Below, in pieces: positions 1-64,000 of a stretch of 64,000 bases of DNA. This DNA is from Halosegnis rubeus (lineage in GTDB: Archaea > Halobacteriota > Halobacteria > Halobacteriales > Haloarculaceae), in assembly GCF_009184545.1 (NCBI RefSeq), contig NZ_QJOW01000001.1, positions 744,001 to 808,000 of the forward strand, written 5' to 3'. Position 1 is the first letter of the stretch. Each line of letters begins with the position of its first letter. The notes beneath the pieces are model-generated. The model was not told where the DNA came from, searched no databases, and saw only the letters and a program-made list of their open reading frames with translations. Position numbers and translations under genes: made by a program.

Positions 1-1
1 T

Positions 2-607
2 GAGCTGGAGTCGCTGCGTGAGCGCCGCGAGCAGTTGGCCGAGACGGTCGCTCGACTGGACGAGCTGTACGACGAGACAGAGCGGCTCCAGACCACCTAC
101 GCGGACCTGCGGGCGGAGCTTCGCCAGCAGAACGTCCAGAAGCTCGAACGCATGCTCAACGAGACGTTCGAACTCCTCTACGAGAACGACGCCTACTCGC
201 ACATCGAACTCGACGGCGAGTACGCGCTGACGGTGTATCAAAAGGACGGCGACCCGCTCGACCCCGAACAGCTGTCGGGCGGCGAGCGCGCCATATTCAA
301 CCTCTCGCTCCGGTGTGCTATCTACCGGCTGCTGGCGGAGGGTATCGACGGAGCCGCGCCACTTCCGCCCCTCATCCTCGATGAGCCGACGGTGTTCCTC
401 GATTCGGGCCACGTCTCAAAGCTCGTGGACCTCATCGAATCGATGACCAACCTCGGGGTGGCCCAGATCCTCGTCGTCAGCCACGACGAGGAACTCGTGA
501 CGGCGGCAGACGAGCTCGTCACCGTCGAGAAGGACTCGACGACGAACCGTTCCTCGGTGGAACGCCGGGACGCGGCCGACGCCACCGCCCTCGCCGCGTT
601 CAACTGA
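2..607 (+). CDS. rad50: Rad50 DNA double-strand break repair ATPase, C-terminal part (5' end outside window)
   Basis: This is the last ~200 residues of an SMC-like Rad50. The visible part begins in a charged coiled coil and continues into the C-lobe of the ABC ATPase: signature [14 protein letters not shown], Walker [12 protein letters not shown], and the switch histidine in VVSHDEEL. Rad50 pairs with Mre11 to bridge and process DNA ends. Reading frame 2 is open to the window edge, so the start lies upstream and mre11 would be expected there. The last ~25 residues after the switch motif are polar and look like an ordinary tail. Confidence 0.95.
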
Positions 608-608
608 G

Positions 609-1022
609 CTACCCGAGCAGCGTCTCGACGGCCTGCTCGCCCGTCTCGGTGAGTTGATACCCTCGCTCGCCGGCGACGGTCGTCTCCTCGACCAGCCCCG
701 CCGCCCGGAGTTCCGTGACGAGTCCGAGCGCGTCCGACTCACACAGCGAGTAGGCGTCCATCAGCTCGCAAGCCGGACGGGGTTCCGCCCGGAGTTCGAG
801 CACGAGGCCGAGCATCTGGTCGTCGTGGGCAGCCCGGACGAGTCGACGCACCGGCCCGGGAACTGCACTCGCGGCCGTCTCCAGCGGGTCGGCGTCGAGC
901 ATCGTCAGCTCCTCGGTCGGGACGTACCGCTGGTCGCCGGTTTCCGGGTCGCGGACGCGCGAGGAGTCGCCGGACTTCGTGAGGAGCAGATACCGCTTCC
1001 CCTCGTGTTCGACTGCTCTCAT
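609..1022 (-). CDS. Small winged-helix-like haloarchaeal protein of unknown function
   Basis: A 137-residue acidic soluble protein. Residues 1-45 look like a beta-rich N-terminal patch; the C-terminal half (about 70-135) has the helix pattern of a winged-helix/MarR-like fold, ending in ELRAAGLVEETTV and GYQLTETGEQAVETLLG, the wording of a recognition helix followed by a beta wing. No catalytic motif is seen. Its start ATG overlaps the stop of the upstream membrane-protein gene by 4 nt (ATGA), so the two are translationally coupled. It is convergent with rad50, with 1 nt between the stops. It could be a DNA-binding regulator, but this rests on fold resemblance only. Confidence 0.7.
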   Translation of the reverse strand: MRAVEHEGKRYLLLTKSGDSSRVRDPETGDQRYVPTEELTMLDADPLETAASAVPGPVRRLVRAAHDDQMLGLVLELRAEPRPACELMDAYSLCESDALGLVTELRAAGLVEETTVAGERGYQLTETGEQAVETLLG

Positions 1023-1387
1023 CCGCTCCCCCCGTGCTTCCGGACGAGCCAGTAGGTGCGAACGAGCGCGACGGTGCCGACGAGCATCGCGCCGCCGCCG
1101 AGGGTGTACTGACCACGGAAGTACGCGAGCAGTGCACCCAGCGCGAGCGCGAACAGGCCGAGATTCGCGAGGAGCACGGCCGAGAAGAAGCCGCGGGCCA
1201 ACTCCTCGTCAACGTCGGCGGCCATTTCGTCGGCGTCGGCGCTCGCTCCAGCGGACTCACCGGTCTCGATGGACGGGATGTCGGGGCCGAGACTGGCGGG
1301 GTCGAACTCCTCTGGTTCGTGTTCCGTCCCGTCGGAGTCGGCGAAATCCTCCATCCGCTGTTCGATAGCGTCGCGCTCGTCGCTCAC
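1019..1387 (-). CDS. Small two-helix membrane protein of unknown function
   Basis: This 122-residue protein has a very acidic N-terminal half (about residues 1-65, predicted disordered) followed by two hydrophobic segments (about 68-90 and 95-112) and a short basic tail (RKHGGSG). The layout suggests an inner-membrane anchor with a cytoplasmic acidic domain. It is the first gene of a two-gene operon with the winged-helix protein. I do not recognise a function. The upstream region is the hairpin-rich left flank of the IS200/IS605 element, so its promoter may have been altered by that insertion. Confidence 0.7.
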   Translation of the reverse strand: MSDERDAIEQRMEDFADSDGTEHEPEEFDPASLGPDIPSIETGESAGASADADEMAADVDEELARGFFSAVLLANLGLFALALGALLAYFRGQYTLGGGAMLVGTVALVRTYWLVRKHGGSG

Positions 1388-1510
1388 TACCTGATGGAGG
1401 TCTCCGAGGCCGAAAAAGCTGGCCGTCGGGCTTAGCTGAAAGTAGGCGCTAAGCCCCCTTCCTCAGCGAGCGCCGACCGAACGGGAGGCGCGAGCAGGAA
1501 GGGGATACAG

Positions 1511-1566
1511 CGTTCACGAGAGCTTTGCTCTCGTGCGCGGACGAGACGCAAAGCGTCTCGTTAACG
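1511..1566. repeat. Two adjacent perfect hairpins in the left flank of the IS element
   Basis: CACGAGAGC-TTT-GCTCTCGTG (1515-1535) and ACGAGACGC-AAA-GCGTCTCGT (1541-1561) are each perfect 9-bp stems with 3-nt loops, 5 nt apart. CGTT (1511-1514) and AACG (1563-1566) can close both in one outer stem. They sit between the membrane-protein start at 1387 and tnpA at 1665. They may be the subterminal hairpins recognised by TnpA, or a terminator-like or palindromic element of the chromosome that predates the insertion. The rest of 1388-1664 shows no gene. Confidence 0.6.
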
Positions 1567-1664
1567 CCGCACAGTTCTCATACACGATTCGGTGGCAGGC
1601 CCACAGGCCCACGCAATCACAACGTTTTTTTTTCAGTAGGGTAGCGTAGTATTGACTGAACCCA

Positions 1665-2069
1665 ATGGAGTACGACCTCAATTCGGGAGCGCACTCGACG
1701 TATTCCCTGCACTACCACCTGATACTCACCACGAAGTATCGGCGCGGAGTGCTAACCGAGGAGCGAACCCAATTCATTCACGAGGTCATCAGCGGGTTCA
1801 CGGACAACTACGGCGTCGAACTGACGAACCTCGACGGAGAGGACGACCACGTACACATCCTGTTCCGAGCGAAACCCACCACAGACCTCGTGAAGTTCAT
1901 CAACACGGCCAAGGGCGCGACCGCCCGCCGTATCCGAAACGAGTACGCGGACGAACTCAAGACCGAACTGTGGGGCGACTCGTTCTGGAACGACTCGTAC
2001 TGTCTTATCTCGACGGGGCAGGTGTCGCTGGATGTGCTGAAACAGTACGTAGAGGACCAACGCGAGTAG
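1665..2069 (+). CDS. tnpA: IS200/IS605-family single-strand transposase TnpA (Y1 HUH)
   Basis: A 134-residue REP/IS200-like transposase. The HUH metal site is H62-V-H64 (DHVHILF) and the nucleophilic tyrosine is Y128 (LKQYVEDQ), both intact and correctly spaced, and the length is normal for the family. Such enzymes excise and insert single-stranded DNA circles at specific short targets. Translation from ATG 1665 is supported by the conserved opening SLHYHLILTTKYRR near residues 14-27. A T-rich tract (1625-1633) precedes the gene. One base separates it from tnpB, suggesting a single mRNA. Confidence 0.95.
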   Translation: MEYDLNSGAHSTYSLHYHLILTTKYRRGVLTEERTQFIHEVISGFTDNYGVELTNLDGEDDHVHILFRAKPTTDLVKFINTAKGATARRIRNEYADELKTELWGDSFWNDSYCLISTGQVSLDVLKQYVEDQRE

Positions 2070-2070
2070 A

Positions 2071-3315
2071 ATGTACTACACCTACAAGTACCGTCTCAAG
2101 CCGTCCGACGCCCACCGCGAGGAGTTGGACCGCCACCGAGACATTTGTCGGCAACTCTACAACCACGCGCTCTACCGGCTTAACGAGTTCCAAGACGAAC
2201 ACGGCGAACTGCCGTCCATGACCACGCTACGGTCGGAACTTCCCGATCTTAAGAAATGGTGGGACGACCTCTCCGACGTGTACTCGAAAGTTCTCCAAAC
2301 CGTCGTCGAACGGCTGTTCGACAACCTCAACGGACTCTCCAAACTCAAGGAGAACGGTCATAGTGTTGGTCAACTCAAGTGGAAGCCGCCACGGGAGTTC
2401 CGCAGTTTCACGTACAGTCAGTCTGGCTTCAACCTCGACAAGAAGGGCGGTCAGACTGTCCTGTCACTCTCGAAACTCGCGGACATCCCGATTCGGCTCC
2501 ACCGCGCCATCCCCGACGACGCCACCGTGAAACAGGTCACGCTCAAGAAGGAGCCGACGGGCGAGTGGTTCGCCACGTTTGGCGTCCAAATGGACCGAGA
2601 ACCGCCCGAACCGCCCGAAAATCCCGAGACGTGCGTCGGTATCGACGTGGGAATCCTGAAGTACGCCCACGACACCGACGGCACTGCGGTCGAGTCGCTC
2701 GACCTCTCGGACGAACGCGAGTGGTTAGAACGCGAGCAACGGAAACTCTCGCGGAAACAACACGGGTCGAACAACTACGAGAAGCAACGGCGACGAGTTG
2801 CAGAGTGTCACGCCGACCTCCGACGCAAGCGCCGTGACTTCTTGCACAAACTCTCGGCGTACTACGCACGAGAGTACGACCTCGTTGCGGTCGAGGACCT
2901 GAACGTGAAGGAGATGATGGAGTCGCCATCGAACAGCCGCAACACGGCGTCTGCCGCGTGGCGAACGTTCCTCTCGCTGCTCGAATACAAGTGTGAGCGA
3001 GAGGGAACGCACTTCGTGGCAGTCAACCCGAGAGGAACGACCAAGGAGTGCGCGTCGTGTGGTGTTTCGACCGACAAGCCGTTGTGGGTGCGTGACCACT
3101 CTTGTCCAGCCTGCGGGTTTGAGGCGGACAGGGACGCAAACGCGGCGTTGAATATCCGTTCTCGCGGCCTCGAAGATGTAGGAGTGGGACACTCCGAATC
3201 AACGCCTGTGGAGACTGCGCTCCCTACGGACACCAATTCGGTGTCTGCAAAGCGCGTCGTCGAAGCAGGAAGCCCCTGCCTCAAGGAGCGAACGGCGTCA
3301 GCCGTGAGTGAGTAG
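2071..3315 (+). CDS. tnpB: RNA-guided DNA endonuclease / accessory protein TnpB
   Basis: This 414-residue TnpB has an N-terminal wedge domain (YTYKYRLKP opening), a split RuvC nuclease with D192 (GIDVGILK), E275 (VAVEDLNV) and the D353-R-D355 ANAA motif, and a zinc ribbon with C327, C330, C345 and C348 between the last two. All catalytic residues are present, so the protein should be active. TnpB proteins of this family use a guide RNA from the element's right end and cleave the empty donor site, favouring retention of the IS. The C-terminus (LKERTASAVSE) overlaps the predicted guide RNA. Codon use is somewhat less GC-biased than in neighbours, consistent with a mobile gene. Confidence 0.95.
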   Translation: MYYTYKYRLKPSDAHREELDRHRDICRQLYNHALYRLNEFQDEHGELPSMTTLRSELPDLKKWWDDLSDVYSKVLQTVVERLFDNLNGLSKLKENGHSVGQLKWKPPREFRSFTYSQSGFNLDKKGGQTVLSLSKLADIPIRLHRAIPDDATVKQVTLKKEPTGEWFATFGVQMDREPPEPPENPETCVGIDVGILKYAHDTDGTAVESLDLSDEREWLEREQRKLSRKQHGSNNYEKQRRRVAECHADLRRKRRDFLHKLSAYYAREYDLVAVEDLNVKEMMESPSNSRNTASAAWRTFLSLLEYKCEREGTHFVAVNPRGTTKECASCGVSTDKPLWVRDHSCPACGFEADRDANAALNIRSRGLEDVGVGHSESTPVETALPTDTNSVSAKRVVEAGSPCLKERTASAVSE

Positions 3316-3326
3316 GGTGGGGTAGT
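3150..3326 (+). ncRNA. Predicted TnpB guide (omega/sense-overlapping) RNA at the IS right end
   Basis: No transcript can be seen from sequence, but TnpB elements encode a guide RNA overlapping the 3' end of tnpB and ending at the element's right end. Sense-overlapping transcripts at tnpB 3' ends are known in Halobacterium. Here the segment carries stems GCAGG/CCTGC (3265-3279) and ACGGC/GCCGT (3292-3305), then the conserved tip ending about 3326. If so, the guide is the chromosomal sequence just downstream, inside the 3' end of the reverse-strand small gene. The 5' limit is arbitrary. Confidence 0.35.
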
Positions 3327-3494
3327 TCACAGCATCTCCTCGAGGTCGAGTGTCTCGTCCGCTTGGAGCCACGCCGCCGGCTCCGCCGCGTCGTAGAAGA
3401 CGACCCCGCCTTCCGTCTCGTAGGCCTCGACGGTGAGGTCCGTCGGTTCTGGGGTCGGCTCCGCCGCGTCCGTCGTGGTCGGCAGTTCGGTCAT
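3327..3494 (-). CDS. Very small acidic haloarchaeal protein of unknown function
   Basis: Fifty-five residues starting at the ATG complementary to 3492-3494; longer upstream starts run into the polB promoter and lose the acidic character. The sequence has a proline/threonine/acidic N-terminal half and a C-terminal stretch with EGGVVFYDAAEPAAWLQ, resembling the short DUF7331-type proteins often annotated in haloarchaea. That family name is from memory. The stop at 3327 sits exactly at the estimated right end of the IS element, so the insertion may have supplied or trimmed the last codons. Confidence 0.55.
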   Translation of the reverse strand: MTELPTTTDAAEPTPEPTDLTVEAYETEGGVVFYDAAEPAAWLQADETLDLEEML

Positions 3495-3565
3495 CAATCT
3501 GTGGTAGACCATGACATGGTATATGCTTTCCGGCCACGGTGATTCACGTCCGGTCCCCACCGATG

Positions 3566-3572
3566 TATTTAG
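3566..3572 (+). promoter_or_regulatory. TATA-like box for polB
   Basis: TATTTAG lies 26-32 nt before the chosen polB ATG at 3598, the spacing expected for a leaderless haloarchaeal transcript. This is the main reason for preferring 3598 over the in-frame start at 3511. Confidence 0.5.
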
Positions 3573-3597
3573 TGGGGCGGAGGGGCAACCGCTCACA

Positions 3598-6500
3598 ATG
3601 AGTTCTACCGGGACGACGCTCGCTGATTTCGGCGGCGGCGAGGAGGTCGAGGAGGCCCGTCACGTCACCGAGGGCGACGAGGTCGGCGAACTGGTCGACC
3701 TGTCGGAGTACCAGTTTCCCGACGCCGACGGCGTCGTCGAGGTGAGCGTCACGCAGGTGGATTACACCGTCGAGGGGTTCGGCGACGACGAGTACCCCGT
3801 GCTCCACGTCTTCGGTCGCACCGCCGACGACGAAGCCGAACACATCCGCGTCTTCGACTTCCAGCCGTACTTCTACACGCCGATCGACGACCTCGACTAC
3901 GAGGCTGCCGACGAGGAGCGTGACCTCCGCGAAGCGGACTTCGAGGACGACCGCCTGATGGAAGAACGCATCGTCGGTCTCGAGACGAGGGGTCAACGCG
4001 ACCCCTCGCTCGACGACCCGGAGACCGACGAGGTCGTCGTCTACAGTTCCATCCGCGGCCAGGAACTGGTGAAGGTGTTCGGGCAGACGCCCCGTGACGT
4101 GGGCCAGCTCCGTGACCGATTCGACCACTACGAGGCCGACATCCTCTTTCCGAACCGACTGCTCATCGACAAGGACATCACCGCCGGCGTTCGGGTGCCC
4201 GACCAGCGTGCCGAGGACGGGAGCGTCAAAGTCCACCACGAGCAGATTATCCCGACGGACCTGAGCGTCGACCCGCGCGTCCACACCCTCGATATCGAGG
4301 TCGACGACCGGGCTGGCTTCCCGGAAGACGGCGAGGAGAAGATCATCTGTATGACGAGCCACGACTCCTACCGCGGTGAGTACGTCGCGTGGCTCTACGA
4401 CGCGCCCGACGCGACTGTCCCCGCGCCCGAAGCCCTCGAGTTCGACTTCCTCGAGGGCGAGACCGACATCGACCTCCGGGTGTTCGACACCGAGGAAGAG
4501 ATGCACGAGGATTACCTCGACTACCTCACGGAGACCGACCCCGACGTGTTGACGGGGTGGAACTTCGACGACTTCGACGCCCCCTACTATGTCGCCCGGC
4601 TGGAGGAACTCGGCCTGGAGTCGGACCTGCTCTCTCGCGTGGACGAGGTGTGGGACTCCGGGTGGGGCGGCCCGAACATCAAGGGCCGGGTCGTCTTCGA
4701 TCTGCTCTATGCGTACGAGCGCCGGCAGTACTCCGAACTCGACTCCTACCGGCTGGACGCCGTCGCCGAACAGGAACTCGGCGTCGGGAAGGAACGTTAC
4801 ACCGGCGACATCGGCGACCTCTGGGAACAAGACCCCAAGCGCCTGCTGGAGTACAACCTCCGGGACGTGGAGCTGTGTGTCGAAATCGACGAGAAGGTCG
4901 ACCTCATCTCCTTCTGGAGCGAGGTGGCGACGTTCGTCGGCTGTAAGTTGGAGGACGCGACGACGCCCGGCGACGCGGTGGACCTCTACATCCTGCATAA
5001 GGTCCACGGCGACTTCGCGCTCCCGTCGAAGGGGACCGTCGAGTCCGAGGATTACGAGGGCGGTGCGGTGTTCGACCCGATTTCGGGGATTCGAGAGAAC
5101 GTCACCGTGCTGGACCTGAAGTCGCTGTACCCGATGTGCATGGTGACGACGAACGCGAGCCCCGAGACGAAGATCGACCCCGCGGAGTACGACGGCGAGA
5201 CCTACCGCGCCCCCAACGGGACCCACTTCCGGAAGGAGCCGGACGGCATCATCCGGGAGATGGTCGACGAGCTGTTGACCGAACGCGAGAACAAGAAGGC
5301 CGCCCGCGACGAGTACGACCCCGAGGACGCCGAGTACAAGCGCTACGACTCACAGCAGGCCGCCGTGAAGGTCATCATGAACTGCTTTGCGTCGGATACG
5401 GATGTGCTCACTCCGAATGGTATCCAGAATATTCGGGACCTCAAAATCGGGGACGAGGTATACTCTCTCGACCCGGAGACAATGGAGATGGAGGTGAAGC
5501 CTGTCGTTGATACACAGGAGTACCCTGACTACCGCGGAGAGATGGTCGATATCGAGACGAGTAAAATCGACTTCAGCGTCACGCCGAACCACCGAATGCT
5601 CGTCCGGAAGGACGACAAAAACGGCGCGTCGTGGGACGATTTCCGCTTCGTCGAGGCCGGTGAACTGAACGAGAGTTCACATTACGAGCTTCCCCACGGT
5701 TGGACGGGTCCTGACGGAGACCGAGTTGGCACCGTTGACCTGACCGAGCAACTCGACGGCGGCTACGAAGTTTGGGCGGACAATGATATCCACGGCCATA
5801 CGCTTGCGAGCGAGCTCGGTTACTATCCGGAGAAGATACACAAAGCCGACGAGAATACGACCGGATACGTGTTCTCTGCCGAGGAGTTCCAACGCCATCG
5901 AGAGTATCTCGACGACCACTGCTCGAACTTCTACGTCCACGCCGAGCGCGGCCGCAAGTGGGTTCCACGGTTCTACGACGGCGATGACTTCCTCGAACTG
6001 CTGGCGTGGTATATCACCGAAGGATCGGTGTGCACCTCCGAGGAGAAACAGTTTGGCGAGCAACTTCGCGGGTCAGCGACGACAGTACAGATTGCACAGA
6101 ATGCACTCCCCGACGGTGGAACTGTGGCCGAAACGGCTACTGGTGACCACGCCAAAATCGGCAGGCTACTCGACCGAATGGGGTTCGACTACTACGTTGA
6201 TGGAAGCGGGTATCAGTTTACTTCACAACTGCTTGGTCAGTGGTTCGAAACCATCGCTGGTGAAAACAGCTTCGAGAAGCAGATTCCCGACTTCGTCTTT
6301 GACCTCTGTCACGATCAAAAGCGTGCGTTTCTCGATACGCTGGTCGCGGGTGACGGAGACAGACAGCAGAACAGCTGGCGGTACACGACTTCGAGTGAGC
6401 ATCTCCGCGACGATGTGCTCCGGCTCTGTGCACATCTCGGGCTAACAGCGAACTACAACCACGACAGTGGGTCGTGGCGAATCTATTGCACCGAAAACGC

Positions 6501-7680
6501 GAAGAACAGCGTCAGAATGCACCGCTCCGGCGGAACGAGTACCGCAACCGATGGTGCATACTGCGTTACGGTCAAAGACAATCACACGCTGCTTGCTGGA
6601 CGAAACGGGACGTTCCAGTTCGTCGGCCAATCGCTGTACGGTGTCCTTGGCTGGGATCGATTCCGTCTGTACGACAAGGAGATGGGTGCAGCCGTCACCG
6701 CGACGGGTCGAGAGGTCATCGAGTACACCGACGAAGTCGTCCAGAATCAAGGGTATGAGGTTGCCTACGGTGACACCGATTCGGTTATGCTACAGCTTGG
6801 GGACATCTCGCCGGACGATGTCGACGGGGATGTGGCCATCACGGACGAAATGCGGGCAAAACATCCCGAAATGGACGAACAGGAGTTGGAGACCGTTGCT
6901 GCGACGATACAGAAGGGATTCGAGCTTGAAACGGCTATCAACGAATCGTACGATGAGTTCGCCCTCGAACAGCTCAACGCGGAGTTTCACCGGTTCCAAA
7001 TCGAGTTCGAGAAGCTGTACCGGCGGTTCTTCCAGGCTGGCAAGAAGAAACGCTACGCCGGCCACATCATCTGGAAGGAGGGGAAGAACGTCGACGACAT
7101 CGACATCACCGGCTTCGAGTACAAGCGGTCCGACATCGCGCCGGTGACGAAGGAGGTCCAGAAGAACGTGCTCGACATGATCGTCACCGAGGGCGACGTG
7201 GAGGGCGTCGAGGAGTACGTCCACGACACCATCGAGGAGTTCCAGAAGGGCGAACGGCCGTTGGACGACATCGGCATCCCGGGCGGTATCGGGAAGAAAC
7301 TCGACGCCTACGACACGGACACCGCCCACGTGCGCGGTGCGAAGTACGCGAACCTCCTGTTGGGAACCAACTTCCAGCGCGGCTCGAAGCCGAAGCGACT
7401 GTATCTCAAGAAGGTGCACCCGGACTTCTGGGCGTACGCCGAGGACGAACTCGGGCTCGATCCACAGCGGGACCCGCTGTACGGAGAGTTCAAGCGCGAC
7501 CCCGACGTAATCTGCTTCGAGTACGCCGACGAAATCCCCGACACGTTCGAAGTCGACTGGGACAAGATGCTAGAGAAGACGCTTCGCGGGCCTATCGAGC
7601 GGATTTTGGAGTCGCTCGACGTCTCGTGGGAGGAGGTCAGAGATGGCCAAGAACAAACTGGACTCAGCAGTTTCATGTGA
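3598..7680 (+). CDS. polB: Family B replicative DNA polymerase with an intein
   Basis: The precursor is 1360 residues; without the 416-residue intein the enzyme is 944 residues. Exonuclease motif I is D232-I-E234 (TLDIEVDD). Polymerase motif A is DLKSLYP (506-512), motif B is split by the intein (KVIMN at 591-595, then SLYG at 1012-1015), and motif C is YGDTDS (1057-1062). Both proofreading and polymerase sites are therefore complete after splicing. The start at 3598 fits the TATA box. The intein sits in the most conserved part of the fingers domain, where an unspliced protein would be dead. The first ~130 codons after the intein have many A/T-ending codons compared with the rest of the gene. 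Confidence 0.97.
5383..6630 (+). other. PolB intein with LAGLIDADG-type homing endonuclease domain
   Basis: In-frame insert of 416 residues, precursor positions 596-1011. It opens with a nucleophilic Cys ([13 protein letters not shown]), has the block B motif SVTPNHRML, two endonuclease dodecapeptide-like motifs (LLAWYITEG near 801-809 and [10 protein letters not shown] near 912-921), and ends [12 protein letters not shown]...FQFVGQ before the +1 Ser of the C-extein. The last intein residue is Gln and the penultimate is Gly, instead of the usual His-Asn. Haloarchaeal PolB inteins that I recall share this ending. The codon use is visibly less GC-biased than the N-extein, as expected for a horizontally moving element. 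Confidence 0.93.
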
Positions 7681-7783
7681 GCAGTTTTTTGAAACCCGAA
7701 ACAAAGTTTTTGAAGCCGAAATATCGTCGGTCGCACCCGTAAGCATTAACCGCGTCTCTCCCCTCTTTGCTATTGTTCTACCA

Positions 7784-8698
7784 ATGGCAACACTCGAACT
7801 CAACAACCTCCACGCAGAGGTGGCCGAGGAGGGTGGCGAGACCATCCTTCGCGGCGTCGACCTAGAAGTGTCCTCCGGCGAGATCCATGCGCTCATGGGG
7901 CCGAACGGCTCGGGAAAGTCCACGACGGCCAAAATCGTCGCCGGCCACCCGGCGTATCGCGTCACCGAGGGTGAAGTGCTGCTCCACCTCGACGAGGCGG
8001 AGTTCGAGGACGACGACATCGAAATCGACGAGGAGGACCTGACATGGGACCTGCTCGAGCTCGAGCCGAACGAGCGCGCCGCGCTCGGTATCTTCCTCGC
8101 CTTCCAGTATCCCGCCGAAATCGAGGGCGTGACGATGGTGAACTTCCTGCGAACGGCCCTCAACGCGAAGATCGAAGAGCGCGAGGAGCTGTTCGAGGAG
8201 GACGACGACGGCGAAGAACAAGAAGAGGAGGCGGGCTACGACACGTCACCGATGGAGGGCGACGTGGACGAGGGCGAGGTCGGCGTCGCCGAGTTCCAGC
8301 AGCTCCTTCAGGAGAAGATGGAGCTGCTCGATATGGACGAGAAGTTCGCACAGCGATATCTCAACGCCGGCTTCTCCGGCGGCGAGAAGAAACAAAACGA
8401 GGTGCTGCAGGCGGCCATCCTCGAACCGTCTATCGCGGTGCTTGACGAGATCGACTCCGGGCTGGACATCGACCGGCTGCAGGACGTGGCGAACGGCATC
8501 AACGCCCTGCGCGACGAGGTCGGCACGGGCGTCCTCCAGATCACCCACTACCAGCGCATCCTCGATTACATCGAGCCGGATTACGTCCACATCATGCTCG
8601 ACGGGAAGGTCGTGAAGGAAGGCGACGCGGAGCTCGCAAAGGAGCTAGAAGAGAAGGGATACGACTGGGTCCGCGAGGAAGTGTACGAGACGGCCTAA
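7784..8698 (+). CDS. sufC: SufC, ATPase of the SUF iron-sulfur cluster scaffold
   Basis: A 304-residue ABC ATPase: Walker [10 protein letters not shown] (39-47), signature [10 protein letters not shown], Walker [13 protein letters not shown] and a downstream switch-region histidine (QITHYQR). SufC powers the SufBCD scaffold that builds Fe-S clusters in the cytoplasm. Between the Q-loop region and the signature is a Glu/Asp-rich insert of ~40 residues (near 130-170) absent from bacterial SufC, an expansion common in halophiles. The start at 7784 was chosen because [12 protein letters not shown] matches the family N-terminus; the frame stays open upstream. It is the first gene of sufCBD, 32 nt before sufB. 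Confidence 0.96.
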
Positions 8699-8730
8699 CG
8701 CACATACGTATCCACCACTAACATCAAACA

Positions 8731-10161
8731 ATGAGTTCAGATCAAGACCACCTCAAAGAGACCGAGACCGAAGCCCGCTTCGAGTTCAAGAAGGAGGAAT
8801 CGTCCGCCTTCAAGACGGAGAAGGGGCTGACCGAGGAGACGATTCGCGTCATCTCGGACGACAAAGACGAACCCGAGTGGATGCTGGAGCGTCGGCTCCG
8901 CGCCCTCAAGCAGTTCCAGCAGATGCCGATGCCGACCGACTGGCCCGGTCAGCCGGACCTGTCCGAGGTCGACATCGCCGACATCGTCCCGTACATCCGC
9001 CCCGACATCGAGACGCGCGGCGGCGCGGAAGAATGGGACGACCTCCCGGAGGAGATTCGAGACACCTTCGACAAGCTCGGCATCCCGGAAGCAGAGCGTA
9101 ACGCCCTCTCCGGTGTCGGTGCACAGTACGAGTCCGAGATTGTGTACCAGAACATGCAAGAGCAGTGGGAGGAGAAGGGCGTCATCTTCTGTGACATGGA
9201 CAAGGCCGTCCAGGAGCACGAAGAGCTCGTCAAGGAGTACTTCATGACGAAGAACGTCCCCGCCAGCGACAACAAGTTCGCCGCGCTCCACGGCGCGATC
9301 TGGTCGGGCGGCTCGTTCGTCTACGTCCCGGAAGACGTGACGGTTCAGATGCCGATTCAGGCGTACTTCCGCATGAACTCCGAGGGGATGGGTCAGTTCG
9401 AGCACACGCTCATCATCGCCGAGGAGAACTCCGAAGTGCACTATATCGAGGGCTGTTCGGCTCCCAAATACAGTCACTTCAACCTCCACTCCGGCGGCGT
9501 CGAGGTGTTCGTCGGCGAGGGCGCACACGTCCAGTACTCCACGGTCCAAAACTGGTCGAAGAACACGTACAATCTCAACACCAAGCGCGCCATCGTCGAG
9601 AAGGACGGCACGATGGAGTGGGTGTCCGGCTCCATGGGGTCGAAGGCGACGATGTTGTACCCCTCTTCCGTGCTGAAGGGACCGGGCGCGACGGACAACC
9701 ACATCACCATCGCCTTCGCTGGCGAGGGCCAGAACATCGACACCGGCGCGAAGGTGTACCACAACGCGCCTGACACGAAGTCGACCATCGAGTCCAAATC
9801 CATCTCGAAGGACGGCGGTCGAACGAACTACCGCGGGCTCGTCCACATCGCAGACGGCGCCGAGAACTCCTCCACGTCCGTCGAGTGTGACGCCCTGATG
9901 TTCGACAACGAGAGTACGTCGGACACGATGCCGTACATGGAGATTCAGGAGTCGAAGGTCGACGTGGCCCACGAGGCGACGGTCGGGAAGATCGGCGACG
10001 AGGACGTGTTCTACCTGCAGTCGCGTGGTCTGGACGACGACGACGCAAAGCAGATGATCGTCGCCGGCTTCATCGAGCCGATCACGGAGGAACTGCCCAT
10101 CGAGTACGCCGTCGAGCTGAACCGACTCATCGAACTCGAGATGGAGGGCTCGCTCGGATGA
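8731..10161 (+). CDS. sufB: SufB, iron-sulfur cluster scaffold subunit
   Basis: This 476-residue protein carries the long beta-helical SufB/SufD core with family strings such as SGGSFVYVPEDV, EGCSAPKYS and YRGLVHIADGAEN. The Cys in EGCSAPKYS lies in the SufB core and is absent from the paralogous SufD. SufB with SufC and SufD forms the scaffold on which clusters are assembled. The length matches archaeal and bacterial SufB. The ATG follows a 32-nt gap with an A-rich leader (CATCAAACA), and the stop overlaps sufD by 4 nt. Confidence 0.97.
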   Translation: MSSDQDHLKETETEARFEFKKEESSAFKTEKGLTEETIRVISDDKDEPEWMLERRLRALKQFQQMPMPTDWPGQPDLSEVDIADIVPYIRPDIETRGGAEEWDDLPEEIRDTFDKLGIPEAERNALSGVGAQYESEIVYQNMQEQWEEKGVIFCDMDKAVQEHEELVKEYFMTKNVPASDNKFAALHGAIWSGGSFVYVPEDVTVQMPIQAYFRMNSEGMGQFEHTLIIAEENSEVHYIEGCSAPKYSHFNLHSGGVEVFVGEGAHVQYSTVQNWSKNTYNLNTKRAIVEKDGTMEWVSGSMGSKATMLYPSSVLKGPGATDNHITIAFAGEGQNIDTGAKVYHNAPDTKSTIESKSISKDGGRTNYRGLVHIADGAENSSTSVECDALMFDNESTSDTMPYMEIQESKVDVAHEATVGKIGDEDVFYLQSRGLDDDDAKQMIVAGFIEPITEELPIEYAVELNRLIELEMEGSLG

Positions 10162-11375
10162 GCACGCAGGTACACGCGTCTATCGACGAGACGACCGTCC
10201 GCCAGCTCTCCGAGGAGCTCGGCGAGCCGGAGTGGCTACTGGAGACGCGACTCGACGCGCTCGACGCGCTCGAAACGCTGGATTTCCCGGATGTCATCCA
10301 GACGCCGGGTCGGCTGTGGACCGATATCGCCGACCTCGATTACGACTCGCTCGTCGATCCGCTCAACGCGGCCGAGGAGAAGGACCAGGTCGGTCCCGAC
10401 AACGCCGAGGTGCTGTCGTTCGCCGAGGCCGTCGACGAGCACGAGGATCTCCTCAAGGAACACTTCGGCTCCGTCGTCGACCCGCAGACGAACTACCTGA
10501 CGGCGCTGTCGACAGCGCTGTTCTCGACTGGGACCGTCGTCTACGTTCCCGAGAAGGTCGACGCGGAGGACGTGAAGGTCCGCACGACGATGAACAGCCG
10601 CTCGCTGTTCAACTACACGCTCGTCGTCGCCGAGGAGTCGTCGTCGGTGACGCTGCTCGAACGACAAGAGACCGGCGAGAATGTGGAGGGCGACCGCTAC
10701 TACAGCGGGCTCGTCGAGGTGTCGGCGGGCGAGAACGCGTACGTCCAGTACGGCTCGCTTCAGAACCTCGACCAGACGACGTACAACTACCAGCTGAAAG
10801 AGGGCGTCGCAGACACCTACGGTCAGGTGGACTTCATCGACTGTAACGCCGGCTCTCGGCTCTCGAAGTCGAGCGTCGAGACGCACCTCGAGGGCGACAG
10901 CTCCGAGACGAAAATCGTCGGAGCCTTCTACGGCCACGAGGACCAGCACTTCGACATCGACGCCCGGGTCTGGCACCGCAACGAGAACACGACGGCCGAC
11001 CTCGTGACGCGAGGCGTCATCGACGATCTGGCACGCTCCGTCTACGAGGGGGTCCAGGACGTGGGTCGAGACGCGTGGAACACCTCCTCGTACCAGCGGG
11101 AGAACACGCTCATGCTCTCGGACGAGAGCGAGGCCGACGCGTCTCCGAAGCTCATCATCAACAACCACGACACCGAAGCCTCCCACTCCGCGACGGTGGG
11201 ACAGGTGGACGACGAGGATATGTTCTACATGGCCTCGCGTGCTGTGCCGGAACGCACGGCCAAGAACATGCTCGTCAAGGGGTTCTATGTCCCCGTCCTC
11301 GAGGAAATCGAGGTCGACGAGCTGCGCGAGGACTTCCAGGCGCTCGTCCGCGAACGTCTCGAAGCCCGCGATTAG
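10158..11375 (+). CDS. sufD: SufD, partner subunit of the SufBC2D scaffold
   Basis: A 405-residue SufB paralog with the same C-terminal beta-helix and closing helices (SHSATVGQVDDEDMFYMASR matched to SHEATVG-type sequence in SufB), but a shorter N-terminal region and no equivalent of the SufB cluster-binding Cys. SufD stabilises the scaffold and helps iron entry. Its ATG overlaps the sufB stop (ATGA), giving coupled translation. No sufS or sufE/U is visible downstream; the cysteine desulfurase must be encoded elsewhere. Confidence 0.95.
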   Translation: MSTQVHASIDETTVRQLSEELGEPEWLLETRLDALDALETLDFPDVIQTPGRLWTDIADLDYDSLVDPLNAAEEKDQVGPDNAEVLSFAEAVDEHEDLLKEHFGSVVDPQTNYLTALSTALFSTGTVVYVPEKVDAEDVKVRTTMNSRSLFNYTLVVAEESSSVTLLERQETGENVEGDRYYSGLVEVSAGENAYVQYGSLQNLDQTTYNYQLKEGVADTYGQVDFIDCNAGSRLSKSSVETHLEGDSSETKIVGAFYGHEDQHFDIDARVWHRNENTTADLVTRGVIDDLARSVYEGVQDVGRDAWNTSSYQRENTLMLSDESEADASPKLIINNHDTEASHSATVGQVDDEDMFYMASRAVPERTAKNMLVKGFYVPVLEEIEVDELREDFQALVRERLEARD

Positions 11376-11382
11376 CGGCGTT

Positions 11383-11420
11383 CGACGGCTCGTGGGAGTT
11401 CGCTCCCACGACGGCTCGTG
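11383..11420 (+). terminator. Hairpin downstream of sufD within a 12-bp direct repeat
   Basis: TCGTGGGAG-TTCG-CTCCCACGA (11390-11411) is a perfect 9-bp stem with a TTCG loop, 15 nt after the sufD stop. It is bracketed by two copies of CGACGGCTCGTG (11383-11394 and 11409-11420). There is no long T tract directly after it, so it may be an RNA-stabilising 3' structure rather than a true terminator. Confidence 0.45.
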
Positions 11421-11514
11421 ACCCGCGAGTGAGCCCGCAGCGTTTCAGTATCTTCTCCCCTCCCAGCGACCGGTGCTATCGATTCTCGCGGGGTCGCTGT
11501 ACAGGTGCAAGGGC

Positions 11515-11521
11515 TTATTAT
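11515..11521 (+). promoter_or_regulatory. TATA-like box upstream of the ferritin-like gene
   Basis: TTATTAT lies about 25 nt before an ATG at 11544, which begins a 17-codon reading frame out of phase with the ferritin-like protein. The in-frame starts downstream are GTG 11564 and GTG 11594. The expected transcript start near 11541-11545 therefore puts an unusual short leader or mini-ORF before the real start. Confidence 0.4.
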
Positions 11522-11563
11522 GGCTCCTCCCTCACCTGACAATATGTACGAGGTATCGTCGTC

Positions 11564-12076
11564 GTGGGCGAGCAGCCGGCGGAGGGGACGACGGTGAGTC
11601 TCTCCTATCCGGTCGCCAACGACCACCAACTCGCTCGGCTCCTCCAGATCGGAATGGTGCTCGAGGAAGTCATCGAGGCGCGGGCTGGCAAACACTACGA
11701 GACGCTCCCCGCCGCCGAGCGCGACGAAGAAATCGAGACGCTACTCGAACACGCGGCGACCGAGTCGGCACGCCACCGAGGGGAACTCGAAGCGCTCATC
11801 GACGCGCTCGATGCCAACCCCGTCGCCTACGAGGAGATCGAGCAGCTCGTTGCGGCCCGCTACGAGTCGGACACCGACACCGACGGCGTGTTGTACGACC
11901 AGCTCGCCAACGAGGAGACCGCCTACAAGTTCTATGACGACCTCATCGAGGCAATCGAGGGGTCGAGCGTGGACCTCACTGTCGAGCGCGGGGAACTGCT
12001 CGACACGCTCCGAGAGATTCGCGCAGACGAGAAAGCCGGCGTCGAAGACGTGACCCAACTGATGGAGACACGATGA
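11564..12076 (+). CDS. Ferritin-like / rubrerythrin-type helical protein
   Basis: A protein of about 170 residues, with four predicted helices carrying spaced acidic and histidine residues: VVLEEVIEARAGKHYETL, EHAATESARHRGELEALI, NEETAYKFYDDLIEAI and a C-terminal helix. The ExxH-like patterns resemble di-iron ferritin-like proteins that handle iron or peroxide, but no standard ligand set is proved by eye. The start is uncertain: GTG 11564 (used) or GTG 11594; ATG 11544 is in another frame and would require a frameshift. It overlaps the downstream DtxR-type regulator by 4 nt, which strongly supports a metal-related role. Confidence 0.75.
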   Translation: MGEQPAEGTTVSLSYPVANDHQLARLLQIGMVLEEVIEARAGKHYETLPAAERDEEIETLLEHAATESARHRGELEALIDALDANPVAYEEIEQLVAARYESDTDTDGVLYDQLANEETAYKFYDDLIEAIEGSSVDLTVERGELLDTLREIRADEKAGVEDVTQLMETR

Positions 12077-12519
12077 ACACACAGCGACAGTATCTGAAAG
12101 CGGTGTACCTGATTCAGGAAGCGACCGACGGCCCGGCCTCAACGGGCGCGATTGCCGACACCGTCGACGTGTCGCCGGCCAGCGCAAACGAGATGATCGG
12201 CAAACTACAAGAGCGCGGGCTCGCAGACCACGAGAAATACAAGGGGGTCTCGCTCACCGACGAGGGCATCATGCGAGCGCGGGAAGCCCTCGAAACTTAC
12301 TGTATCATCGAGCGGTTCCTCGTCGAGGTGCTCGAAGTCGAGGAAGATGCCTTCCGCGGCGAGGCCAAACAGCTCGAATCGGTCATCGACGACACGGTCG
12401 CCGACCGCCTCGATACGATTATCGACCGCGCCGAGCAGTGTCCCGACTGCTTCGACGCCGACGCCGACATGTGCTCGCTGCTCGAATCCGAACTGCCGAG
12501 CTCGGAGGCTGCCGACTGA
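12073..12519 (+). CDS. DtxR/MntR-family metal-dependent transcription regulator
   Basis: 148 residues: an N-terminal winged helix (STGAIADTVDVSPASANEMIGKL, about residues 23-45; GLADHEKYKGVSLTDEG wing) and a metal-binding dimerisation domain (about 75-125), without the C-terminal SH3-like domain of full-length DtxR. The tail contains CPDCFDADADMC, a Cys cluster that may bind metal. Family members repress metal uptake or control iron storage when Fe or Mn is bound; haloarchaeal homologs include SirR and Idr proteins. Coupled to the ferritin-like gene by an ATGA overlap, it probably regulates this operon and iron homeostasis. Confidence 0.9.
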   Translation: MNTQRQYLKAVYLIQEATDGPASTGAIADTVDVSPASANEMIGKLQERGLADHEKYKGVSLTDEGIMRAREALETYCIIERFLVEVLEVEEDAFRGEAKQLESVIDDTVADRLDTIIDRAEQCPDCFDADADMCSLLESELPSSEAAD

Positions 12520-12561
12520 GAAGGCAAACCACTTGTAGCCACCCCCACTAGACCCGCGTGT

Positions 12562-12664
12562 AGTCCCGTGGTGTAGTGGCCAATCATAGCGGCCTTTGGA
12601 TGTGCTCAGTGTGGACTGACACAGGAGAAAGCCGTTGACGGCAGTTCGAATCTGCCCGGGACTA
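12562..12664 (+). tRNA. tRNA-Gln (UUG) with a 30-nt intron
   Basis: Acceptor stem AGTCCCG/CGGGACT, T-arm GGCAG-TTCGAAT-CTGCC and anticodon stem GCGGC/GCCGT are all visible. The intron is 12600-12629, after position 37. The bulge-helix-bulge can be drawn: CTTT pairs with GGAG, the 5' bulge is GGA and the 3' bulge AAA, and the intron folds as TGTG/CACA plus TCAG/CTGA. Splicing gives loop CTTTGGA with anticodon TTG. An intron in tRNA-Gln(UUG) is known in haloarchaea. CCA is not encoded. The last three bases overlap the stop of the convergent AlaX-like gene. Confidence 0.93.
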
Positions 12665-13378
12665 CTCCAACTCGAAGCGAATTCGCTCTTCGCCCGCGCC
12701 GGCGCTTTCTCGCTCTGTAATCACCACGGAACCGATGTCACCGGTCTGTTCGACGTGTGTTCCCGCACAGGCCGTGCGGTCGAAGACGCCCCCCTCACCG
12801 GCGATTTCGACGATTCTGAGCTCGGTTATCGAGTCCGGGAGGAGTTCGATACGGGTGCGCTCGGGGTCGAGTTCGGTCTCGGCTTTCTCGCGGTCGAGGG
12901 TGTACCACCGAACGTCGCGGTCGGCCTCGACGTGAGCGTTCATCCGGGCTTCGATGTCTGCGAGTTCGGTCTCACCGAACCGGTCGTAGGCCGCATCGAG
13001 TCGGGCGTAGCCGGTGTAGATCTGATTCCCGCGGGTCGGGGCGTCGTACTCATCGAGGAGTATCGCCGAGAGGAGGTGTTGAGCGGTGTGGTACCGCGTC
13101 AGAGTATCGCGGCGGTCGGCGTCGACGGTTCCGGTGGCGACCGTGCCTTCTGCAGGTGGCTCACCGGTGACGTGATGGTAGATGGTGTCGGATTTCTGTA
13201 CGTCGGTGACGGTCCACTCGCGGCCGTCGGCCACGAGCGTGCCGCGGTCTGCCGGCTGGCCGCCGCCCTCGGGGTAGAAGTGTGTCCGGTCGAGGACGAC
13301 CCGACTGTCGAGGCTGCGTTCGACGGTCGCCTCGAAGCGGCGTTCGGTCGAGGAATCGAGATACAGTGCGTCGGTCAC
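12662..13378 (-). CDS. AlaX-type alanyl-tRNA editing domain protein
   Basis: A 238-residue protein with the trans-editing fold: THFYPEGGGQPADRGTL near the N-terminus, zinc ligands HTAQH (about 105-110) and the C-x3-H of CAGTHVEQ near the C-terminus. AlaX proteins hydrolyse Ser- or Gly-mischarged tRNA-Ala. GTG 13378 is preferred as start because the sequence before it (toward 13528) overlaps the promoter and start of the divergent HD gene and has no family character. The TAG stop lies inside the tRNA-Gln 3' end. Confidence 0.9.
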   Translation of the reverse strand: MTDALYLDSSTERRFEATVERSLDSRVVLDRTHFYPEGGGQPADRGTLVADGREWTVTDVQKSDTIYHHVTGEPPAEGTVATGTVDADRRDTLTRYHTAQHLLSAILLDEYDAPTRGNQIYTGYARLDAAYDRFGETELADIEARMNAHVEADRDVRWYTLDREKAETELDPERTRIELLPDSITELRIVEIAGEGGVFDRTACAGTHVEQTGDIGSVVITERESAGAGEERIRFELE

Positions 13379-13467
13379 ACCGGAACACGGAGCGCGACGG
13401 GTATCAAGCCTGTCGTAACGCTGAATAGACGGACTCGCCTGTGTACGGGTAAGATGATTATCGTCCG

Positions 13468-13474
13468 CTTTATT
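13468..13474 (+). promoter_or_regulatory. TATA-like box for the HD-domain gene
   Basis: The T-rich box CTTTATT lies about 25 nt before ATG 13497, supporting that start and a leaderless transcript over the upstream GTG at 13479. Confidence 0.4.
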
Positions 13475-13496
13475 CGACGTGCCAGAGGTGACCGCG

Positions 13497-14192
13497 ATGG
13501 GTGTTGAGATACAGGAAAACCCCGTCACGGACGAGGAGTTCGAGGAGATGGCCGGGTTCGTCCACGATTATCTCGCGGCGTCGGTCGAGACCGAACAGGA
13601 AGGCGGTCGGATGCGCTGGTACCCGTGGCATTCCGCCCAGTACCGGTTCAACCACATCCGCAACGTGACGAGTATCGCTCGCCACATCGCCAGAGAGGAG
13701 GGCGCGAACGAAGACGTGACGCGCGTCGCAGCCATCTTCCACGACGTTGCGAAACTGGAGGCCGACCAGGACGAACACGCCGAGGTCGGCGCGAACATCG
13801 CACGCCAGTATCTGGAGTCACACGGAGACTACCCCGATTCGTTCATCGACCAGGTGTGTGCGGCCGTCCGTGACCACTCGTTTCAGGGCGATTTGCGTGA
13901 CGTGCCACTGGAGGCTCGGTGTCTGATGGAGGCCGACCTGCTCGACAAGGTCGGTGCGAACGGGACCATGTTGATGCTCCTGCGAATGGGGTACGAGGCC
14001 CGAACGCACATGGACGCCAACGAGATGGTGGGGCGCGTGCTCGAACGCGGGGAAGACGCCGTCGCGCGCATCGTCTCTGACACCGCCGAGTCGATTGCCC
14101 ACCAGCGGCTCAAGCGCGTCCGGTGGTTCAAGGAGTGGCTCGAAGCAGAGATCGCTGAGATGGAGCGAATCGAGACGCCGATTGACGGCTAA
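13497..14192 (+). CDS. HD-domain phosphohydrolase
   Basis: A 231-residue protein with the HD metal motif: HIRNVTSIARHI (first His), FHDVAK (HD pair), a conserved His in DEHAEVGANIARQYL, and a final Asp in LMEADLLDKVGANG. This order matches YfbR/YedJ-like phosphohydrolases acting on nucleotides or related phosphate esters; the substrate cannot be told. The N-terminal 35 residues include a bulky WYPWHSAQYRF segment typical of the haloarchaeal version. It is convergent with the LysE gene, and their stops interlock (CTAA, 14189-14192). Confidence 0.88.
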   Translation: MGVEIQENPVTDEEFEEMAGFVHDYLAASVETEQEGGRMRWYPWHSAQYRFNHIRNVTSIARHIAREEGANEDVTRVAAIFHDVAKLEADQDEHAEVGANIARQYLESHGDYPDSFIDQVCAAVRDHSFQGDLRDVPLEARCLMEADLLDKVGANGTMLMLLRMGYEARTHMDANEMVGRVLERGEDAVARIVSDTAESIAHQRLKRVRWFKEWLEAEIAEMERIETPIDG

Positions 14193-14860
14193 GCGCCGAG
14201 CGTCGTCGCACCGTCATAGAGGAAGTAGCAGCCGAAGCCGGCAAGCACCGCAGCGGAGAGATATGCGACCGCCGGTGCGAGCGTGTCGATACGCGCTTTC
14301 GCCGCCGCGAGCGCGGTCGGAAACGCTGTTACCCAAAGGCCGATACCGGCGAACAGCCCGACCAGCAGTGCGGGCGACCCCGTCTCGACGACGAGTACTC
14401 CTGCCAGCGACGCCGACGCCTCGGCGAGTACGTCGGTGCGCCCGGGTTCGAGTAGCCCGACACCGACCGTGAGCCAGAAGACGATCTGGTACGGGTTCGT
14501 CAACGCGAGGACGAACGCCTTCCGAAACCCCTTGCCCTCTGCGGGTGTCGTCTCACCGGTGTAGGTGTCCTGTACGTCCTTGATTGCGCCGTAGGCGTAA
14601 TACAGCATGAGACAGCCGCCGACGAGCACCATCACTCCCCGAAGCTGCTGGAACCGCTCGATGAACGTGACGATACCGAATACGGCGAGCAGGAAGAAGA
14701 CGAAGTCGGCGGTCGCAGCGCCGAGTCCCGCGCGTGCGCCGGCGAGGCGACCGCGAACGACGGCCTCCTCGGCGATGACTGCGTTCATCGGGCCGGGGGG
14801 CGCAGCGAGTGCGAGTCCGAACACCATCCCGGCGAGCAGGGACACGGCGGCGTCTATCAC
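14189..14860 (-). CDS. LysE-family transporter (amino acid or small-molecule exporter)
   Basis: About 223 residues with six hydrophobic segments; the first contains the family motif LALAAPPGPMNAVIAEEAV, and TNPYQIVFWLTVG marks the fourth. LysE/RhtB proteins export amino acids or similar metabolites across the cytoplasmic membrane. GTG 14860 is used because it places the start 20 residues before the PPGP motif as in relatives; longer starts read into the downstream end of the reductase gene region with Arg-rich, non-membrane sequence. Confidence 0.85.
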   Translation of the reverse strand: MIDAAVSLLAGMVFGLALAAPPGPMNAVIAEEAVVRGRLAGARAGLGAATADFVFFLLAVFGIVTFIERFQQLRGVMVLVGGCLMLYYAYGAIKDVQDTYTGETTPAEGKGFRKAFVLALTNPYQIVFWLTVGVGLLEPGRTDVLAEASASLAGVLVVETGSPALLVGLFAGIGLWVTAFPTALAAAKARIDTLAPAVAYLSAAVLAGFGCYFLYDGATTLGA

Positions 14861-14904
14861 GGCATCCTGAACGAATAGTGCGGTGAAAACAGTTCGTATT
14901 CGCG

Positions 14905-16275
14905 TCAGTACTTCGCCTCTGCGCCGGTCTTCGCGTACACGTCGTCCATGATGGCGTCGCGTTCGGCCCGCCACGACGCGATGCCCGCCGGCGAGTCGGG
15001 ATACGACTCGTAGTGGTCGAGGAGTCGGTCGGCCAGTCCTTTCGTCTGGTAGAGGTCGTAGACGGTGTCGAGGTGACCACGCGCTTTCCAGGCAGTCTTG
15101 ATAGCGAGCGGAATCGACATCCCCGACGAACCGGAGTAGAGTGCGTTCGCGATCTGTTGGCCCGGGATGACGCCCGCGAGGGCCGTTAGGTCGTCGATTC
15201 CGTTTGCCATCGCGAAGATGTTGTACACGTCGAGGGCCGCATACCGCGCGCCGAAGTGGTCCATCACCTTGGTGTTGTACTCCCAGAGTTCCTCCTCGTC
15301 GCCGACGGCGTCGTGCTCGATGGCGTGTATCGCCTGTTCGGCGGCGTACTTGCCGGCGTAGGCCGCACCGGCGATGCCACCGCCGGAGATGGGGTTGACG
15401 TGGGCGGCCGAGTCGCCGGCGGCGATGTATCCCGGCGCGGTTGCGGAGTCGTAGGTCCGTCGGGTCGGGAGGGCCGCGCCGAGCTTGTCTTTCACCTCTG
15501 CGCCCTCGAACTCGGGGCGCTTGCTGATGTCCTCACGCAGGTCCTGCACGAGCTTCATCGGCTCTTCGCTCATCTGGAAGCCGAGACCGACGTTGATCTC
15601 CGTCGGCGTGTGCGGGAAGTACCAGAGATAGCCGGCAGAGCGCTTGGTCGGCTTGAGAACGAGCGCGTCGTCCCACTCGACCGGCTCCGTCACCTCGAGC
15701 ACCTCGCGGTACGCAGAGGAGAACTGCGAGTAGCGGACGTTCGTGTCGAACGTCGCCTCGGAGAAGTCGGCTTTGTCCTGCAGGATGGAGAGGGCCCCCG
15801 CGCCGTCGATGACCATCTCGGCCTCGTAGGTAACCGGCTCACCCTTTCGGCGACCGGTGAACCCGGTGACGCGGCCGTCCTCCTGTGTCACGTCCTGCAC
15901 GACGGTGTCGTAGTGGAACTCGACGCCGACGTCGGCGGCCGTGTCGATGAGGATACGCCCGTACTCGTAGCGGTCGATGACGGCCAGTTCACCGGGAACC
16001 GGAATGTCGAGTTCGACGCCCTGACTCGGGGCTTCGAACCGACCGTGGTCGACATCGGTGTTGGTGAAGGCGGGTTGGAGACTCGACTTCGGAATCGCCT
16101 CGGGGAAGTTGTCCGCGCCCTTCAGGGCGTCACCACAGGCGATGTGGCCGGCCTCCTGCTCGTCCTTCCGCTCGACGATGACAGTGTCGTAGCCGGCCCG
16201 TGCGAGCGTCGTCGCGGCATAACAGCCGCTCGTGCCCGCACCGACGATTGCGACATCGACGGTGTGTGTACTCAT
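14905..16275 (-). CDS. Geranylgeranyl reductase-family FAD oxidoreductase
   Basis: 456 residues: Rossmann FAD motif VGAGTSGCYAATTLARAGYD (residues 11-30), the catalytic-region motif YLWYFPHTPTEINVGLG, and the second FAD motif YIAAGDSAAHVNPISGGG. Enzymes of this group hydrogenate the geranylgeranyl chains of archaeal lipids or related isoprenoids. ATG 16275 is the natural start, right before MSTHTVDVAIVG. It is divergent from a [2Fe-2S] ferredoxin 93 bp away, which may be its electron donor. A second family member is at 32588-33862, so the two probably differ in substrate. Confidence 0.92.
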   Translation of the reverse strand: MSTHTVDVAIVGAGTSGCYAATTLARAGYDTVIVERKDEQEAGHIACGDALKGADNFPEAIPKSSLQPAFTNTDVDHGRFEAPSQGVELDIPVPGELAVIDRYEYGRILIDTAADVGVEFHYDTVVQDVTQEDGRVTGFTGRRKGEPVTYEAEMVIDGAGALSILQDKADFSEATFDTNVRYSQFSSAYREVLEVTEPVEWDDALVLKPTKRSAGYLWYFPHTPTEINVGLGFQMSEEPMKLVQDLREDISKRPEFEGAEVKDKLGAALPTRRTYDSATAPGYIAAGDSAAHVNPISGGGIAGAAYAGKYAAEQAIHAIEHDAVGDEEELWEYNTKVMDHFGARYAALDVYNIFAMANGIDDLTALAGVIPGQQIANALYSGSSGMSIPLAIKTAWKARGHLDTVYDLYQTKGLADRLLDHYESYPDSPAGIASWRAERDAIMDDVYAKTGAEAKY

Positions 16276-16368
16276 TACTCCTTCTGGCGACCGGACGGGT
16301 AAAACTCTTTTCAGGCCCGGTGAGACGCGTCCGTAAAGAGTTTTGAGGCAACTCGTCGTAGCCCAGTT

Positions 16369-16707
16369 ATGACCGAGTACACCGTGGAATTCGTCGGCAC
16401 CGGCGAGACGATTAGCTGCTCCGACAAGGAGACCATCCTCTCGCGGTGTCTGGAGGAGGGAATCACACAGGAGTACTCCTGTCGCGTCGGCATGTGTCTG
16501 GCCTGTACGGCCAAGATACACGAGGGCGAGGTCGAACAGACTATCGTCGAGAAGCGCGGTTTCACCGAGGAGGAGGCCGAGGAGTACGCACTCACCTGTA
16601 TGGCGCGTCCGAATTCCGACCTGAAGCTAGAACGCGGCGTCTACCCGCCGAGCATTGAGAACGACGCCGCGACCGAAGGGGCCGGCTCCGCGTTCGCCGA
16701 CGACTAG
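16369..16707 (+). CDS. Plant-type [2Fe-2S] ferredoxin
   Basis: 112 residues with the four cluster ligands in the pattern C-x4-C-x2-C ... C: YSCRVGMCLACTAKI and ALTCMARP. The usual haloarchaeal N-terminal acidic insertion is absent and the protein is short, so it differs from the main 129-residue halophilic ferredoxin; an acidic tail (residues 97-112) follows. It shuttles electrons in the cytoplasm, probably to the divergently encoded reductase. The stop interlocks with that of the convergent amidase (CTAG, 16704-16707). Confidence 0.95.
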   Translation: MTEYTVEFVGTGETISCSDKETILSRCLEEGITQEYSCRVGMCLACTAKIHEGEVEQTIVEKRGFTEEEAEEYALTCMARPNSDLKLERGVYPPSIENDAATEGAGSAFADD

Positions 16708-18146
16708 CTGTCCGGATAGGCGTCGAGCCACGGATTCGCGCGCTCGAACGCCCGTGCCGTCGCAAGCAACTCTGCTTCCGTGTAGCGGTGTCCGACCAGC
16801 TGCAGTCCGACCGGTAGCCCGTCGTCCGTCACCCCTGCGGGGACGGAGACGACCGGATGGCCGGTGACGTTGAACACCCACGGCAGCGACCAGTCGGTGA
16901 GCGTGCCGTTGGCCGGTTCGCCCGCAATCTCAGTCGGGTTGTCCGCCTCAAGCGGGAAGGGGGGAACCGCGAGCGTCGGGCAGACCAACGCGTCATGGTC
17001 GCCGATGGCATCTTCGACCGCATCGTACATCGCCGTCCGGACAACGTTCTGGGCGTTGTACTCGACGGCCTCGTGGCCCTCGCCGAGCGCGATAGTCGCG
17101 AGCAGCGACGACGACACGTCGTCGGCGTGCTCGCCGGCGAGGTCGATACCGAACTCGCGCTCGACGTTCTGTGCGAGCGTGGCGAACTTCGCCGTCGCCT
17201 GAAGCGAGAACGCGTGGTTCAGGTCTCCCTTCGACGGTCCGTCGACACCCACCGTCTCGACGGTCGCTCCAGCGTCCTCGACAGCGGCGAGTGCGCTCTC
17301 GACCTGCTCCGTGACCACGTCTTCGATGGTAAACAGCCCACCGAGGTCGTTGGCGTACGCGAGTGACACGTCGGTCGTCGCTGTCTCCAGTGTCTCGTGG
17401 TACCCCCCGTCCGTCGGCACCGAGAAGGGGTCGCGGTCGTCTTGTCCGACCATCACGTCCAGCATGACCGCGAGGTCCTCGATGGTTCGTGCTATCGGTC
17501 CCATCACGCCCGTTGGAGTGTGTGAGGAGAATGTATCCACTCCCGAGCCGTTAGGCACGAGTCCGAAGGAGGGTTTCACGCTCGCGACGTGACAACACGA
17601 CGCCGGGACGCGCAGCGACCCGCCCACGTCCGAACCGGTAGCGATAGTCGCGAGTCCGTCGGCGAGGGCCGCGGCGGACCCCCCCGAAGAGCCGCCCGCA
17701 ATGCGGTCGGGGGCGAACGGCGTCCCGGTCGCGCCGACGAGCTTGTTGTCGGTCCGCGGCTTGTGACCGAACTCCGGCGTGTTCGTCTTCCCGAGGACGA
17801 TTGCCCCGGCGGCTTCGAGTCGCTCGGTGATGATCGCGTCCGCGTCGGCGACGTGGTCAGCGAACGGCTTCGCTCCGAACGTCGTCCGAACCCCCGATTT
17901 GTGGGCGTGGAGGTCCTTCAACGCGAGCGGGACGCCGTGGAGCGGGCCGAGGTCCTCGCCGGCTTCGGCCGCTGTTTCGGCGCGCTCTGCGGCCTCGCGT
18001 GCGTGCTCCTCGATGACCGTGACGTAGGCGTTCGTCCGGTCGTTGCGTTCCTCGATACGAGCCAGCGTCTCGTCGACAAGCGCCACGGGCGAGATGTCGC
18101 CGGCCTTCACGCCGTCGGCAATTTCTACTGCACTTCGCGTGTCCAT
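16704..18146 (-). CDS. Amidase of the amidase-signature family
   Basis: 480 residues with the Ser-cisSer-Lys triad: K77 (ALKDLHAH), S153 (AGGSSGGSAAAL) and nucleophile S177 (GSDVGGSLRVP). The rest of the fold is complete and the length normal. It resembles GatA but sits alone without gatB or gatC, so it is more likely a general amide hydrolase than the tRNA amidotransferase subunit. The substrate is unknown. The region 18147-18349 upstream shows only promoter-like sequence and no gene. Confidence 0.9.
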   Translation of the reverse strand: MDTRSAVEIADGVKAGDISPVALVDETLARIEERNDRTNAYVTVIEEHAREAAERAETAAEAGEDLGPLHGVPLALKDLHAHKSGVRTTFGAKPFADHVADADAIITERLEAAGAIVLGKTNTPEFGHKPRTDNKLVGATGTPFAPDRIAGGSSGGSAAALADGLATIATGSDVGGSLRVPASCCHVASVKPSFGLVPNGSGVDTFSSHTPTGVMGPIARTIEDLAVMLDVMVGQDDRDPFSVPTDGGYHETLETATTDVSLAYANDLGGLFTIEDVVTEQVESALAAVEDAGATVETVGVDGPSKGDLNHAFSLQATAKFATLAQNVEREFGIDLAGEHADDVSSSLLATIALGEGHEAVEYNAQNVVRTAMYDAVEDAIGDHDALVCPTLAVPPFPLEADNPTEIAGEPANGTLTDWSLPWVFNVTGHPVVSVPAGVTDDGLPVGLQLVGHRYTEAELLATARAFERANPWLDAYPDS

Positions 18147-18349
18147 GCTCTCGGGTCACGGAGAAGCAACTAAGCAGTTGTGCCGGGCGAACAGGTGGCG
18201 GTCGCCGCGGTGCGCGTGCCACGCTCGGCCCCCGGCGAGACCGGCGGTCTCGCGACCGTCGAACGCACTACGCCAGTGGTCAGCGCATGCGCTGGGTGGC
18301 TGCGTTACGAGATAAAAACGTGAGCGTCGTGGGCTGTCCGTATCGCTCG

Positions 18350-19411
18350 TCAGTCGTCTGCCGGCTCGGCGGCCTCGTCGAGGTCGACCGGCGGGGCCGC
18401 GGCCTCGGCGTTGTGCTCGCGGGCGCGACCCCGGAGGGTCTCCGAGATTCCTGGTGCGGCCGACCGCTCGATATCGCCGCCCTGTTCGTCGATTTCATCG
18501 AGTGACATCGGGAACGTGCGGAGGTCGTAGTGGTTCTGGATGCCACAGCGGGCACCCTCTCCCATCGCGGTCGGAATCTGGTTGTGACCCGGCGTGATAT
18601 CGCCGACGGCGAAGACGCCCTCGGCGGTCGTCTGTCCGTGGTCGTCGACGGCGATGGTGCCGTCGTCGTTGAGCTCGGCACCGAGCTTCTCGGCGAGCGC
18701 GGTGTTGTAGTCGCTGCCGTACATCGGGAAGCCGCCGCGGTACTCGCGGGTCTCTCCGTCCGCGAAGGTGAACGATTTGAGCCAGCCGTCCTCGCCTTTC
18801 TCCATCGACTCGATTTCTTGGTGGACGACCTCGACGGGGTGGGCGGCAAGCTGACGGTCGGTCTCGTCGCTCCACTCCGGTTCGTCGCCGCGCGTGAGCA
18901 GGTCGACCTCGTCAGTGAAGTTCAGCATGATCATCGCGACCTTCGCGGCCGCCTCGCCGGCTCCCATCACGAAAACGGGCTGGTCGACGAACATGTACGC
19001 ATCACAGTGGAGACACCAGTGAAGCCCACGGCCCGTTCGAGGGAGCGGGGGGTCCGGTCGCACGTCCGAGAAGCCGGTCGCGAGGACGACGTGCTCGGTG
19101 ACGACCGAGACGCTGCCGGCGGTCACGTCGAAGCGGCCGTCTTCGCGGCGCTCGATGTCGCTCACGAAGTCCTGGTGATAGTCGGCACCGTACTCCTCGA
19201 CCTGCTCGCGTGCGGTCTGGAGAAACTCGTTGCCGCTCGTCTCTTCGGGAACGCCGATGACATTGTGCGTGTCGAGCATCATCGCGGCGCGGCCACCGCC
19301 GCGGTTGATCATCGCGGTGTCGTGGCCCAGTCGCGTCGTGTAGAGTGCCGTTGTGAGACCCGCCGGCCCCCCGCCGACGACTGTCACTTCGTACTCTGTT
19401 GTATCGGACAT
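18350..19411 (-). CDS. Thioredoxin-reductase-like FAD/NAD(P) oxidoreductase
   Basis: A 353-residue two-domain flavoprotein: FAD motif VVGGGPAGLTTALYTTRLG (10-28), a redox-like pair C-L-H-C (LHWCLHCDAY, near 130), a nucleotide-binding motif FVMGAGEAAAKVAM, and the late FAD motif EGVFAVGDITPG. Thioredoxin reductases normally have CATCDG; here the pair is CLHCDA, keeping C-x2-C-D. The tail beyond about residue 310 is an acidic extension. It may reduce a thioredoxin-like partner, but no thioredoxin gene is adjacent. Confidence 0.9.
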   Translation of the reverse strand: MSDTTEYEVTVVGGGPAGLTTALYTTRLGHDTAMINRGGGRAAMMLDTHNVIGVPEETSGNEFLQTAREQVEEYGADYHQDFVSDIERREDGRFDVTAGSVSVVTEHVVLATGFSDVRPDPPLPRTGRGLHWCLHCDAYMFVDQPVFVMGAGEAAAKVAMIMLNFTDEVDLLTRGDEPEWSDETDRQLAAHPVEVVHQEIESMEKGEDGWLKSFTFADGETREYRGGFPMYGSDYNTALAEKLGAELNDDGTIAVDDHGQTTAEGVFAVGDITPGHNQIPTAMGEGARCGIQNHYDLRTFPMSLDEIDEQGGDIERSAAPGISETLRGRAREHNAEAAAPPVDLDEAAEPADD

Positions 19412-19583
19412 ACAGCACCTACGCCTGCGAGAAACATAACTTCAATGTGAGTGGCCGGTAACCGGCTGTCTATCGAATCTGTTAGCTACGAAACCGCTGA
19501 TTTCGGGAGGTAGCGGAGTTCACGAACGGTGCTGACGTATCTACTGTCAGAAAGACTTACAAGCCGAGAGATTATATGTATAT

Positions 19584-19626
19584 GGTCCCTACTATGGAGT
19601 AGACCCAGCATGAAGGAGCAGGGACC
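19584..19626 (+). promoter_or_regulatory. Inverted repeat GGTCCCT / AGGGACC in a long leader
   Basis: GGTCCCT (19584-19590) and AGGGACC (19620-19626) are a perfect 7-bp inverted pair 29 nt apart, just after an AT-rich box ATTATATGTATAT (19571-19583) and before the ATG at 19657. The spacing implies a 5' leader of ~50 nt, long for this organism group, so the pair could form an RNA hairpin or an operator. Nothing else supports regulation. Confidence 0.35.
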
Positions 19627-19656
19627 CACATTACTGGCTTATCGGGGGAATCAACG

Positions 19657-20298
19657 ATGAACAGTCGCGTATTTCGACTCCACTCTACACTCGAGTTGCC
19701 GTTGGACGACGTACACGAGTTCTTCGAAGAGATCGACCTTCCGGTCGAAATCGAAGACATCGAGATTACCCGTCGAAACAACACCCTCATTGTCAAGGCC
19801 GTCTCCGCTGAGGACAACATCTCCAAGTACACGCCGACCGCACAGCTGAAGGCCAGCATCGCGGAAAACCGGGTGTACGAGAACGAAGACGGCGAATGGG
19901 TCGAGGAACCCCCCGAAGATGCACAGCCCGGCTTCGGTAGCAACAGTAGTAGCAGCGGCGGCGACAGTCCCTCGTGGGGGTCGCTCGCGCAGGCCGAGGA
20001 GGAAGAAGAGCCCGAAATCAACTCCAAGCTCCGGGAGTACGCCTGCTTCAAGGGCGACCGCGAGACCGTCCTCCAGAACACGGCGCTTCAGTATCCGATG
20101 TTCGAGGTGTTGTGTGACCTGGCCCGCTACGCCGAGCGTGGCGAACTGACGGCTATCGCCGCCGTCGACGACACCCTCGAAGCTCACCGCATCGTCGAGG
20201 GCGAAGACCGCGCTGCGACCATCGAGATTGTTGAGGACCCACGCGAACGCGAGGCCGAAAACACGGTGCAGTGGCGGGATAACAAGTTCATCAACTGA
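19657..20298 (+). CDS. Haloarchaeal protein of unknown function (DUF7110-like)
   Basis: 213 residues in two parts: an N-terminal domain (1-90) rich in beta strands and acidic residues, a low-complexity Ser/Gly/acidic linker (about 95-127, including SNSSSSGGD and EEEEEPE), and a C-terminal domain (128-213) containing FKGDRETVLQNTALQYPMFEVL. I recall this as a DUF7110-type family restricted to haloarchaea, without known function. It is alone, with its own strong-looking promoter and ~50-nt leader. No catalytic or membrane features are seen. Confidence 0.75.
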   Translation: MNSRVFRLHSTLELPLDDVHEFFEEIDLPVEIEDIEITRRNNTLIVKAVSAEDNISKYTPTAQLKASIAENRVYENEDGEWVEEPPEDAQPGFGSNSSSSGGDSPSWGSLAQAEEEEEPEINSKLREYACFKGDRETVLQNTALQYPMFEVLCDLARYAERGELTAIAAVDDTLEAHRIVEGEDRAATIEIVEDPREREAENTVQWRDNKFIN

Positions 20299-20396
20299 TT
20301 GCTTCCCTCCTCCGACTTTTTCGACGCTCCTCGACAGCGCTGGAACCGTCGTAACCCGAAAGAGGTTTTTTTCTCTAATTAGATGTAATTACCAGG

Positions 20397-21368
20397 ATGA
20401 CAGAGTTTCCAGACTACCTGAGCGTCGATTACACCGACAGCGAAGACGAGGACCCAGAGGATTATCCGAACATCGAAGACAAGCTCCAGAAGGCGCTCGA
20501 CGTGGTCGAGACGGGCCTGCGCGAGTACGAGAACCCGGCCGTGATGTGGACGGGCGGAAAAGACTCCACGCTCACGCTCTACTTCGTGAAGGAGGTCGTC
20601 GAGCAGTACGACGACATTGAGATGCCGCCCGCGGTCTTCATCGACCACTTCCAGCACTTCGATGAACTCATCGAGTTCGCCGAACGGTGGGCAGACCGGT
20701 GGGATATCGACCTGAAGTACGCCCGCAACGACGACGTTGGCGATTACGTCGACGCCAACGGTCTCACGCCCGGCGACGACATCCCCGTTGATGAGCTCTC
20801 CGAGCACAACCAACACCACATCCGCAACATCCTCGAGTACGAGGAGGATACGTTCCCGTTCCTGCTCGACACCTACGTCGGCAATCACCTCCTCAAGACG
20901 GTCGCGCTGAACGACACGCTCGAATCCGAGGGCATCGACGGCATTATCTCGGGGATTCGCTGGGACGAGCAGGACGCCCGTGCCGACGAGACGTTCTTCT
21001 CGCCACGCCACGACCCGGACATCTATCCGCCCCACGACCGCATCCAGCCCATCCTGCAGTTCAAGGAAGCGGACGTGTGGCAGGCGTTCTGGTACTTCGT
21101 CGTGCCCGAGACCGTCGAAGGGTACCCGGACGACGGCTACGTGCCACAGAGCTTCGACGACCTGCCGAACGACCTCGCCCACGAGGACATTCCAGTGTCG
21201 CCGAAGTACTTCGCTGGCTTCCGCTCGCTCGGCTCCGAAATCTCGACGGACAAGTCCGCCGAGGAGCCGGCGTGGCTACAGGACATGGAGAACACGACCG
21301 AGCGCGCAGGCCGCGCACAGGATAAGGAGGACCTGATGGGCCGGCTGCGCGACCTCGGCTACATGTAA
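20397..21368 (+). CDS. PP-loop adenylyl-sulfate / PAPS reductase-family protein
   Basis: 323 residues with the PP-loop motif VMWTGGKDSTLTLYFV (about 49-64), a HFQHFDELIEF segment and a conserved GIISGIRWDEQDARADETFFS region, as in CysH/CysD-like proteins. Such enzymes either reduce adenylyl sulfate or act as the ATP sulfurylase small subunit. No CysN, CysC or sulfite reductase is adjacent, and the [4Fe-4S] Cys pairs of assimilatory APS reductases are absent, so CysD-like or another adenylation role is possible. A T-rich run GTTTTTTTCTCTAATTAG precedes it at 20365-20382. Confidence 0.82.
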   Translation: MTEFPDYLSVDYTDSEDEDPEDYPNIEDKLQKALDVVETGLREYENPAVMWTGGKDSTLTLYFVKEVVEQYDDIEMPPAVFIDHFQHFDELIEFAERWADRWDIDLKYARNDDVGDYVDANGLTPGDDIPVDELSEHNQHHIRNILEYEEDTFPFLLDTYVGNHLLKTVALNDTLESEGIDGIISGIRWDEQDARADETFFSPRHDPDIYPPHDRIQPILQFKEADVWQAFWYFVVPETVEGYPDDGYVPQSFDDLPNDLAHEDIPVSPKYFAGFRSLGSEISTDKSAEEPAWLQDMENTTERAGRAQDKEDLMGRLRDLGYM

Positions 21369-21417
21369 CGCGCGGTCGATTTAGCTTCTCAGTTCTTTTC
21401 GCCCGATAGCGATGGTT

Positions 21418-21615
21418 TCAGAGCCCGCTCGCGCGGTTTTCGCCCAGCTTCACGCCCAGCGCGAGACAGATCGCGCCGAACACCAGCATGGACGGCCCGA
21501 CCATCATCAGGATAGTCGATGTCCCCATCGGAATCGGCGCGAGAATCAGAGCGAGCAGCGCCACGATCACTAACCCGATGAACAGTCCGCCAGTCGTCGT
21601 CTCGTTGAACTCCAT
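21418..21615 (-). CDS. Small membrane protein with two transmembrane helices
   Basis: Sixty-five residues starting MEFNETTTGG, with hydrophobic segments near 11-28 and 33-54 and a short polar tail (GENRASGL). The ATG at 21615 gives a compact membrane hairpin; longer readings upstream are Arg-rich and non-native. It is a family found in haloarchaea (possibly DUF7333), function unknown. It lies 44 nt after the next membrane-protein gene on the same strand and may be cotranscribed. Confidence 0.7.
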   Translation of the reverse strand: MEFNETTTGGLFIGLVIVALLALILAPIPMGTSTILMMVGPSMLVFGAICLALGVKLGENRASGL

Positions 21616-21659
21616 ACCTGACGATGGGCGCGCTGGGGCAAAAGTCGTTTGCGGGCGGG

Positions 21660-22412
21660 TCACGCCTCGGTCGGACGAACAACGTTCGCGAGGGTGACGA
21701 CGACACCGAGGAGCCACCCCAGCGGCACCGCGACGCCGAACCACATGATGACGTACGCGACGCCTTCGAGGTCGTACGACGCACGGAGCATCTCCGCCAG
21801 CGTCGCCGGCGCGATGTTGTCGAGGAAGTACACCGCGAGGTCGAAGCTCCGCGGGAGCACGGCGTCCGCGACGGTCGGCGAGTAGAGTGCAGCCACGATC
21901 GGCGGGAGAAACAGCGCGGTCATCGCGAACGGGTAGCCGAGCAGGACGGTGGTGAATCGACCGCCGAGCCTTCGGAAGCCGAGCGCGAGCAGGCTCGCGA
22001 GCACGGCGGTGACGGAGGCGGCCGCGACGGCGTAGAACCCCTCGGCTGTCGCCCCGAACTGGATGCGGGCGGCGGCCGTCAACCCACCCCACAGGAGCAA
22101 CGAGAGCAGCAGGATGCCGACGCCGCCGACTCTAGCGACGCCGCTGTCGAGCCGCGTCGCGTGAAACCGCACGGCGAAACCGGCAAGCACGAAGGGATAG
22201 ATGAACGCGACGAGCGGGACGCCGAGCAGCGCCCACAACCGATATTTGAGCTTGTCGCCGGTCGTTGTCGGCTGCCACTTGCCGAGCACAGAGTGTTCGC
22301 GTCCGCGCTGGCGGGGAAACACGAGTTGCATCCACGACTCGTGGAGGGCGACGATATCGACCTTCAGCCCGTGGAAGATCCCCTCGCGCTCGCGGGGTTG
22401 CTCGGCTGCCAT
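21660..22412 (-). CDS. Polytopic membrane protein of unknown function
   Basis: About 250 residues. A soluble N-terminal ~45 residues (VDIVALHESWMQLVFPRQ) precede five or six hydrophobic segments (about 60-80, 90-110, 115-140, 150-175, 215-245). No transporter signature is recognised. ATG 22412 is chosen over the GTG at 22427. It overlaps nothing and follows the M20 hydrolase by 40 nt on the same strand, suggesting loose operon organisation with it and the 65-residue membrane protein. Confidence 0.72.
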   Translation of the reverse strand: MAAEQPREREGIFHGLKVDIVALHESWMQLVFPRQRGREHSVLGKWQPTTTGDKLKYRLWALLGVPLVAFIYPFVLAGFAVRFHATRLDSGVARVGGVGILLLSLLLWGGLTAAARIQFGATAEGFYAVAAASVTAVLASLLALGFRRLGGRFTTVLLGYPFAMTALFLPPIVAALYSPTVADAVLPRSFDLAVYFLDNIAPATLAEMLRASYDLEGVAYVIMWFGVAVPLGWLLGVVVTLANVVRPTEA

Positions 22413-22452
22413 ACCGATGTCTGTCACCCAGCGACTGTCAACGTTGCGACCG

Positions 22453-23721
22453 TCAGCCCAGTCGCTCGATGGTGCCGACGAGCGTGTCGACGCCGATGGG
22501 GATGGTGTCTTCCTCCACGTCGAACGTCGCGGTGTGGTGGCCGCCGGGGTGAGAGGTACCGATACAGACGTAGCAGGCGTCGCCGCCGTTGTCCTGAACG
22601 TACTGCATCAGGTAGGTCGCGTCCTCGCTTCCCCCGAGGTCGCCGCGGCGAACGAGCGACTCGACCCCCTCGACGGTCTCGGCGCTCTCGGCCACGAGTT
22701 CGACAAGCGGCTCGTCGCTGGTCGCGCTCGGCGCGTCACCGACCACGTCCACGTCGACCTCACAGCCGTACGCCTGCGCGGACCCCTCGAGCGCGTCCAT
22801 CGCTCGCTCGTGGACGAACTCCTTCAGTTCGGTCGTCTCACCGCGCACCTCGATGTCCATCCTCGCCGACTCGGGGATGATGTTCGAGGCCGTCCCCCCC
22901 TCGACGCGGCCGGCGTTGACTCGAGTCGCACCGTCGGAGTGGCGGGGAATCCCGTAGAGTCCCTGCACGGCGGCGGCCATCGCCTGTACGGCGTTGTACC
23001 CCTCTTCGGGCTTTGCGCCGGCGTGGCCCGGGTGGCCAGTGAACTCGGCGTGAAGCTGTGCGACCGCGAGGAAGCCGTCGATGCCCGCGACCACTTCGCC
23101 GGTCGGGTAGTCGAGACCCACGTGGAGCGCGAGCATGTGGTCCACGTCATCGAGGTGGCCGGATTCGGCCATCGCCTTCCCGCCGCCGACGACCTCCTCC
23201 GCCGGCTGGAACAGAATCTTGAACGTACCCGCAAACTCCGACTCCTTCACGCGCTCGAGGATGCCCAACCCAATCGTCGCGTGGGCGTCGTGGCCGCAGG
23301 CGTGCATGTGGCCCTCGTTGTCGGAGCGGAACCCCTCCGCCGTCGGCAGGTGGTCCGAGAGCTCGGACTCCTTCTGTGGGAGCGCGTCGATATCGACCCG
23401 GAGCGCGACGGTCGGTCCCTCGCCCTTCTCGAGGACGGCGACTGCACCGGTGTGACCGCCTTCCGCAGCCTCCAGTACGTCCTCGCGGGCACCCTTCTTG
23501 CGTGCGCGCTCTCGCCACGCCTCGATTTCCTCGGCGTCGGGGACGGCCATCCGCGCCTCGCTCTCGAGGGCGTCGCGGCCGAGATGCAGTTCGTCGACCC
23601 CGATGCGTTCGAGTTCGTCGACGATGCGGGAGGTGGTGTAGAACTCGCGCCAGGCTGGCTCCGGATACCGGTGGAGGTCGCGCCGGAGGGCGACGAGTGC
23701 GTCGCGAGTTGTCAGGCTCAT
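22453..23721 (-). CDS. M20-family amidohydrolase (AbgA / IAA-amino-acid hydrolase type)
   Basis: 422 residues with the metal-site motif HMHACGHDAHATIG (about 137-150), the catalytic ILFQPAEEVVGGG, and the dimerisation domain starting GHPGHAGAKPEEGYNA. This group hydrolyses N-acyl amino acids or aminobenzoyl-glutamate. A region of about 50 residues (roughly 48-90, ALESEARMAVPDAEEIEAW) between the N-terminal helices and the catalytic core is longer than in bacterial hippurate hydrolases and resembles AbgA. Cytoplasmic, no signal peptide. Confidence 0.9.
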   Translation of the reverse strand: MSLTTRDALVALRRDLHRYPEPAWREFYTTSRIVDELERIGVDELHLGRDALESEARMAVPDAEEIEAWRERARKKGAREDVLEAAEGGHTGAVAVLEKGEGPTVALRVDIDALPQKESELSDHLPTAEGFRSDNEGHMHACGHDAHATIGLGILERVKESEFAGTFKILFQPAEEVVGGGKAMAESGHLDDVDHMLALHVGLDYPTGEVVAGIDGFLAVAQLHAEFTGHPGHAGAKPEEGYNAVQAMAAAVQGLYGIPRHSDGATRVNAGRVEGGTASNIIPESARMDIEVRGETTELKEFVHERAMDALEGSAQAYGCEVDVDVVGDAPSATSDEPLVELVAESAETVEGVESLVRRGDLGGSEDATYLMQYVQDNGGDACYVCIGTSHPGGHHTATFDVEEDTIPIGVDTLVGTIERLG

Positions 23722-23758
23722 ACCCTCACTGGACGCCCGACCGTGAAAAATCTCGCCG

Positions 23759-24082
23759 TCAGGTGCCGACGCCGCTTCGCTGCTCGACGTTCGCCTCGAC
23801 GTGGATGCTCTCGGGGTACTCGTCGCCGGCCACCTCGCGGGCGAACTGGTCGTGGTCGTGTATCTCGATATCGCGGGTGTAGACGCTGAATTTCCATGGC
23901 TCGAAGCCGTCGCCCGGCTGGAGCCGCTTGTACTGCGGTGCGGACACCTCTGTCGCCGGATGGGGGTGTGGTCCCTTCAGTTGGACGCCCTTGTGGGCAG
24001 CGCGCTCCTTGATGTCGTTGACCACGCGGTCCAGCACCTCGCGGTCCCCGCTCTCGAAGGAGAGCTTCGTAACGAATGGCAT
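23759..24082 (-). CDS. uS10/mL48-type ribosomal-protein-like protein (S10 paralog)
   Basis: 107 residues, N-terminus MPFVTKLSFESGD, with an S10-like alpha/beta core (VLDRVVNDIKERAAHKGVQLKGPHPHPATEVSAPQY is split here by positions about 16-51) and KFSVYTRDIEIHDHDQF matching the C-terminal strand-helix. The genuine rpsJ of haloarchaea normally follows the EF-1A gene; here there is no translation operon, so this is the second S10-domain protein that many haloarchaea carry. Its role is not established. Confidence 0.8.
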   Translation of the reverse strand: MPFVTKLSFESGDREVLDRVVNDIKERAAHKGVQLKGPHPHPATEVSAPQYKRLQPGDGFEPWKFSVYTRDIEIHDHDQFAREVAGDEYPESIHVEANVEQRSGVGT

Positions 24083-24184
24083 ATTTCGTCGTTCGTCGGG
24101 ATGGGGAAAAACGCGCTGTTCGACCGCCGCCCCCGCGCCGATGGCACAACTCTTTTGCACAGATACACCCACTAATGTACATAT

Positions 24185-24943
24185 ATGAACGCCGACGAGA
24201 TGGCCCCCGAGGTACGCTCGATTCTCGCCGCGGCCCGCGACCGGGGCGGCGGCGACGGGCGCGTGTCCGTCGACCCGCGCTCGCTCGCGGACGCGTTCGC
24301 GAGCGCCGAACGCGACGGTCGCGTCCCGCTCATCGCGGAGGTCAAGCCAACCAGCCCGACGACGGACGGTGAACGCCGCGGTGACCCCGTCGACCTCGCG
24401 CGCGAGATGGTCGCCGGCGGCGCAGTTGCTCTCTCCGTGCTCACCGAACCCGACCACTTCGGCGGCTCCGTCGAGACGCTCGAACGGGTTCGGGCCGCCA
24501 TCGACGTACCCGTCCTCCGGAAGGACTTCGTCCTCGACGAGGCGGCACTCGACGTGGCTGAGGCCGACGTGGTACTACTCATCGCGCGCTTTCTGGGCGA
24601 CGACCTCGAACCGATGCTCGCTGCGGCCCGCGAGCGGGGCTTTCAGGTGCTCGTGGAGACGCACACCCGCGCGGAACTCGAACGCGCCGTCGCGGCGGGC
24701 GCGGAGTTTGTCGGGGTCAACAACCGCGACCTCGCGGAGCTGGAAGTCGACCTCGACACCTTCGAGACGGTCGCGCCGGCGGCCTCGGAGAGCGTCACGC
24801 TGATAGCGGAGAGCGGCATACATACGATAGACGACGTGCGACGGATGCGCACGGCCGGAGCCGACGCCCTGCTCGTCGGCTCGGCGATTATGAACGGCGA
24901 CGTCGAGCAGAACACACACCGACTCACACATGCCAGAGACTGA
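24185..24943 (+). CDS. trpC: Indole-3-glycerol-phosphate synthase
   Basis: 252 residues, TIM-barrel enzyme of tryptophan synthesis converting CdRP to indole-3-glycerol phosphate. Visible motifs are [11 protein letters not shown] (catalytic Lys near 50), [10 protein letters not shown] with the second Lys, [15 protein letters not shown], and the phosphate-site ends IAESGIHT and [11 protein letters not shown]. The ATG at 24185 follows ATGTACAT, an 8-bp palindrome (24174-24181), close to the likely transcription start. It overlaps trpB by 14 nt, the first joint of trpCBA. Confidence 0.97.
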
Positions 24944-26204
24944 CACAACGTTCGGCGACTACGGCGGCCAGTACGTGCCCGAGGCACTGATGCCCGCGAT
25001 CGAGGAGTTGACCGACGCCTACGAGCGGTACGTTCTCGCGAACGAGGACGGCTTCATGGACGAGTTCCGTGAACGCATCCATGACTTCGGCGGTCGGCCG
25101 ACGCCGCTCCAGCGCGCGGACAACCTCTCCGAGCGCTACGACCGCGACATCTATCTCAAGCGCGAGGACCTGCTCCACGGCGGCGCACACAAACTCAACA
25201 ACGCCCTCGGACAGGTGTTGCTCGCGAAGTACATGGGCAAAGAGCGCATTATCGCCGAGACGGGCGCGGGCCAACACGGTACCGCGACTGCGATGGCCGC
25301 TGCGCACCTCGATATGCCCTGTGAGATTTATATGGGTCGCCGCGACGTGAACCGCCAGCGACCCAACGTCTTCCGGATGCGCATCAACGGTGCCGAGGTC
25401 AACCCCGTCGACATCGGCCGCGGCACCCTGAAGGAGGCGATTTCCGAGACCATGCGCGACTGGGCCACGACCGTCGAGAACACCCACTACGTCATCGGCT
25501 CCATCGTCGGTCCGGCCCCGTTCCCCGCGATGGTGCGTGACTTCCATCGAATCATCTCCGAGGAGACGCGCCGACAGACCCGCGAGCAGTACGGCCGACT
25601 CCCGGATTCCGTCGTCGCCTGCGCCGGCGGCGGCTCGAACACGATGGGCATCTTCGCCGACTTCACCAGCGACTCTCCCTTCTCGACTGCCCCGGACTCG
25701 AACACCGACGCCGACGAGGACGTGTCGCTGTTCGCCGTCGAGGCAGGCGGCTCCTCGCTCGACGTAGACGAGGAACGCGGTGTCGCACCCAACTCGGCCT
25801 CGCTCTCGACGGGGAGTGAGGGCGTCCTCCACGGTGCCCGCACCAAGCTGCTCCAGAACACCGACGGTCAGATCATGGAGTCACACTCCGTCTCGTCCGG
25901 GCTGGACTACGCGGGCGTCGGTCCGGAACTCGCGAAGCTCGTCGACGACGACCGCGTCACGCCCGTGAATGTCGACGACGACGCCGCACTGGAGGCGTTC
26001 CACCGATTCTCACAGGAGGAAGGCATCATTCCGGCCCTCGAAACGGCCCACGCGTTCGCCTTCCTCGAAACCGACGCCGACCTCGGTGAGTTCGTCGTCG
26101 TGAACGTCTCCGGCCGCGGGGACAAGGACCTCGAAGCCGCGCTCGAGGAGACCGCAAAGCGGGATCTCCCGAACGCGCCCACGATGGAGGTCTTCGATGA
26201 GTAA
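24930..26204 (+). CDS. trpB: Tryptophan synthase beta chain
   Basis: 424 residues; PLP-dependent condensation of indole with serine. Landmarks are [14 protein letters not shown], the PLP lysine K88 ([10 protein letters not shown]), [16 protein letters not shown] and the phosphate-binding loop [10 protein letters not shown]. An acidic insertion follows the phosphate loop ([16 protein letters not shown]), absent in most bacterial enzymes. It belongs to the TrpB1 class that works in complex with TrpA. The ORF overlaps trpC by 14 and trpA by 8 nt, so translation is tightly coupled. Confidence 0.98.
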
Positions 26205-27012
26205 TCCGGCTATCGACGCCGCCTTCGCCGACGAACCGGCGTTCATCCCGTATCTCGCTGCTGGCGACCCCAGCTACGAGGCCTCGCTGGAATACGTCGA
26301 GGCGCTGGCCCGCGGCGGGGCCGATATCATCGAACTCGGGCTTCCGTTCTCGGAGCCGATTGCCGAGGGGTCGACCATCCAGAACGCTATCGTTCGCTCC
26401 CTGCAGGGCGGGATGACGGTCGGCCGCTACTTCGAGTTCGTCACCGACCTCGACGTGGACGTGCCGGTCGTCTGTATGACCTACTACAACCTCATCTACC
26501 AGTACGGCGACGAATCCGGACCGGAGCCGTTCGTCCGGAAGGCGAAGTCGGTCGGTATCGACGGCTTCGTCGTCCCCGACCTCCCCGCAGAGGAGGCCGA
26601 CCCGCTGCGCGAGGCGTGTGACAGACACGGGCTCGATTTGGTTTTCATCGTCGCGCCCACGACGGACGACGAGCGGCTCGACCGACTCGTCTCGCTCTCC
26701 TCGGGATATCTGTACATACAGGCGCGCCTCGGCGTCACAGGGGCGCGCGACGACGTGAGCAACGAGACGACGTCGAGTCTCGACCGACTCGCCGACTACG
26801 ACATCCCCAAGGCGGTCGGCTTCGGTATCAAGACCGGCGAGCACGCACGCGACATAATTGCCGGTGGCGCCGACGGGATTATCGTCGGCAGCGCACTGGT
26901 AGATATCATCGCCGAGGGGACCGAGACGGACTCCCCGACCGAGGAGCCCGCAGCCGAACTCGAATCGCTCTGTCAAGAACTGAAGGCGGGCGCGCTGGAG
27001 GGCGCACAATAG
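26197..27012 (+). CDS. trpA: Tryptophan synthase alpha chain
   Basis: 271 residues; cleaves indole-3-glycerol phosphate. The first catalytic residue is E46 ([11 protein letters not shown]). The position of the classical catalytic Asp (D60 in E. coli) is E57 here (EPIAEGS), a substitution I recall from other haloarchaeal TrpA; acid function is preserved. The loop after it reads STIQNA where many relatives have PTIQ or PVIQ. The C-terminus ends with an acidic linker and a helix. Third gene of trpCBA, 7 nt before the ADH synthase gene. Confidence 0.96.
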
Positions 27013-27019
27013 AATTGAG

Positions 27020-27805
27020 ATGCACACAGGACTCAACGCACGACTCGACCGGATTAGCACCGATGGCAACTACTTCGTCGTCCCGATGGACCACGGCATC
27101 ACGATGGGGGCCGTCACCGGCCTGAAGGATATCGAATCGACCATTGACGGCGTCACCCGCGGCGGTGCAGACGCCGTCCTCACGCAGAAGGGAATCGCCC
27201 CGCGCGTCCATCCGAACAAAAACGAGAAGGGGTATATCATCCACCTGAACGCCTCCACCACCATCGGACCGGACGAGGACGACAAACGGATGTCCGGAAC
27301 GGTCGAGGAAGCAGTTCGCGCCGGCGCGGACGCCGTCTCGCTCCACATCAACGTCGGTTCCGAATACGAGCCGAAGCAGCTGGAGGACCTCGCACGGGTG
27401 ACCGAGGAGGCCACCCGCCTCGGGATTCCCGTGCTCGCGATGGCATACGCCCGCGGTGAGGGTATCGACGGTACGGACCCCGAATCGCTCGGTCACGCCG
27501 TCCGCTTTGCCGAGGAACTCGGCGCGGATGTCGTCAAGACCGGCTACTCCGGTGACGCCGACAGCTTCGAGCACGTCGTCGAGTCGACGCGGCTTCCGGT
27601 CGTCATCGCCGGCGGGTCGAAGGGGACGAACCGCGAGACCATCGAGGCCGTCCGCGGAACGATGGACGCCGGCGGCGCGGGCGTCTCGATGGGTCGCTCT
27701 ATCTTCCAACACGACGACCCCGAAGCCATCGCCACCGCCGTCAGCGCCGTCGTCCACGACGACGCGACCACCGACGAGGCGCTCGACCGCGCGGGCCTCG
27801 AATAG
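27020..27805 (+). CDS. 2-amino-3,7-dideoxy-D-threo-hept-6-ulosonate (ADH) synthase
   Basis: 261 residues of the class I aldolase family related to archaeal fructose-bisphosphate aldolases. PMDHGIT near the N-terminus, DAVLTQKGIA, GADVVKTGYSGD (Schiff-base Lys) and VIAGGSKGTNRE support this. In archaea lacking the DAHP route, ADH synthase starts the pathway to 3-dehydroquinate, and DHQ synthase II (30490-31653) performs the second step. Its placement 7 nt after trpA supports this over an aldolase role in glycolysis. Haloarchaea commonly keep it behind trpCBA. Confidence 0.93.
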   Translation: MHTGLNARLDRISTDGNYFVVPMDHGITMGAVTGLKDIESTIDGVTRGGADAVLTQKGIAPRVHPNKNEKGYIIHLNASTTIGPDEDDKRMSGTVEEAVRAGADAVSLHINVGSEYEPKQLEDLARVTEEATRLGIPVLAMAYARGEGIDGTDPESLGHAVRFAEELGADVVKTGYSGDADSFEHVVESTRLPVVIAGGSKGTNRETIEAVRGTMDAGGAGVSMGRSIFQHDDPEAIATAVSAVVHDDATTDEALDRAGLE

Positions 27806-27811
27806 TTCCTA

Positions 27812-27943
27812 AAACCCGTCCCGCTGGGTCAGGTTGGCCACCTCGAAGACGTTGCGCCGGCGTTCCTGTGGCTGGCGAACGAGGCGGCGGGCTGCGTCAC
27901 CGGCGAACTGCTCCACGCCGACGGCGGTTTGCAGGCCTCGTAG
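27812..27943 (+). pseudogene. 3'-terminal relic of a short-chain dehydrogenase/reductase gene
   Basis: Just after the ADH synthase stop, in the same frame, the sequence reads PVPLGQVGHLEDVAPAF, then LWLANEAAGCVTGELLH and ADGGLQAS before TAG at 27941. This is the typical SDR C-terminus (PLGR-x-G-x-PEDVA ... VTGE ... DGG). There is no start, Rossmann motif or catalytic Tyr upstream; that part of the gene is missing and has been replaced by the trpCBA-ADH synthase operon end. The relic is about 44 codons and has kept its frame, so the loss may be recent. Confidence 0.8.
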
Positions 27944-27979
27944 CTCACAGCTCGAAGGGGTCCTCCGAGCGCACGGGCA

Positions 27980-28669
27980 TCACTCGAGCAGTCGCGCGAG
28001 GTCGGACAGCGAATCGAACGTGTGGTCCGGCGCGTGGGTGTCTGCCCGCTTGTCGCGGTCGCCCTCGCGGGGATACCACGCCGTCTGAAGCCCCGCACCG
28101 CCGGCACCGGCTACGTCGTGGTGCAGCGAGTTCCCGACGTACAGAGTTTCGGTCGGGTCGGCGTTCAGGTCGGTGAGCGCGCGGTCGAACGGCTCGCGGG
28201 CCGGCTTGGGTGGTGTCTCCGCGCCGGCATAAACCGTCGTGTCGAACGCCGACCCCAAATCGAGCGCGTGGAGCTTCTGGCGTTGAATCTCGGGCCCGCC
28301 GTTCGTGATGAGACCCACCGGACCGAGCTCGCGGGCCGCATCGAGTGCGGCTTCCGCACCGGGGCGAAACCGCACGTCGGTGTGGTCGGTCGCGGCCTCG
28401 TACGTCCGGGCGAGCGTCTCGGCCGATTCCGTGGGCCCCCCGTGACGCTTTGCCGCCGCTCGGAACAGATCCGTCAGAAACTGGTGGTCGTCGTCCGCGT
28501 CCGGCGTCTCCGAGGCCAGCGCCCACAGCTCGTCGCTGGAGCAGAATCGACCGACGCCGGCGCGACGAAACGCCGTGTTCAGCGTCTCGTCGCTGTCCTG
28601 TCGATACTCGATGAGGGTGTCGTCTAAGTCGAAACACACCGTCTCGACCGACGACCGCGAGAGAGTCAT
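27980..28669 (-). CDS. HAD-superfamily hydrolase
   Basis: 229 residues. Motif I is FDLDDTLIEY (nucleophile Asp near residue 14), motif II Thr/Ser in GLITNGGPE, motif III Lys in PPKPAREPF, motif IV in LYVGNSLHHDVAGAGGAG. This is the phosphatase-type arrangement with a helical C1 cap, as in phosphoglycolate phosphatase or haloacid dehalogenase-like enzymes. ATG 28669 is used because MTLSRSSVETVCFDLDDT gives a normal N-terminus. Divergent from the DNA methyltransferase with a 79-bp shared promoter region. Confidence 0.9.
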   Translation of the reverse strand: MTLSRSSVETVCFDLDDTLIEYRQDSDETLNTAFRRAGVGRFCSSDELWALASETPDADDDHQFLTDLFRAAAKRHGGPTESAETLARTYEAATDHTDVRFRPGAEAALDAARELGPVGLITNGGPEIQRQKLHALDLGSAFDTTVYAGAETPPKPAREPFDRALTDLNADPTETLYVGNSLHHDVAGAGGAGLQTAWYPREGDRDKRADTHAPDHTFDSLSDLARLLE

Positions 28670-28748
28670 ACCACAGGTGACAGCTACCGGCAGAAAAGCC
28701 GTTCGGCTGTGCGATTCAGACCGCAAGACCCGTAAGCGCGACCCTCCC

Positions 28749-29759
28749 GTGGAGAGTGTGGGGACGAGCCACGAGGTTCGAGTCGGCGACGCCCGCGACC
28801 TCTCGGTAGAGCGTGTCGACCTCGTGGTCACTTCCCCCCCGTATCCGATGGTGGAGATGTGGGACGACACCTTCAGCGCACAAGACCCCGCCATCGGGAC
28901 CGCACTCGACGACGGGGAGGGCGACCGTGCCTTCCGGCTGATGCACGACGTGCTCGACGGGGTGTGGGCGCGACTCGCCGACGTGGTCAGAGAGGGTGGA
29001 ATCGTGGCCGTCAACGTCGGTGACGCCACGCGCAGCATGGGCGAGTTCCAGCAGTATCCGAACGCCGCGGAAATCACCCGTCGGATGCGCGCTCACGGGT
29101 TCAGCACGCTCCCCGATATCCTCTGGCGCAAGCCGACCAACGCACAAAACAAGTTCATGGGCAGCGGAATGTTGCCGACGAACGCCTACCCGACGCTCGA
29201 ACACGAGCACATCCTCCTCTTTCGCAACGGCGGCCCCCGCGAGTTCCCGCCCAGCGACGAGACGCGCTACGAGTCGGCGTACTTCTGGGACGAGCGCAAC
29301 ACCTGGTTTTCAGACGCGTGGGAGATTCGCGGCCGTCGCCAGACCCTCGCTGACGGCGGTCGCGACCGATCGGGCGCGTTCCCGTTCGAGTTGCCCTACC
29401 GACTGGTTTCGATGTTCTCCGTCTACGACGACACAGTGCTCGACCCCTTCTGGGGGACCGGCACCACCTCGCTGGCCGCGCTCGTCGCGGGCCGCAACTC
29501 CGTCGGCTACGAGCGCGACGGCTCGCTCCTCTCTGCGTTCGAGCGGGCGGTCACCGACGCACCAGCCCTCTCTACCGGGGTAGTGAGCGACCGACTCGAC
29601 AGCCAGCGGGCCTTCGCCGCCGACCACCCGACCGACTACGAGGCCGACCACTACGACTTCGGCGTGAAGACCCGCCGCGAGCGCCGGATTCGCCTCTACG
29701 AGGTCGCGGACGTGGCCCGCGACGGTCGGACGTGGCACGCGGCGTACGACCCAGTCTGA
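28749..29759 (+). CDS. Orphan DNA methyltransferase (N4-cytosine or N6-adenine, beta-type order)
   Basis: About 336 residues. The catalytic motif TSPPYPMVEMW comes first (residue ~30) and the AdoMet motif DPFWGTGTTSLAALVAGRNSVG later (~235), the beta-class arrangement. The TSPPY form favours N4-cytosine methylation. No restriction gene is near, so it is an orphan. Haloarchaea widely carry a conserved orphan CTAG methyltransferase with this architecture (called zim in some annotations), and this gene may be it, but the target cannot be proved here. GTG 28749 is the most plausible start; ATG starts upstream read into the HAD promoter. Confidence 0.85.
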   Translation: MESVGTSHEVRVGDARDLSVERVDLVVTSPPYPMVEMWDDTFSAQDPAIGTALDDGEGDRAFRLMHDVLDGVWARLADVVREGGIVAVNVGDATRSMGEFQQYPNAAEITRRMRAHGFSTLPDILWRKPTNAQNKFMGSGMLPTNAYPTLEHEHILLFRNGGPREFPPSDETRYESAYFWDERNTWFSDAWEIRGRRQTLADGGRDRSGAFPFELPYRLVSMFSVYDDTVLDPFWGTGTTSLAALVAGRNSVGYERDGSLLSAFERAVTDAPALSTGVVSDRLDSQRAFAADHPTDYEADHYDFGVKTRRERRIRLYEVADVARDGRTWHAAYDPV

Positions 29760-29802
29760 GCCGTGTCGTCGGGGTTTTCATCCCACCGCCCGACCTTCGG
29801 GT

Positions 29803-30489
29803 ATGACCAGCGATACGCTCGATTTCGAGCGGTTCCGTCTCGCGGCCTCGACGGCAACACTCGCCGACGAACCCGCGGCCCGCGACCACGCAGACCTCGT
29901 GGAGTTCCGAATGGACCTCGCCGAGGACCCCCTCGACCAACTCGCCGACTACGACGGTGACCTCCCCCTCCTGTGTACGAACCGTCCGACGTGGGAGGGT
30001 GGTGAAGCCGACGACGACGGCCGACTCGACGCGCTCGAAGCGGCAAGCGAACACGACGCCGTCGCGGCCATCGACGTCGAGATCGCGGCCATCGAGGACG
30101 GCGCACAGCCGACGCTCGATTACGCCCACGAGCACGACGCCGCGGTCGTCGCGAGCGTCCACGACTTCGAGGGAACCCCGGAAAGCGAACAGCTGGCCCG
30201 ACTGCTAGCGCGGGCGGCCGCAGCCGGCGACGTTGGCAAGCTCGCCGTCACCGCCGAGACGCGCGAGGAGACCCTCCGACTGCTCTCCATCACGCATGCG
30301 ATGACTCGGGAGGGGGCGACCGTCGCGACGATGGCGATGGGCGAGGTCGGCGCACACACGCGCGCCGTTGCGCCAGGGTACGGTTCGAAAATCGGCTACG
30401 CGCCCGTCGACCCGAGCGACGCGACCGCTCCCGGCCAGTACGACCTCGAAACGCTCGCGGAGCTCGTCGAGTCGCTGTCGGGGGAGTGA
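29803..30489 (+). CDS. aroD: 3-dehydroquinate dehydratase, type I
   Basis: 228 residues; forms a Schiff base with dehydroquinate in the shikimate pathway. Catalytic residues are K146 (GDVGKLAVTA) and H120 (ASVHDFEGTP), in the family contexts, plus MAMGEVGAHTRAVAPGYGS near the end. The length matches archaeal AroD. It is convergent with DHQ synthase II, with the stop codons directly abutting (TGA at 30487-30489, the reverse stop from 30490), so the second and third pathway steps are encoded side by side. Confidence 0.96.
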   Translation: MTSDTLDFERFRLAASTATLADEPAARDHADLVEFRMDLAEDPLDQLADYDGDLPLLCTNRPTWEGGEADDDGRLDALEAASEHDAVAAIDVEIAAIEDGAQPTLDYAHEHDAAVVASVHDFEGTPESEQLARLLARAAAAGDVGKLAVTAETREETLRLLSITHAMTREGATVATMAMGEVGAHTRAVAPGYGSKIGYAPVDPSDATAPGQYDLETLAELVESLSGE

Positions 30490-31653
30490 CTACTTCTCGA
30501 TGATGCTCTCGTCGACTTCCTCGCCGAAGTGGCGGGCGGTGTCCTCGTAGTAGATGAGGATCTCGTCACCGGCTTCGAGTTCGGTGACTGCGGTGCGGCC
30601 CTCCTCGGTGGCGACCTTGATGGTCTCGGCGTTCTGGAGCAGCGTTTCGATGCGGTCGCCGTTCTCGGTTTCGGCCTCGACGCGGAACATTGGGCGCTTC
30701 TCGATTTTCGCGCGACCGACGATCGCCTCGCGTGTCGACCCGTCCGTCGCGACGATCTGCACCTCGTCGCCGGAGCCGAGTTCGGCCAGATACTTCGTCC
30801 CGCCGCCCGGCGTGCGCGCGTAGGCGTGGACTGCTCCCGCATTCACGCGGAACGGGCGAGAGGCGACGTACGGCGACTCGGCGGTCTCGGCGTGGACGAA
30901 GAAGAGTCCCCGCGACATCGAGCCGACGAGCATCCCCTCGTCGTGATCGAACATCGAGCCGGTGTCGACACAGACGCGGTCGGCGCTGCCAGTCTCCTCG
31001 ACGGCGGTGACGGTCGCGTACTCCAAGTCGAGCTGTTCGCGCTCGGAGGCGTCGCGCACGTCGACCACGTCCCGAATCGTCCCCACGTCGCCGCTGTCGA
31101 GCAGGACGGCGTCGGCCCCGAGTTCGAGCGTCTCGAAGGCGGTGCGGGCCTCCTCGGCGTTGCGGACGCCGGTGACGAGTTCCGTCTCGTCGCCGATGCG
31201 CGCGATGAGATTCTCGAGCGGGATGATCTGCCAGTCCTCGCCGATGACGACGGTGTAGTCGGCCTCAGTGGCGGCCTCCTGTGCGAACGTCTCGTAGTCC
31301 TGGTCCAAGATGCGGACGTACGAGGCGTCGGCGTTGCCCCGGCGGAGCGTCGTCAGGTCGGCGCTCCCGGAGAAATCGGATGGAAGCTCGACCGTCGCGT
31401 CGCCCTCGCCGCCCTTTCCGACGACGCGGATGTCGGGTTCGCCGTAGTCGTCGTCGTCGTTGTCCATCACGTGCACGTCGTCACCGACGAAGGCGGCAAC
31501 GGTCACCTGCCCGAGTTCCCGGACGCGGTCGACATCCTTCGCGTCCACGAGGACGACGTCGACGCCAGCTTCCAGCCCCGCGGTGATGCGCTCGCGGCGT
31601 GTCTCCCAGTCGCCGACGGTGTCGTCGGCCTTCAGCCAGACAGAGCGTGTCAT
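30490..31653 (-). CDS. 3-dehydroquinate synthase type II
   Basis: 387 residues, opening MTRSVWLKADDTVGDWETRR and ending with HFGEEVDESIIEK. It matches the archaeal NAD-dependent enzyme that converts ADH to 3-dehydroquinate, not bacterial AroB. Family strings include EDWQIIPLENLIA, GADAVLLDSGDVGTIRDVV, VCVDTGSMFDHDEGMLVGS and RVNAGAVHAYARTPGGGTKYL broken across positions about 270-290. It completes the alternative entry begun by the ADH synthase 2.7 kb upstream. Acidic insertions such as MDNDDDDYGEPD are halophilic features. Confidence 0.95.
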   Translation of the reverse strand: MTRSVWLKADDTVGDWETRRERITAGLEAGVDVVLVDAKDVDRVRELGQVTVAAFVGDDVHVMDNDDDDYGEPDIRVVGKGGEGDATVELPSDFSGSADLTTLRRGNADASYVRILDQDYETFAQEAATEADYTVVIGEDWQIIPLENLIARIGDETELVTGVRNAEEARTAFETLELGADAVLLDSGDVGTIRDVVDVRDASEREQLDLEYATVTAVEETGSADRVCVDTGSMFDHDEGMLVGSMSRGLFFVHAETAESPYVASRPFRVNAGAVHAYARTPGGGTKYLAELGSGDEVQIVATDGSTREAIVGRAKIEKRPMFRVEAETENGDRIETLLQNAETIKVATEEGRTAVTELEAGDEILIYYEDTARHFGEEVDESIIEK

Positions 31654-31696
31654 ACACGAGGTTCGAGAAGCCGAATCTTGAACGTGGCGAAAGGGG

Positions 31697-32533
31697 TTAC
31701 GCCCAGCTATCCGGACCGAAATCCGGGTTCACACACCGCTCGGTCTCGTCGATGGCGTCGATTGCCTCGATATCCGCCTCGTCGAGTTCGAGCTCGAGAC
31801 TCTCCCAGTTGTCGCGGATGTGTGACTGGCTGGTCGCCTTCGGAATCGCGGTGACGCCCTTCTGGCGCAGCCACGCGAGACTCACCTGCGGTTCGCTCAC
31901 GCCGTGTTTGTCGGCGATCTCCGAGACCGTCGGCATATCGAAGACCCCGCCCCGGGCGAGCGGCGAGTACGCGACGAGTTCGACGTCGGCGTCCGCACAG
32001 TAGTCGCGCAGCGCCTCCTGTCGGAGTCGCGGGTGCATCTCCACCTGATTGACGAACACGTCGTCGCCGAGCACCTCCCGTGCGGCGTCGAGATGCTCCG
32101 GCTCGAAGTTGGAGACGCCGATGCGCTCGATGTGTCCCTCCTGTTTCAGTTCGGCGAACGCCGACAGCGTCTCCTCGGCGTCGTACGCGCCGGCCGGCCA
32201 GTGGACGTACATCAGGTCGACGTAGTCCGTGCCGAGCCTCTGTAGGCTCTCCTTCGTGGAGGAAATCACGTCGTCGTGGCCGAGCTTCGATATCCACACC
32301 TTCGAGGCGAGGAAGACGTCCTCCCGTGGCACGTCGGCAGCGGCGATACCGTCGCCGACGCCCTCTTCGTTCCCGTAGATTTGTGCGGTATCGATGTGGC
32401 GATACCCCATTTCGAGTGCGGTCTGGACGGAGTCTGCGACCTGCTGTTGGTCGTCGTTCTCCCACGTTCCCAACCCGAACATGGGCATGCCGTCGCGTAC
32501 CGGAACCTCGTCAGCCGACTGTTGTTGTGACAT
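31697..32533 (-). CDS. Aldo/keto reductase
   Basis: 278 residues, NAD(P)H-dependent TIM-barrel reductase. The catalytic set is visible: Asp and Tyr in HIDTAQIYGNEEGVG (about 46-60), Lys in FLASKVWISK (~76), and His in DLMYVHWPAG (~108). The NADP-binding end AIPKATSQSHIRDNWESL is intact. It resembles the bacterial and haloarchaeal 2,5-diketogluconate-reductase-like group; the substrate is not evident. It stands alone on the reverse strand between DHQ synthase II and the GGR-like gene. Confidence 0.93.
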   Translation of the reverse strand: MSQQQSADEVPVRDGMPMFGLGTWENDDQQQVADSVQTALEMGYRHIDTAQIYGNEEGVGDGIAAADVPREDVFLASKVWISKLGHDDVISSTKESLQRLGTDYVDLMYVHWPAGAYDAEETLSAFAELKQEGHIERIGVSNFEPEHLDAAREVLGDDVFVNQVEMHPRLRQEALRDYCADADVELVAYSPLARGGVFDMPTVSEIADKHGVSEPQVSLAWLRQKGVTAIPKATSQSHIRDNWESLELELDEADIEAIDAIDETERCVNPDFGPDSWA

Positions 32534-32587
32534 ACGCTCGGGTACGCGGCGTGGCCGAAAACGGCTTACGGTCGCGGCGGCCCCTCG

Positions 32588-33862
32588 TTACGAGAGAGGG
32601 TTCCAGCGACCGTACGGGTCCGAGAGGCGATTTCGCGCGAGCTGGGCGAGATACGACAGGTCGCCGGGTTCGAGTAGCTTAGCGATGGCGCGCAGACTTC
32701 CGGTGTTTGCACTCGACAGCGTGTCGTTCGGTAACTCTCGCATGGTACGGACGAACCGGTCGTACCGGTCGTTGTCGACGAGATACAGCAGTTCGGTCAT
32801 GAGCAGTCGCTTCGACATCTTCGGTGCGACCTGCTCGTGCCAGAGCCCGTCGTAGATACTCATCTCGTCCGCGGAGACGTTGCGGTCCGTGCCCGTCAGA
32901 CAGTGGTCGGCGGTGACGGCCGCCGCGCGACCCGACTTCATTCCTTGGTGGATCCCCTCGCCCCACAGCGGGTCGATGGTCGGGACGGTGTCACCGACGG
33001 CCATGAAGCCGTCTGTCGAGAGCGAGCCGGGCATCTGGATGTGTGCCGACCCCCGGAGGATGTGTTCACCCTCCATGGCTTGTGCACCCTCGAACCGCGG
33101 GTCCGTCTCCCGCCAGTAGTCGAGGTAGTCGTCGATGCGCATATCGTCGCGCGCGACCTCATCGTGGCGCTCGTTTTGAATGTAACAGACCCCGACCTTC
33201 GCGGTGTCACCGCCGGTGTGGAAAATCCACGAGTAGCCGCCGGGCGCGATGTCGTGGTCGAGCCGCAGCATCATCGACCCGGTGAGGTCTGCGTACTCCT
33301 CGTGGTCGAGATTCAGTCCTTCCAGCTTGTAATCGATACCGATGGCCTGGTTCGCGCGATGGAGGTTCACCACGTCGAGTGTCTTCGCCAGCGACGCGCT
33401 CGGTCCCGTCGCGTCCACGACGATGTCTGCGTGGACCTCCTCGGAGCCGGCGTACGTCACGCCGACGACGCGGCCGTCCTCGGTGATGGGCGTGTTCACC
33501 CGGGCGTCGAAACGCACCTCGGCACCGTTCTCGCGAGCCTCCTCGACGAGCCACTGCTTGAACCCCACGAAGTCGAGGACCGCCCCCGGCTGCTCCTGTT
33601 CGTAGTGGTCGTTCGGCGACTCGACGATGACGCTGTCCGTGAACTGCTCCACGAGTCGGTCGGGAACGCCGAATGCGCCGGTCATCCGCGGGAACGTCCC
33701 GGCGGTCGACTTGTTGCTCTGGCGCGGGAACTCGTCTTCGGGTTCGGTCTCTAAGAGGAGGACATCGTAGTCGCGTGCGGCGAGGTCTCGGGCGCACTGC
33801 CCCCCGGCTGGACCCGCGCCGGCGACGATGACGTCGAAGTTGTCGGTCTCGTCTCCGCTCAT
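32588..33862 (-). CDS. Second geranylgeranyl-reductase-like FAD oxidoreductase
   Basis: 424 residues: Rossmann motif VIVAGAGPAGGQCARDLAAR (11-30), SAGT-like redox region PRQSNKSTAGTFPRM, VDATGPSASLAKTL, IGIDYKLEGL, and the second FAD motif FMAVGDTVPTIDPLWGEGI. Chain saturation of archaeol or carotenoid/quinone side chains is the family function. Compared with the 14905-16275 paralog it lacks a neighbouring ferredoxin and shows the shorter C-terminal region of digeranylgeranylglycerophospholipid reductases, so it is the better candidate for one of the lipid reductases; this is inference. Confidence 0.88.
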   Translation of the reverse strand: MSGDETDNFDVIVAGAGPAGGQCARDLAARDYDVLLLETEPEDEFPRQSNKSTAGTFPRMTGAFGVPDRLVEQFTDSVIVESPNDHYEQEQPGAVLDFVGFKQWLVEEARENGAEVRFDARVNTPITEDGRVVGVTYAGSEEVHADIVVDATGPSASLAKTLDVVNLHRANQAIGIDYKLEGLNLDHEEYADLTGSMMLRLDHDIAPGGYSWIFHTGGDTAKVGVCYIQNERHDEVARDDMRIDDYLDYWRETDPRFEGAQAMEGEHILRGSAHIQMPGSLSTDGFMAVGDTVPTIDPLWGEGIHQGMKSGRAAAVTADHCLTGTDRNVSADEMSIYDGLWHEQVAPKMSKRLLMTELLYLVDNDRYDRFVRTMRELPNDTLSSANTGSLRAIAKLLEPGDLSYLAQLARNRLSDPYGRWNPLS

Positions 33863-33917
33863 ACGAAATATGCGTGCTCCCAGCTATCAGGCGTTTCGGT
33901 TGGGGATGCTCGCTGGA

Positions 33918-33943
33918 CCGCAGTTTATCACCGAGTACTGCGG
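33918..33943 (-). promoter_or_regulatory. Inverted repeat CCGCAGT / ACTGCGG between korB and the GGR-like gene
   Basis: A perfect 7-bp inverted pair separated by 12 nt, located between the korB stop (33977) and the start of the next gene (33862) on the same strand. It could be a terminator-like hairpin after korAB or an operator for the reductase. No T tract follows it. Confidence 0.3.
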
Positions 33944-33976
33944 CTGTTCGACGCGAAAACGGAAAGAAACTGCAGC

Positions 33977-34843
33977 TTAGTAGAACTCGCGGACGAGGTC
34001 CATCGCCTCCTCCGGCGGGGACTCGTCGATATCGGCCATGTTCTCCGTCGCGCCCTCGAGCTCGTTGTACGGCTTCGAGGACTCGTCCTGATAGAGGATG
34101 CCCTGATACTCGGTCTCGCGGTCGAGAATCTTCTCCTTGGCGGCGTCGTAGTCGGTCGGGTCGTGGTCGGAGTCGCCGACGTCGACGAGCGAGTCGCGGA
34201 AGTAGTCGTACGTGTCCACGTCGTTGAACGTGACGCACGGCGAGAACACGTTCACGAAGCCGAAGCCGTCGTGTTCGACCGCCTTCTGAACGATTTCCGC
34301 GTGTCGCTGTGCGTCAGAGGAGAACGACTGCGCGATGAAGCTGCCGCCGGCCGCCATCGCGAGCGCCAGTGGGTTGATGGGCTGTTGGTGGGTGCCGTCC
34401 GGCGAGGTCGAGGTCTCGAAGTCCTCGCGCGAGGTCGGCGAGAACTGCCCCTTCGTCAGCCCGTAGATGCGGTTGTCCATGACGACGTACGTCATGTCGA
34501 CGTTGCGGCGCACGGCGTGGACGAAGTGGCCGGCACCGATGGAGTACCCGTCACCGTCACCGCCCGCGACCATCACTTCGAGGTCGGGGTTGGCCATCTT
34601 CACGCCCGTGCCGACCGGGAGCGCGCGCCCGTGCACGCCGTGGAGCGCATACGAGTGCATGTACGTCCCGATCTTGCCGGAACAGCCGATACCCGCGACG
34701 ACGAACGTGTCGTCCGGCGTGTTACCCGTCTGGGCCAGTGCTTTCATCATCCCGTTCATCGTCCCGAAGTCACCGCAGCCGGGACACCAGGTCGGTTGTT
34801 TGTCGGACTTGAAGTCGACGAATCTGACGTTTTCTGAGCTCAT
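33977..34843 (-). CDS. korB: 2-oxoacid:ferredoxin oxidoreductase, beta (TPP-binding) subunit
   Basis: 288 residues. The N-terminus has TWCPGCGDFG with two Cys and GIGCSGKIGTYMHSYALHG; the TPP motif is GGDGDGYSIGAGHFVHAVRRN (about 94-114, given in two overlapping parts). These enzymes oxidise 2-oxoglutarate or pyruvate to the acyl-CoA with electrons to ferredoxin and replace the NAD-linked dehydrogenase complexes in haloarchaea. The length (288) fits KorB better than PorB. It overlaps the alpha gene by 4 nt; the alpha subunit is translated first. Confidence 0.93.
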   Translation of the reverse strand: MSSENVRFVDFKSDKQPTWCPGCGDFGTMNGMMKALAQTGNTPDDTFVVAGIGCSGKIGTYMHSYALHGVHGRALPVGTGVKMANPDLEVMVAGGDGDGYSIGAGHFVHAVRRNVDMTYVVMDNRIYGLTKGQFSPTSREDFETSTSPDGTHQQPINPLALAMAAGGSFIAQSFSSDAQRHAEIVQKAVEHDGFGFVNVFSPCVTFNDVDTYDYFRDSLVDVGDSDHDPTDYDAAKEKILDRETEYQGILYQDESSKPYNELEGATENMADIDESPPEEAMDLVREFY

Positions 34844-36609
34844 GCTTGCACCTCCGCCTCGTCGACGATGCCAAGGGCTTCCTTGAGCTCGCCGGCGAGT
34901 TCGTCCGCCTTGAAGCGGACACCGTTGTACTTGTTGACCCGCTGCACCCGCTGGAGGGTGTCGTGTTCTAACACGTCCGCGAACTGTCCGGTCGCGTTAC
35001 ACTCCACGACGACGACCTCCTCTGCGCGCTCGAACTCCTCGGTGAGGTCCGGCCGCGGGAACAGATACGGCACCGACAGGACGCGGATGTCCACGCCGTC
35101 GTCCTCCAAGAGGTCGATCGCCTCGCGCAGCGCGCCCTCGTTGGACCCCCACGAGACGACGAGGTTGTCGCTGTCCTCGTCCCCGAACTCGCGGGGCGAG
35201 AGTTCCTCCTCCTCGCGGGCGGTCTCGACCTTCCGGTTGCGCTTGTCCACCTGCTCGATGCGCATGTCGGTGGACTCGGTTCGGCGGCCGAGTTCGTCGT
35301 GTTCGAGCCCAGTGCTCATGTGTGCACCCTCCTCCGTGCCCGGGAAGGCACGCGGGGAGACGCCGTCTTCGGTGATGGCGTGTGGCTTGAAGTGGCCGGC
35401 GTCGTCCTGCCACTCCTCGATGGAATCCTCGTCGACGACCTTCCCGCGATTGATCTCGACTTCGTCCATGTCGAAGACCTCGGGCGGGAATGTCTGTTCC
35501 GTGACGGCCATCGCGAGGTCCGACAGGATGTAGACGGGCGTCTGGTACTGCTCGGCGAGGTTGAACGCCTCGACGGTCTTCCAGAAACACTCCGAGACGC
35601 TGGACGGTGCGAGGACGAATCGTGGAATCTCGCCGTGGCCACCGTACAAGGCCATGTTCAGGTCGCCCTGTTCCTGTTTCGTCGGCATCCCCGTCGAGGG
35701 ACCAGAGCGCATCACGTCGGCGATGACCAGCGGCGTCTCCGAGGTGGCGACGAGACCGAACGTCTCAGCCATCAGGTCGATACCCGGACCGGAGGTAGCT
35801 GTCATCGACCGCGCACCCGCGCGAGCCGCACCGAGTGCCATGTTGATGGCCGACAGCTCGTCTTCCGCCTGGACGACGTTGCCCCCGAAGCGCTCGATGC
35901 GCCCCTTCAGGTACGTCATCACGTCGGTCGCTGGCGTAATCGGGTAGCCGGCGTAGAAGCGACAGCCGGCGGCGATTGCGCCCATCCCGATCGCCTCGTC
36001 GCCGTTGAGGAGGACGTAGTCGCTGTCGGTCGTCTCCAGTTCGTACGGCGTCGAGAGGTCGTACTCCTCCTGGACGTACTCCTGGCCGAGCCGGGCGGCC
36101 TCCTTGTTGTTGGCGACGATTGACTCGCCTTTGTTGCCGAACCGCTTTTCCAGCGACTCGTCGAGGTTCTCGATCGGGAAATCGGACACCTCACACGCGG
36201 CACCGAGTGCGACGATGTTGCGCATGATTGCGCCCCCGGCCTCCTCGGCGAGCCGCTTGAGCGGCACGTCGAGTCCGAACATCTCGCCGGGCGCTTGGAA
36301 GTCTGACATCATGGAGCGCTCGCCGTCGAAGATGATGATCGAGTCGTCGTGTAGTTCGTCCATGTTTTCCTCGACGGTGCGCTCGGTCAGCGCGATGAGG
36401 ATGTCGAGGCGATCGACCACGCTCTCGACGCGGTCAACGGACGTGCGAACCTTGTAGGCCGTGTAGCCACCGCGGATCCGGGACGCGAAATCCTTCGAGG
36501 TGAAGACGTGTCGTCCCGCCCGCGAGAGAGCCTGAGCGAAGATCTTCCCCGTAGAGTCGATCCCGTCGCCGGCTTCTCCGCCGACGGCCCAGTTGAGGTC
36601 CTCTGTCAT
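34840..36609 (-). CDS. korA: 2-oxoacid:ferredoxin oxidoreductase, alpha (fused gamma-alpha) subunit
   Basis: 589 residues: an N-terminal gamma-like domain (about 1-175; GGEAGDGIDSTGKIFAQAL, FASRIRGGYTAYK) fused to the pyrimidine-binding alpha domain (from ~190; YPITPATDVMTYLKG, TATSGPGIDLMAE) and a C-terminal domain with VVVECNATGQFADVL. The gamma-alpha fusion is usual for haloarchaeal Kor/Por. The start MTEDLNWAVGGEAGDG fits relatives. A 212-bp region separates it from the divergent flavoprotein gene and holds promoters for both. Confidence 0.93.
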   Translation of the reverse strand: MTEDLNWAVGGEAGDGIDSTGKIFAQALSRAGRHVFTSKDFASRIRGGYTAYKVRTSVDRVESVVDRLDILIALTERTVEENMDELHDDSIIIFDGERSMMSDFQAPGEMFGLDVPLKRLAEEAGGAIMRNIVALGAACEVSDFPIENLDESLEKRFGNKGESIVANNKEAARLGQEYVQEEYDLSTPYELETTDSDYVLLNGDEAIGMGAIAAGCRFYAGYPITPATDVMTYLKGRIERFGGNVVQAEDELSAINMALGAARAGARSMTATSGPGIDLMAETFGLVATSETPLVIADVMRSGPSTGMPTKQEQGDLNMALYGGHGEIPRFVLAPSSVSECFWKTVEAFNLAEQYQTPVYILSDLAMAVTEQTFPPEVFDMDEVEINRGKVVDEDSIEEWQDDAGHFKPHAITEDGVSPRAFPGTEEGAHMSTGLEHDELGRRTESTDMRIEQVDKRNRKVETAREEEELSPREFGDEDSDNLVVSWGSNEGALREAIDLLEDDGVDIRVLSVPYLFPRPDLTEEFERAEEVVVVECNATGQFADVLEHDTLQRVQRVNKYNGVRFKADELAGELKEALGIVDEAEVQA

Positions 36610-36821
36610 GCTGTGTTGCGATTCACTCCGCCGGACGTTAAGGCTTCTGAATAGTCTACTCCGCGCCGTCTCGAATCTCCGGAAAGACGTGTAAATACCG
36701 GCGATTACGGCCCGTTTCTACAACTCTGTCCACACAGTCTCACAGAAGCGTTCGAACGTCCACTTGCGCCCATCGGCCGCTGACCGAAAGTGCCTTTCAC
36801 CGCCCGCCACTCCCGTCGGGT

Positions 36822-37457
36822 ATGGAACCCACCGAAACGACCGTTCGTGCCGTTCGCGATGTCGGTCCAGACACCGTCGCGATCGACCTCGACACGCCCG
36901 CCGACTTCGAGGGCACGCCCGGGCAGTTCGTCAAGCTCTCGACGATTATCGACGGCGAGCAGGAGGCGCGATTTTACACCATCTCCTCGCCCGACACCGA
37001 CGAGACGTTCGAACTCACCGTCGGCTACGACCCCGAGGACGGCGGCGACTTTTCTGAGTACCTGCTCTCGCTCGACGCCGGTAACGCCGTCACCGTCACC
37101 GGCCCGTTCGGCTCCGACTTCTACGAGGGCGAATCCGCATCGCTCGTGCTCGCCGGCGGTCCCGGTGTCGGTCCCGCCGTCGGTATCGCCGAGGCTGCCG
37201 TCCGTGACGAGAACGACGTGACCGTCGTCTATCTCGACGACGAGCCGGTCCACACCGAGCGACTCGACGCCCTCGCCGGTGACGCCGAGATTCACGTCGT
37301 CGACGACGAGGACGGCTTCCGCGATGCTGTCGGGGCCGCCTTCGACGATCAACAGCTGTTCGTCTACGGCTTCACAGACTTTCTCGACCTCGCGGAGGAG
37401 ACCATCGAGGATTCGGGCGGGAGCTTCGAGGGCGCGAAGGTCGAGAACTTCGGCTGA
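36822..37457 (+). CDS. Ferredoxin-NAD(P) reductase-like flavoprotein
   Basis: 211 residues with a beta-barrel FAD domain (motif RFYTISSPDTDE, about 48-59) and a nucleotide-binding domain (LAGGPGVGPAVGIAEAA, about 106-122; ending FVYGFTDFLDLAEET). The length is that of single-unit FNR-like proteins without a fused iron-sulfur domain. It may transfer electrons between NAD(P)H and ferredoxin; its position divergent from korAB fits ferredoxin metabolism, but this is only context. A strong hairpin follows the stop. Confidence 0.88.
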   Translation: MEPTETTVRAVRDVGPDTVAIDLDTPADFEGTPGQFVKLSTIIDGEQEARFYTISSPDTDETFELTVGYDPEDGGDFSEYLLSLDAGNAVTVTGPFGSDFYEGESASLVLAGGPGVGPAVGIAEAAVRDENDVTVVYLDDEPVHTERLDALAGDAEIHVVDDEDGFRDAVGAAFDDQQLFVYGFTDFLDLAEETIEDSGGSFEGAKVENFG

Positions 37458-37460
37458 ACT

Positions 37461-37504
37461 TTTTTCTCGTTCGGGTGCGCTTCGCGCACCGCTCACGAGA
37501 AAAA
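37461..37504 (+). terminator. Nested stem-loop with T/A tracts after the flavoprotein gene
   Basis: TTTTTCTCGT (37461-37470) pairs with ACGAGAAAAA (37495-37504), a 10-bp outer stem, enclosing GGTGCGC-TTC-GCGCACC (37474-37490), a 7-bp inner stem. It starts 3 nt after the TGA stop. The T run on the left and A run on the right make it symmetric, so it could act on transcripts from either strand. Confidence 0.65.
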
Positions 37505-37523
37505 CCTTCACTAAAAATCCGCA

Positions 37524-37581
37524 ACCGAGCATCCCTGCGGTCGGCTCGGTGAAACGCCGCGCTCGCGGTGCTCGCGCGGCG
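37524..37581. repeat. Two further hairpins in the 37.5 kb intergenic region
   Basis: ACCGAGC/GCTCGGT (37524-37530 with 37544-37550) and CGCCGCGC/GCGCGGCG (37555-37562 with 37574-37581) follow the nested terminator, giving three tandem foldable units between the flavoprotein and Nudix genes. No ORF with coding character is present here. Confidence 0.5.
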
Positions 37582-37648
37582 CATGCTGGTGGTTTTGGTT
37601 TCTCGATTTCGGTAGCTTCTTTCGGTTCGCTGTGATGGTTGTTCTCCG

Positions 37649-38230
37649 ATGGTCTCACACAACGCCGACACCGTCCGGTCGCGGCTCGCTCGCCTCACCG
37701 ACGAGTACGACCCCGAAGTCATCGAGGAGCGCGAGACGCTGGACGACGACTTCTTCGCCGAACTCGCCGGGTACGCGGCCGACGGCTACACCGGAGGTGG
37801 CTACGCGTGGGTCGTGCGCCAAACACCGCCCGAGCTGTCAGCTTCGATGCCGGACGCCGAGGATTTGGACGAACCCTATCCCCGCGTCCTCCTCGGATAC
37901 GGGCGCGGCGACGGCGCGTGGGGACCGGCCGGCGGGGGTAGAGAAAACGGCGAGAGCTACGAGGAAGCAACAGAACGCGAGGTGTTCGAAGAGACCGGCA
38001 TCGAGTGTTCCGTCACCGACTGCCGGAGCGTCCGCCATCTCGTCAGCGAGTCGGAGACGGGCGAGGACAGGGTTCACACGCTGTGGGTCACCTTCCTCGC
38101 GAGAGAGACGGGCGGCAGTATCGAGGTGCAGGAGTCGGAACTCAACGGCGCGGCGTGGTTCCACGAGCTACCCGACCGGCTCCACCCGACCGTCGAAGCC
38201 CGGCCGCTCTCGTGGGACGAGTGGGGTTAG
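37649..38230 (+). CDS. Nudix hydrolase
   Basis: 193 residues with a complete Nudix box from G96 to I118 (E102, R110-E111, E114-E115, G117). These enzymes hydrolyse nucleoside diphosphates linked to another group. The N-terminal ~75 residues contain an extension (VSHNADTVRSRLARLTDEYDP...) common in haloarchaeal members. The substrate is not evident. It is preceded by the three-hairpin region and converges on mce with interlocked stops (TTAG, 38227-38230). Confidence 0.9.
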   Translation: MVSHNADTVRSRLARLTDEYDPEVIEERETLDDDFFAELAGYAADGYTGGGYAWVVRQTPPELSASMPDAEDLDEPYPRVLLGYGRGDGAWGPAGGGRENGESYEEATEREVFEETGIECSVTDCRSVRHLVSESETGEDRVHTLWVTFLARETGGSIEVQESELNGAAWFHELPDRLHPTVEARPLSWDEWG

Positions 38231-38613
38231 TGTTCGACGAATTCGACGAGCATCCCGCCGGTCGACTTGGGATGGAGGAAGGCGACGTCGTGGCCCCACG
38301 CGCCGTCGCGCGGCTCCTCGTCGATAAGTTCGATACCCTGCTCGCGGGCGCGTTCGAGCGCCGCCTCGATATCGTCGGTCGCGAAGGCGAGGTGGTGGAT
38401 ACCGGGACCGTTGGCGTCGAGGTAGCCGGCGATTGCGCCCTCCCCGTCGACCGGTTCGATGAGTTCGAGGTAGTCGCCGCCCACGTCGAGGAACGCGATT
38501 CGCATCCCGTCGAACAGTTCCTCGTGGGCAACGTCCGCCTCGAGGAGGTCCTCGAAGCAAAACAGCAGCGAATCGAGGTCGGTCGTCGCGAGTCCGGTGT
38601 GGTCGAGGTGCAT
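38227..38613 (-). CDS. mce: Methylmalonyl-CoA epimerase
   Basis: 128 residues of the vicinal oxygen chelate superfamily: MHLDHTGLATTDLDSLL carries the first metal His, GPGIHHLAFATDDIEAAL the second, and KSTGGMLVEFVEH the Glu near the end. It interconverts (R)- and (S)-methylmalonyl-CoA in propionyl-CoA or odd-chain metabolism. The mutase large subunit is two genes upstream on the same strand, with an FNT channel between them. Confidence 0.93.
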   Translation of the reverse strand: MHLDHTGLATTDLDSLLFCFEDLLEADVAHEELFDGMRIAFLDVGGDYLELIEPVDGEGAIAGYLDANGPGIHHLAFATDDIEAALERAREQGIELIDEEPRDGAWGHDVAFLHPKSTGGMLVEFVEH

Positions 38614-38658
38614 ACCAGACAGTCGGCGACCGCCACCAACAGCGTTGTGTTCGCCGGC

Positions 38659-39615
38659 TCAGTCGTCGTCCTGCTGTGGCACGTACGACCGCCCCGCGCG
38701 CTCGCCGACGAGGAGTTCCTTCGTCGTGAGTCGGCGGTCGACGCCGTCGGTTCTGGCGATGTCTAGTCGCTCTTCGGTCGTCTGGAAGTAGTTGACGACG
38801 GTGACGAGGACGACCCCGCCGACCGTGTTCCCAAGCAGGACGGGCACCACGAACCCACCGAGTACAGGTCCCAGCCCGACGGCTCCGTTGAAGACGAGAT
38901 ACATCCCCTCGGTGAAGGAGACGACGACGTGGAACAGGTCACCCAGCGGGACGGCGAGGAAGGCGAGATAGACGACGAGCACCCGCGCCACGTCGTCCCG
39001 GACGGCGTACACCAGCCAGACGATGCCCGCGACGATGAGGCCCGCGAAGGCGGCTTTGAAAAACAGCGCCACCGGCGTCGTCTCGATGCCCTTCCACGCG
39101 AGTTCGGTCGCCGCCGCCGCACTCTCCGACGAGAACACGCCCGTCTGTGACAACACGAGCGCACCTGCCAACCCCCCGGTGAAGTTCCCCAGCAGAACGA
39201 TACCCCAGATGGAGAGCAGCCGCGGCACGCTGACGAGTCGCTCTAACAGCAACACCACCGGCGGGAGCGTGTTCTCCGTGTACAGCTGATAGCCGCCGAG
39301 AATGATGAAGACGAACCCCAGCGGATACAGGAGGACGCTCGCAATCGGTGCCCCGCCCGTCGCGGCCGTCATCGAGGAGTACAGCAGATACGTGATGGTA
39401 ATCGCGAACCCCGCAGCGAGCGCACTGAAGAAGAGTTCGCGTGCGCCCGTTGTGGCCTCCTCGTCCGCCGCGACGATGATTCGCTGGAACACCTCGTGGG
39501 TCTCGAAGCGGTCTCTGACGGTGTGGCCGCTCGCGGGCGCACCGCTTCGCGACTGCTCGATGGCCGTCCGGACGGTCTCGCCGGTCACCTCCGACTGCTC
39601 TTCGTCGTCGCCCAT
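38659..39615 (-). CDS. Formate/nitrite transporter (FNT) family channel
   Basis: 318 residues, with a ~60-residue soluble N-terminal part and six transmembrane segments; family strings are FFSALAAGFAITITYLLY, ATGGAPIASVLLYPLGF..ILGGYQLYTENT and GNTVGGVVLVTVVNYF. FNT pentamers conduct small monocarboxylates, nitrite or HS-. The protein is longer than the bacterial FocA type because of the N-terminal domain and a cytoplasmic C-terminal tail. Lying 48 nt after mutA and 45 nt before mce, it probably belongs to one transcription unit with them. Confidence 0.88.
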   Translation of the reverse strand: MGDDEEQSEVTGETVRTAIEQSRSGAPASGHTVRDRFETHEVFQRIIVAADEEATTGARELFFSALAAGFAITITYLLYSSMTAATGGAPIASVLLYPLGFVFIILGGYQLYTENTLPPVVLLLERLVSVPRLLSIWGIVLLGNFTGGLAGALVLSQTGVFSSESAAAATELAWKGIETTPVALFFKAAFAGLIVAGIVWLVYAVRDDVARVLVVYLAFLAVPLGDLFHVVVSFTEGMYLVFNGAVGLGPVLGGFVVPVLLGNTVGGVVLVTVVNYFQTTEERLDIARTDGVDRRLTTKELLVGERAGRSYVPQQDDD

Positions 39616-39663
39616 GCTCGCGTCGAACGAATGGCACGGGCAAAAAGTCCGGCTACTTTCGTC

Positions 39664-41340
39664 TCAGATGCCGGCGCGGTGCTCGCCGAACACGTCACGC
39701 ATCGCGTTCGCTATTTCGCCGGTCGTCGCGTACGCCTTCACCGCGTCGACGATGGCCGGCATCACGTTCTCGTCGGACTCACACACCTCGCGCAGCTCAT
39801 CGAGGGCCGCTTCGACCGCCTCGCTGTCCCGGTCTTCGCGCAGCTGCTGGACGCGTTCCTTCTGGCGCTCCTGTTCTGCCTCGCTGACCTCCTCGATGTC
39901 CTCCTGTGGCTCTTCGTCCACCTGGTAGTCGTTGACGCCGACGATGGTGCGCTCGCCCGACTCGATCTCGCGCTGGCGCTCGAAGGCCACGTCCTGAATC
40001 TGGCCCTGCACCCAGCCGGACTCGACGGCCTCCTGCATCCCGCCGCGCTCGTCCACCTCGTCGATGATCTCGAACGCCTCTTCCTCGATGTCGTCGGTGA
40101 GACTCTCGACGTAGTAGCTACCCGCCAACGGGTCGATGGTGTCTGCCGCGCCCGACTCGTGGGCGAGAATCTGCTGGGTCCGCAGCGCGGTCCGGACGGA
40201 CTTCTCGGTCGGCAGCGACAGCGCCTCGTCTTTCCCGTTCGTGTGCAGCGACTGCGTGCCGCCCAATACGGCCGCGAGCGCCTGGTAGCCGACCCGGACG
40301 ACGTTGTTCTCGATCTGCTGGGCGGTGAGCGTCGACCCGGCCGTCTGCGTGTGGAACTTCAGCTGTTTGGATGCGTCCTTCTGGGCGTCGAACCGCTCGT
40401 CCATGATCTGATACCACATCCGGCGGGCCGCTCGGAACTTCGCAACCTCCTCTAAGATGTTGTTGTAGGAGGCGAAGAAGAAGCTCAACTGCGGGGCGAA
40501 CTCGTCTACGTCCTGGCCGGCCTCGATTGCCCGCTCGACGTACTCCATCCCGTCCGCGAGCGTGAAGGCGATCTCCTGTGCGGCCGTCGAGCCGGCCTCC
40601 CGGATGTGGTACCCGGAGATGGAGATGGTGTTGAAGTTCGGAATCTCTGCCGCGGAGAACTCGAAGATATCCGTAATGAGCCGCATCGACGGCTCCGGCG
40701 GGAAGATGTAGGTGTTGCGCGCGATATACTCCTTCAACACGTCGTTTTGAATCGTCCCGCGCAGCTCCTCGCGGGGGACGCCCTGCTTGTCTCCGACCGC
40801 GATGTACATCGCCAGCAGAATCGAGGCGGGGGCGTTGATGGTCATCGACGTGCTCACCTCGTCCAGCGAGATGCCGTCGAACACCGTCTCGAAGTCGGCA
40901 AGCGAGTCGATGGCGACCCCCGACTTCCCGACCTCGCCTTGAGCCATCTCGGCATCTGAATCGTACCCCATCTGCGTCGGGAGGTCGAACGCCATCGACA
41001 GCCCAGACGAGCCTTCGTCGATGAGATACTGAAACCGCTCGTTGGTCTCCTCCGCGGTTCCCATCCCGGCGTACTGTCGCATCGTCCACAGCCGCCCGCG
41101 GTACATCGTGGAGTAGACGCCCCGCGTGAACGGTGCTTCGGCGGGGTACCCGGTGTCTTCCTCGTAGTCGTGGTTTTCGATGTCTGCGGGCGTGTACAGC
41201 GGGTCAACCTCGCGACCGCCGGTGTCGGTGGTGAACTCCGCTTTGCGCTCGCCGAACCGGTCGACCGTCGGCTCGAAGGTCTCCTCGTGCCACTCCTGTT
41301 TCCCCTCGCGAATCGCGGCGAGGTCCTCGTCGTCGAACAT
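39664..41340 (-). CDS. mutA: Methylmalonyl-CoA mutase large (catalytic) subunit
   Basis: 558 residues; the catalytic TIM-barrel half of the B12-dependent enzyme. Strings include [49 protein letters not shown] and [17 protein letters not shown]. No B12-binding domain follows, so the cobalamin subunit (mutB-type) must be encoded elsewhere, as in many archaea. The unit starts from a promoter in the 149-bp region shared with the divergent hydrolase. Downstream order is mutA-FNT-mce. Confidence 0.95.
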
Positions 41341-41458
41341 ACACCCGCTCCGTCCCGGCGTCGCTTAATGGTTGGTGGGTCGCCGGCGACTCATCGGCCG
41401 TCCTGCACACCGCGGTGTGACTCCACGACCTATTGTGTCCCTTATACTCCTCCAAAGA

Positions 41459-41468
41459 TTTAATATAT
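41459..41468 (+). promoter_or_regulatory. TATA box for the Tat-exported hydrolase
   Basis: TTTAATATAT lies 22-31 nt before GTG 41490. That distance supports GTG 41490 as a leaderless start and argues against the longer reading from 41433, whose first codons would lie upstream of the transcript. Confidence 0.65.
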
Positions 41469-41489
41469 ACATGTACCCTGAGTTACGCC

Positions 41490-43244
41490 GTGGCAGATAG
41501 TGACAAGCAGACGACGGAGACACGGCGGAACGTACTGAAGTATCTCGGCGCGGCGACGGGATTTGCCCTCGCCGGGAGTCAGCTGGACCCGTTCGCTCAC
41601 CCGGTGGCGGCACTGGAAAGCGACGAGACGACCTTCGAGCGCGACGAGCGGCGAATCGAGTCCTTCGACGGGACCGAACTCGCGGCCACGTTCTACGAGC
41701 CGAGCACCGACGGCCCGCACCCGGCGATCCTGATGACTCACGGGTGGGGTGGAAACAAAAGCGACCTCCAGCCGCTCGCGGAAGTGTACGCGAGCAACGG
41801 ATTCGTCGCGTTGGCGTACACTTCCCGCGGGTTCGGACAGGGGGAGAACGCCGACCCTTCCGGCGGGGAGGTCCACTCGACGAGCGAACTCGAACGGCAG
41901 GACGCGAGCGCGCTCATCGACTATCTCGCCCAGCAGAACGCGGTGATGACCGACGGCGAGAACAACCCGCGAATCGGGATGGACGGCACCTCCTACGGAG
42001 GCGGCATCCAGATGCGAACCGCTTCCGTCGACGACCGACTCGACTCTATCGTGCCGCGGGCGACGTGGAACAACCTCGCACAGGCGCTCGCTCCAAACGG
42101 CGTCATCAAGCGCGGCTGGATCGAGGCCCTCGAGTACGGCGCACAGACCGGCGACATCTCCGAGGAGAACACGGCGACGACGAGCGGCGTGCTCGAACGC
42201 GGTCGGATGACCGAAGCCGACCGGGAGTACTACCGCCAGCGGTCGCCCGTCTCGTACGACGCCATCGAGGACACGCCCGCGCTCGTGATTCCAGAGCTCA
42301 CCGACCAGCTGTTCCCCATCAACCAGGGAGTGCGGAACTTCGGGAAGCTCCTGTCGGACGGGAGCACCACGACGCTCGTGCTCGGACAGGACGGGACTCA
42401 CATCCTCGGGCGAGCAGACAGCTACCCGCCGGGGTCGGAAACGTCCAGAGAATTCGTCGGCCAACTGGCGCTTCAGTGGCAGGAAGCCCGGCTCAAGAAC
42501 GGAGATATCGACGTGTCGCTGCTCCACTACTACGACGAGCAGGCAGACGAGTTCATGGCCGCAGACGAGTACCCTCCGCATCCGGAGCGGTCGACGACGA
42601 GGACACTCGCCGAGACGGTCGAACTCGACGGCGCGGACGGAAACGTCGCGGGCGTCGATATCGAAATTACGGAACCGACAGAGGTTCTCGGGATTCCGTC
42701 GCTCCGGCTCGACGTGACTCCGACGGGTGAGGGACGAAGCCACCTGTTCGTCGCGCTCCAGCGCGTCCGCGACGGCGAGACCACGATCATCAAGGACAAG
42801 GTGACGCCACAGGCCGTCACCGAGGCCGGTGAACTCGACTTCGACTTGTTCGGCGTTCACGCACATCTCGAAGCCGGCGACACGCTGCGGGTGGCGATGA
42901 GCGCGCGCGAGGACGACCTCACCGCCGCCGAGGTCATCGACCTCTTCGGCGGGTCGCTGTACCGACCGTCGGACGACGACGCGGGCATCGAACTCAGTGC
43001 CGACACCGAGGTCGAACTCTCGATTCCGGCGAGCCGGGAACTGTCTGCGCCTGCGACCGCAACGCCGACCGCGACTCCCGAAGCGACGGCGACCGCGACT
43101 GCGACCGACACGGACGCCCAGACGAGCACGAGCGGAAGCCAGCCCGGATTCGGAGTGCCCGCCGCCCTCGGGGGCGCGGGGGGACTCAGCTATCTGCTCT
43201 CGCGTCGATTTGGCCGGGACGAGCCGTCAGAAGCCGACGACTAA
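41490..43244 (+). CDS. Secreted CocE/NonD-type (X-Pro dipeptidyl-peptidase-like) hydrolase with Tat signal and PGF-CTERM anchor
   Basis: 584 residues. The N-terminus carries a twin-arginine signal (TRRNVLKYLGAATGFALAGS, about 9-28). The alpha/beta-hydrolase domain has the oxyanion region ILMTHGWGGNK and the nucleophile Ser in GMDGTSYGGGIQM; a C-terminal beta-sandwich like that of PepX/CocE follows. A Thr/Ala/Pro-rich stalk (TATPTATPEATATATATD) leads to the tripartite PGF-CTERM end (PGF, hydrophobic stretch, Arg cluster), the signal used by archaeosortase for lipid anchoring. It is therefore exported folded and attached to the cell surface. The substrate, peptide or ester, is unknown. Confidence 0.9.
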   Translation: MADSDKQTTETRRNVLKYLGAATGFALAGSQLDPFAHPVAALESDETTFERDERRIESFDGTELAATFYEPSTDGPHPAILMTHGWGGNKSDLQPLAEVYASNGFVALAYTSRGFGQGENADPSGGEVHSTSELERQDASALIDYLAQQNAVMTDGENNPRIGMDGTSYGGGIQMRTASVDDRLDSIVPRATWNNLAQALAPNGVIKRGWIEALEYGAQTGDISEENTATTSGVLERGRMTEADREYYRQRSPVSYDAIEDTPALVIPELTDQLFPINQGVRNFGKLLSDGSTTTLVLGQDGTHILGRADSYPPGSETSREFVGQLALQWQEARLKNGDIDVSLLHYYDEQADEFMAADEYPPHPERSTTRTLAETVELDGADGNVAGVDIEITEPTEVLGIPSLRLDVTPTGEGRSHLFVALQRVRDGETTIIKDKVTPQAVTEAGELDFDLFGVHAHLEAGDTLRVAMSAREDDLTAAEVIDLFGGSLYRPSDDDAGIELSADTEVELSIPASRELSAPATATPTATPEATATATATDTDAQTSTSGSQPGFGVPAALGGAGGLSYLLSRRFGRDEPSEADD

Positions 43245-43252
43245 GTGTCCGG

Positions 43253-44341
43253 TTAGTCTCTCGGCGTCGTCGACGAACCGATTGTCGCAGCGGCCTCGCC
43301 ACGCTCCCAGACGACGCGAAGCGTCACGCCCGACCCAAGCCCGTACTGGACGTAGGTGTCGCCGGCCTCGATAGTTCCGCCATTCGCTGTCCATGTGGCT
43401 TCGAACGAGCGGTCGCCGTCCTCCCACCGGACGGCCAACGAACCGTCGATACTGTCGCCCCCAGCGTGTGTAATCGTCGATTTCCATCCCTCTGCGTACC
43501 GCTCGTACTCGAAGCTGAACTCGACGTTCGGGATTCCCGTCGTCGCTTCCGATTCACCGACACCCAGAACGTACGTACCAATGAGTGCAAATAGCAGCGT
43601 CGCGAGAATGAGTCCAATAGCTTGTGCTCTGCGGCCGGGCTCCGGCGTCGCAGTCACTGTCGTCACGTTCCCCTTGTGACAGGATTCGAGACGGGCGAAC
43701 TCGTCTGGCGACAGTCCATGCCGGCCAAGGAGCCGACTAACGGCCCGTTCGCTGTTCCCGGTCGCACCGACGACTGCTCCCCGAACGTGAGGGACCGAGT
43801 CGTCGAGCGTGACACCGAGTGCAACGGCCTCCGCAGTGTCGGATTCGGGTACCGACGCGACGACACTGTCAGCCGAATCGAGTACAGTAAGTGCCCGTTC
43901 AACTGCTGTAGGGGGACTTGTTGCCCCTTCTGGAGTGGTGTCGTAGCCAATAACCCCATGGGTGGTAGCACCGTCACGCTCGATATCGACACGTGGCGTC
44001 GAAACGTCGGTAATCGAGGGTACCGCTCCGCCAAGGGCACGCACGCCCGAGCGCCGGCGATCAAGATTGAGCACCTCACCGACTGTCTCGTTAAGCGCCG
44101 TCGCCCTCCGTGAATCAACGACGACATCGTCAAGCGACTGCCGGTACTGCTCCAGTGCGTCGTGGTCGATACGACCAAAGACCGCCTTGCTGTTCGTTTC
44201 GACTTGTCTCGCGATTTGTCGTGGATTGACTGAAAACGGCTCAGCGGGCGGTTCGTCGGCTACCGACCGGCGCGCTGTGGCCGGTGCCGTTGCGAGGAGG
44301 AGGGCGACGCACGATTCGAGTATCGAGCGGCGTGTCGGCAT
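43253..44341 (-). CDS. Putative exported protein with an internal pilin-like C-terminal domain
   Basis: 362 residues. It begins MPTRRSILESCVALLLATAPATA, a signal-like stretch with an RR pair and a Cys. The middle (about 35-225) is an acidic globular region I do not recognise. From about 237 a membrane segment (AQAIGLILATLLFALIGTYV) is followed by a beta-rich tail with NVEFSFEYERY, THAGGDSIDG and TANGGTIEAGDTY. That sequence closely resembles the C-terminal portion of haloarchaeal type IV pilins, whose N-terminal helix carries a similar AxxIGxIL..ALIGTYVLG pattern. Here the pilin part is internal to a longer protein and the usual prepilin cleavage motif (SPVIG-like) is absent. It may be a membrane-anchored surface protein. 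It is convergent with the hydrolase gene, 8 nt apart. Confidence 0.65.
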   Translation of the reverse strand: MPTRRSILESCVALLLATAPATARRSVADEPPAEPFSVNPRQIARQVETNSKAVFGRIDHDALEQYRQSLDDVVVDSRRATALNETVGEVLNLDRRRSGVRALGGAVPSITDVSTPRVDIERDGATTHGVIGYDTTPEGATSPPTAVERALTVLDSADSVVASVPESDTAEAVALGVTLDDSVPHVRGAVVGATGNSERAVSRLLGRHGLSPDEFARLESCHKGNVTTVTATPEPGRRAQAIGLILATLLFALIGTYVLGVGESEATTGIPNVEFSFEYERYAEGWKSTITHAGGDSIDGSLAVRWEDGDRSFEATWTANGGTIEAGDTYVQYGLGSGVTLRVVWERGEAAATIGSSTTPRD

Positions 44342-44388
44342 ACTGTACCGTTCAACAATCAGTTATATAATTCGCGTGGATGTCGGTG

Positions 44389-44871
44389 TCACTCCGTCAG
44401 CAGTTCGACCAGCGTCTCCAGCGAGTACGACGACAGCGCGCGGGCGTCGTCGTACAGCGTCTCGATGACGTACGTCGAGTTCGTGCGTTCGACGGCCGAT
44501 ATCTCCTCGAACTCGCGGAGAAGTCGGCCGACGGCGTCCTCGTCGGGGAGGTGTGCGACAGCCACGAAATCGGTCTCTCCCATCGTCGAGAGCAGCGTCG
44601 TCACGCCTTCCAGCGCGGCGATCTCGTCGGCCACGTCGCTGTGCGCGCCGGCGTAATCGGCTAGTACCTCGACCAGAACCGTCACGCCCAGTCCGAGGGC
44701 GTCGAGGTCGATGTCGTAGAGGTCGTTCTCGATGATGCCCGCCTCCCGGAGGTTGTTGAGCCGGTAGTGAACAGTCGAGACCGGGATGTCGGTCTCCTCG
44801 TGGATTCGCTCGGGGCTGCCGGTCCCCAACTCCGAGATAGCCTTCAGTATCGCGAGGTCCCGTTCGTCCAT
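44389..44871 (-). CDS. Lrp/AsnC-family transcription regulator
   Basis: 160 residues: an N-terminal helix-turn-helix (MDERDLAILKAISELGTG, then ERIHEETDIPVSTVHYRLNN, about 18-40) and a C-terminal RAM-type alpha/beta domain (VTVLVEVLADYAG, LSTMGETDFVAVAHLPDED). ATG 44871 gives the normal Lrp length; the longer start at 44961 overlaps the promoter of the DMT transporter. Such regulators sense amino acids or similar ligands, and it may regulate the divergent transporter gene. Confidence 0.9.
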   Translation of the reverse strand: MDERDLAILKAISELGTGSPERIHEETDIPVSTVHYRLNNLREAGIIENDLYDIDLDALGLGVTVLVEVLADYAGAHSDVADEIAALEGVTTLLSTMGETDFVAVAHLPDEDAVGRLLREFEEISAVERTNSTYVIETLYDDARALSSYSLETLVELLTE

Positions 44872-45037
44872 ACTCGCCGTGCGACGCCGCGCCTGATAAT
44901 TCCACTCCCGTCTAAGATTCCTGGCTATTCTCGAATCCAGTTCGAATTCTATCGAACTCATACTGCATATGACTCATCATTCTGGCCCGTTTTCGAATAG
45001 TTTATTGCCAAGTATGGTTTTAGCCGGAACAGAACCA

Positions 45038-45973
45038 ATGAATCTGGATTCTCTTTGGAGTCGACTTCCAACGGCTCCCCTGCTGTTCGTCACGGTTGCG
45101 CTGTTGTGGGGTGGGTCGTTCGTCGCCATCGAACGCGGCGTCGAGTCGTGGCCGCCGCTGCTGTTTGCCGGACTGCGGTACGCGCTGGCGGGGCTGCTCG
45201 TGCTCGTAATCGCTCGGCTCAGACATACGCAGCTTGCAGTTCGCTCGCGCGACGACTGGCTCGCCGTCGCAGTGACCGGCCTGTTCGTCATCTTCGCCCA
45301 CCACGCACTCCTGTATATCGGCCAAGAGACGGTCCCGGGCGCGGTCGCGTCAGCGCTCATCGCGCTCTCACCGGTCGTGACTGTTCTGCTCGCACCTCTC
45401 GTCGTCGGTGACGACAGACTCACTCCGGTCGCGCTGGTCGGTGTCGTCGTCGGCTTCCTCGGCGCGGTGACGATTGCCGGCCCCGGCGGTGGCGGTGACC
45501 CCCACGGTATCGCACTCATCGCCGGTGCGACCGTCGCATTCGCCCTCGGAAGTCTCCTCCTGCGTCGGGTCGAGCCGACCCTCTCGCTCGCGGGGATGCA
45601 GGGCTGGGGAATGCTGCTCGGTGCCGGACTGCTGCTCGTCGGCAGCCGCGGGCTGGGTGAGCCGCTCGCGGTCCCGCACTCGCCGGTCGCGCTCGCGACG
45701 CTCGCGTATCTCGTCGTCGGGCCGGGCGTCATCGCGTTCCTGCTCTACTTCCGACTGCTCACGACCGTCGGTCCCTCGCGCGCGAACCTCGTCGGCTATC
45801 TCGAACCGGTCGCGGCGACTGGACTCGCGGTGATTCTACTCGGCTACGAGCCGACGCCCGAGACGCTGGCTGGCTTCGTGCTCGTCGGCGTCGGCTTCGC
45901 GCTCGTGGACGGTCGCCGCGTGCGCGGTCTCGCTCGCACCCTCGCCGGTCGCGTTCGCGCGTCCGTCGTGTAA
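45038..45973 (+). CDS. EamA/DMT-superfamily transporter
   Basis: 311 residues with ten hydrophobic segments and two EamA repeats (the first begins FVTVALLWGGSFVAIERGV; the second begins GIALIAGATVAFALGSLLL). These exporters handle amino acids or other metabolites. ATG 45038 is chosen because MNLDSLWSRLPTAPLLFV is a normal N-terminus. The divergent Lrp gene starts 166 bp away; a TTTATT box near 45000-45006 could serve this gene. A second DMT transporter is at 62525-63415. Confidence 0.9.
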   Translation: MNLDSLWSRLPTAPLLFVTVALLWGGSFVAIERGVESWPPLLFAGLRYALAGLLVLVIARLRHTQLAVRSRDDWLAVAVTGLFVIFAHHALLYIGQETVPGAVASALIALSPVVTVLLAPLVVGDDRLTPVALVGVVVGFLGAVTIAGPGGGGDPHGIALIAGATVAFALGSLLLRRVEPTLSLAGMQGWGMLLGAGLLLVGSRGLGEPLAVPHSPVALATLAYLVVGPGVIAFLLYFRLLTTVGPSRANLVGYLEPVAATGLAVILLGYEPTPETLAGFVLVGVGFALVDGRRVRGLARTLAGRVRASVV

Positions 45974-45998
45974 ACGCCCAGAAAATCGCTGTTCGCTC

Positions 45999-46571
45999 TC
46001 AGCCGGTGTCGTACTTGTACGTCGCCGACTCGCTGTCGATGCCGAAGTCCTCCGGCGACTCGGTCGGTTCCGACTCCGAGCCGACGTTCTCGGCGGCGTT
46101 CTTGAACCGCTCGCGGAGTTCCTCGGGCATCGAGAAGCCGTCGCTGTCGATGACCATCGGAATCACCGTGTCGTGGCGCTCGCGCTTCTCGTCGAGTCGC
46201 TTCTGGAGCGCGTCGGGAAGTTCGTCGGCGTCGACCGGTTCGAAGCCGAACTGCGCGAGATACTCGTGAGCGGGCGAGAGCGCGTACACGCGGTCGTACC
46301 CCTCGATGCCAGCGTTGCGAATCAGCCGCTCGACGATGTGGGCACCGACGCCGTTCCCCTCCCAGCTGTCGAGGACGCCGATGCTCGTCAGCTCACAGGC
46401 GTCGTCGTCGCGGTGGACCCGGAAGCGACCGAAACCGGTCTTCGACGTGGAGTCGTCGTCTACCGCGATGACGTAGTCGCGGGAGCGGAACGCCGTGTCG
46501 TCGAGTCCCATCGCCTCGATGTGGTCGAGGAGCCACGCCTCGTCGCGGTTCCGTGCATCCCTGACGTACAT
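45999..46571 (-). CDS. GNAT-family N-acetyltransferase
   Basis: 190 residues. The acetyl-CoA site is seen in LTSIGVLDSWEGNGVGAHIVERLI (about 61-84; motif A Q/RxxGxG/A form) with the C-terminal strand YDRVYALSPAHEYLAQFGF. The N-terminal MYVRDARNRDEAWLLDHIE is typical for haloarchaeal members. A C-terminal polar tail (about 150-190, EELRERFKNAAENVG...) is extra. The substrate is unknown. It lies between the DMT transporter and thyA and is transcribed toward the transporter. Confidence 0.88.
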   Translation of the reverse strand: MYVRDARNRDEAWLLDHIEAMGLDDTAFRSRDYVIAVDDDSTSKTGFGRFRVHRDDDACELTSIGVLDSWEGNGVGAHIVERLIRNAGIEGYDRVYALSPAHEYLAQFGFEPVDADELPDALQKRLDEKRERHDTVIPMVIDSDGFSMPEELRERFKNAAENVGSESEPTESPEDFGIDSESATYKYDTG

Positions 46572-46652
46572 ACCCTCAGGTAGAACGCGGGGGCTGAAAA
46601 CTCCTCGCCAGAGGACGGTAATTCTATGCCGATGGGTTCGTACGTCAAGCTA

Positions 46653-47663
46653 ATGCGTCAGTATCTCGACTTCGTGGCCGACACCCTCACCGCCGGCACC
46701 CACAAGCCGAACCGGACGGGTGTGGACACGATTTCCGACTTCTCACACCACTACACCGTCGACCTCCAGGAGGGGTTCCCGCTGCTCACGACGAAGGACC
46801 TCTCCGGCTTTCGATGGAACTCGCTCATCCACGAGCTGCTGTGGTATCTCTCCGGCGAGGAGCATATCCGACATCTCCGGGAAGAGACCGGCATCTGGGA
46901 CGCGTGGGCCGACGGCCAGGGGTATCTCGACACCGCCTACGGGCGCTTCTGGCGGCGGTTCCCGGTTCCCGAAGAGCCGGACCGACTACCCGGCGAGTCG
47001 TGGGCCGGCGGCGACGACCGCCACCGGTGGCAAAACGACGACGGCACGTTCGACCAGCTCGCGTACGCCATCGAACAGCTGAACGAGAACCCCCACTCCC
47101 GGCGCATCGTCGTAAACGCGTGGCACCCGGCCAACGCGACCGTCTCGACGCTCCCCCCGTGTCACTACACCTTCGTCTTCAACGTACAGGACGGGCGGCT
47201 CAACACCCACCTCACCCAGCGCTCGGGCGATATCGCGCTCGGGGTACCGTTCAACATCGCGGCCTACTCCCTGCTCACCCACGCCGTCGCCAACCGGACG
47301 GACCTCGAAGTTGGGCAGTTCGGCCACACCATCGTCGATTCGCACATCTACTGTGGAACGGACGCCCGCGCCGACTGGTACGCCGACAATCTCGCCGCCC
47401 TCCAGTCCCGGGTCGCCGACGTGGACACACGAGAGGGGTACGCCGACGTGCGCGAGTGGCTGGAAGCGAACGCCCCGACAGAGACCGACGGCGACGAACA
47501 GACTGACCACGTCCCCGGGCTGCTCACCCAGCTCTCTCGGGAACCGCGCGAGCACCCGTCGATAACCGTCGCCGACAGACCGCTCGACGACCTCGAGTTC
47601 GACGACTTCCAGCTGTCCGGCTACGATCCCGCGCCGGGTATCCCCTTCTCGGTGGCAGAATGA
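46653..47663 (+). CDS. thyA: Thymidylate synthase
   Basis: 336 residues, converting dUMP to dTMP with methylene-tetrahydrofolate. The nucleophile is C170 (TLPPCHYTFVFNV), with RRFPV, ALGVPFNIAAYSLL and the dUMP-binding FGHTIVDSHIYC. ATG 46653 begins MRQYLDFVADTL, the usual haloarchaeal N-terminus; the 9 codons before it are not family-like. A longer insert (about 280-305, with GDEQTDH) precedes the last segment. It overlaps the DHFR gene by 4 nt, so dTMP synthesis and folate recycling are coupled. Confidence 0.97.
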   Translation: MRQYLDFVADTLTAGTHKPNRTGVDTISDFSHHYTVDLQEGFPLLTTKDLSGFRWNSLIHELLWYLSGEEHIRHLREETGIWDAWADGQGYLDTAYGRFWRRFPVPEEPDRLPGESWAGGDDRHRWQNDDGTFDQLAYAIEQLNENPHSRRIVVNAWHPANATVSTLPPCHYTFVFNVQDGRLNTHLTQRSGDIALGVPFNIAAYSLLTHAVANRTDLEVGQFGHTIVDSHIYCGTDARADWYADNLAALQSRVADVDTREGYADVREWLEANAPTETDGDEQTDHVPGLLTQLSREPREHPSITVADRPLDDLEFDDFQLSGYDPAPGIPFSVAE

Positions 47664-48157
47664 GCCAAGATCTCGACCTCACGCTCGTCGCCGCCGTCGC
47701 CGCCAACGGCGTCATCGGGCGCGGCGGCGAGATGCCGTGGCACTACCCCGGGGACCTCGCGCACTTCAAGTCGCTCACGACGGGCCACCCAGTCATCATG
47801 GGACGGAAAACGTACGACTCCATCGCGGCGCGGCTCGACGGTCCGCTCCCCGACCGCACGAATATCGTCCTCTCGCGGTCGTCCCTCGACGCGCCCGAGG
47901 GTGCCGTCCACGCCGCGGGAACCGACCAGGCGCTCGCGCTCGCCGCCGACCGCGACGACGAGGCGTTCGTCATCGGGGGCGCGACGGTGTACGAGCAGTT
48001 TATCGACCGCGCTGACCGAATGGTGCTCACCGAGCTCGCCGACAGCTACGAGGGTGACACCTCCTTTCCCGAGTTCGATGATGAGTGGGTGGAGACCGAG
48101 CGCGACGAGCGCGAAGAGTTCGCCTTCGTCACCTATCGACGCGCCGCCAGCGAGTGA
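47660..48157 (+). CDS. Dihydrofolate reductase
   Basis: 165 residues: VAAVAANGVIGRGGEMPWHYPGDLAHFK holds the active-site acid region (split here at about 10-37), PVIMGRKTYDSI the NADPH region, and AFVIGGATVYEQFI the later cofactor loop. Haloarchaea often have one or two hdr genes, one beside thyA; this is that one. It regenerates tetrahydrofolate oxidised by ThyA. The start overlaps the thyA stop (ATGA). Confidence 0.95.
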   Translation: MSQDLDLTLVAAVAANGVIGRGGEMPWHYPGDLAHFKSLTTGHPVIMGRKTYDSIAARLDGPLPDRTNIVLSRSSLDAPEGAVHAAGTDQALALAADRDDEAFVIGGATVYEQFIDRADRMVLTELADSYEGDTSFPEFDDEWVETERDEREEFAFVTYRRAASE

Positions 48158-48234
48158 GAAACCCAGACACGGAGCCGCCGAAACGCAACGGTTATAGGAT
48201 ACACCGCGCTACTCGAGAGTACGCTACGAGGCGT

Positions 48235-48309
48235 GCTCTGGTGGTGTAGTCCGGCCAATCATATCACCCTCTCACGGTGATGACCAGGGTTCGAATCCCT
48301 GCCGGAGCA
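48235..48309 (+). tRNA. tRNA-Glu (CUC)
   Basis: Acceptor stem GCTCTGG/CCGGAGC, anticodon stem TCACC/GGTGA with loop CTCTCAC (anticodon CTC), and T-arm CAGGG-TTCGAAT-CCCTG. No intron. A TTATAGG box near 48191-48197 lies about 40 nt upstream, a normal tRNA promoter position. CCA is not encoded. The last bases plus the next T (GCCGGAGCAT) occur again 56 nt downstream. Confidence 0.95.
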
Positions 48310-48724
48310 TTCTGTTGTGACCGACACAGCGAGCAACTGCAGTGGGTGTTGCTCCGGCCGGAGCATAGAAACTACCCGAGCGACGAAGCCAGTCGCCATC
48401 CGACGCCGTTTGCGAGACAGCAACACAGCAAAAGCCCGATGAGCAGGCTTCCCGGTGAGGCGTCGTACTAGCCGACACCGAGGGCGACCGTGCTCAGCGA
48501 GCCGACTGCGAGGCTTGTCGGAAGCGCGAGTCCGGCCACGACCGTGGTCGGTGCATCGACGCCGGCGTATCCGAGCCAGCAACCGGAAGTCGAGACGTAC
48601 GGAGCCGAGACACGGGTGAGTTGCCCCTCGAGCGAAGTTCGCTCCCGATGTCATATATGCCTTCTCCAGCCTACGCCACCGCCCGAACCGTCGACTTCTC
48701 GGTGGAGGGCATCGAAGCACGCGT
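48310..48724. other. 415-bp stretch without an intact gene; tRNA-end repeat and a possible decayed membrane-protein ORF
   Basis: GCCGGAGCAT at the tRNA-Glu 3' end (48301-48310) is repeated at 48357-48366, inside the palindrome GCTCCGGCCGGAGC. On the reverse strand one frame reads hydrophobic sequence (GVDAPTTVVAGLALP, then TSLAVGSLSTVALGVG) ending in TAG (48468-48470), with further hydrophobic codons after it and no start codon, as in a decayed membrane gene. CATATATG near 48653-48660 may be the promoter of the glycerate kinase gene. None of this is strong. Confidence 0.4.
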
Positions 48725-50032
48725 ATGACCGACGGTCACGACCTCGCGCGCCGGTGTCTCCGGGCAGGTATCGACGCCGCTCACCCCGAGACGGTCGTCC
48801 GTGAGCGGCTCTCGCTCGACGACATGACGCTCACCGTCGTCGACCACGCGTACGACCTCGACCGCTACGACCAGGTGGTCGTCGTCGGTGGCGGGAACGC
48901 CGCCGGAACGGTCGCGACTGAGCTTGAGGAGCTGCTCGGGGACCGTCTCGACGGCGGGGTCGTCGTCACCGACGTTCCGACGGCGACGGAGCGAATCGAG
49001 CAGGCCGAAGGGACACATCCCCGTCCAAACGCCGGAGCTGTCGCCGGAGCTGAACGCATCACTGAACTGCTCGCCGCTGTCGACGACCGGACGCTCGTGC
49101 TCGCGGCCGTGACCGGCGGGGCGAGCGCGCTCCTGCCGGCTCCGGCCGGCGACCTCTCGCTTGCCGACCTCCGTGTGACCACCGACGAACTGCTCGCGAG
49201 CGGCGCGAGCATCCGCGAAATAAACGCCGTCCGGAAGCATCTGTCGGCGACGAAAGGCGGGCGACTGGCAGCCGTCGCCGCACCGGCGACGGTTGCGACG
49301 CTACTGTTCAGCGACGTGGTCGGAGACGACGCGAGCGTCATCGGGAGTGGTCCGTTCACGCCCGACGAGACGACCTACGGGGATGCACTCGCGGTCGTCG
49401 AACGGTACGGGCTCGAGCTTCCGACCGCGGCCGTCGCTCGCCTCCAAGCCGGACGGGACGGGCAGCACCCGGAGACCCCAGACGCCGACGACCCGGCATT
49501 CGAGCACGTTGCCGAACACTTGCTCGCGAGTAATCACACCGCGGCGCGGGCAGCCTTCGACGTGGCGTGTCAGGCCGGCTACGAGCCGATGTTGCTCTCG
49601 ACGAGGGTGCGCGGCGAAGCGCGTGAGGCTGCCAAGTCGGCGGTCGCGGTCGGGGAGGAAATTGCGGCGACGGGCAACCCGACCGAGCCGCCGGCAGTCG
49701 TCGTCACCGGCGGCGAGACGACCGTGACGGTCCGGACGGACCGGCCGGGGACCGGCGGCCCAAACACCGAGTACGCGCTGGCTGCCGGGCTCGAGCTCGA
49801 CACCCCGGGCGTGGTCCTCGCCGCCGTCGACACGGACGGTATCGACGGCGACGCATCGGTCGCGGGGGCGAGCGTGGACGCCGACACCGTGACACCGGAA
49901 ACACGGTGGCGAGCACAGCGCGCACTCGACAGCCACGACGCGGCGACGTATCTCGATGGGTGTAACGCAACGATCGAGACTGGGGCGACGGGGACGAACG
50001 TGAACGACCTCCGCGTGGTCGTGGTCGAGTAA
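48725..50032 (+). CDS. gckA: Glycerate 2-kinase (GckA/MOFRL type)
   Basis: 435 residues: N-terminal DUF4147-like domain with VVVVGGGNAAGTVATELE, VTGGASALLPAPAGDL and INAVRKHLSATKGGRLA; C-terminal MOFRL domain with VVVTGGETTVTV and GIDGDASVAGASVD. It phosphorylates glycerate to 2-phosphoglycerate, linking sugar-acid or glycerol breakdown to glycolysis. The stop abuts the stop of the convergent kinase gene. No other glycerate gene is nearby. Confidence 0.9.
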   Translation: MTDGHDLARRCLRAGIDAAHPETVVRERLSLDDMTLTVVDHAYDLDRYDQVVVVGGGNAAGTVATELEELLGDRLDGGVVVTDVPTATERIEQAEGTHPRPNAGAVAGAERITELLAAVDDRTLVLAAVTGGASALLPAPAGDLSLADLRVTTDELLASGASIREINAVRKHLSATKGGRLAAVAAPATVATLLFSDVVGDDASVIGSGPFTPDETTYGDALAVVERYGLELPTAAVARLQAGRDGQHPETPDADDPAFEHVAEHLLASNHTAARAAFDVACQAGYEPMLLSTRVRGEAREAAKSAVAVGEEIAATGNPTEPPAVVVTGGETTVTVRTDRPGTGGPNTEYALAAGLELDTPGVVLAAVDTDGIDGDASVAGASVDADTVTPETRWRAQRALDSHDAATYLDGCNATIETGATGTNVNDLRVVVVE

Positions 50033-51739
50033 TTAGCGCTTCCGCGTGACGCTGCGTTCTGCCACCTTCGCGCCGGCGGCGACGGTCCGGTTGCGCGAGC
50101 GACGGAACGACCGCCACAACACGACACCGCCTCCGGCCGTCGCGAGTGCCATTCCGCCGGCCGCGACGGGCGCGCCGAACGCGACGAGCGCGCTGGTCGC
50201 CAACCCGCTGACGCCGACGCCGATACCGAGCGAGACGCGGGCGACAAGCTTCCGGAGGATGGTCGGGTCCTCACGGTAGAGGAAGGTGAGGGCGGTGTCG
50301 CCGCGGACGACCGTCGAGAGGGTGGTCTCGCTCTTCGCCGGCACGTGGACGAACGCCTCCGCAGTCGTCCGGACGAGGGCCTCTATCTCGTCGCGGGCGA
50401 TGTCGGTCGCGCCGAGATCGTCGACCCCCTTCTCCTTGACGAGGTCCGTCACCGTCTCGATGAAGTCGAACTCCTCGTCGAGCGTGCGGGTGACGCCTTC
50501 GAGCACCGTCGCGACCCGGACGATGAGCGCGAGGTCCTGCGGGAGCCGGAACGGGAAGTCGCTGATGTCGCCGACCGCGGCCTGGAACTCCCTGATGTAC
50601 TGTTGGATCTGCTCCTGCTCGAACGGCTGGCCTTGGAGCTGTTGGATGACGAGCCCGAACACCTCTTTCATCAGCTCCCGGTCGACGTCGGGGTCGAGTG
50701 CACCCATGTCGATGAACGCGTCGATGACGCGGTCGATGTCGTCGGTCGCGAGCCCGACGTAGAAGTCGAGAATCTGGTCGCGCCGCGCCTGCGAGAGCCG
50801 CCCGACGACGCCGAAGTCGTAGAAGACGATGGAGCCGTTGTCGAGCACGGAGAGATTTCCCGGGTGCGGGTCGGCGTGGAAGATGCCGTCTTCGACGATC
50901 ATCTGGAAGTAGATGCGCGCGAGCCGCTCGACAACTTCGGTCGGGTCGAGTCCCTTCGATTCGAGCGTCGACACGTCCGTTATCTTCGTCCCCTCGACGT
51001 ACTCCATCGTGAGCACGCGGGTCGTCGAGCGGTCGTCGACGACGGCGGGAACCGTCACCTCGGGGTCGTCGCTGAAGTTGTCGCGAACCTCGTTCAGCCG
51101 GTCTGCCTCGGCCTCGTAGTCCATCTCGCCGCGGATGGTGGACGCGAACTCGTCTGCCAGATTCTCCATCGTGAACTGCTGGCCGGGCGGGGCAAAGCGG
51201 AGCAGGAGTGGCAAAAGCGTCTCCACGACAATGAGGTCGCTCTCGACGCGTTCGCGGATATTCGGCCGGAGCACCTTCACGGCGACCGGCTCCCCCTCGT
51301 AGGTCGCGGTGTACACCTGTCCGAGCGAGGCCCCGCTCATGGCCGCGCGGTCGAAATCGTCGAACGCCTCGTCGACGGGACCGAGTGCAGCCTCGAACAC
51401 CGGGCGAATCGACTCCCACGGCTCCGGTGGCACCTCGTCTTGCAACGAGGACAGCTCCTCGATGTAGGCGGGCGGGAGCACGTCCGGCCGAGTGGAGAGG
51501 ATTTGGCCCACTTTCACGAACGTCGGCCCCAAATTGAGCAACACCTCGAGGAGATACGCCGCGCGGCGTTGCTGGTCCTCGACGGTTACAGCACGACGGC
51601 GACCGAACAGAAAGAAGCGACGGCGGTCGCGCGCGAACGCGAGCGCGAGCGGGAGGAACGCACGGATGACGGCGACGAACCGCCGGAGCGTCCGGCGTCT
51701 GTTCGGCTCCGGGTCGTCGACGGGGTCGCTCGCTGACAC
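50033..51739 (-). CDS. ABC1/AarF/UbiB-family atypical protein kinase
   Basis: 568 residues. The kinase-like core has GQVYTATYEGEPVAVKVLRP (about 125-145), the Ala/Gln-rich ABC1 signature region, HADPHPGNLSVLDNGSIVFYDFGVVG (about 275-300, with the DFG-type acid) and an extra N-terminal helical region. At the C-terminus, near 500-550, is one hydrophobic segment pair (VGVSGLATSALVAFGAPVAAGGMALATAG), suggesting membrane association. The family supports quinone synthesis or lipid handling by ATP-dependent action. In haloarchaea a role in menaquinone metabolism is plausible but not shown. Confidence 0.9.
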   Translation of the reverse strand: MSASDPVDDPEPNRRRTLRRFVAVIRAFLPLALAFARDRRRFFLFGRRRAVTVEDQQRRAAYLLEVLLNLGPTFVKVGQILSTRPDVLPPAYIEELSSLQDEVPPEPWESIRPVFEAALGPVDEAFDDFDRAAMSGASLGQVYTATYEGEPVAVKVLRPNIRERVESDLIVVETLLPLLLRFAPPGQQFTMENLADEFASTIRGEMDYEAEADRLNEVRDNFSDDPEVTVPAVVDDRSTTRVLTMEYVEGTKITDVSTLESKGLDPTEVVERLARIYFQMIVEDGIFHADPHPGNLSVLDNGSIVFYDFGVVGRLSQARRDQILDFYVGLATDDIDRVIDAFIDMGALDPDVDRELMKEVFGLVIQQLQGQPFEQEQIQQYIREFQAAVGDISDFPFRLPQDLALIVRVATVLEGVTRTLDEEFDFIETVTDLVKEKGVDDLGATDIARDEIEALVRTTAEAFVHVPAKSETTLSTVVRGDTALTFLYREDPTILRKLVARVSLGIGVGVSGLATSALVAFGAPVAAGGMALATAGGGVVLWRSFRRSRNRTVAAGAKVAERSVTRKR

Positions 51740-51776
51740 AGCCGTCCTTCGTGCGCCCCGAGCAAATGGTTGTTCC

Positions 51777-52262
51777 CTACAGGTCGTCCAACTGGGCGAA
51801 CGTCTCAGCCAGCATACCGGAGTTGTCGACTAGGAGGTCCGGTGAGTCGAGCGGCTCGTACTGCTCGCGGAACACCTCGTACACCTCGATGTCGGCGTCG
51901 CTCTCGTCGTCGGTGCGGTCTCGGATTCGGCTGCGCACGACCTCGTCGTCACACTCGACGCCGACGAGCCGGAACGCCGCACCGGTCTCCTCGGCCACGC
52001 CACGGGCCGCGTCGCGAACAGCCTTGGTCTTGAACGTCGCGTCGACGACGACACTCCCCGTGTCGAGTCGCTCGCGGGCGCGGTCGAGTACCTCGTCGTA
52101 GACGGCCTCGGTCTCGGCGGCGGTGTACTCGGGGGCGTCGTACAGCTCCTTGCGGACCACGTCCGTGCGGACGACCGTCGCGTCGATACGGTCGGCGATG
52201 GCCTCCGCGACCGTTGTCTTCCCCGTCCCGGGAACCCCGGAGACGGCGACCAGCGTGTTCAC
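51777..52262 (-). CDS. P-loop nucleotide/small-molecule kinase
   Basis: 161 residues with Walker A GVPGTGKTTVAEAI (about 9-22), a shikimate- or adenylate-kinase-like lid-region helix (RTDVVRKELYDAPEYT), and VVVDATFKTKAVRDAARGVA as the central strand. It resembles the AAA_33 group of small kinases acting on sugars, nucleotides or cofactors. GTG 52262 gives a clean start (MNTLVAVSGVPG); longer readings are Arg-rich. Convergence with nothing and a 37-nt gap to the UbiB-like gene suggest a separate or second gene of that unit. Confidence 0.8.
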   Translation of the reverse strand: MNTLVAVSGVPGTGKTTVAEAIADRIDATVVRTDVVRKELYDAPEYTAAETEAVYDEVLDRARERLDTGSVVVDATFKTKAVRDAARGVAEETGAAFRLVGVECDDEVVRSRIRDRTDDESDADIEVYEVFREQYEPLDSPDLLVDNSGMLAETFAQLDDL

Positions 52263-52343
52263 AGCCACAGTCGCCGACGCCCGGTAGTAACTGTTTGGAG
52301 TGACGACGACACGGCTTTGTCGGCGACGACCAGAGGGGGACAC

Positions 52344-52610
52344 ATGTATCTCTCGCCCGCCGTCCGAACGGCTCGCGACGACCCGACCGAGGGCGCCACC
52401 GCACGACTCACTGTCCGAACCGACGACGACGCCGCGTCGGTTCGAGAGGCGGTCGAGGCGTACGGCACCGTCGAGGGGGAGACCCGATTCGGGGGCGTCC
52501 GAGCGTCGGTCCCGGAGCCGGCAGTGGCCGACCTGCTCGATGCGCTCCCGGAGGTGGAGACCGTCGAGACGTGGACCGCGATGGCGGAAGAAGACGGCTC
52601 CGAGGGTTAG
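52344..52610 (+). CDS. Small alpha/beta haloarchaeal protein resembling a protease-propeptide fold
   Basis: 88 residues starting MYLSPAVRTARDD. Strands and helices alternate: TARLTVRTDDDAASVREAVEA, then GTVEGETRFGGVRASVPEPAVADLL (split here), then VETVETWTA. The pattern recalls the ferredoxin-like I9 propeptide fold of subtilisins, but no protease is next door. It is convergent with queC with interlocked stops (TTAG, 52607-52610). ATG 52344 is preferred over the upstream in-frame start 52317 because the nine extra codons are not similar. Confidence 0.55.
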   Translation: MYLSPAVRTARDDPTEGATARLTVRTDDDAASVREAVEAYGTVEGETRFGGVRASVPEPAVADLLDALPEVETVETWTAMAEEDGSEG

Positions 52611-53296
52611 TAGTCGGGCCGTTCGGCGTACGAAATCGGGTCGCGCTCCCCGAGGTTTTGGAACGCCTGCAGTCGGAACGCGCAGGCGTCACAGGTGCCA
52701 CAGGCCGGCTCCGACTCGCGGTAACACGACCACGTGTGCTCGTACGGGACACCGAGTTCGAGTCCGCGTTCGGCGATGTCCGTCTTCGACCACTCGACGA
52801 ACGGTGCTTCGAGCGCGATCTCGGTGTCGGGTTTGGTTCCCACGTCCATCACCTGTTGGAAGGCGTCGAAGAACGCCGGCCGGCAGTCCGGATACCCGGA
52901 GAAATCCTCGGAGTGGGCACCGATGAAGACGGCGTCGGCGTCGTTCGCCTCGGCACACGAGACGGCCATCGAGAGGAGGTTCGCGTTCCGGAAGGGGACG
53001 TACGAACTCGGAACCTCGTCGCTGTCGAGGTCAGCGTCCTCGATGTCCATCTCGTCGTCCGTTAGCGAGGAGCCGCCGATAGCCGCGAGGTGGTCGGTCT
53101 CGATTCGCAACAGCGACGCGTCGAGTTCCTCGGCGAGCGCGCTCGCACACTCGTACTCCTTGCTCTCGGTCGCTTGGCCGTAGCTCGTGTGGAGCAGAAG
53201 CGGTTGATAGCCCTGTTCGACTGCTTCGTAGGTCGCGGTGGCGCTGTCCATCCCGCCGGAGGCGAGGATGACGGCGCGCTGTGGTGTATCGTTCAT
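52607..53296 (-). CDS. queC: 7-cyano-7-deazaguanine (preQ0) synthase
   Basis: 229 residues. PP-loop LASGGMDSATATYEAVEQG near the N-terminus; VPFRNANLLSMAVSCAEANDA; and the zinc-binding Cys set CYRESEPACGTCDACAFR. QueC converts 7-carboxy-7-deazaguanine to preQ0, which in archaea is the base inserted by archaeosine tRNA-guanine transglycosylase. The operon order on this strand is queD-queE-queC; queC overlaps queE by 4 nt. ATG 53296 gives the family N-terminus. Confidence 0.96.
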   Translation of the reverse strand: MNDTPQRAVILASGGMDSATATYEAVEQGYQPLLLHTSYGQATESKEYECASALAEELDASLLRIETDHLAAIGGSSLTDDEMDIEDADLDSDEVPSSYVPFRNANLLSMAVSCAEANDADAVFIGAHSEDFSGYPDCRPAFFDAFQQVMDVGTKPDTEIALEAPFVEWSKTDIAERGLELGVPYEHTWSCYRESEPACGTCDACAFRLQAFQNLGERDPISYAERPDY

Positions 53297-54051
53297 CGTT
53301 CGGGAGCGTCGTTCCAGAGGTCGACGTGAATGCGCGGTGTGTACCGGTAGCCGTACTCCTCGGCGAGTCGCGCAGCGACCGCGCGCGTCTCGTCCAGTCG
53401 CTCGCGGGTGGCTCCCTCCGGCATCAGGAGTACGTCCGCGTCGCGAATCTCTCGGGTCGTGCTCCCGCGGAGGTCGGCGAGCAGCGACTCGATTTCGTCC
53501 ACCGGCGACTCGTCGGCGACGACGAACTTCAGCTGGAACTCGTAGCTGTCGATGAGTCGCGTGAGTGCGTCGTGGTCGATGCGACGCTCGTCGTGGCGGT
53601 CGGCCCACTCCCCGTCGCCGGCGGGGTCGCGGTCGGGCGTCGGCGTCGAGTTCGCGAGCTTCGGGCTGATGGAGGCGAGGTCGATGTCCGCGTCGACGTA
53701 TCGGGTGCCGTTGGTCTCGACGGTCGTGTGCATCTCGACTGCACCCAGCAGGTCGACCGCCGCGTCGTGGATTACCGGCTCGCCTCCCGTCAGGACGAGG
53801 TGGTCGGGGTCGCGACTCGCCACCTGCTCGCGAATCTCCTCGACTGCCATCCACGCGCCGGTCGGCTCCCACGAGGTGTGATAGGAGTCGCAGTACCAAC
53901 ATCGAAGATTACAGCCCGACGTGCGGACGAAGGTGGAGGGGATGCCCGCTAGTTTCCCCTCGCCTTGCAGCGAGGCGAACAGTTCGTTGACGGGGAGGGC
54001 GTCGCCGTCCGGTTCGCTCGCCTGCTCGGGTGCGGTGTCGGAGACCGGCAT
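53293..54051 (-). CDS. queE: 7-carboxy-7-deazaguanine synthase (radical SAM)
   Basis: 252 residues with the radical-SAM Cys set C-x3-C-x2-C in TSGCNLRCWYCDSYHT (about 46-57), SLQGEGKLAGIPSTF before it and TGGEPVIHD after. QueE forms the 7-deazaguanine ring from CPH4. The protein has a C-terminal tail with DVLLMPEGATRERLD. It shares one base with queD (TGATG) and overlaps queC by 4 nt. The N-terminal ~18 residues are an acidic extension not seen in bacterial QueE. Confidence 0.95.
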   Translation of the reverse strand: MPVSDTAPEQASEPDGDALPVNELFASLQGEGKLAGIPSTFVRTSGCNLRCWYCDSYHTSWEPTGAWMAVEEIREQVASRDPDHLVLTGGEPVIHDAAVDLLGAVEMHTTVETNGTRYVDADIDLASISPKLANSTPTPDRDPAGDGEWADRHDERRIDHDALTRLIDSYEFQLKFVVADESPVDEIESLLADLRGSTTREIRDADVLLMPEGATRERLDETRAVAARLAEEYGYRYTPRIHVDLWNDAPER

Positions 54052-54497
54052 CAGTAGGTGGTAAGCTCGCTGGTCTCTGCGATTGACACCGACACCGCCG
54101 AGACAGTGTCCGGGAGTCGGTCGAACAGCTTCTCTTCAAGCAAGACAGCCATTACCTCTGCGGTCGGCGGCTCGTCGAGGACCACCAGCGCGTCCGCGTC
54201 CCCGCTCGCCTCGAACCCCTCGACGAGGGGGTCGCCCCGCTCGACGAGGAACATGTGGTCCCACTCGTCGATGATGTCGGTCACGTCCCCCTTGTCGACG
54301 ACCCAGCCGGTCTCGGCGAGTTCGCCGCGAATCTCGACGGTGATGTCGTAGTTGTGGCCGTGGGGACGTGCACACTTGCCGTCGTGGTGGAGGAGGCGGT
54401 GGCCGGCGGAGATACGGATGGGTCGCTCGTCGCCGACGACCAGCGTCCGTTCGTCCGCCCGGTCGCGAAGGGGTTCTTCCAGTGCACTTGAGGGCAT
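54051..54497 (-). CDS. queD: 6-carboxytetrahydropterin synthase (QueD/PTPS family)
   Basis: 148 residues. Zinc histidines are in ISAGHRLLHH and the pair in RPHGHNYDITVEI; the catalytic Cys lies in DGKCARPHG. In the preQ0 route QueD makes CPH4 from dihydroneopterin triphosphate. ATG 54497 is used because MPSSALEEPLRDR precedes a normal family start; longer readings are incoherent. First gene of queD-queE-queC, with a promoter in the 82 bp shared with the divergent decarboxylase. Confidence 0.93.
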   Translation of the reverse strand: MPSSALEEPLRDRADERTLVVGDERPIRISAGHRLLHHDGKCARPHGHNYDITVEIRGELAETGWVVDKGDVTDIIDEWDHMFLVERGDPLVEGFEASGDADALVVLDEPPTAEVMAVLLEEKLFDRLPDTVSAVSVSIAETSELTTY

Positions 54498-54579
54498 ACT
54501 CGAAGAGTATACGAACCCGTACAAGAACCTATCCCCTCGCGACCGACAGGCGTTTGCACCTCCCGAAGCGAGCGCGTGT

Positions 54580-55161
54580 ATGCAGCTTGCGCCCGGAAGC
54601 TGGCGGCTCGCGACTCCGATCTTCGTCGCCGCCGTCCCGCTCACGCTCCTGTTTGCTCCACTCGGCGTCCTGACGGTCGCACTCGGGGTCGCCGTGTTGT
54701 GGTTCCACCGCGACCCGCCCCGACCGGCCGGTGACGGCGTCGTCGCGCCAGCCGAGGGGACCGTCTCGGTCATCCGCGAGGAAGACGACCGCCTCCGCGT
54801 CGGCATCTACATGTCGGCGCTGTCGGTCCACGTGAATCGCTCGCCGCTGCCCGGGACCGTGCGTCGCGTCGACCACGTCCCCGGCGCGAACAAGCCCGCC
54901 TTCTCGAAGGAGTCCGACTGGAACGAGCGCGTCAGACTCGAAAGCGACGACTGGACGCTCGTGTTAATCGCCGGCTGGTTCGCTCGCCGCATCCACCCGT
55001 ACGTCGGGACCGGCGAAGCAATCGGTCGGGGCGACCGCATCGCACACATCAGCTTCGGCTCGCGGGCCGACGTGCTCATGCCGGCGGACGTGACCCGCGG
55101 CGACCTGACCGTCGACCTCGATGACGAGGTACAGGCCGGCGAGACGATTGCCCGCCGGTAG
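54580..55161 (+). CDS. Archaetidylserine / phosphatidylserine decarboxylase-family protein
   Basis: 193 residues, short form of the pyruvoyl-dependent decarboxylase. An N-terminal hydrophobic pair (about 7-40; IFVAAVPLTLLFAPLGVLTV) anchors it. FHRDPPRPAGDGVVAPAEGTV, YMSALSVHVNRSPLPGTV and the self-cleavage region HISFGSRADVLMPADV (Gly-Ser) are present. The reaction would decarboxylate archaetidylserine to archaetidylethanolamine. The ATG at 54580 fits the family start; no archaetidylserine synthase gene is adjacent. Confidence 0.9.
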   Translation: MQLAPGSWRLATPIFVAAVPLTLLFAPLGVLTVALGVAVLWFHRDPPRPAGDGVVAPAEGTVSVIREEDDRLRVGIYMSALSVHVNRSPLPGTVRRVDHVPGANKPAFSKESDWNERVRLESDDWTLVLIAGWFARRIHPYVGTGEAIGRGDRIAHISFGSRADVLMPADVTRGDLTVDLDDEVQAGETIARR

Positions 55162-55201
55162 CCGGGCGTAGCTATTTCGTGGTCGGGTCACACTGCCGGG
55201 T

Positions 55202-56392
55202 ATGAGCGACGACTCCGACGGCTCGCGGGGGAACGACCGCGTGACCGAGATCTACGTGAACGGGCTCGCAGAGGTGTCACCGGACATCCCCATCGAGCCG
55301 GGCGAACTGGAGGCCGCGGCGCTGGAGGCGATGGACGAGACCGCCCGCGGCTACGTCGACGGCGGCGCGGGCAGCGGGAAGACCGCCGCATCGAACGAGG
55401 CGGCCTTCGACCGCTGGCGTATCGAACCCGAGATGCTGCGAGGCGTCGAGTCGCGCGACCTCTCGACTGAGGTGTTCGGCACCGAGTTCGACGTACCGGT
55501 GATGTGTGCGCCGATCGGCTGTCAGTCGATTCTCCATGACGGCGCAGAGCGAGCAAGCGCCGAGGGTGCAGCGAGCGAGGGCGTTCCCCTGTGTCTCTCG
55601 ACGGTCTCCAGCACGCCGCTGGAGGAGGTGAGCGAGGTGATGGGCGACGTTCCGGCGTGGTTCCAACTGTACTGGTCGCCCGACAGCGAGCTAACGGCGT
55701 CGTTCATCGACCGCGCCGAGCAGGCCGGCTACGAGGCTATCGTCGTCACCGTCGACACGCCAATCGTCGGCTGGCGACCACAGGACCTCCAACAGGGGTA
55801 TCTCCCCTATCTCCACGGAACGGGCATCGCGAACTACACCACCGACGACGTGTTCCGGTCGTATCTCGACCACGACCCCGAGGCGAACACCCTCTCGACG
55901 GCACAGACCTTCCTCGACTTGTTCGGCGACGCATCGCTCACGTGGGACGACTTGGAGTGGCTCCACGACCAGACCGACCTCCCCGTCGTCGTCAAGGGCA
56001 TCCTCTCGCAGGCGGACGCGCGGCGCGCAGTCGAGCACGGTGGCGACGGCGTCGTAGTCTCGAACCACGGCGGGAGACAGGTCGACCGGTCGGTCGCCGC
56101 GCTGGAGGCGCTGCCGGGCGTCGTGGACGAAATCGGCGACGAGGCGTTCATCGGCTTCGATTCGGGAATTCGCTCGGGGGCGGACATTTTGGCCGTCCTC
56201 GCGCTCGGTGCTGACCTCGCGTTCGTCGGTCGTCCGTACGTCTACGGACTCACCCTCGACGGGGCCGAGGGGGTCGCGACGGTCCTTGCGAATCTACTCG
56301 CCGACTTCGACCTCTCGCTCGGCTTGAGCGGCTACGACGACGTGACGAAGTTGGACCGGGAGGCGCTGGTCCACGAGTCGGCGCTCCAGTAA
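55202..56392 (+). CDS. FMN-dependent alpha-hydroxy-acid oxidase/monooxygenase
   Basis: 396 residues, TIM-barrel of the glycolate oxidase/lactate monooxygenase family: VPVMCAPIGCQSILH, STVSSTPLEEVSE, QLYWSPD, VVTVDTPIVGWRPQDLQQGY, PVVVKGILSQADARRAVEHG, and VSNHGGRQVDRSVAALEALP with the catalytic His. The last FMN segment is FDSGIRSGADILAVLALGADLAFVGRPY (split at about 320-347). It may oxidise lactate or a related hydroxyacid. The 375 bp after its stop hold no ordinary gene. Confidence 0.92.
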   Translation: MSDDSDGSRGNDRVTEIYVNGLAEVSPDIPIEPGELEAAALEAMDETARGYVDGGAGSGKTAASNEAAFDRWRIEPEMLRGVESRDLSTEVFGTEFDVPVMCAPIGCQSILHDGAERASAEGAASEGVPLCLSTVSSTPLEEVSEVMGDVPAWFQLYWSPDSELTASFIDRAEQAGYEAIVVTVDTPIVGWRPQDLQQGYLPYLHGTGIANYTTDDVFRSYLDHDPEANTLSTAQTFLDLFGDASLTWDDLEWLHDQTDLPVVVKGILSQADARRAVEHGGDGVVVSNHGGRQVDRSVAALEALPGVVDEIGDEAFIGFDSGIRSGADILAVLALGADLAFVGRPYVYGLTLDGAEGVATVLANLLADFDLSLGLSGYDDVTKLDREALVHESALQ

Positions 56393-56475
56393 CTACGTCA
56401 CTCGTTAGCACGCCTCGACAAAAATTAATATCTTACCGCTGAACCGTTCGGTTGAACACGAACGAGGTTCCATCC

Positions 56476-56580
56476 ATGACCCGCTATCTCCACACCACGG
56501 TGTCTGCACTCGCCGAGAGTGCAGCACGCGGCGTGGGGAACTGGATGGGCTTCGACGCCGTCCCGACCCTCGCCGCGTAG
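56476..56580 (+). CDS. Possible 34-codon peptide in the structured intergenic region
   Basis: ATG 56476 opens MTRYLHTTVSALAESAARGV followed by GNWMGFDAVPTLAA and TAG. An AT-rich box AAAAATTAATATC (56420-56432) is about 45-55 nt upstream. The peptide is an amphipathic helix candidate with no homolog I know. Its last codons lie inside the first stem of the adjacent foldable RNA. Coding status is doubtful; it may be chance. Confidence 0.25.
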   Translation: MTRYLHTTVSALAESAARGVGNWMGFDAVPTLAA

Positions 56581-56692
56581 GCGGGCGTTGGCCCGTCACG
56601 CGACGTGATGGGTCGGGACTTCTCTGACTTCTCACGTCGCACAGCGGCGACTCGCGAGCGGCACGTGTGTGCGTGGCTCGCCACGCGCTCGC
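56560..56692 (+). ncRNA. Candidate structured RNA: a four-way and a three-way junction in tandem
   Basis: Domain 1: GTCCCGACCC (56560-56569) pairs with GGGTCGGGAC (56610-56619), 10 bp, enclosing CGCC/GGCG (56571-56574 with 56580-56583), GGC/GCC (56584-56586 with 56591-56593) and TCACG/CGTGA (56596-56600 with 56604-56608). Domain 2: GCGAGCG (56654-56660) pairs with CGCTCGC (56686-56692), enclosing GCAC/GTGC (56661-56664 with 56669-56672) and CGTGG/CCACG (56672-56676 with 56681-56685; C56672 is shared, so the two hairpins compete by one pair). Almost every base in domain 2 is paired. No known RNA family is recognised. Confidence 0.45.
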
Positions 56693-56711
56693 CCACCAGC
56701 CAGCGACAGCA

Positions 56712-56764
56712 CCCTCGATAGCCACAGGTGTCCGACGGACGCGCGTTCGAATCGCGCCGAGGGG
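56712..56764 (+). pseudogene. Partial class II tRNA (tRNA-Ser-like 3' portion), tRNA-like end
   Basis: The T-arm GCGCG-TTCGAAT-CGCGC (56741-56757) and a variable-arm-like hairpin GTCC-GAC-GGAC (56730-56740) are intact, as in a class II tRNA. CTCGATA-GCCAC (56714-56725) reads as the anticodon loop (CGA, Ser) and 3' stem of such a tRNA, but the 5' half is missing. At the same time CCCTCG (56712-56717) pairs with CGAGGG (56758-56763), a 6-bp stem, so the fragment by itself can form a minimal tRNA-like fold without D and anticodon arms. It is either the remnant left by integration or deletion at a tRNA-Ser(CGA) gene, or a tRNA-like structure. Confidence 0.6.
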
Positions 56765-56767
56765 ATG

Positions 56768-57043
56768 ATGGCAATCCAGATGACCACCACCGAGGTCGAA
56801 ACCGACCTGCGGCTGCGCATCGCGCGCGGCGACGCGGGCAGCCTCGGCGACGGTGCACGACAGCTACTCGAACAGACCGACGCGGTCGAACGCGTCGAAC
56901 GAATCGACATCGGCGCGATGCAGCCGGACGCCTTCGACCTCTACGTCGACGCGACCGCCCGGCTCACCCTCGCTGACGACGCAGATATCGAGGCGGTCCG
57001 TGACGGCTTCGGCGTTGAACGCGCGGACCCCGCCGACGGATGA
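56768..57043 (+). CDS. Small haloarchaeal protein of unknown function
   Basis: About 91 residues (ATG 56768; ATG 56780 is an alternative start MTTTEVETDLRLRIARG). Alpha/beta composition with several acidic clusters and no Cys, His-cluster or membrane segment: SLGDGARQLLEQTDAVERVERIDIGAM is split here at 24-50. It resembles a small ferredoxin-like-fold domain protein, unidentified. It starts 4 nt after the tRNA-like fragment, so its promoter or leader must lie in or before that structure, which is unusual. Confidence 0.6.
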   Translation: MAIQMTTTEVETDLRLRIARGDAGSLGDGARQLLEQTDAVERVERIDIGAMQPDAFDLYVDATARLTLADDADIEAVRDGFGVERADPADG

Positions 57044-57114
57044 GCAACCGGAGCCAGACGAACACGCTCGACCCGCCTTGCGAGTGAGAGTGGTCGCCTC
57101 CCGTTGACGCGTTC

Positions 57115-58848
57115 TTACTCTTTCCAGCGTGCATCCGCGAGGGTGCGCTGGACGGCTTCCTCCCCGACCGCCCCAGCCAGGTGCTCGTAACCGCTGCGCT
57201 CGCCCCGGTCGGTCGCCTCCGCGACGAGCCGCGAGACGATGAACTCCGGCGTCGACTTGCCGAGTTGGCCGAAGCGCGGCTGGTAGTCCACCTCGAGTTC
57301 GAGATCCGGTGTCAGGCCCTCGGCGAAGATGCCGTCGACGCGTGCCACCTCGGGGAGCGGTTCGAGGTCCTCGGCGAGGTGAGTGACGAACGCGCCAAGC
57401 GCTTCCCGTTCGACAGTGAGCGTCACCAACCCGTGCAGGAGGTCGGCTGCGCGGCCCGGCTCGGTGATCGCCTCGAACTCATCGACCAACATCAGGGTGC
57501 GGCCTTCGCGGGTCAACGGCGGGACGACCGACCGGAGGGTCGATTCGAGCACGCCGGCGTTGAACGATGCGTGGCGACGGTGGAAGACAATCGAGTCGAC
57601 CTGCCCGACTGCGGCGGCCTCTGCCGGGACGGGCAGCCCCATCGAAGCGAGCAACTGTACCTGACACAGCGTCTCGAGGACTGTCGTCTTCCCGCCGGAG
57701 TTAGCGCCAGTCAGTACGGCCACCCGGTCGCCCGTCGGTACGTCGAGGTCGTGGTCGCCGACCGCGTAGTCGATTGGCTGCACGTCGATTCCGGCATCGA
57801 GGAGATCAAGATTGCGTGCACCCTCAACGGCAAGCGTCTCCGTCTCCACGAGGTCGGGGGCGGTGAGGTCGTACGCGACGGTAAAGCGCGCGAGCGACAC
57901 GTCAAACGCGAGGTCGTCCACGACCGCGACGGCCGCGTCGATCTCCTCGCGGGTCGCCCCGACCGTCTCGCGCAGGTCGGCCGCCACGCTCGTCTCGCGC
58001 TCGTCCACGCGGGTCCGGAGCGCGGCCGCAAGCGCGCGCAGTCCTTCGGTGACGAAGCCGGCCGCGTCGGCGGCCCCCTCGGGTGCGGCGTCGCGCACCT
58101 CACTCGATGGCAGTCCCGTCTCGTCTGCGACGTGGCGGACGAACGCCGACTGGAACTCCGCGGCGTCGCGGGCGCTCGACCGGACGGCATCGAGCACGCC
58201 GTCGGGGTCGGCGGCCATGTCCTCGACCGTCGCGAGCGCGCCGCGCAGTCGGTCGAGTTCGTCGTCCGCACCAGCGCCGAGTCGGTCGTCGCCGTCGAGG
58301 GCACGGAGGGCGACAGCGGCCTCGGCCAGCCGGTCGGTGTCGAGGTCAGCGACGGCGGCGAACACGCCGGAGTCGGCGTCGGTCTCGGCGAGCGCGACGG
58401 CTGTCTCGGCGGCCGACAAGTCGCCCACTGCGCCGTCGTGGCGGTCGAACGCCTCCAGTACGGCCTCCCGGGTCGCGTCGTCGAGTGTGCGCCACGACTC
58501 GGTGGCCGCCATCACGTCGTCGAGGCGAGCACGCATCGCGTCCGTGTCGGTCAGCGGGGTCAACACGCGGATGCGGTCGCCGGCGTGGCGGGTGACGGCG
58601 TACTCCTCTGCGAGGTCGAGCAGCGACTTGTACACGTCGCGCGTGTCACGCGTCGTAAGGGTCTCTAACCCCTCGCCGCCGTTGGCGCGCCGGAGGATAC
58701 GCGTCGCTCGGCCGGGGGTGAGACCGGCGTCGACGAGCGTGCGCGCGTCGGCTGATTCGATGGCCTCGACCGCCCGCTCGGTACCCAGAGACTCAGAGAG
58801 GAGCGTCGCCGTCTTTGGGCCGACGCCCCAGTACTCCTGCAGTCGCAT
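57115..58848 (-). CDS. MutS-family ATPase lacking mismatch-recognition domains (MutS2/MutS5-like)
   Basis: 577 residues. N-terminus RLQEYWGVGPKTATLLSESLG has a helix-hairpin-helix look; a long helical middle (about 90-390) replaces the MutS lever domains; the ATPase has Walker A LTGANSGGKTTVLE (about 412-425), Walker B MLVDEFEAITEP and the composite-site region FNAGVLESTLRSV. There is no mismatch-binding domain I (Phe-x-Glu) and no Smr domain. Such archaeal MutS-like proteins are thought to act in recombination or DNA structure processing, not mismatch repair. It is divergent from tfb. Confidence 0.88.
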   Translation of the reverse strand: MRLQEYWGVGPKTATLLSESLGTERAVEAIESADARTLVDAGLTPGRATRILRRANGGEGLETLTTRDTRDVYKSLLDLAEEYAVTRHAGDRIRVLTPLTDTDAMRARLDDVMAATESWRTLDDATREAVLEAFDRHDGAVGDLSAAETAVALAETDADSGVFAAVADLDTDRLAEAAVALRALDGDDRLGAGADDELDRLRGALATVEDMAADPDGVLDAVRSSARDAAEFQSAFVRHVADETGLPSSEVRDAAPEGAADAAGFVTEGLRALAAALRTRVDERETSVAADLRETVGATREEIDAAVAVVDDLAFDVSLARFTVAYDLTAPDLVETETLAVEGARNLDLLDAGIDVQPIDYAVGDHDLDVPTGDRVAVLTGANSGGKTTVLETLCQVQLLASMGLPVPAEAAAVGQVDSIVFHRRHASFNAGVLESTLRSVVPPLTREGRTLMLVDEFEAITEPGRAADLLHGLVTLTVEREALGAFVTHLAEDLEPLPEVARVDGIFAEGLTPDLELEVDYQPRFGQLGKSTPEFIVSRLVAEATDRGERSGYEHLAGAVGEEAVQRTLADARWKE

Positions 58849-58921
58849 ACGTGTCGGTCTGCTGGCGTCGCAAAGAACCTCTCGACGGACCGTGCTAGTG
58901 TGTCACAGTGCCAACGCAAGC

Positions 58922-58928
58922 CTTAAAT
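58922..58928 (+). promoter_or_regulatory. TATA-like box for tfb
   Basis: CTTAAAT lies 27-33 nt before the tfb ATG (58955). The intervening stretch is AT-rich (GTGAGTAATTTTCGATATTAAG), giving a strong-looking leaderless promoter. Confidence 0.55.
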
Positions 58929-58954
58929 GTGAGTAATTTTCGATATTAAGTGTA

Positions 58955-59902
58955 ATGGCAGGTCCCACACGGCAGCGACAACGTAGCTCCGAGACGGAGT
59001 CGGAAACGGAATCGGTAGGGTGTCCCGAGTGCGAGTCCGACTCGCTCGTCCAGTCGGGGGAGGGCGAACTCATGTGTGACGACTGCGGGCTCATCATCGA
59101 GGAGTCGAACATCGACCGGGGACCGGAGTGGCGGGCGTTCAACCACTCCGAGCGGCAGTCGAAGTCCCGCGTCGGTGCGCCGACGACCCAGACGATGCAC
59201 GACAAGGGACTGACCACCCAAATCGACTGGAAGGACAAGGACGCGTACGGTCGGTCTATCTCCTCCGAGAAGCGGAGCCAGATGCACCGGCTCCGGAAGT
59301 GGCAGGAGCGAATCCGGACGAAAGACGCCGGCGAGCGCAATCTTCAGTTCGCGCTGAGCGAAATCGACCGCATGTCCTCGGCGCTGGGCGTGCCGCGGTC
59401 GGTGCGTGAGGTCGCCTCCGTCATCTACCGGCGCGCGCTCAAAGACGACCTGATTCGCGGTCGCTCCATCGAGGGCGTCGCCACCTCCGCGCTGTACGCG
59501 GCGTGTCGCCAGGAGGGGATTCCGCGCTCGCTCGACGAGGTAGCGGAGGTCGCCCGCGTCGAGCAGAAGGAAATCGGCCGCACGTACCGGTACATCGCGC
59601 AGGAACTCTCCTTGGGCTTGGAGCCCGTCGACCCGGTCCAGTACGTCCCGCGCTTCTGTTCGGAACTCGAACTCAGCGAGGAGGTCGAGCAGAAGACGCG
59701 CGAGATTATCGAGGTAACCGCCGAGAAGGGGATGCTCTCGGGGAAGTCGCCGACGGGGTACGCGGCGGCCGCGATCTACGCCGCCTCCCTGTTGTGCAAC
59801 GAGAAGAAGACCCAACGCGAGGTCGCGAACGTCGCGCAGGTGACGGAGGTCACCATCCGGAACCGCTACCAGGAACAGATCGAAGCGCTCGACATCCACT
59901 GA
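58955..59902 (+). CDS. tfb: Transcription initiation factor IIB
   Basis: 315 residues. The zinc ribbon ligands are C23, C26, C41 and C44 (GCPECESD and MCDDCGLII). The B-finger/linker region includes [20 protein letters not shown], and two cyclin-like repeats follow, the second ending [23 protein letters not shown] bridges TBP at the TATA box and RNA polymerase. Haloarchaea have several tfb paralogs with partly different roles; which one this is cannot be decided here. A polar N-terminal extension (residues 1-20) precedes the ribbon. Confidence 0.97.
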
Positions 59903-59944
59903 GCCGATACCGGGGTTTACTACCTCCCGGCGTCGTTTTAGAGC

Positions 59945-61489
59945 ATGGTTAGTTTCGACCCCGAGACGCTGCTGGGTGAGGCGACCCTCGCCGACCGCGA
60001 CCACGAGACGATGTCGGTGGAGGCTCCCTTCACCGGCGAGGAGTTTGCGACGCTTCCGCTCGGCGACGAGCGCGACGTTGCACACGCCTTCGAGCGCGCC
60101 CGCGAGGCCCAATCCGACTGGGAGGCCCGCGACCCGGCAGAGCGCGCTGAGCTGCTACTCGAGTACCACGACCTGTTGTTCGACCACTCCGAGCCACTGC
60201 TCGATTTGGTCGTCGAGGAGTCCGGGAAGGCGCGGCGACACGGCTTCGAGGAGCTCATCGACACGGCGATGGCGTCCCGCCACTACGCCCACCGCGTCGA
60301 GTCGTATCTCGACGACGAGTCGCGCAAGTCGCCGATGCCGGGACTCGTTGACGTGGAAGTGAACTACCGCGCGAAGGGCGTGGTCGGCGTCATCTCGCCG
60401 TGGAACTACCCCTTGACGCTCGCCGTCTCCGACGCCGTCGCCGCGCTGCTCGCCGGCAACACCGTCGTCCTCAAGCCCGCCGAACAGACCGCCTACACCG
60501 CGCTCGCTGCCGTCGCCCTCCTGCGCGAGGCCGGCGTTCCCGAGGACGTGATGCAGGTCGTACCGGGCACCGGACCAGATGTCGGCGAACCGCTCGTTGA
60601 GGAGAGCGACTACCTCTGTTTCACCGGCTCGTCGAAGACGGGGAGTTTCGTGGCCTCGAAGGCGGGCGAACAGCTCATCGACTGCTCGCTCGAACTCGGC
60701 GGGAAGAATCCGGCCGTCGTCATGTCAGACGCCGATATCGACGCTGCCGTGAACGGGCTCGTCCGCGGCGCGTTCACCAACGCCGGACAACTGTGTATCG
60801 CCATCGAACGGCTCTACGTCCACGAGTCGGTGCGCGAGGAGTTCACCCGGAAGTTCGTCGCTGCGACCGAGGCGCTCGACGTCCGGCCGAGCGACGACTG
60901 GGCGGTCGAGATGGGATCGCTGCTCTCGCAGGCGCAGTTGGACAAGGTGTCCAGTCACGTCGAAGACGCCCGCGACGCCGGCGCGACGGTGCTGACCGGC
61001 GGCGAGCCGCTCCCCGACGTTGGCCCGTACGCCTACGCGCCGACTGTCCTGACCGACGTGTCCGGCGAGGCCGACCTAGCGCGACAGGAGACGTTCGGTC
61101 CAGTCGTCTCCATCTACGGCTTCGAGGACACCGACGAGGTCATCGAGCGGGCGAACGACTCCATGTACGGACTCAACGCCTCCGTCTGGACCGCCGATAC
61201 CGAGCGCGGCCGCAACATCGCCCGCCGCATCGACTGCGGGACGGCGAACGTCAACGAGGCCTATGCACCCTCCTTCATTGCCCACGACGCTCCGATGGGA
61301 GGAATGAAAGACTCGGGGGTCGGCCGTCGCCACGGCGAGGAGGGGTTCTACCGATTCACCGAACCACAGACGCTCGCCACGCAGGAACGTGGCGAAATAG
61401 ACTCCCCGCCAGGCGTTCCGTACAAGTGGTACGCCGCCGGGATGAAGCGCGTCTTCAAGCTGCTGCGTGACGTGCCGGGCTTCCGTTAA
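59945..61489 (+). CDS. Aldehyde dehydrogenase (succinate-semialdehyde-type)
   Basis: 514 residues, NAD(P)-dependent. SPWNYPLTL (NAD site, ~134), the Glu base in LELGGKNPAVV (~247), the catalytic Cys in NAGQLCIAIERLYVH (~281) and ETFGPVVSIYGF are all present. The sequence is most like the succinate-semialdehyde/general group of haloarchaeal ALDHs; the substrate is unproven. C-terminal 25 residues (YKWYAAGMKRVFKLLRDVPGF) form an extension beyond the usual core. The stop interlocks with the convergent methyltransferase (TTAA, 61486-61489). Confidence 0.93.
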   Translation: MVSFDPETLLGEATLADRDHETMSVEAPFTGEEFATLPLGDERDVAHAFERAREAQSDWEARDPAERAELLLEYHDLLFDHSEPLLDLVVEESGKARRHGFEELIDTAMASRHYAHRVESYLDDESRKSPMPGLVDVEVNYRAKGVVGVISPWNYPLTLAVSDAVAALLAGNTVVLKPAEQTAYTALAAVALLREAGVPEDVMQVVPGTGPDVGEPLVEESDYLCFTGSSKTGSFVASKAGEQLIDCSLELGGKNPAVVMSDADIDAAVNGLVRGAFTNAGQLCIAIERLYVHESVREEFTRKFVAATEALDVRPSDDWAVEMGSLLSQAQLDKVSSHVEDARDAGATVLTGGEPLPDVGPYAYAPTVLTDVSGEADLARQETFGPVVSIYGFEDTDEVIERANDSMYGLNASVWTADTERGRNIARRIDCGTANVNEAYAPSFIAHDAPMGGMKDSGVGRRHGEEGFYRFTEPQTLATQERGEIDSPPGVPYKWYAAGMKRVFKLLRDVPGFR

Positions 61490-62040
61490 GCCCGACACAC
61501 CGCGAGGTCGGGGAGCAGTTCGGTCTCGTCAGGCTCCGTCGTTCGGGCATGGCGCAACATCCGGGTCACGCTCGCCAACAGCCCCATCACGGAGACGAAG
61601 ACCGGTGCATTCAGGCGAGTCACTCGTCGTAGCTCCCCGACTGCACTCTCGCGTTCCCCCTCGTCGAGGACGTGTGAGAGTGCGCCGCCGAGACACGGCG
61701 TCGCGTCGAACTGTCCGTCCAGTCCGAGCGCGCGCACGTCACCCTGCTGTGTCGTGACTCGTTCGCCTACGCCGTGTTCGTGCGCCTTCTCGCGGGCGAT
61801 GTCGACCTGTCGCCCGCTCACGTCGACGAGCGTCACGTCGTAGCCGCGCTCGGCGAGCCAGACGGCGTAGCGACCACTGGCCCCGCCGACATCGAGGACG
61901 TGTCCCGAGTCGGGGAGGTGTTCCGTCAGGTACTCCGTCGTCACCTCGAACTCCAGTCGGTGGTGGAAGTCGCGGTCGAGTCGCTCCCACTCGCGCTCGC
62001 CGTACTCGTCGTAGAAGGCCGCGATGTCGTCGTCGCGCAT
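61486..62040 (-). CDS. Class I SAM-dependent methyltransferase, probably C-terminally short
   Basis: 184 residues: FYDEYGEREWERLDRDFHHR opens the haloarchaeal family, then AdoMet motif I HVLDVGGASGRYAVWLAERG (about 49-68), motif II VTLVDVSGRQVDIAREKA and motif IV DATPCLGGALSHVLDE. Relatives I recall continue after the MGLLASVTRM segment with another ~70-100 residues; here the frame ends soon after, in LLPDLAVCRA, at the point of overlap with the ALDH stop. The 3' end may have been lost, or this is a short variant. Start M at 62040 or a few codons upstream. Confidence 0.72.
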   Translation of the reverse strand: MRDDDIAAFYDEYGEREWERLDRDFHHRLEFEVTTEYLTEHLPDSGHVLDVGGASGRYAVWLAERGYDVTLVDVSGRQVDIAREKAHEHGVGERVTTQQGDVRALGLDGQFDATPCLGGALSHVLDEGERESAVGELRRVTRLNAPVFVSVMGLLASVTRMLRHARTTEPDETELLPDLAVCRA

Positions 62041-62123
62041 GTCCGAAGCCATCGGGTGCGGAAGTGTCAACGTCTCGACCTCGCAGTCGCGACTGCTTTG
62101 TCACGGGCGCTCCAACTGCGGCT

Positions 62124-62528
62124 ATGGGCGGCACCTACACGCTTCTCATCAGACTCGCAGAGCCGACCGATATCGAGGTGGGTGCACTCGGCTGCCACCG
62201 ATTCGCTGCCGGCTGGTACGGCTACACCGGGTCGGCACTCGGGGCCGGTGGGTTCTCGCGAATCGACCGCCACGCCGAGGTCGCGACCGGCGAGCGCGAC
62301 ACCCGCCACTGGCACATCGACTACCTGCTCGGATATCCCGACGCGACACTCGTCGGTGACGTGCGAACCGAGGCGGACGTGGAGTGTACCGTCGCGCGAG
62401 CGCTCCCGTCTGGGCCTGTCGCCGGCTTCGGTGCATCCGACTGTGACTGTGAGAGTCACCTCACCTACGCCCCCGACCGGGAGACGCTCGTTCGGGCGGT
62501 CGAATCAGCTCACGAACAAGCGCGCTAA
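62124..62528 (+). CDS. DUF123 / GIY-YIG-like nuclease-family protein
   Basis: 134 residues: MGGTYTLLIRLAEPTDIEVG opens the domain, GWYGYTGSALGAGGFSRIDRH carries the YGYTGS core typical of DUF123 (a divergent GIY-YIG-like fold), then HWHIDYLLGYPDATLVGDV and a CDCESHLTY tail. Related domains occur fused to endonuclease III in some archaea, hinting at a DNA-related role, but function is unknown. ATG 62124 is used. The stop interlocks with the convergent DMT transporter (CTAA, 62525-62528). Confidence 0.82.
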   Translation: MGGTYTLLIRLAEPTDIEVGALGCHRFAAGWYGYTGSALGAGGFSRIDRHAEVATGERDTRHWHIDYLLGYPDATLVGDVRTEADVECTVARALPSGPVAGFGASDCDCESHLTYAPDRETLVRAVESAHEQAR

Positions 62529-63415
62529 CGCCGGCCCCGCGCGGTGAGGTAGATGCCGCCGATGACAATGGCCCCGCCAGCGAGCGTCAGCGCGCCGGGA
62601 ACCTCTCCGAGGATGACGAGCGCGAGCACGGTAGAGCCGACCGGTTCACCGACGAAGGAGACGCTGACGACCGAACTCTCGACGTGAGCCAGCGCCCAGT
62701 TGACGACGGTGTGTCCGAGCAGTCCCGGGCCGATTGCCATCCCGAGAAACAGCAGCCACTCGCGGGGGGGATACGCGAGCACGGGGTCACCGAGCGCGAG
62801 CGAGTAGGCGAGCAGCCCGCCGGCACACACGACGTAGACGACGGTGACGTACGGCACCAAGTTGACGCGCTGGCGCACCGACCGCCCGGCGAGGACGTAT
62901 AGGCCGGCGAGCACCGCGCCGGCGAGTGCGAGTAGATTTCCGAGCACCGGCTCGGGGGCGGTCGTTCCGCCGAGTAGCCCGTCGAGACTCATCACCGCAG
63001 AGCCGGCGAGCGCGACGCCGATGCCGGCGAGCGAGCGGCGCGACAGCGACTCCCCGAACAGGAAGTATGCACCGACAGCGACGAACGCCGGCTGTGTCGT
63101 GACGAGCGTGACGCTGGCGGCGACGGTCGTCTTGTCGACGGATTCGAACCACGTCGCGAAGTGGGCCGCGAGCGCGAGCCCAGCGAGCAGCGCAGACAGC
63201 AGGTCACGGCGGTCGAACTTCTGAAACTCCGCGCCCGAACGGAGAGACAGCGGCGCGAGCAACAGCAGCGTCAGCGTGACTCGCCAGAACGCCATCGGCC
63301 CGCTCGGGACGTTGGAGAACCGAATCAGGATTGCGCTCGTTGAGACGGCGACGATGGCGACGGCCAGTGCGGCCATCGGCGGCGTCCGTCGTTCGAGCGC
63401 GGCGAGCAGTCCCAC
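62525..63415 (-). CDS. EamA/DMT-superfamily transporter
   Basis: 296 residues with ten hydrophobic segments in two EamA repeats; TSAILIRFSNVPSGPMAFWRV begins the first repeat and LLALAGAVLAGLYVLAGRSV the second, ending VGEPVGSTVLALVILGEVPG. The GEP-type motif near the end is typical. It shares little with the DMT protein at 45038-45973 beyond the fold. The function, probably metabolite export, is unknown. Confidence 0.88.
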   Translation of the reverse strand: MGLLAALERRTPPMAALAVAIVAVSTSAILIRFSNVPSGPMAFWRVTLTLLLLAPLSLRSGAEFQKFDRRDLLSALLAGLALAAHFATWFESVDKTTVAASVTLVTTQPAFVAVGAYFLFGESLSRRSLAGIGVALAGSAVMSLDGLLGGTTAPEPVLGNLLALAGAVLAGLYVLAGRSVRQRVNLVPYVTVVYVVCAGGLLAYSLALGDPVLAYPPREWLLFLGMAIGPGLLGHTVVNWALAHVESSVVSVSFVGEPVGSTVLALVILGEVPGALTLAGGAIVIGGIYLTARGRR

Positions 63416-63490
63416 ACCTTCGCTCGTCGGGGCCGGTAATTACCTGTTTCTCTCGCTCGGTATTCTGCTCGCTCGTCTCCAGTCACTGAC

Positions 63491-63979
63491 TCACTCGAAG
63501 TGGGCCTTCGTTGCGCGGTGACGGTGATAGAACATCGGCTCGAAGCCCAGTCCGCCGAACGGCTCTGCGAGTTTCCCGAGCGGGCCGCCCGGGAGGCGAT
63601 AGACGACGCGGTCGTCGACGAGCGTTTCGCCGGCCTCGTTCTCGAAGAAGCGGTGGGTGTGTTCCCACTCCGGAAACGGACCGTCTTCCATCACGTCCCG
63701 GAAGTACGCGCGGCCGTTGTCGAGGTCGACCTCGCGCTCGGTGATGACTGAGGTCCACGACTGGCGCGGCCCGACGTCGAGGGGACGCAGCGACATCTCG
63801 ATGCATGCGCCCTCCTCCAGAATTTCCGGGTCGGTCTCGCCGTTAGGGCCGATGACAGTGTTGATTTCGAGGTTGGCGACGCCGGGCGTGAGTTCGGTCA
63901 GGCCGGCGACACGCGAGTGGAAGTCCCAGACCTCATTGAGTGGTGCATCGACCCACGTGGCGCGGTGGTATGTCGGCAT
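63491..63979 (-). CDS. SRPBCC-family ligand-binding protein
   Basis: 162 residues with the START/Bet v1-like pattern: N-terminal strand and helix YHRATWVDAPLNEVWDFHSR (about 4-23), an antiparallel sheet in the middle, and the C-terminal helix near RLPGGPLGKLAEPFGGLGFEPMF. Proteins of this type bind hydrophobic ligands or act as small cyclases or dehydratases; nothing here tells which. The 21 bp after its start reach the window edge, so its promoter is outside. Confidence 0.85.
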   Translation of the reverse strand: MPTYHRATWVDAPLNEVWDFHSRVAGLTELTPGVANLEINTVIGPNGETDPEILEEGACIEMSLRPLDVGPRQSWTSVITEREVDLDNGRAYFRDVMEDGPFPEWEHTHRFFENEAGETLVDDRVVYRLPGGPLGKLAEPFGGLGFEPMFYHRHRATKAHFE

Positions 63980-64000
63980 ACCCGAACAACGGGCGGCGAG

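Follow-up and report, generated by a model that had tools for sequence, protein, structure and literature searches.

A conserved tRNA-like structure directly before the start codon of a haloarchaeal gene: a candidate t-element for an mRNA

Mitochondrial transcripts are divided by tRNA punctuation, in which RNase P and RNase Z carry out the excision, and these two activities also make mascRNA. In tmRNA an open reading frame lies inside a tRNA-like fold that has a G3-U70 pair, whilst operators of the thrS type mimic the anticodon arms of tRNAs. In haloarchaea many leaderless mRNAs are translated, and these are usually made by transcription that starts at the start codon. The closest described system is the t-element, which is said to lie upstream of the 5S rRNA in Haloferax volcanii in work by Holzle et al. 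from 2008 and 2012. Passages in PMC4326828 and PMC3296008 describe this element as being cut by tRNase Z, which makes the 5' end of the 5S rRNA, and as a signal for RNase P and tRNase Z that releases crRNAs from engineered transcripts.

A structure of similar design occurs before a protein gene of Halosegnis rubeus. The DNA analysed, here called the window, is a single stretch of 64,000 nucleotides at positions 744,001-808,000 of its contig, and the features of the locus, which include a tRNA-like structure (TLS), are as follows.

56424..56431, + strand: TATA-like promoter element ATTAATAT of the whole unit (sequence)
56464..56467, + strand: Shine-Dalgarno-like GAGG before the small ORF (conserved motif)
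56476..56580, + strand: small ORF of 34 aa, MTRYLHTTVSALAESAARGVGNWMGFDAVPTLAA, with stop codon TAG
56560..56710, + strand: structured RNA between the small ORF and the TLS (predicted fold)
56711..56765, + strand: TLS, t-element-like (fold, conservation, covariation)
56711..56717, + strand: 5' strand of the acceptor stem, ACCCTCG, pairing with 56758-56764
56721..56729, + strand: mini D-arm-like hairpin GCC ACA GGT (fold)
56730..56740, + strand: hairpin GTCC GAC GGAC, replacing the anticodon/variable arm (fold)
56741..56757, + strand: T-arm GCGCG TTCGAAT CGCGC (T-loop TTCGANY in 92/92 loci with a T-arm)
56758..56764, + strand: 3' strand of the acceptor stem, CGAGGGG (sequence)
56765, + strand: N73 position of the TLS, overlapping the first ATG
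just 3' of 56765: predicted tRNase Z cut, placed by tRNA numbering and by comparison with the 5S t-element
56768..57043, + strand: gene encoding a 91-aa haloarchaeal protein of unknown function (alternative start 56765)

The original prediction saw a minimal tRNA-like fold at 56712-56764, with CCCTCG pairing to the 3' side of an acceptor stem, and both points hold: CCCTCG pairs with CGAGGG in the fold, a hairpin and a canonical T-arm follow, and the whole is conserved across genomes. It also placed a gene directly after the element, and an ATG does stand at 56765, although the alignment of homologs puts the start at the second AUG (56768). The letters CTCGATA, taken for an anticodon loop, instead belong to the 5' acceptor strand and its linker. 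Nor is the 5' half missing, since the acceptor strand ACCCTCG, an AUA linker and the mini D-arm GCC-ACA-GGU are all in place. The T-arm was correctly assigned, and the hairpin GTCC-GAC-GGAC stands where an anticodon arm would be.

The acceptor stem has an A1-G72 mismatch and six perfect inner pairs. The folding energy of 56712-56764 (-23.3 kcal/mol against -18.2 for shuffled sequences, z -1.85) is only modestly favourable and on its own is weak evidence, so that the weight falls on conservation and comparison. At the window TLS neither ARAGORN nor the Rfam tRNA model calls a tRNA, and the anticodon arm with a 7-nt loop, scored by tRNA models, that marks a functional tRNA is not found; the T-arm and acceptor stem in a tRNA-like fold that mark a t-element are. 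Searching the whole unit against Rfam at a relaxed threshold gave chance matches only. Elsewhere in the window, at 12562-12664, Rfam finds a 103-nt tRNA missed by ARAGORN, which to the eye looks like a tRNA-Gln(TTG) with an archaeal intron.

Searching with the 391-bp region recovers the locus in each of the five further genomes sampled from the genus, and two genomes of other genera (G032 and G012) are found through the TLS part. Loci homologous to that of the window also occur in Halorarius and in Halobacteriales MAGs. Two weak DNA matches of the first search (L039 and L040) proved to be chance hits to the gatB gene, and a further short match (L041) is devoid of TLS context. Of 392 genomes sampled from the order, 208 encode a homolog of the 91-aa protein, and when the sample was widened to the phylum, the 19 genomes with a match were all members of this same order.

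Conservation of the TLS was assessed on 103 distinct loci whose start codon is defined. A T-arm was scored as strict if it had five pairs and a TTCRANY loop and stood 15-30 nt upstream of the start codon; 69 of the 103 loci have one, against 0.11 expected from background density, and relaxing the definition to four of the five T-stem pairs gives 92 loci. In every one of these 92 the T-loop reads TTCGANY, its TTCGA being invariant, and nucleotide 72 lies 0-5 nt, mostly 2-3 nt, from the start codon; at the window locus 0-3 nt separate the end of the TLS from the start codon of the gene for the 91/92-aa protein. The T-arm and acceptor were tested by script, the middle part being too variable in length for MAFFT. 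Among 86 non-redundant loci, all seven acceptor pairs are Watson-Crick in 27 (2.1±1.4 in shuffles) and the inner six in 51 (8.6±2.5 in shuffles), a test that is free of selection for pairing and carries no correction for kinship, with loci spanning several families. Pair types were counted in the 57 of the 92 loci whose inner six acceptor pairs are Watson-Crick, a set thus selected for pairing, and positions 3, 4 and 5 each show at least three types with both sides changing: 3-70 is CG in 29, TA in 24 and GC in 4; 4-69 is CG in 43, GC in 8 and TA in 6; and 5-68 is CG in 43, AT in 7, TA in 6 and GC in 1. That the TLS is a real, selected element is close to certain.

The unit to which it belongs has a single promoter-like box. 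Of 28 loci, 25 have a TATA-like A+T octamer ahead of the small ORF, whereas none has one in the equivalent interval before the gene for the 91-aa-type protein, which makes it most likely that the small ORF and the downstream gene share one transcript. The Shine-Dalgarno-like motif ahead of the small ORF is conserved (GGAGG, GAGGT or GGTGA), and the gene is without a conserved one because the acceptor stem fills that space. Of 92 loci, 46 have an ORF that follows such a motif and has an -AA-like C-terminus, and the antisense strand gives no case; the C-terminal rule is not a tight one, and a small number of the 46 (L135, L138) were probably chosen in error. These ORFs end in TAG (19), TGA (15) or TAA (12), a mixture that translation would maintain. 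They differ greatly in sequence and share an ending like (L/I/P)AA-stop within a predicted hairpin, recalling tmRNA tags. At the window locus the helix between 56560-56569 and 56610-56619 encloses the stop codon, the fold of 56440-56766 is far better than that of shuffled sequences (z -5.4), and a long predicted hairpin around the 3' end of the small ORF recurs in many other loci and lineages.

The candidate for a functional tRNA-like end beside a structured RNA, as first proposed, thus gains support from anatomy and from comparison across haloarchaea, and we judge that it is probably, if by no means certainly, a t-element before an mRNA, at which tRNase Z, and perhaps RNase P, would release a nearly leaderless message. 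Transcription from the one promoter before the small ORF would give a bicistronic RNA containing the Shine-Dalgarno-led small ORF, the structured RNA, the TLS and the gene. tRNase Z would recognise the helix formed by the T-arm and acceptor and cut after N73 (A56765), whilst RNase P may process the TLS at its 5' end. The message of the gene would then begin about 1-4 nt ahead of its start codon, here as 5'-UG-AUG-GCA, and so be suited to leaderless initiation, a common mode in haloarchaea. We infer the cleavage, the enzymes and the use of the leaderless product from several observations. The 3' end of the acceptor lies 0-5 nt from the start codon in the 92 loci, at the predicted 5' end of the released RNA, as a t-element requires, and a tRNase Z gene is present. 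The 5S rRNA of the same genome is preceded by CCGAC-GATGGTCTTCAT-CGTGG-TTCGATT-CCACG-A-GTCGG, which has the t-element design; given this and the processing in H. volcanii, the locus seems to reuse a known signal before an mRNA. This 5S t-element stands just upstream of L209 (G000:C8:124719).

The range of forms that the TLS takes is also instructive. In L142 and L143 it is a near-perfect tRNA-Glu(UUC), scoring 59 bits with the Rfam tRNA model, and full-length D-arms occur in other lineages, for example in L098, L127 and L143. Outside L142 and L143 the acceptor and T-arm are kept, and it is the D and anticodon parts that become smaller or variable, the pattern expected if the TLS is read by processing enzymes and not by the ribosome. 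On the processing reading, the TLS derives from a tRNA and has kept just what these enzymes need. The tRNA-like relatives were found by Rfam in a smaller set of loci with laxer filters, and an Rfam search of six relative loci found no tRNA. A second TLS occurs 3' of the stop codon in 16 of 103 loci, beginning 21-184 nt after it, and an extra upstream TLS in 6 of 103, with none on the antisense strand as a control. Where a TLS follows the stop codon, the mRNA would be cut out at both ends. L112 has a complete tRNA-Tyr(GTA)-like gene of 61 bits as its TLS beyond the stop codon (1287-1359).

Several findings count against processing. This genome's TLS has a vestigial D-arm as well as the A1-G72 mismatch, and some acceptor 3' strands contain a Shine-Dalgarno-like GGAG, so that ordinary initiation is possible there. 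Halorussus plasmid homologs (L115-L119), annotated as hypothetical protein, have a different start and are without a canonical TLS, which indicates that the gene can do without it. Finally, a scan of this genome for a TLS followed by ATG, using one strict pattern, returned this locus and a true tRNA-Ala only. On this single-pattern result the idea that tRNA punctuation is general in this genome and affects many genes was rejected, and occurrence at one locus is also what would be expected of a locus-specific regulatory element.

Such an element would be an operator. Either the protein that the gene encodes or one that binds tRNAs (EF1A, a synthetase or the CCA enzyme) would attach to the tRNA mimic within the mRNA and control how the downstream gene is translated or processed, in the manner of thrS. 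We consider this unlikely, though it deserves to be taken seriously. Besides the restriction of the TLS-ATG arrangement to this gene in the genome, it draws on paralogs, two genomes having two copies that each retain their own TLS (L127/L135 and L136/L137), which speaks for processing as well, and on the ferredoxin-like protein, whose fold and sequence bear a weak resemblance to aEF-1beta. The AF2 model is ferredoxin-like (pLDDT 82, pTM 0.68), and its best fold matches, the archaeal proteins of unknown function SSo6206 and MTH889 together with EF-1beta, are not significant (E 0.03-0.2). No Pfam or NCBIfam family was found for the window protein. TIGR00489 (aEF-1beta) is matched by 4 of 67 homologs, with a best E of 0.063, and not by the window protein, and PRK00435 is matched by one homolog (E 0.0012). 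A significant family-model match that would place the 91-aa protein in aEF-1beta was not found, all of the matches being weak (E 0.001-0.2), and a role with tRNA or in translation is a guess. Moreover, an operator has no need to stop 0-5 nt short of the start codon in all lineages, or to recur 3' of the stop codon, and the anticodon-like parts are not conserved.

It is less probable still that the TLS is the remnant of a decayed tRNA cluster that once held the gene, its neighbouring tRNAs now being functionless pseudogenes. In L162 and L164 the gene does lie inside a larger row of tRNA-like genes, and tRNA gene clusters are known in haloarchaea (PMC6333295); the two rows are probably clusters of the kind described there. 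The unusual tRNA-like genes around the gene's homologs (L162:7350-9750; L164, reverse strand, 8350-10250) are of Asp, Glu, Val, Ala, Asn, Lys, Pro and Gln types, and the rows contain four or five copies of an insert of the form stem-TATT-(CACC..GGTG)-CGAG-stem-GTT(A/C)CTTC. However, decay would not keep the T-loop in 92 of 92 loci, compensatory changes in the acceptor and a fixed distance to the start codon, and the explanation is already strained.

There is only a slight chance that the helix is a mere translation-initiation hairpin, gating a Shine-Dalgarno-like GGAG or GAGG in the acceptor 3' strand, with the tRNA likeness incidental. The window locus has a GAGGGG just before the second ATG and several others read GGGAGC-CT-ATG, but many acceptors without such a motif (CGTCGGC, CGCCGGC, CGGACGT) keep the T-loop, stem and spacing, and the invariant TTCGA loop has no role in gating. 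A similarly faint prospect is a dedicated RNA system of haloarchaea, in which the small ORF ending in -AA, the structured RNA and the non-decoding TLS would come free as one stable RNA, with CCA added, and this RNA would itself have a part in translation, for instance as a tmRNA-like rescue RNA or sensor. Its partner would be the ferredoxin-fold protein, translated from what is left of the transcript as a leaderless mRNA.

Although partial tRNA sequences act as attP in haloviruses (PMC7230728), the first suggestion of an integrase attachment scar, the 3' half of a tRNA-Ser(CGA) left by integration, can be set aside, as the intact tRNA-Ser(CGA) of the genome (L024: GCCGAGATAGCC...GTGAGTTCAAATCTCACTCTCGGCG) is unlike the TLS in its acceptor, its variable arm and its T-arm, the core occurs only once in the genome, the window holds no phage-type integrase (the nearest on the contig being about 275 kb away), and across many genera the element keeps its place with respect to the gene.

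If processing by tRNase Z is correct, a conserved tRNA mimic would make a leaderless mRNA by cutting, a second route to such messages and one found in a prokaryote, comparable with that of mitochondrial tRNAs, and tRNA processing enzymes would be seen to work on an mRNA. It would also account for a promoterless hypothetical gene in about half of the sampled haloarchaeal species.

As in mitochondrial punctuation, tRNA-type structures flank coding regions and would yield mRNAs with almost no leader, but here this concerns a single locus in archaea and mimics that do not decode instead of functional tRNAs. In common with mascRNA/MALAT1 and tmRNA, the TLS is a tRNA-like domain without a decoding anticodon arm. 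The -AA ending of the small ORFs brought tmRNA itself into consideration, but it is ruled out by architecture, the small ORF lying outside and upstream of the TLS, and by pair 3-70, which is C-G, U-A or G-C. The thrS operator is likewise a tRNA-like element before a gene, whereas the TLS conserves the acceptor and T-arm and not the anticodon region. The L162 and L164 genes, set within rows of tRNA-like genes, resemble the haloarchaeal tRNA gene clusters, unlike the window locus, which is without a cluster and has a TLS unable to decode. With the 5S t-element the TLS shares the plan of a minimal tRNA mimic, made of a T-arm, acceptor and hairpin, directly before the 5' end of an RNA for release. 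It differs in standing before the start codon of a protein gene, with which it is conserved across haloarchaeal families, and in occurring after the stop codon as well in 16 loci.
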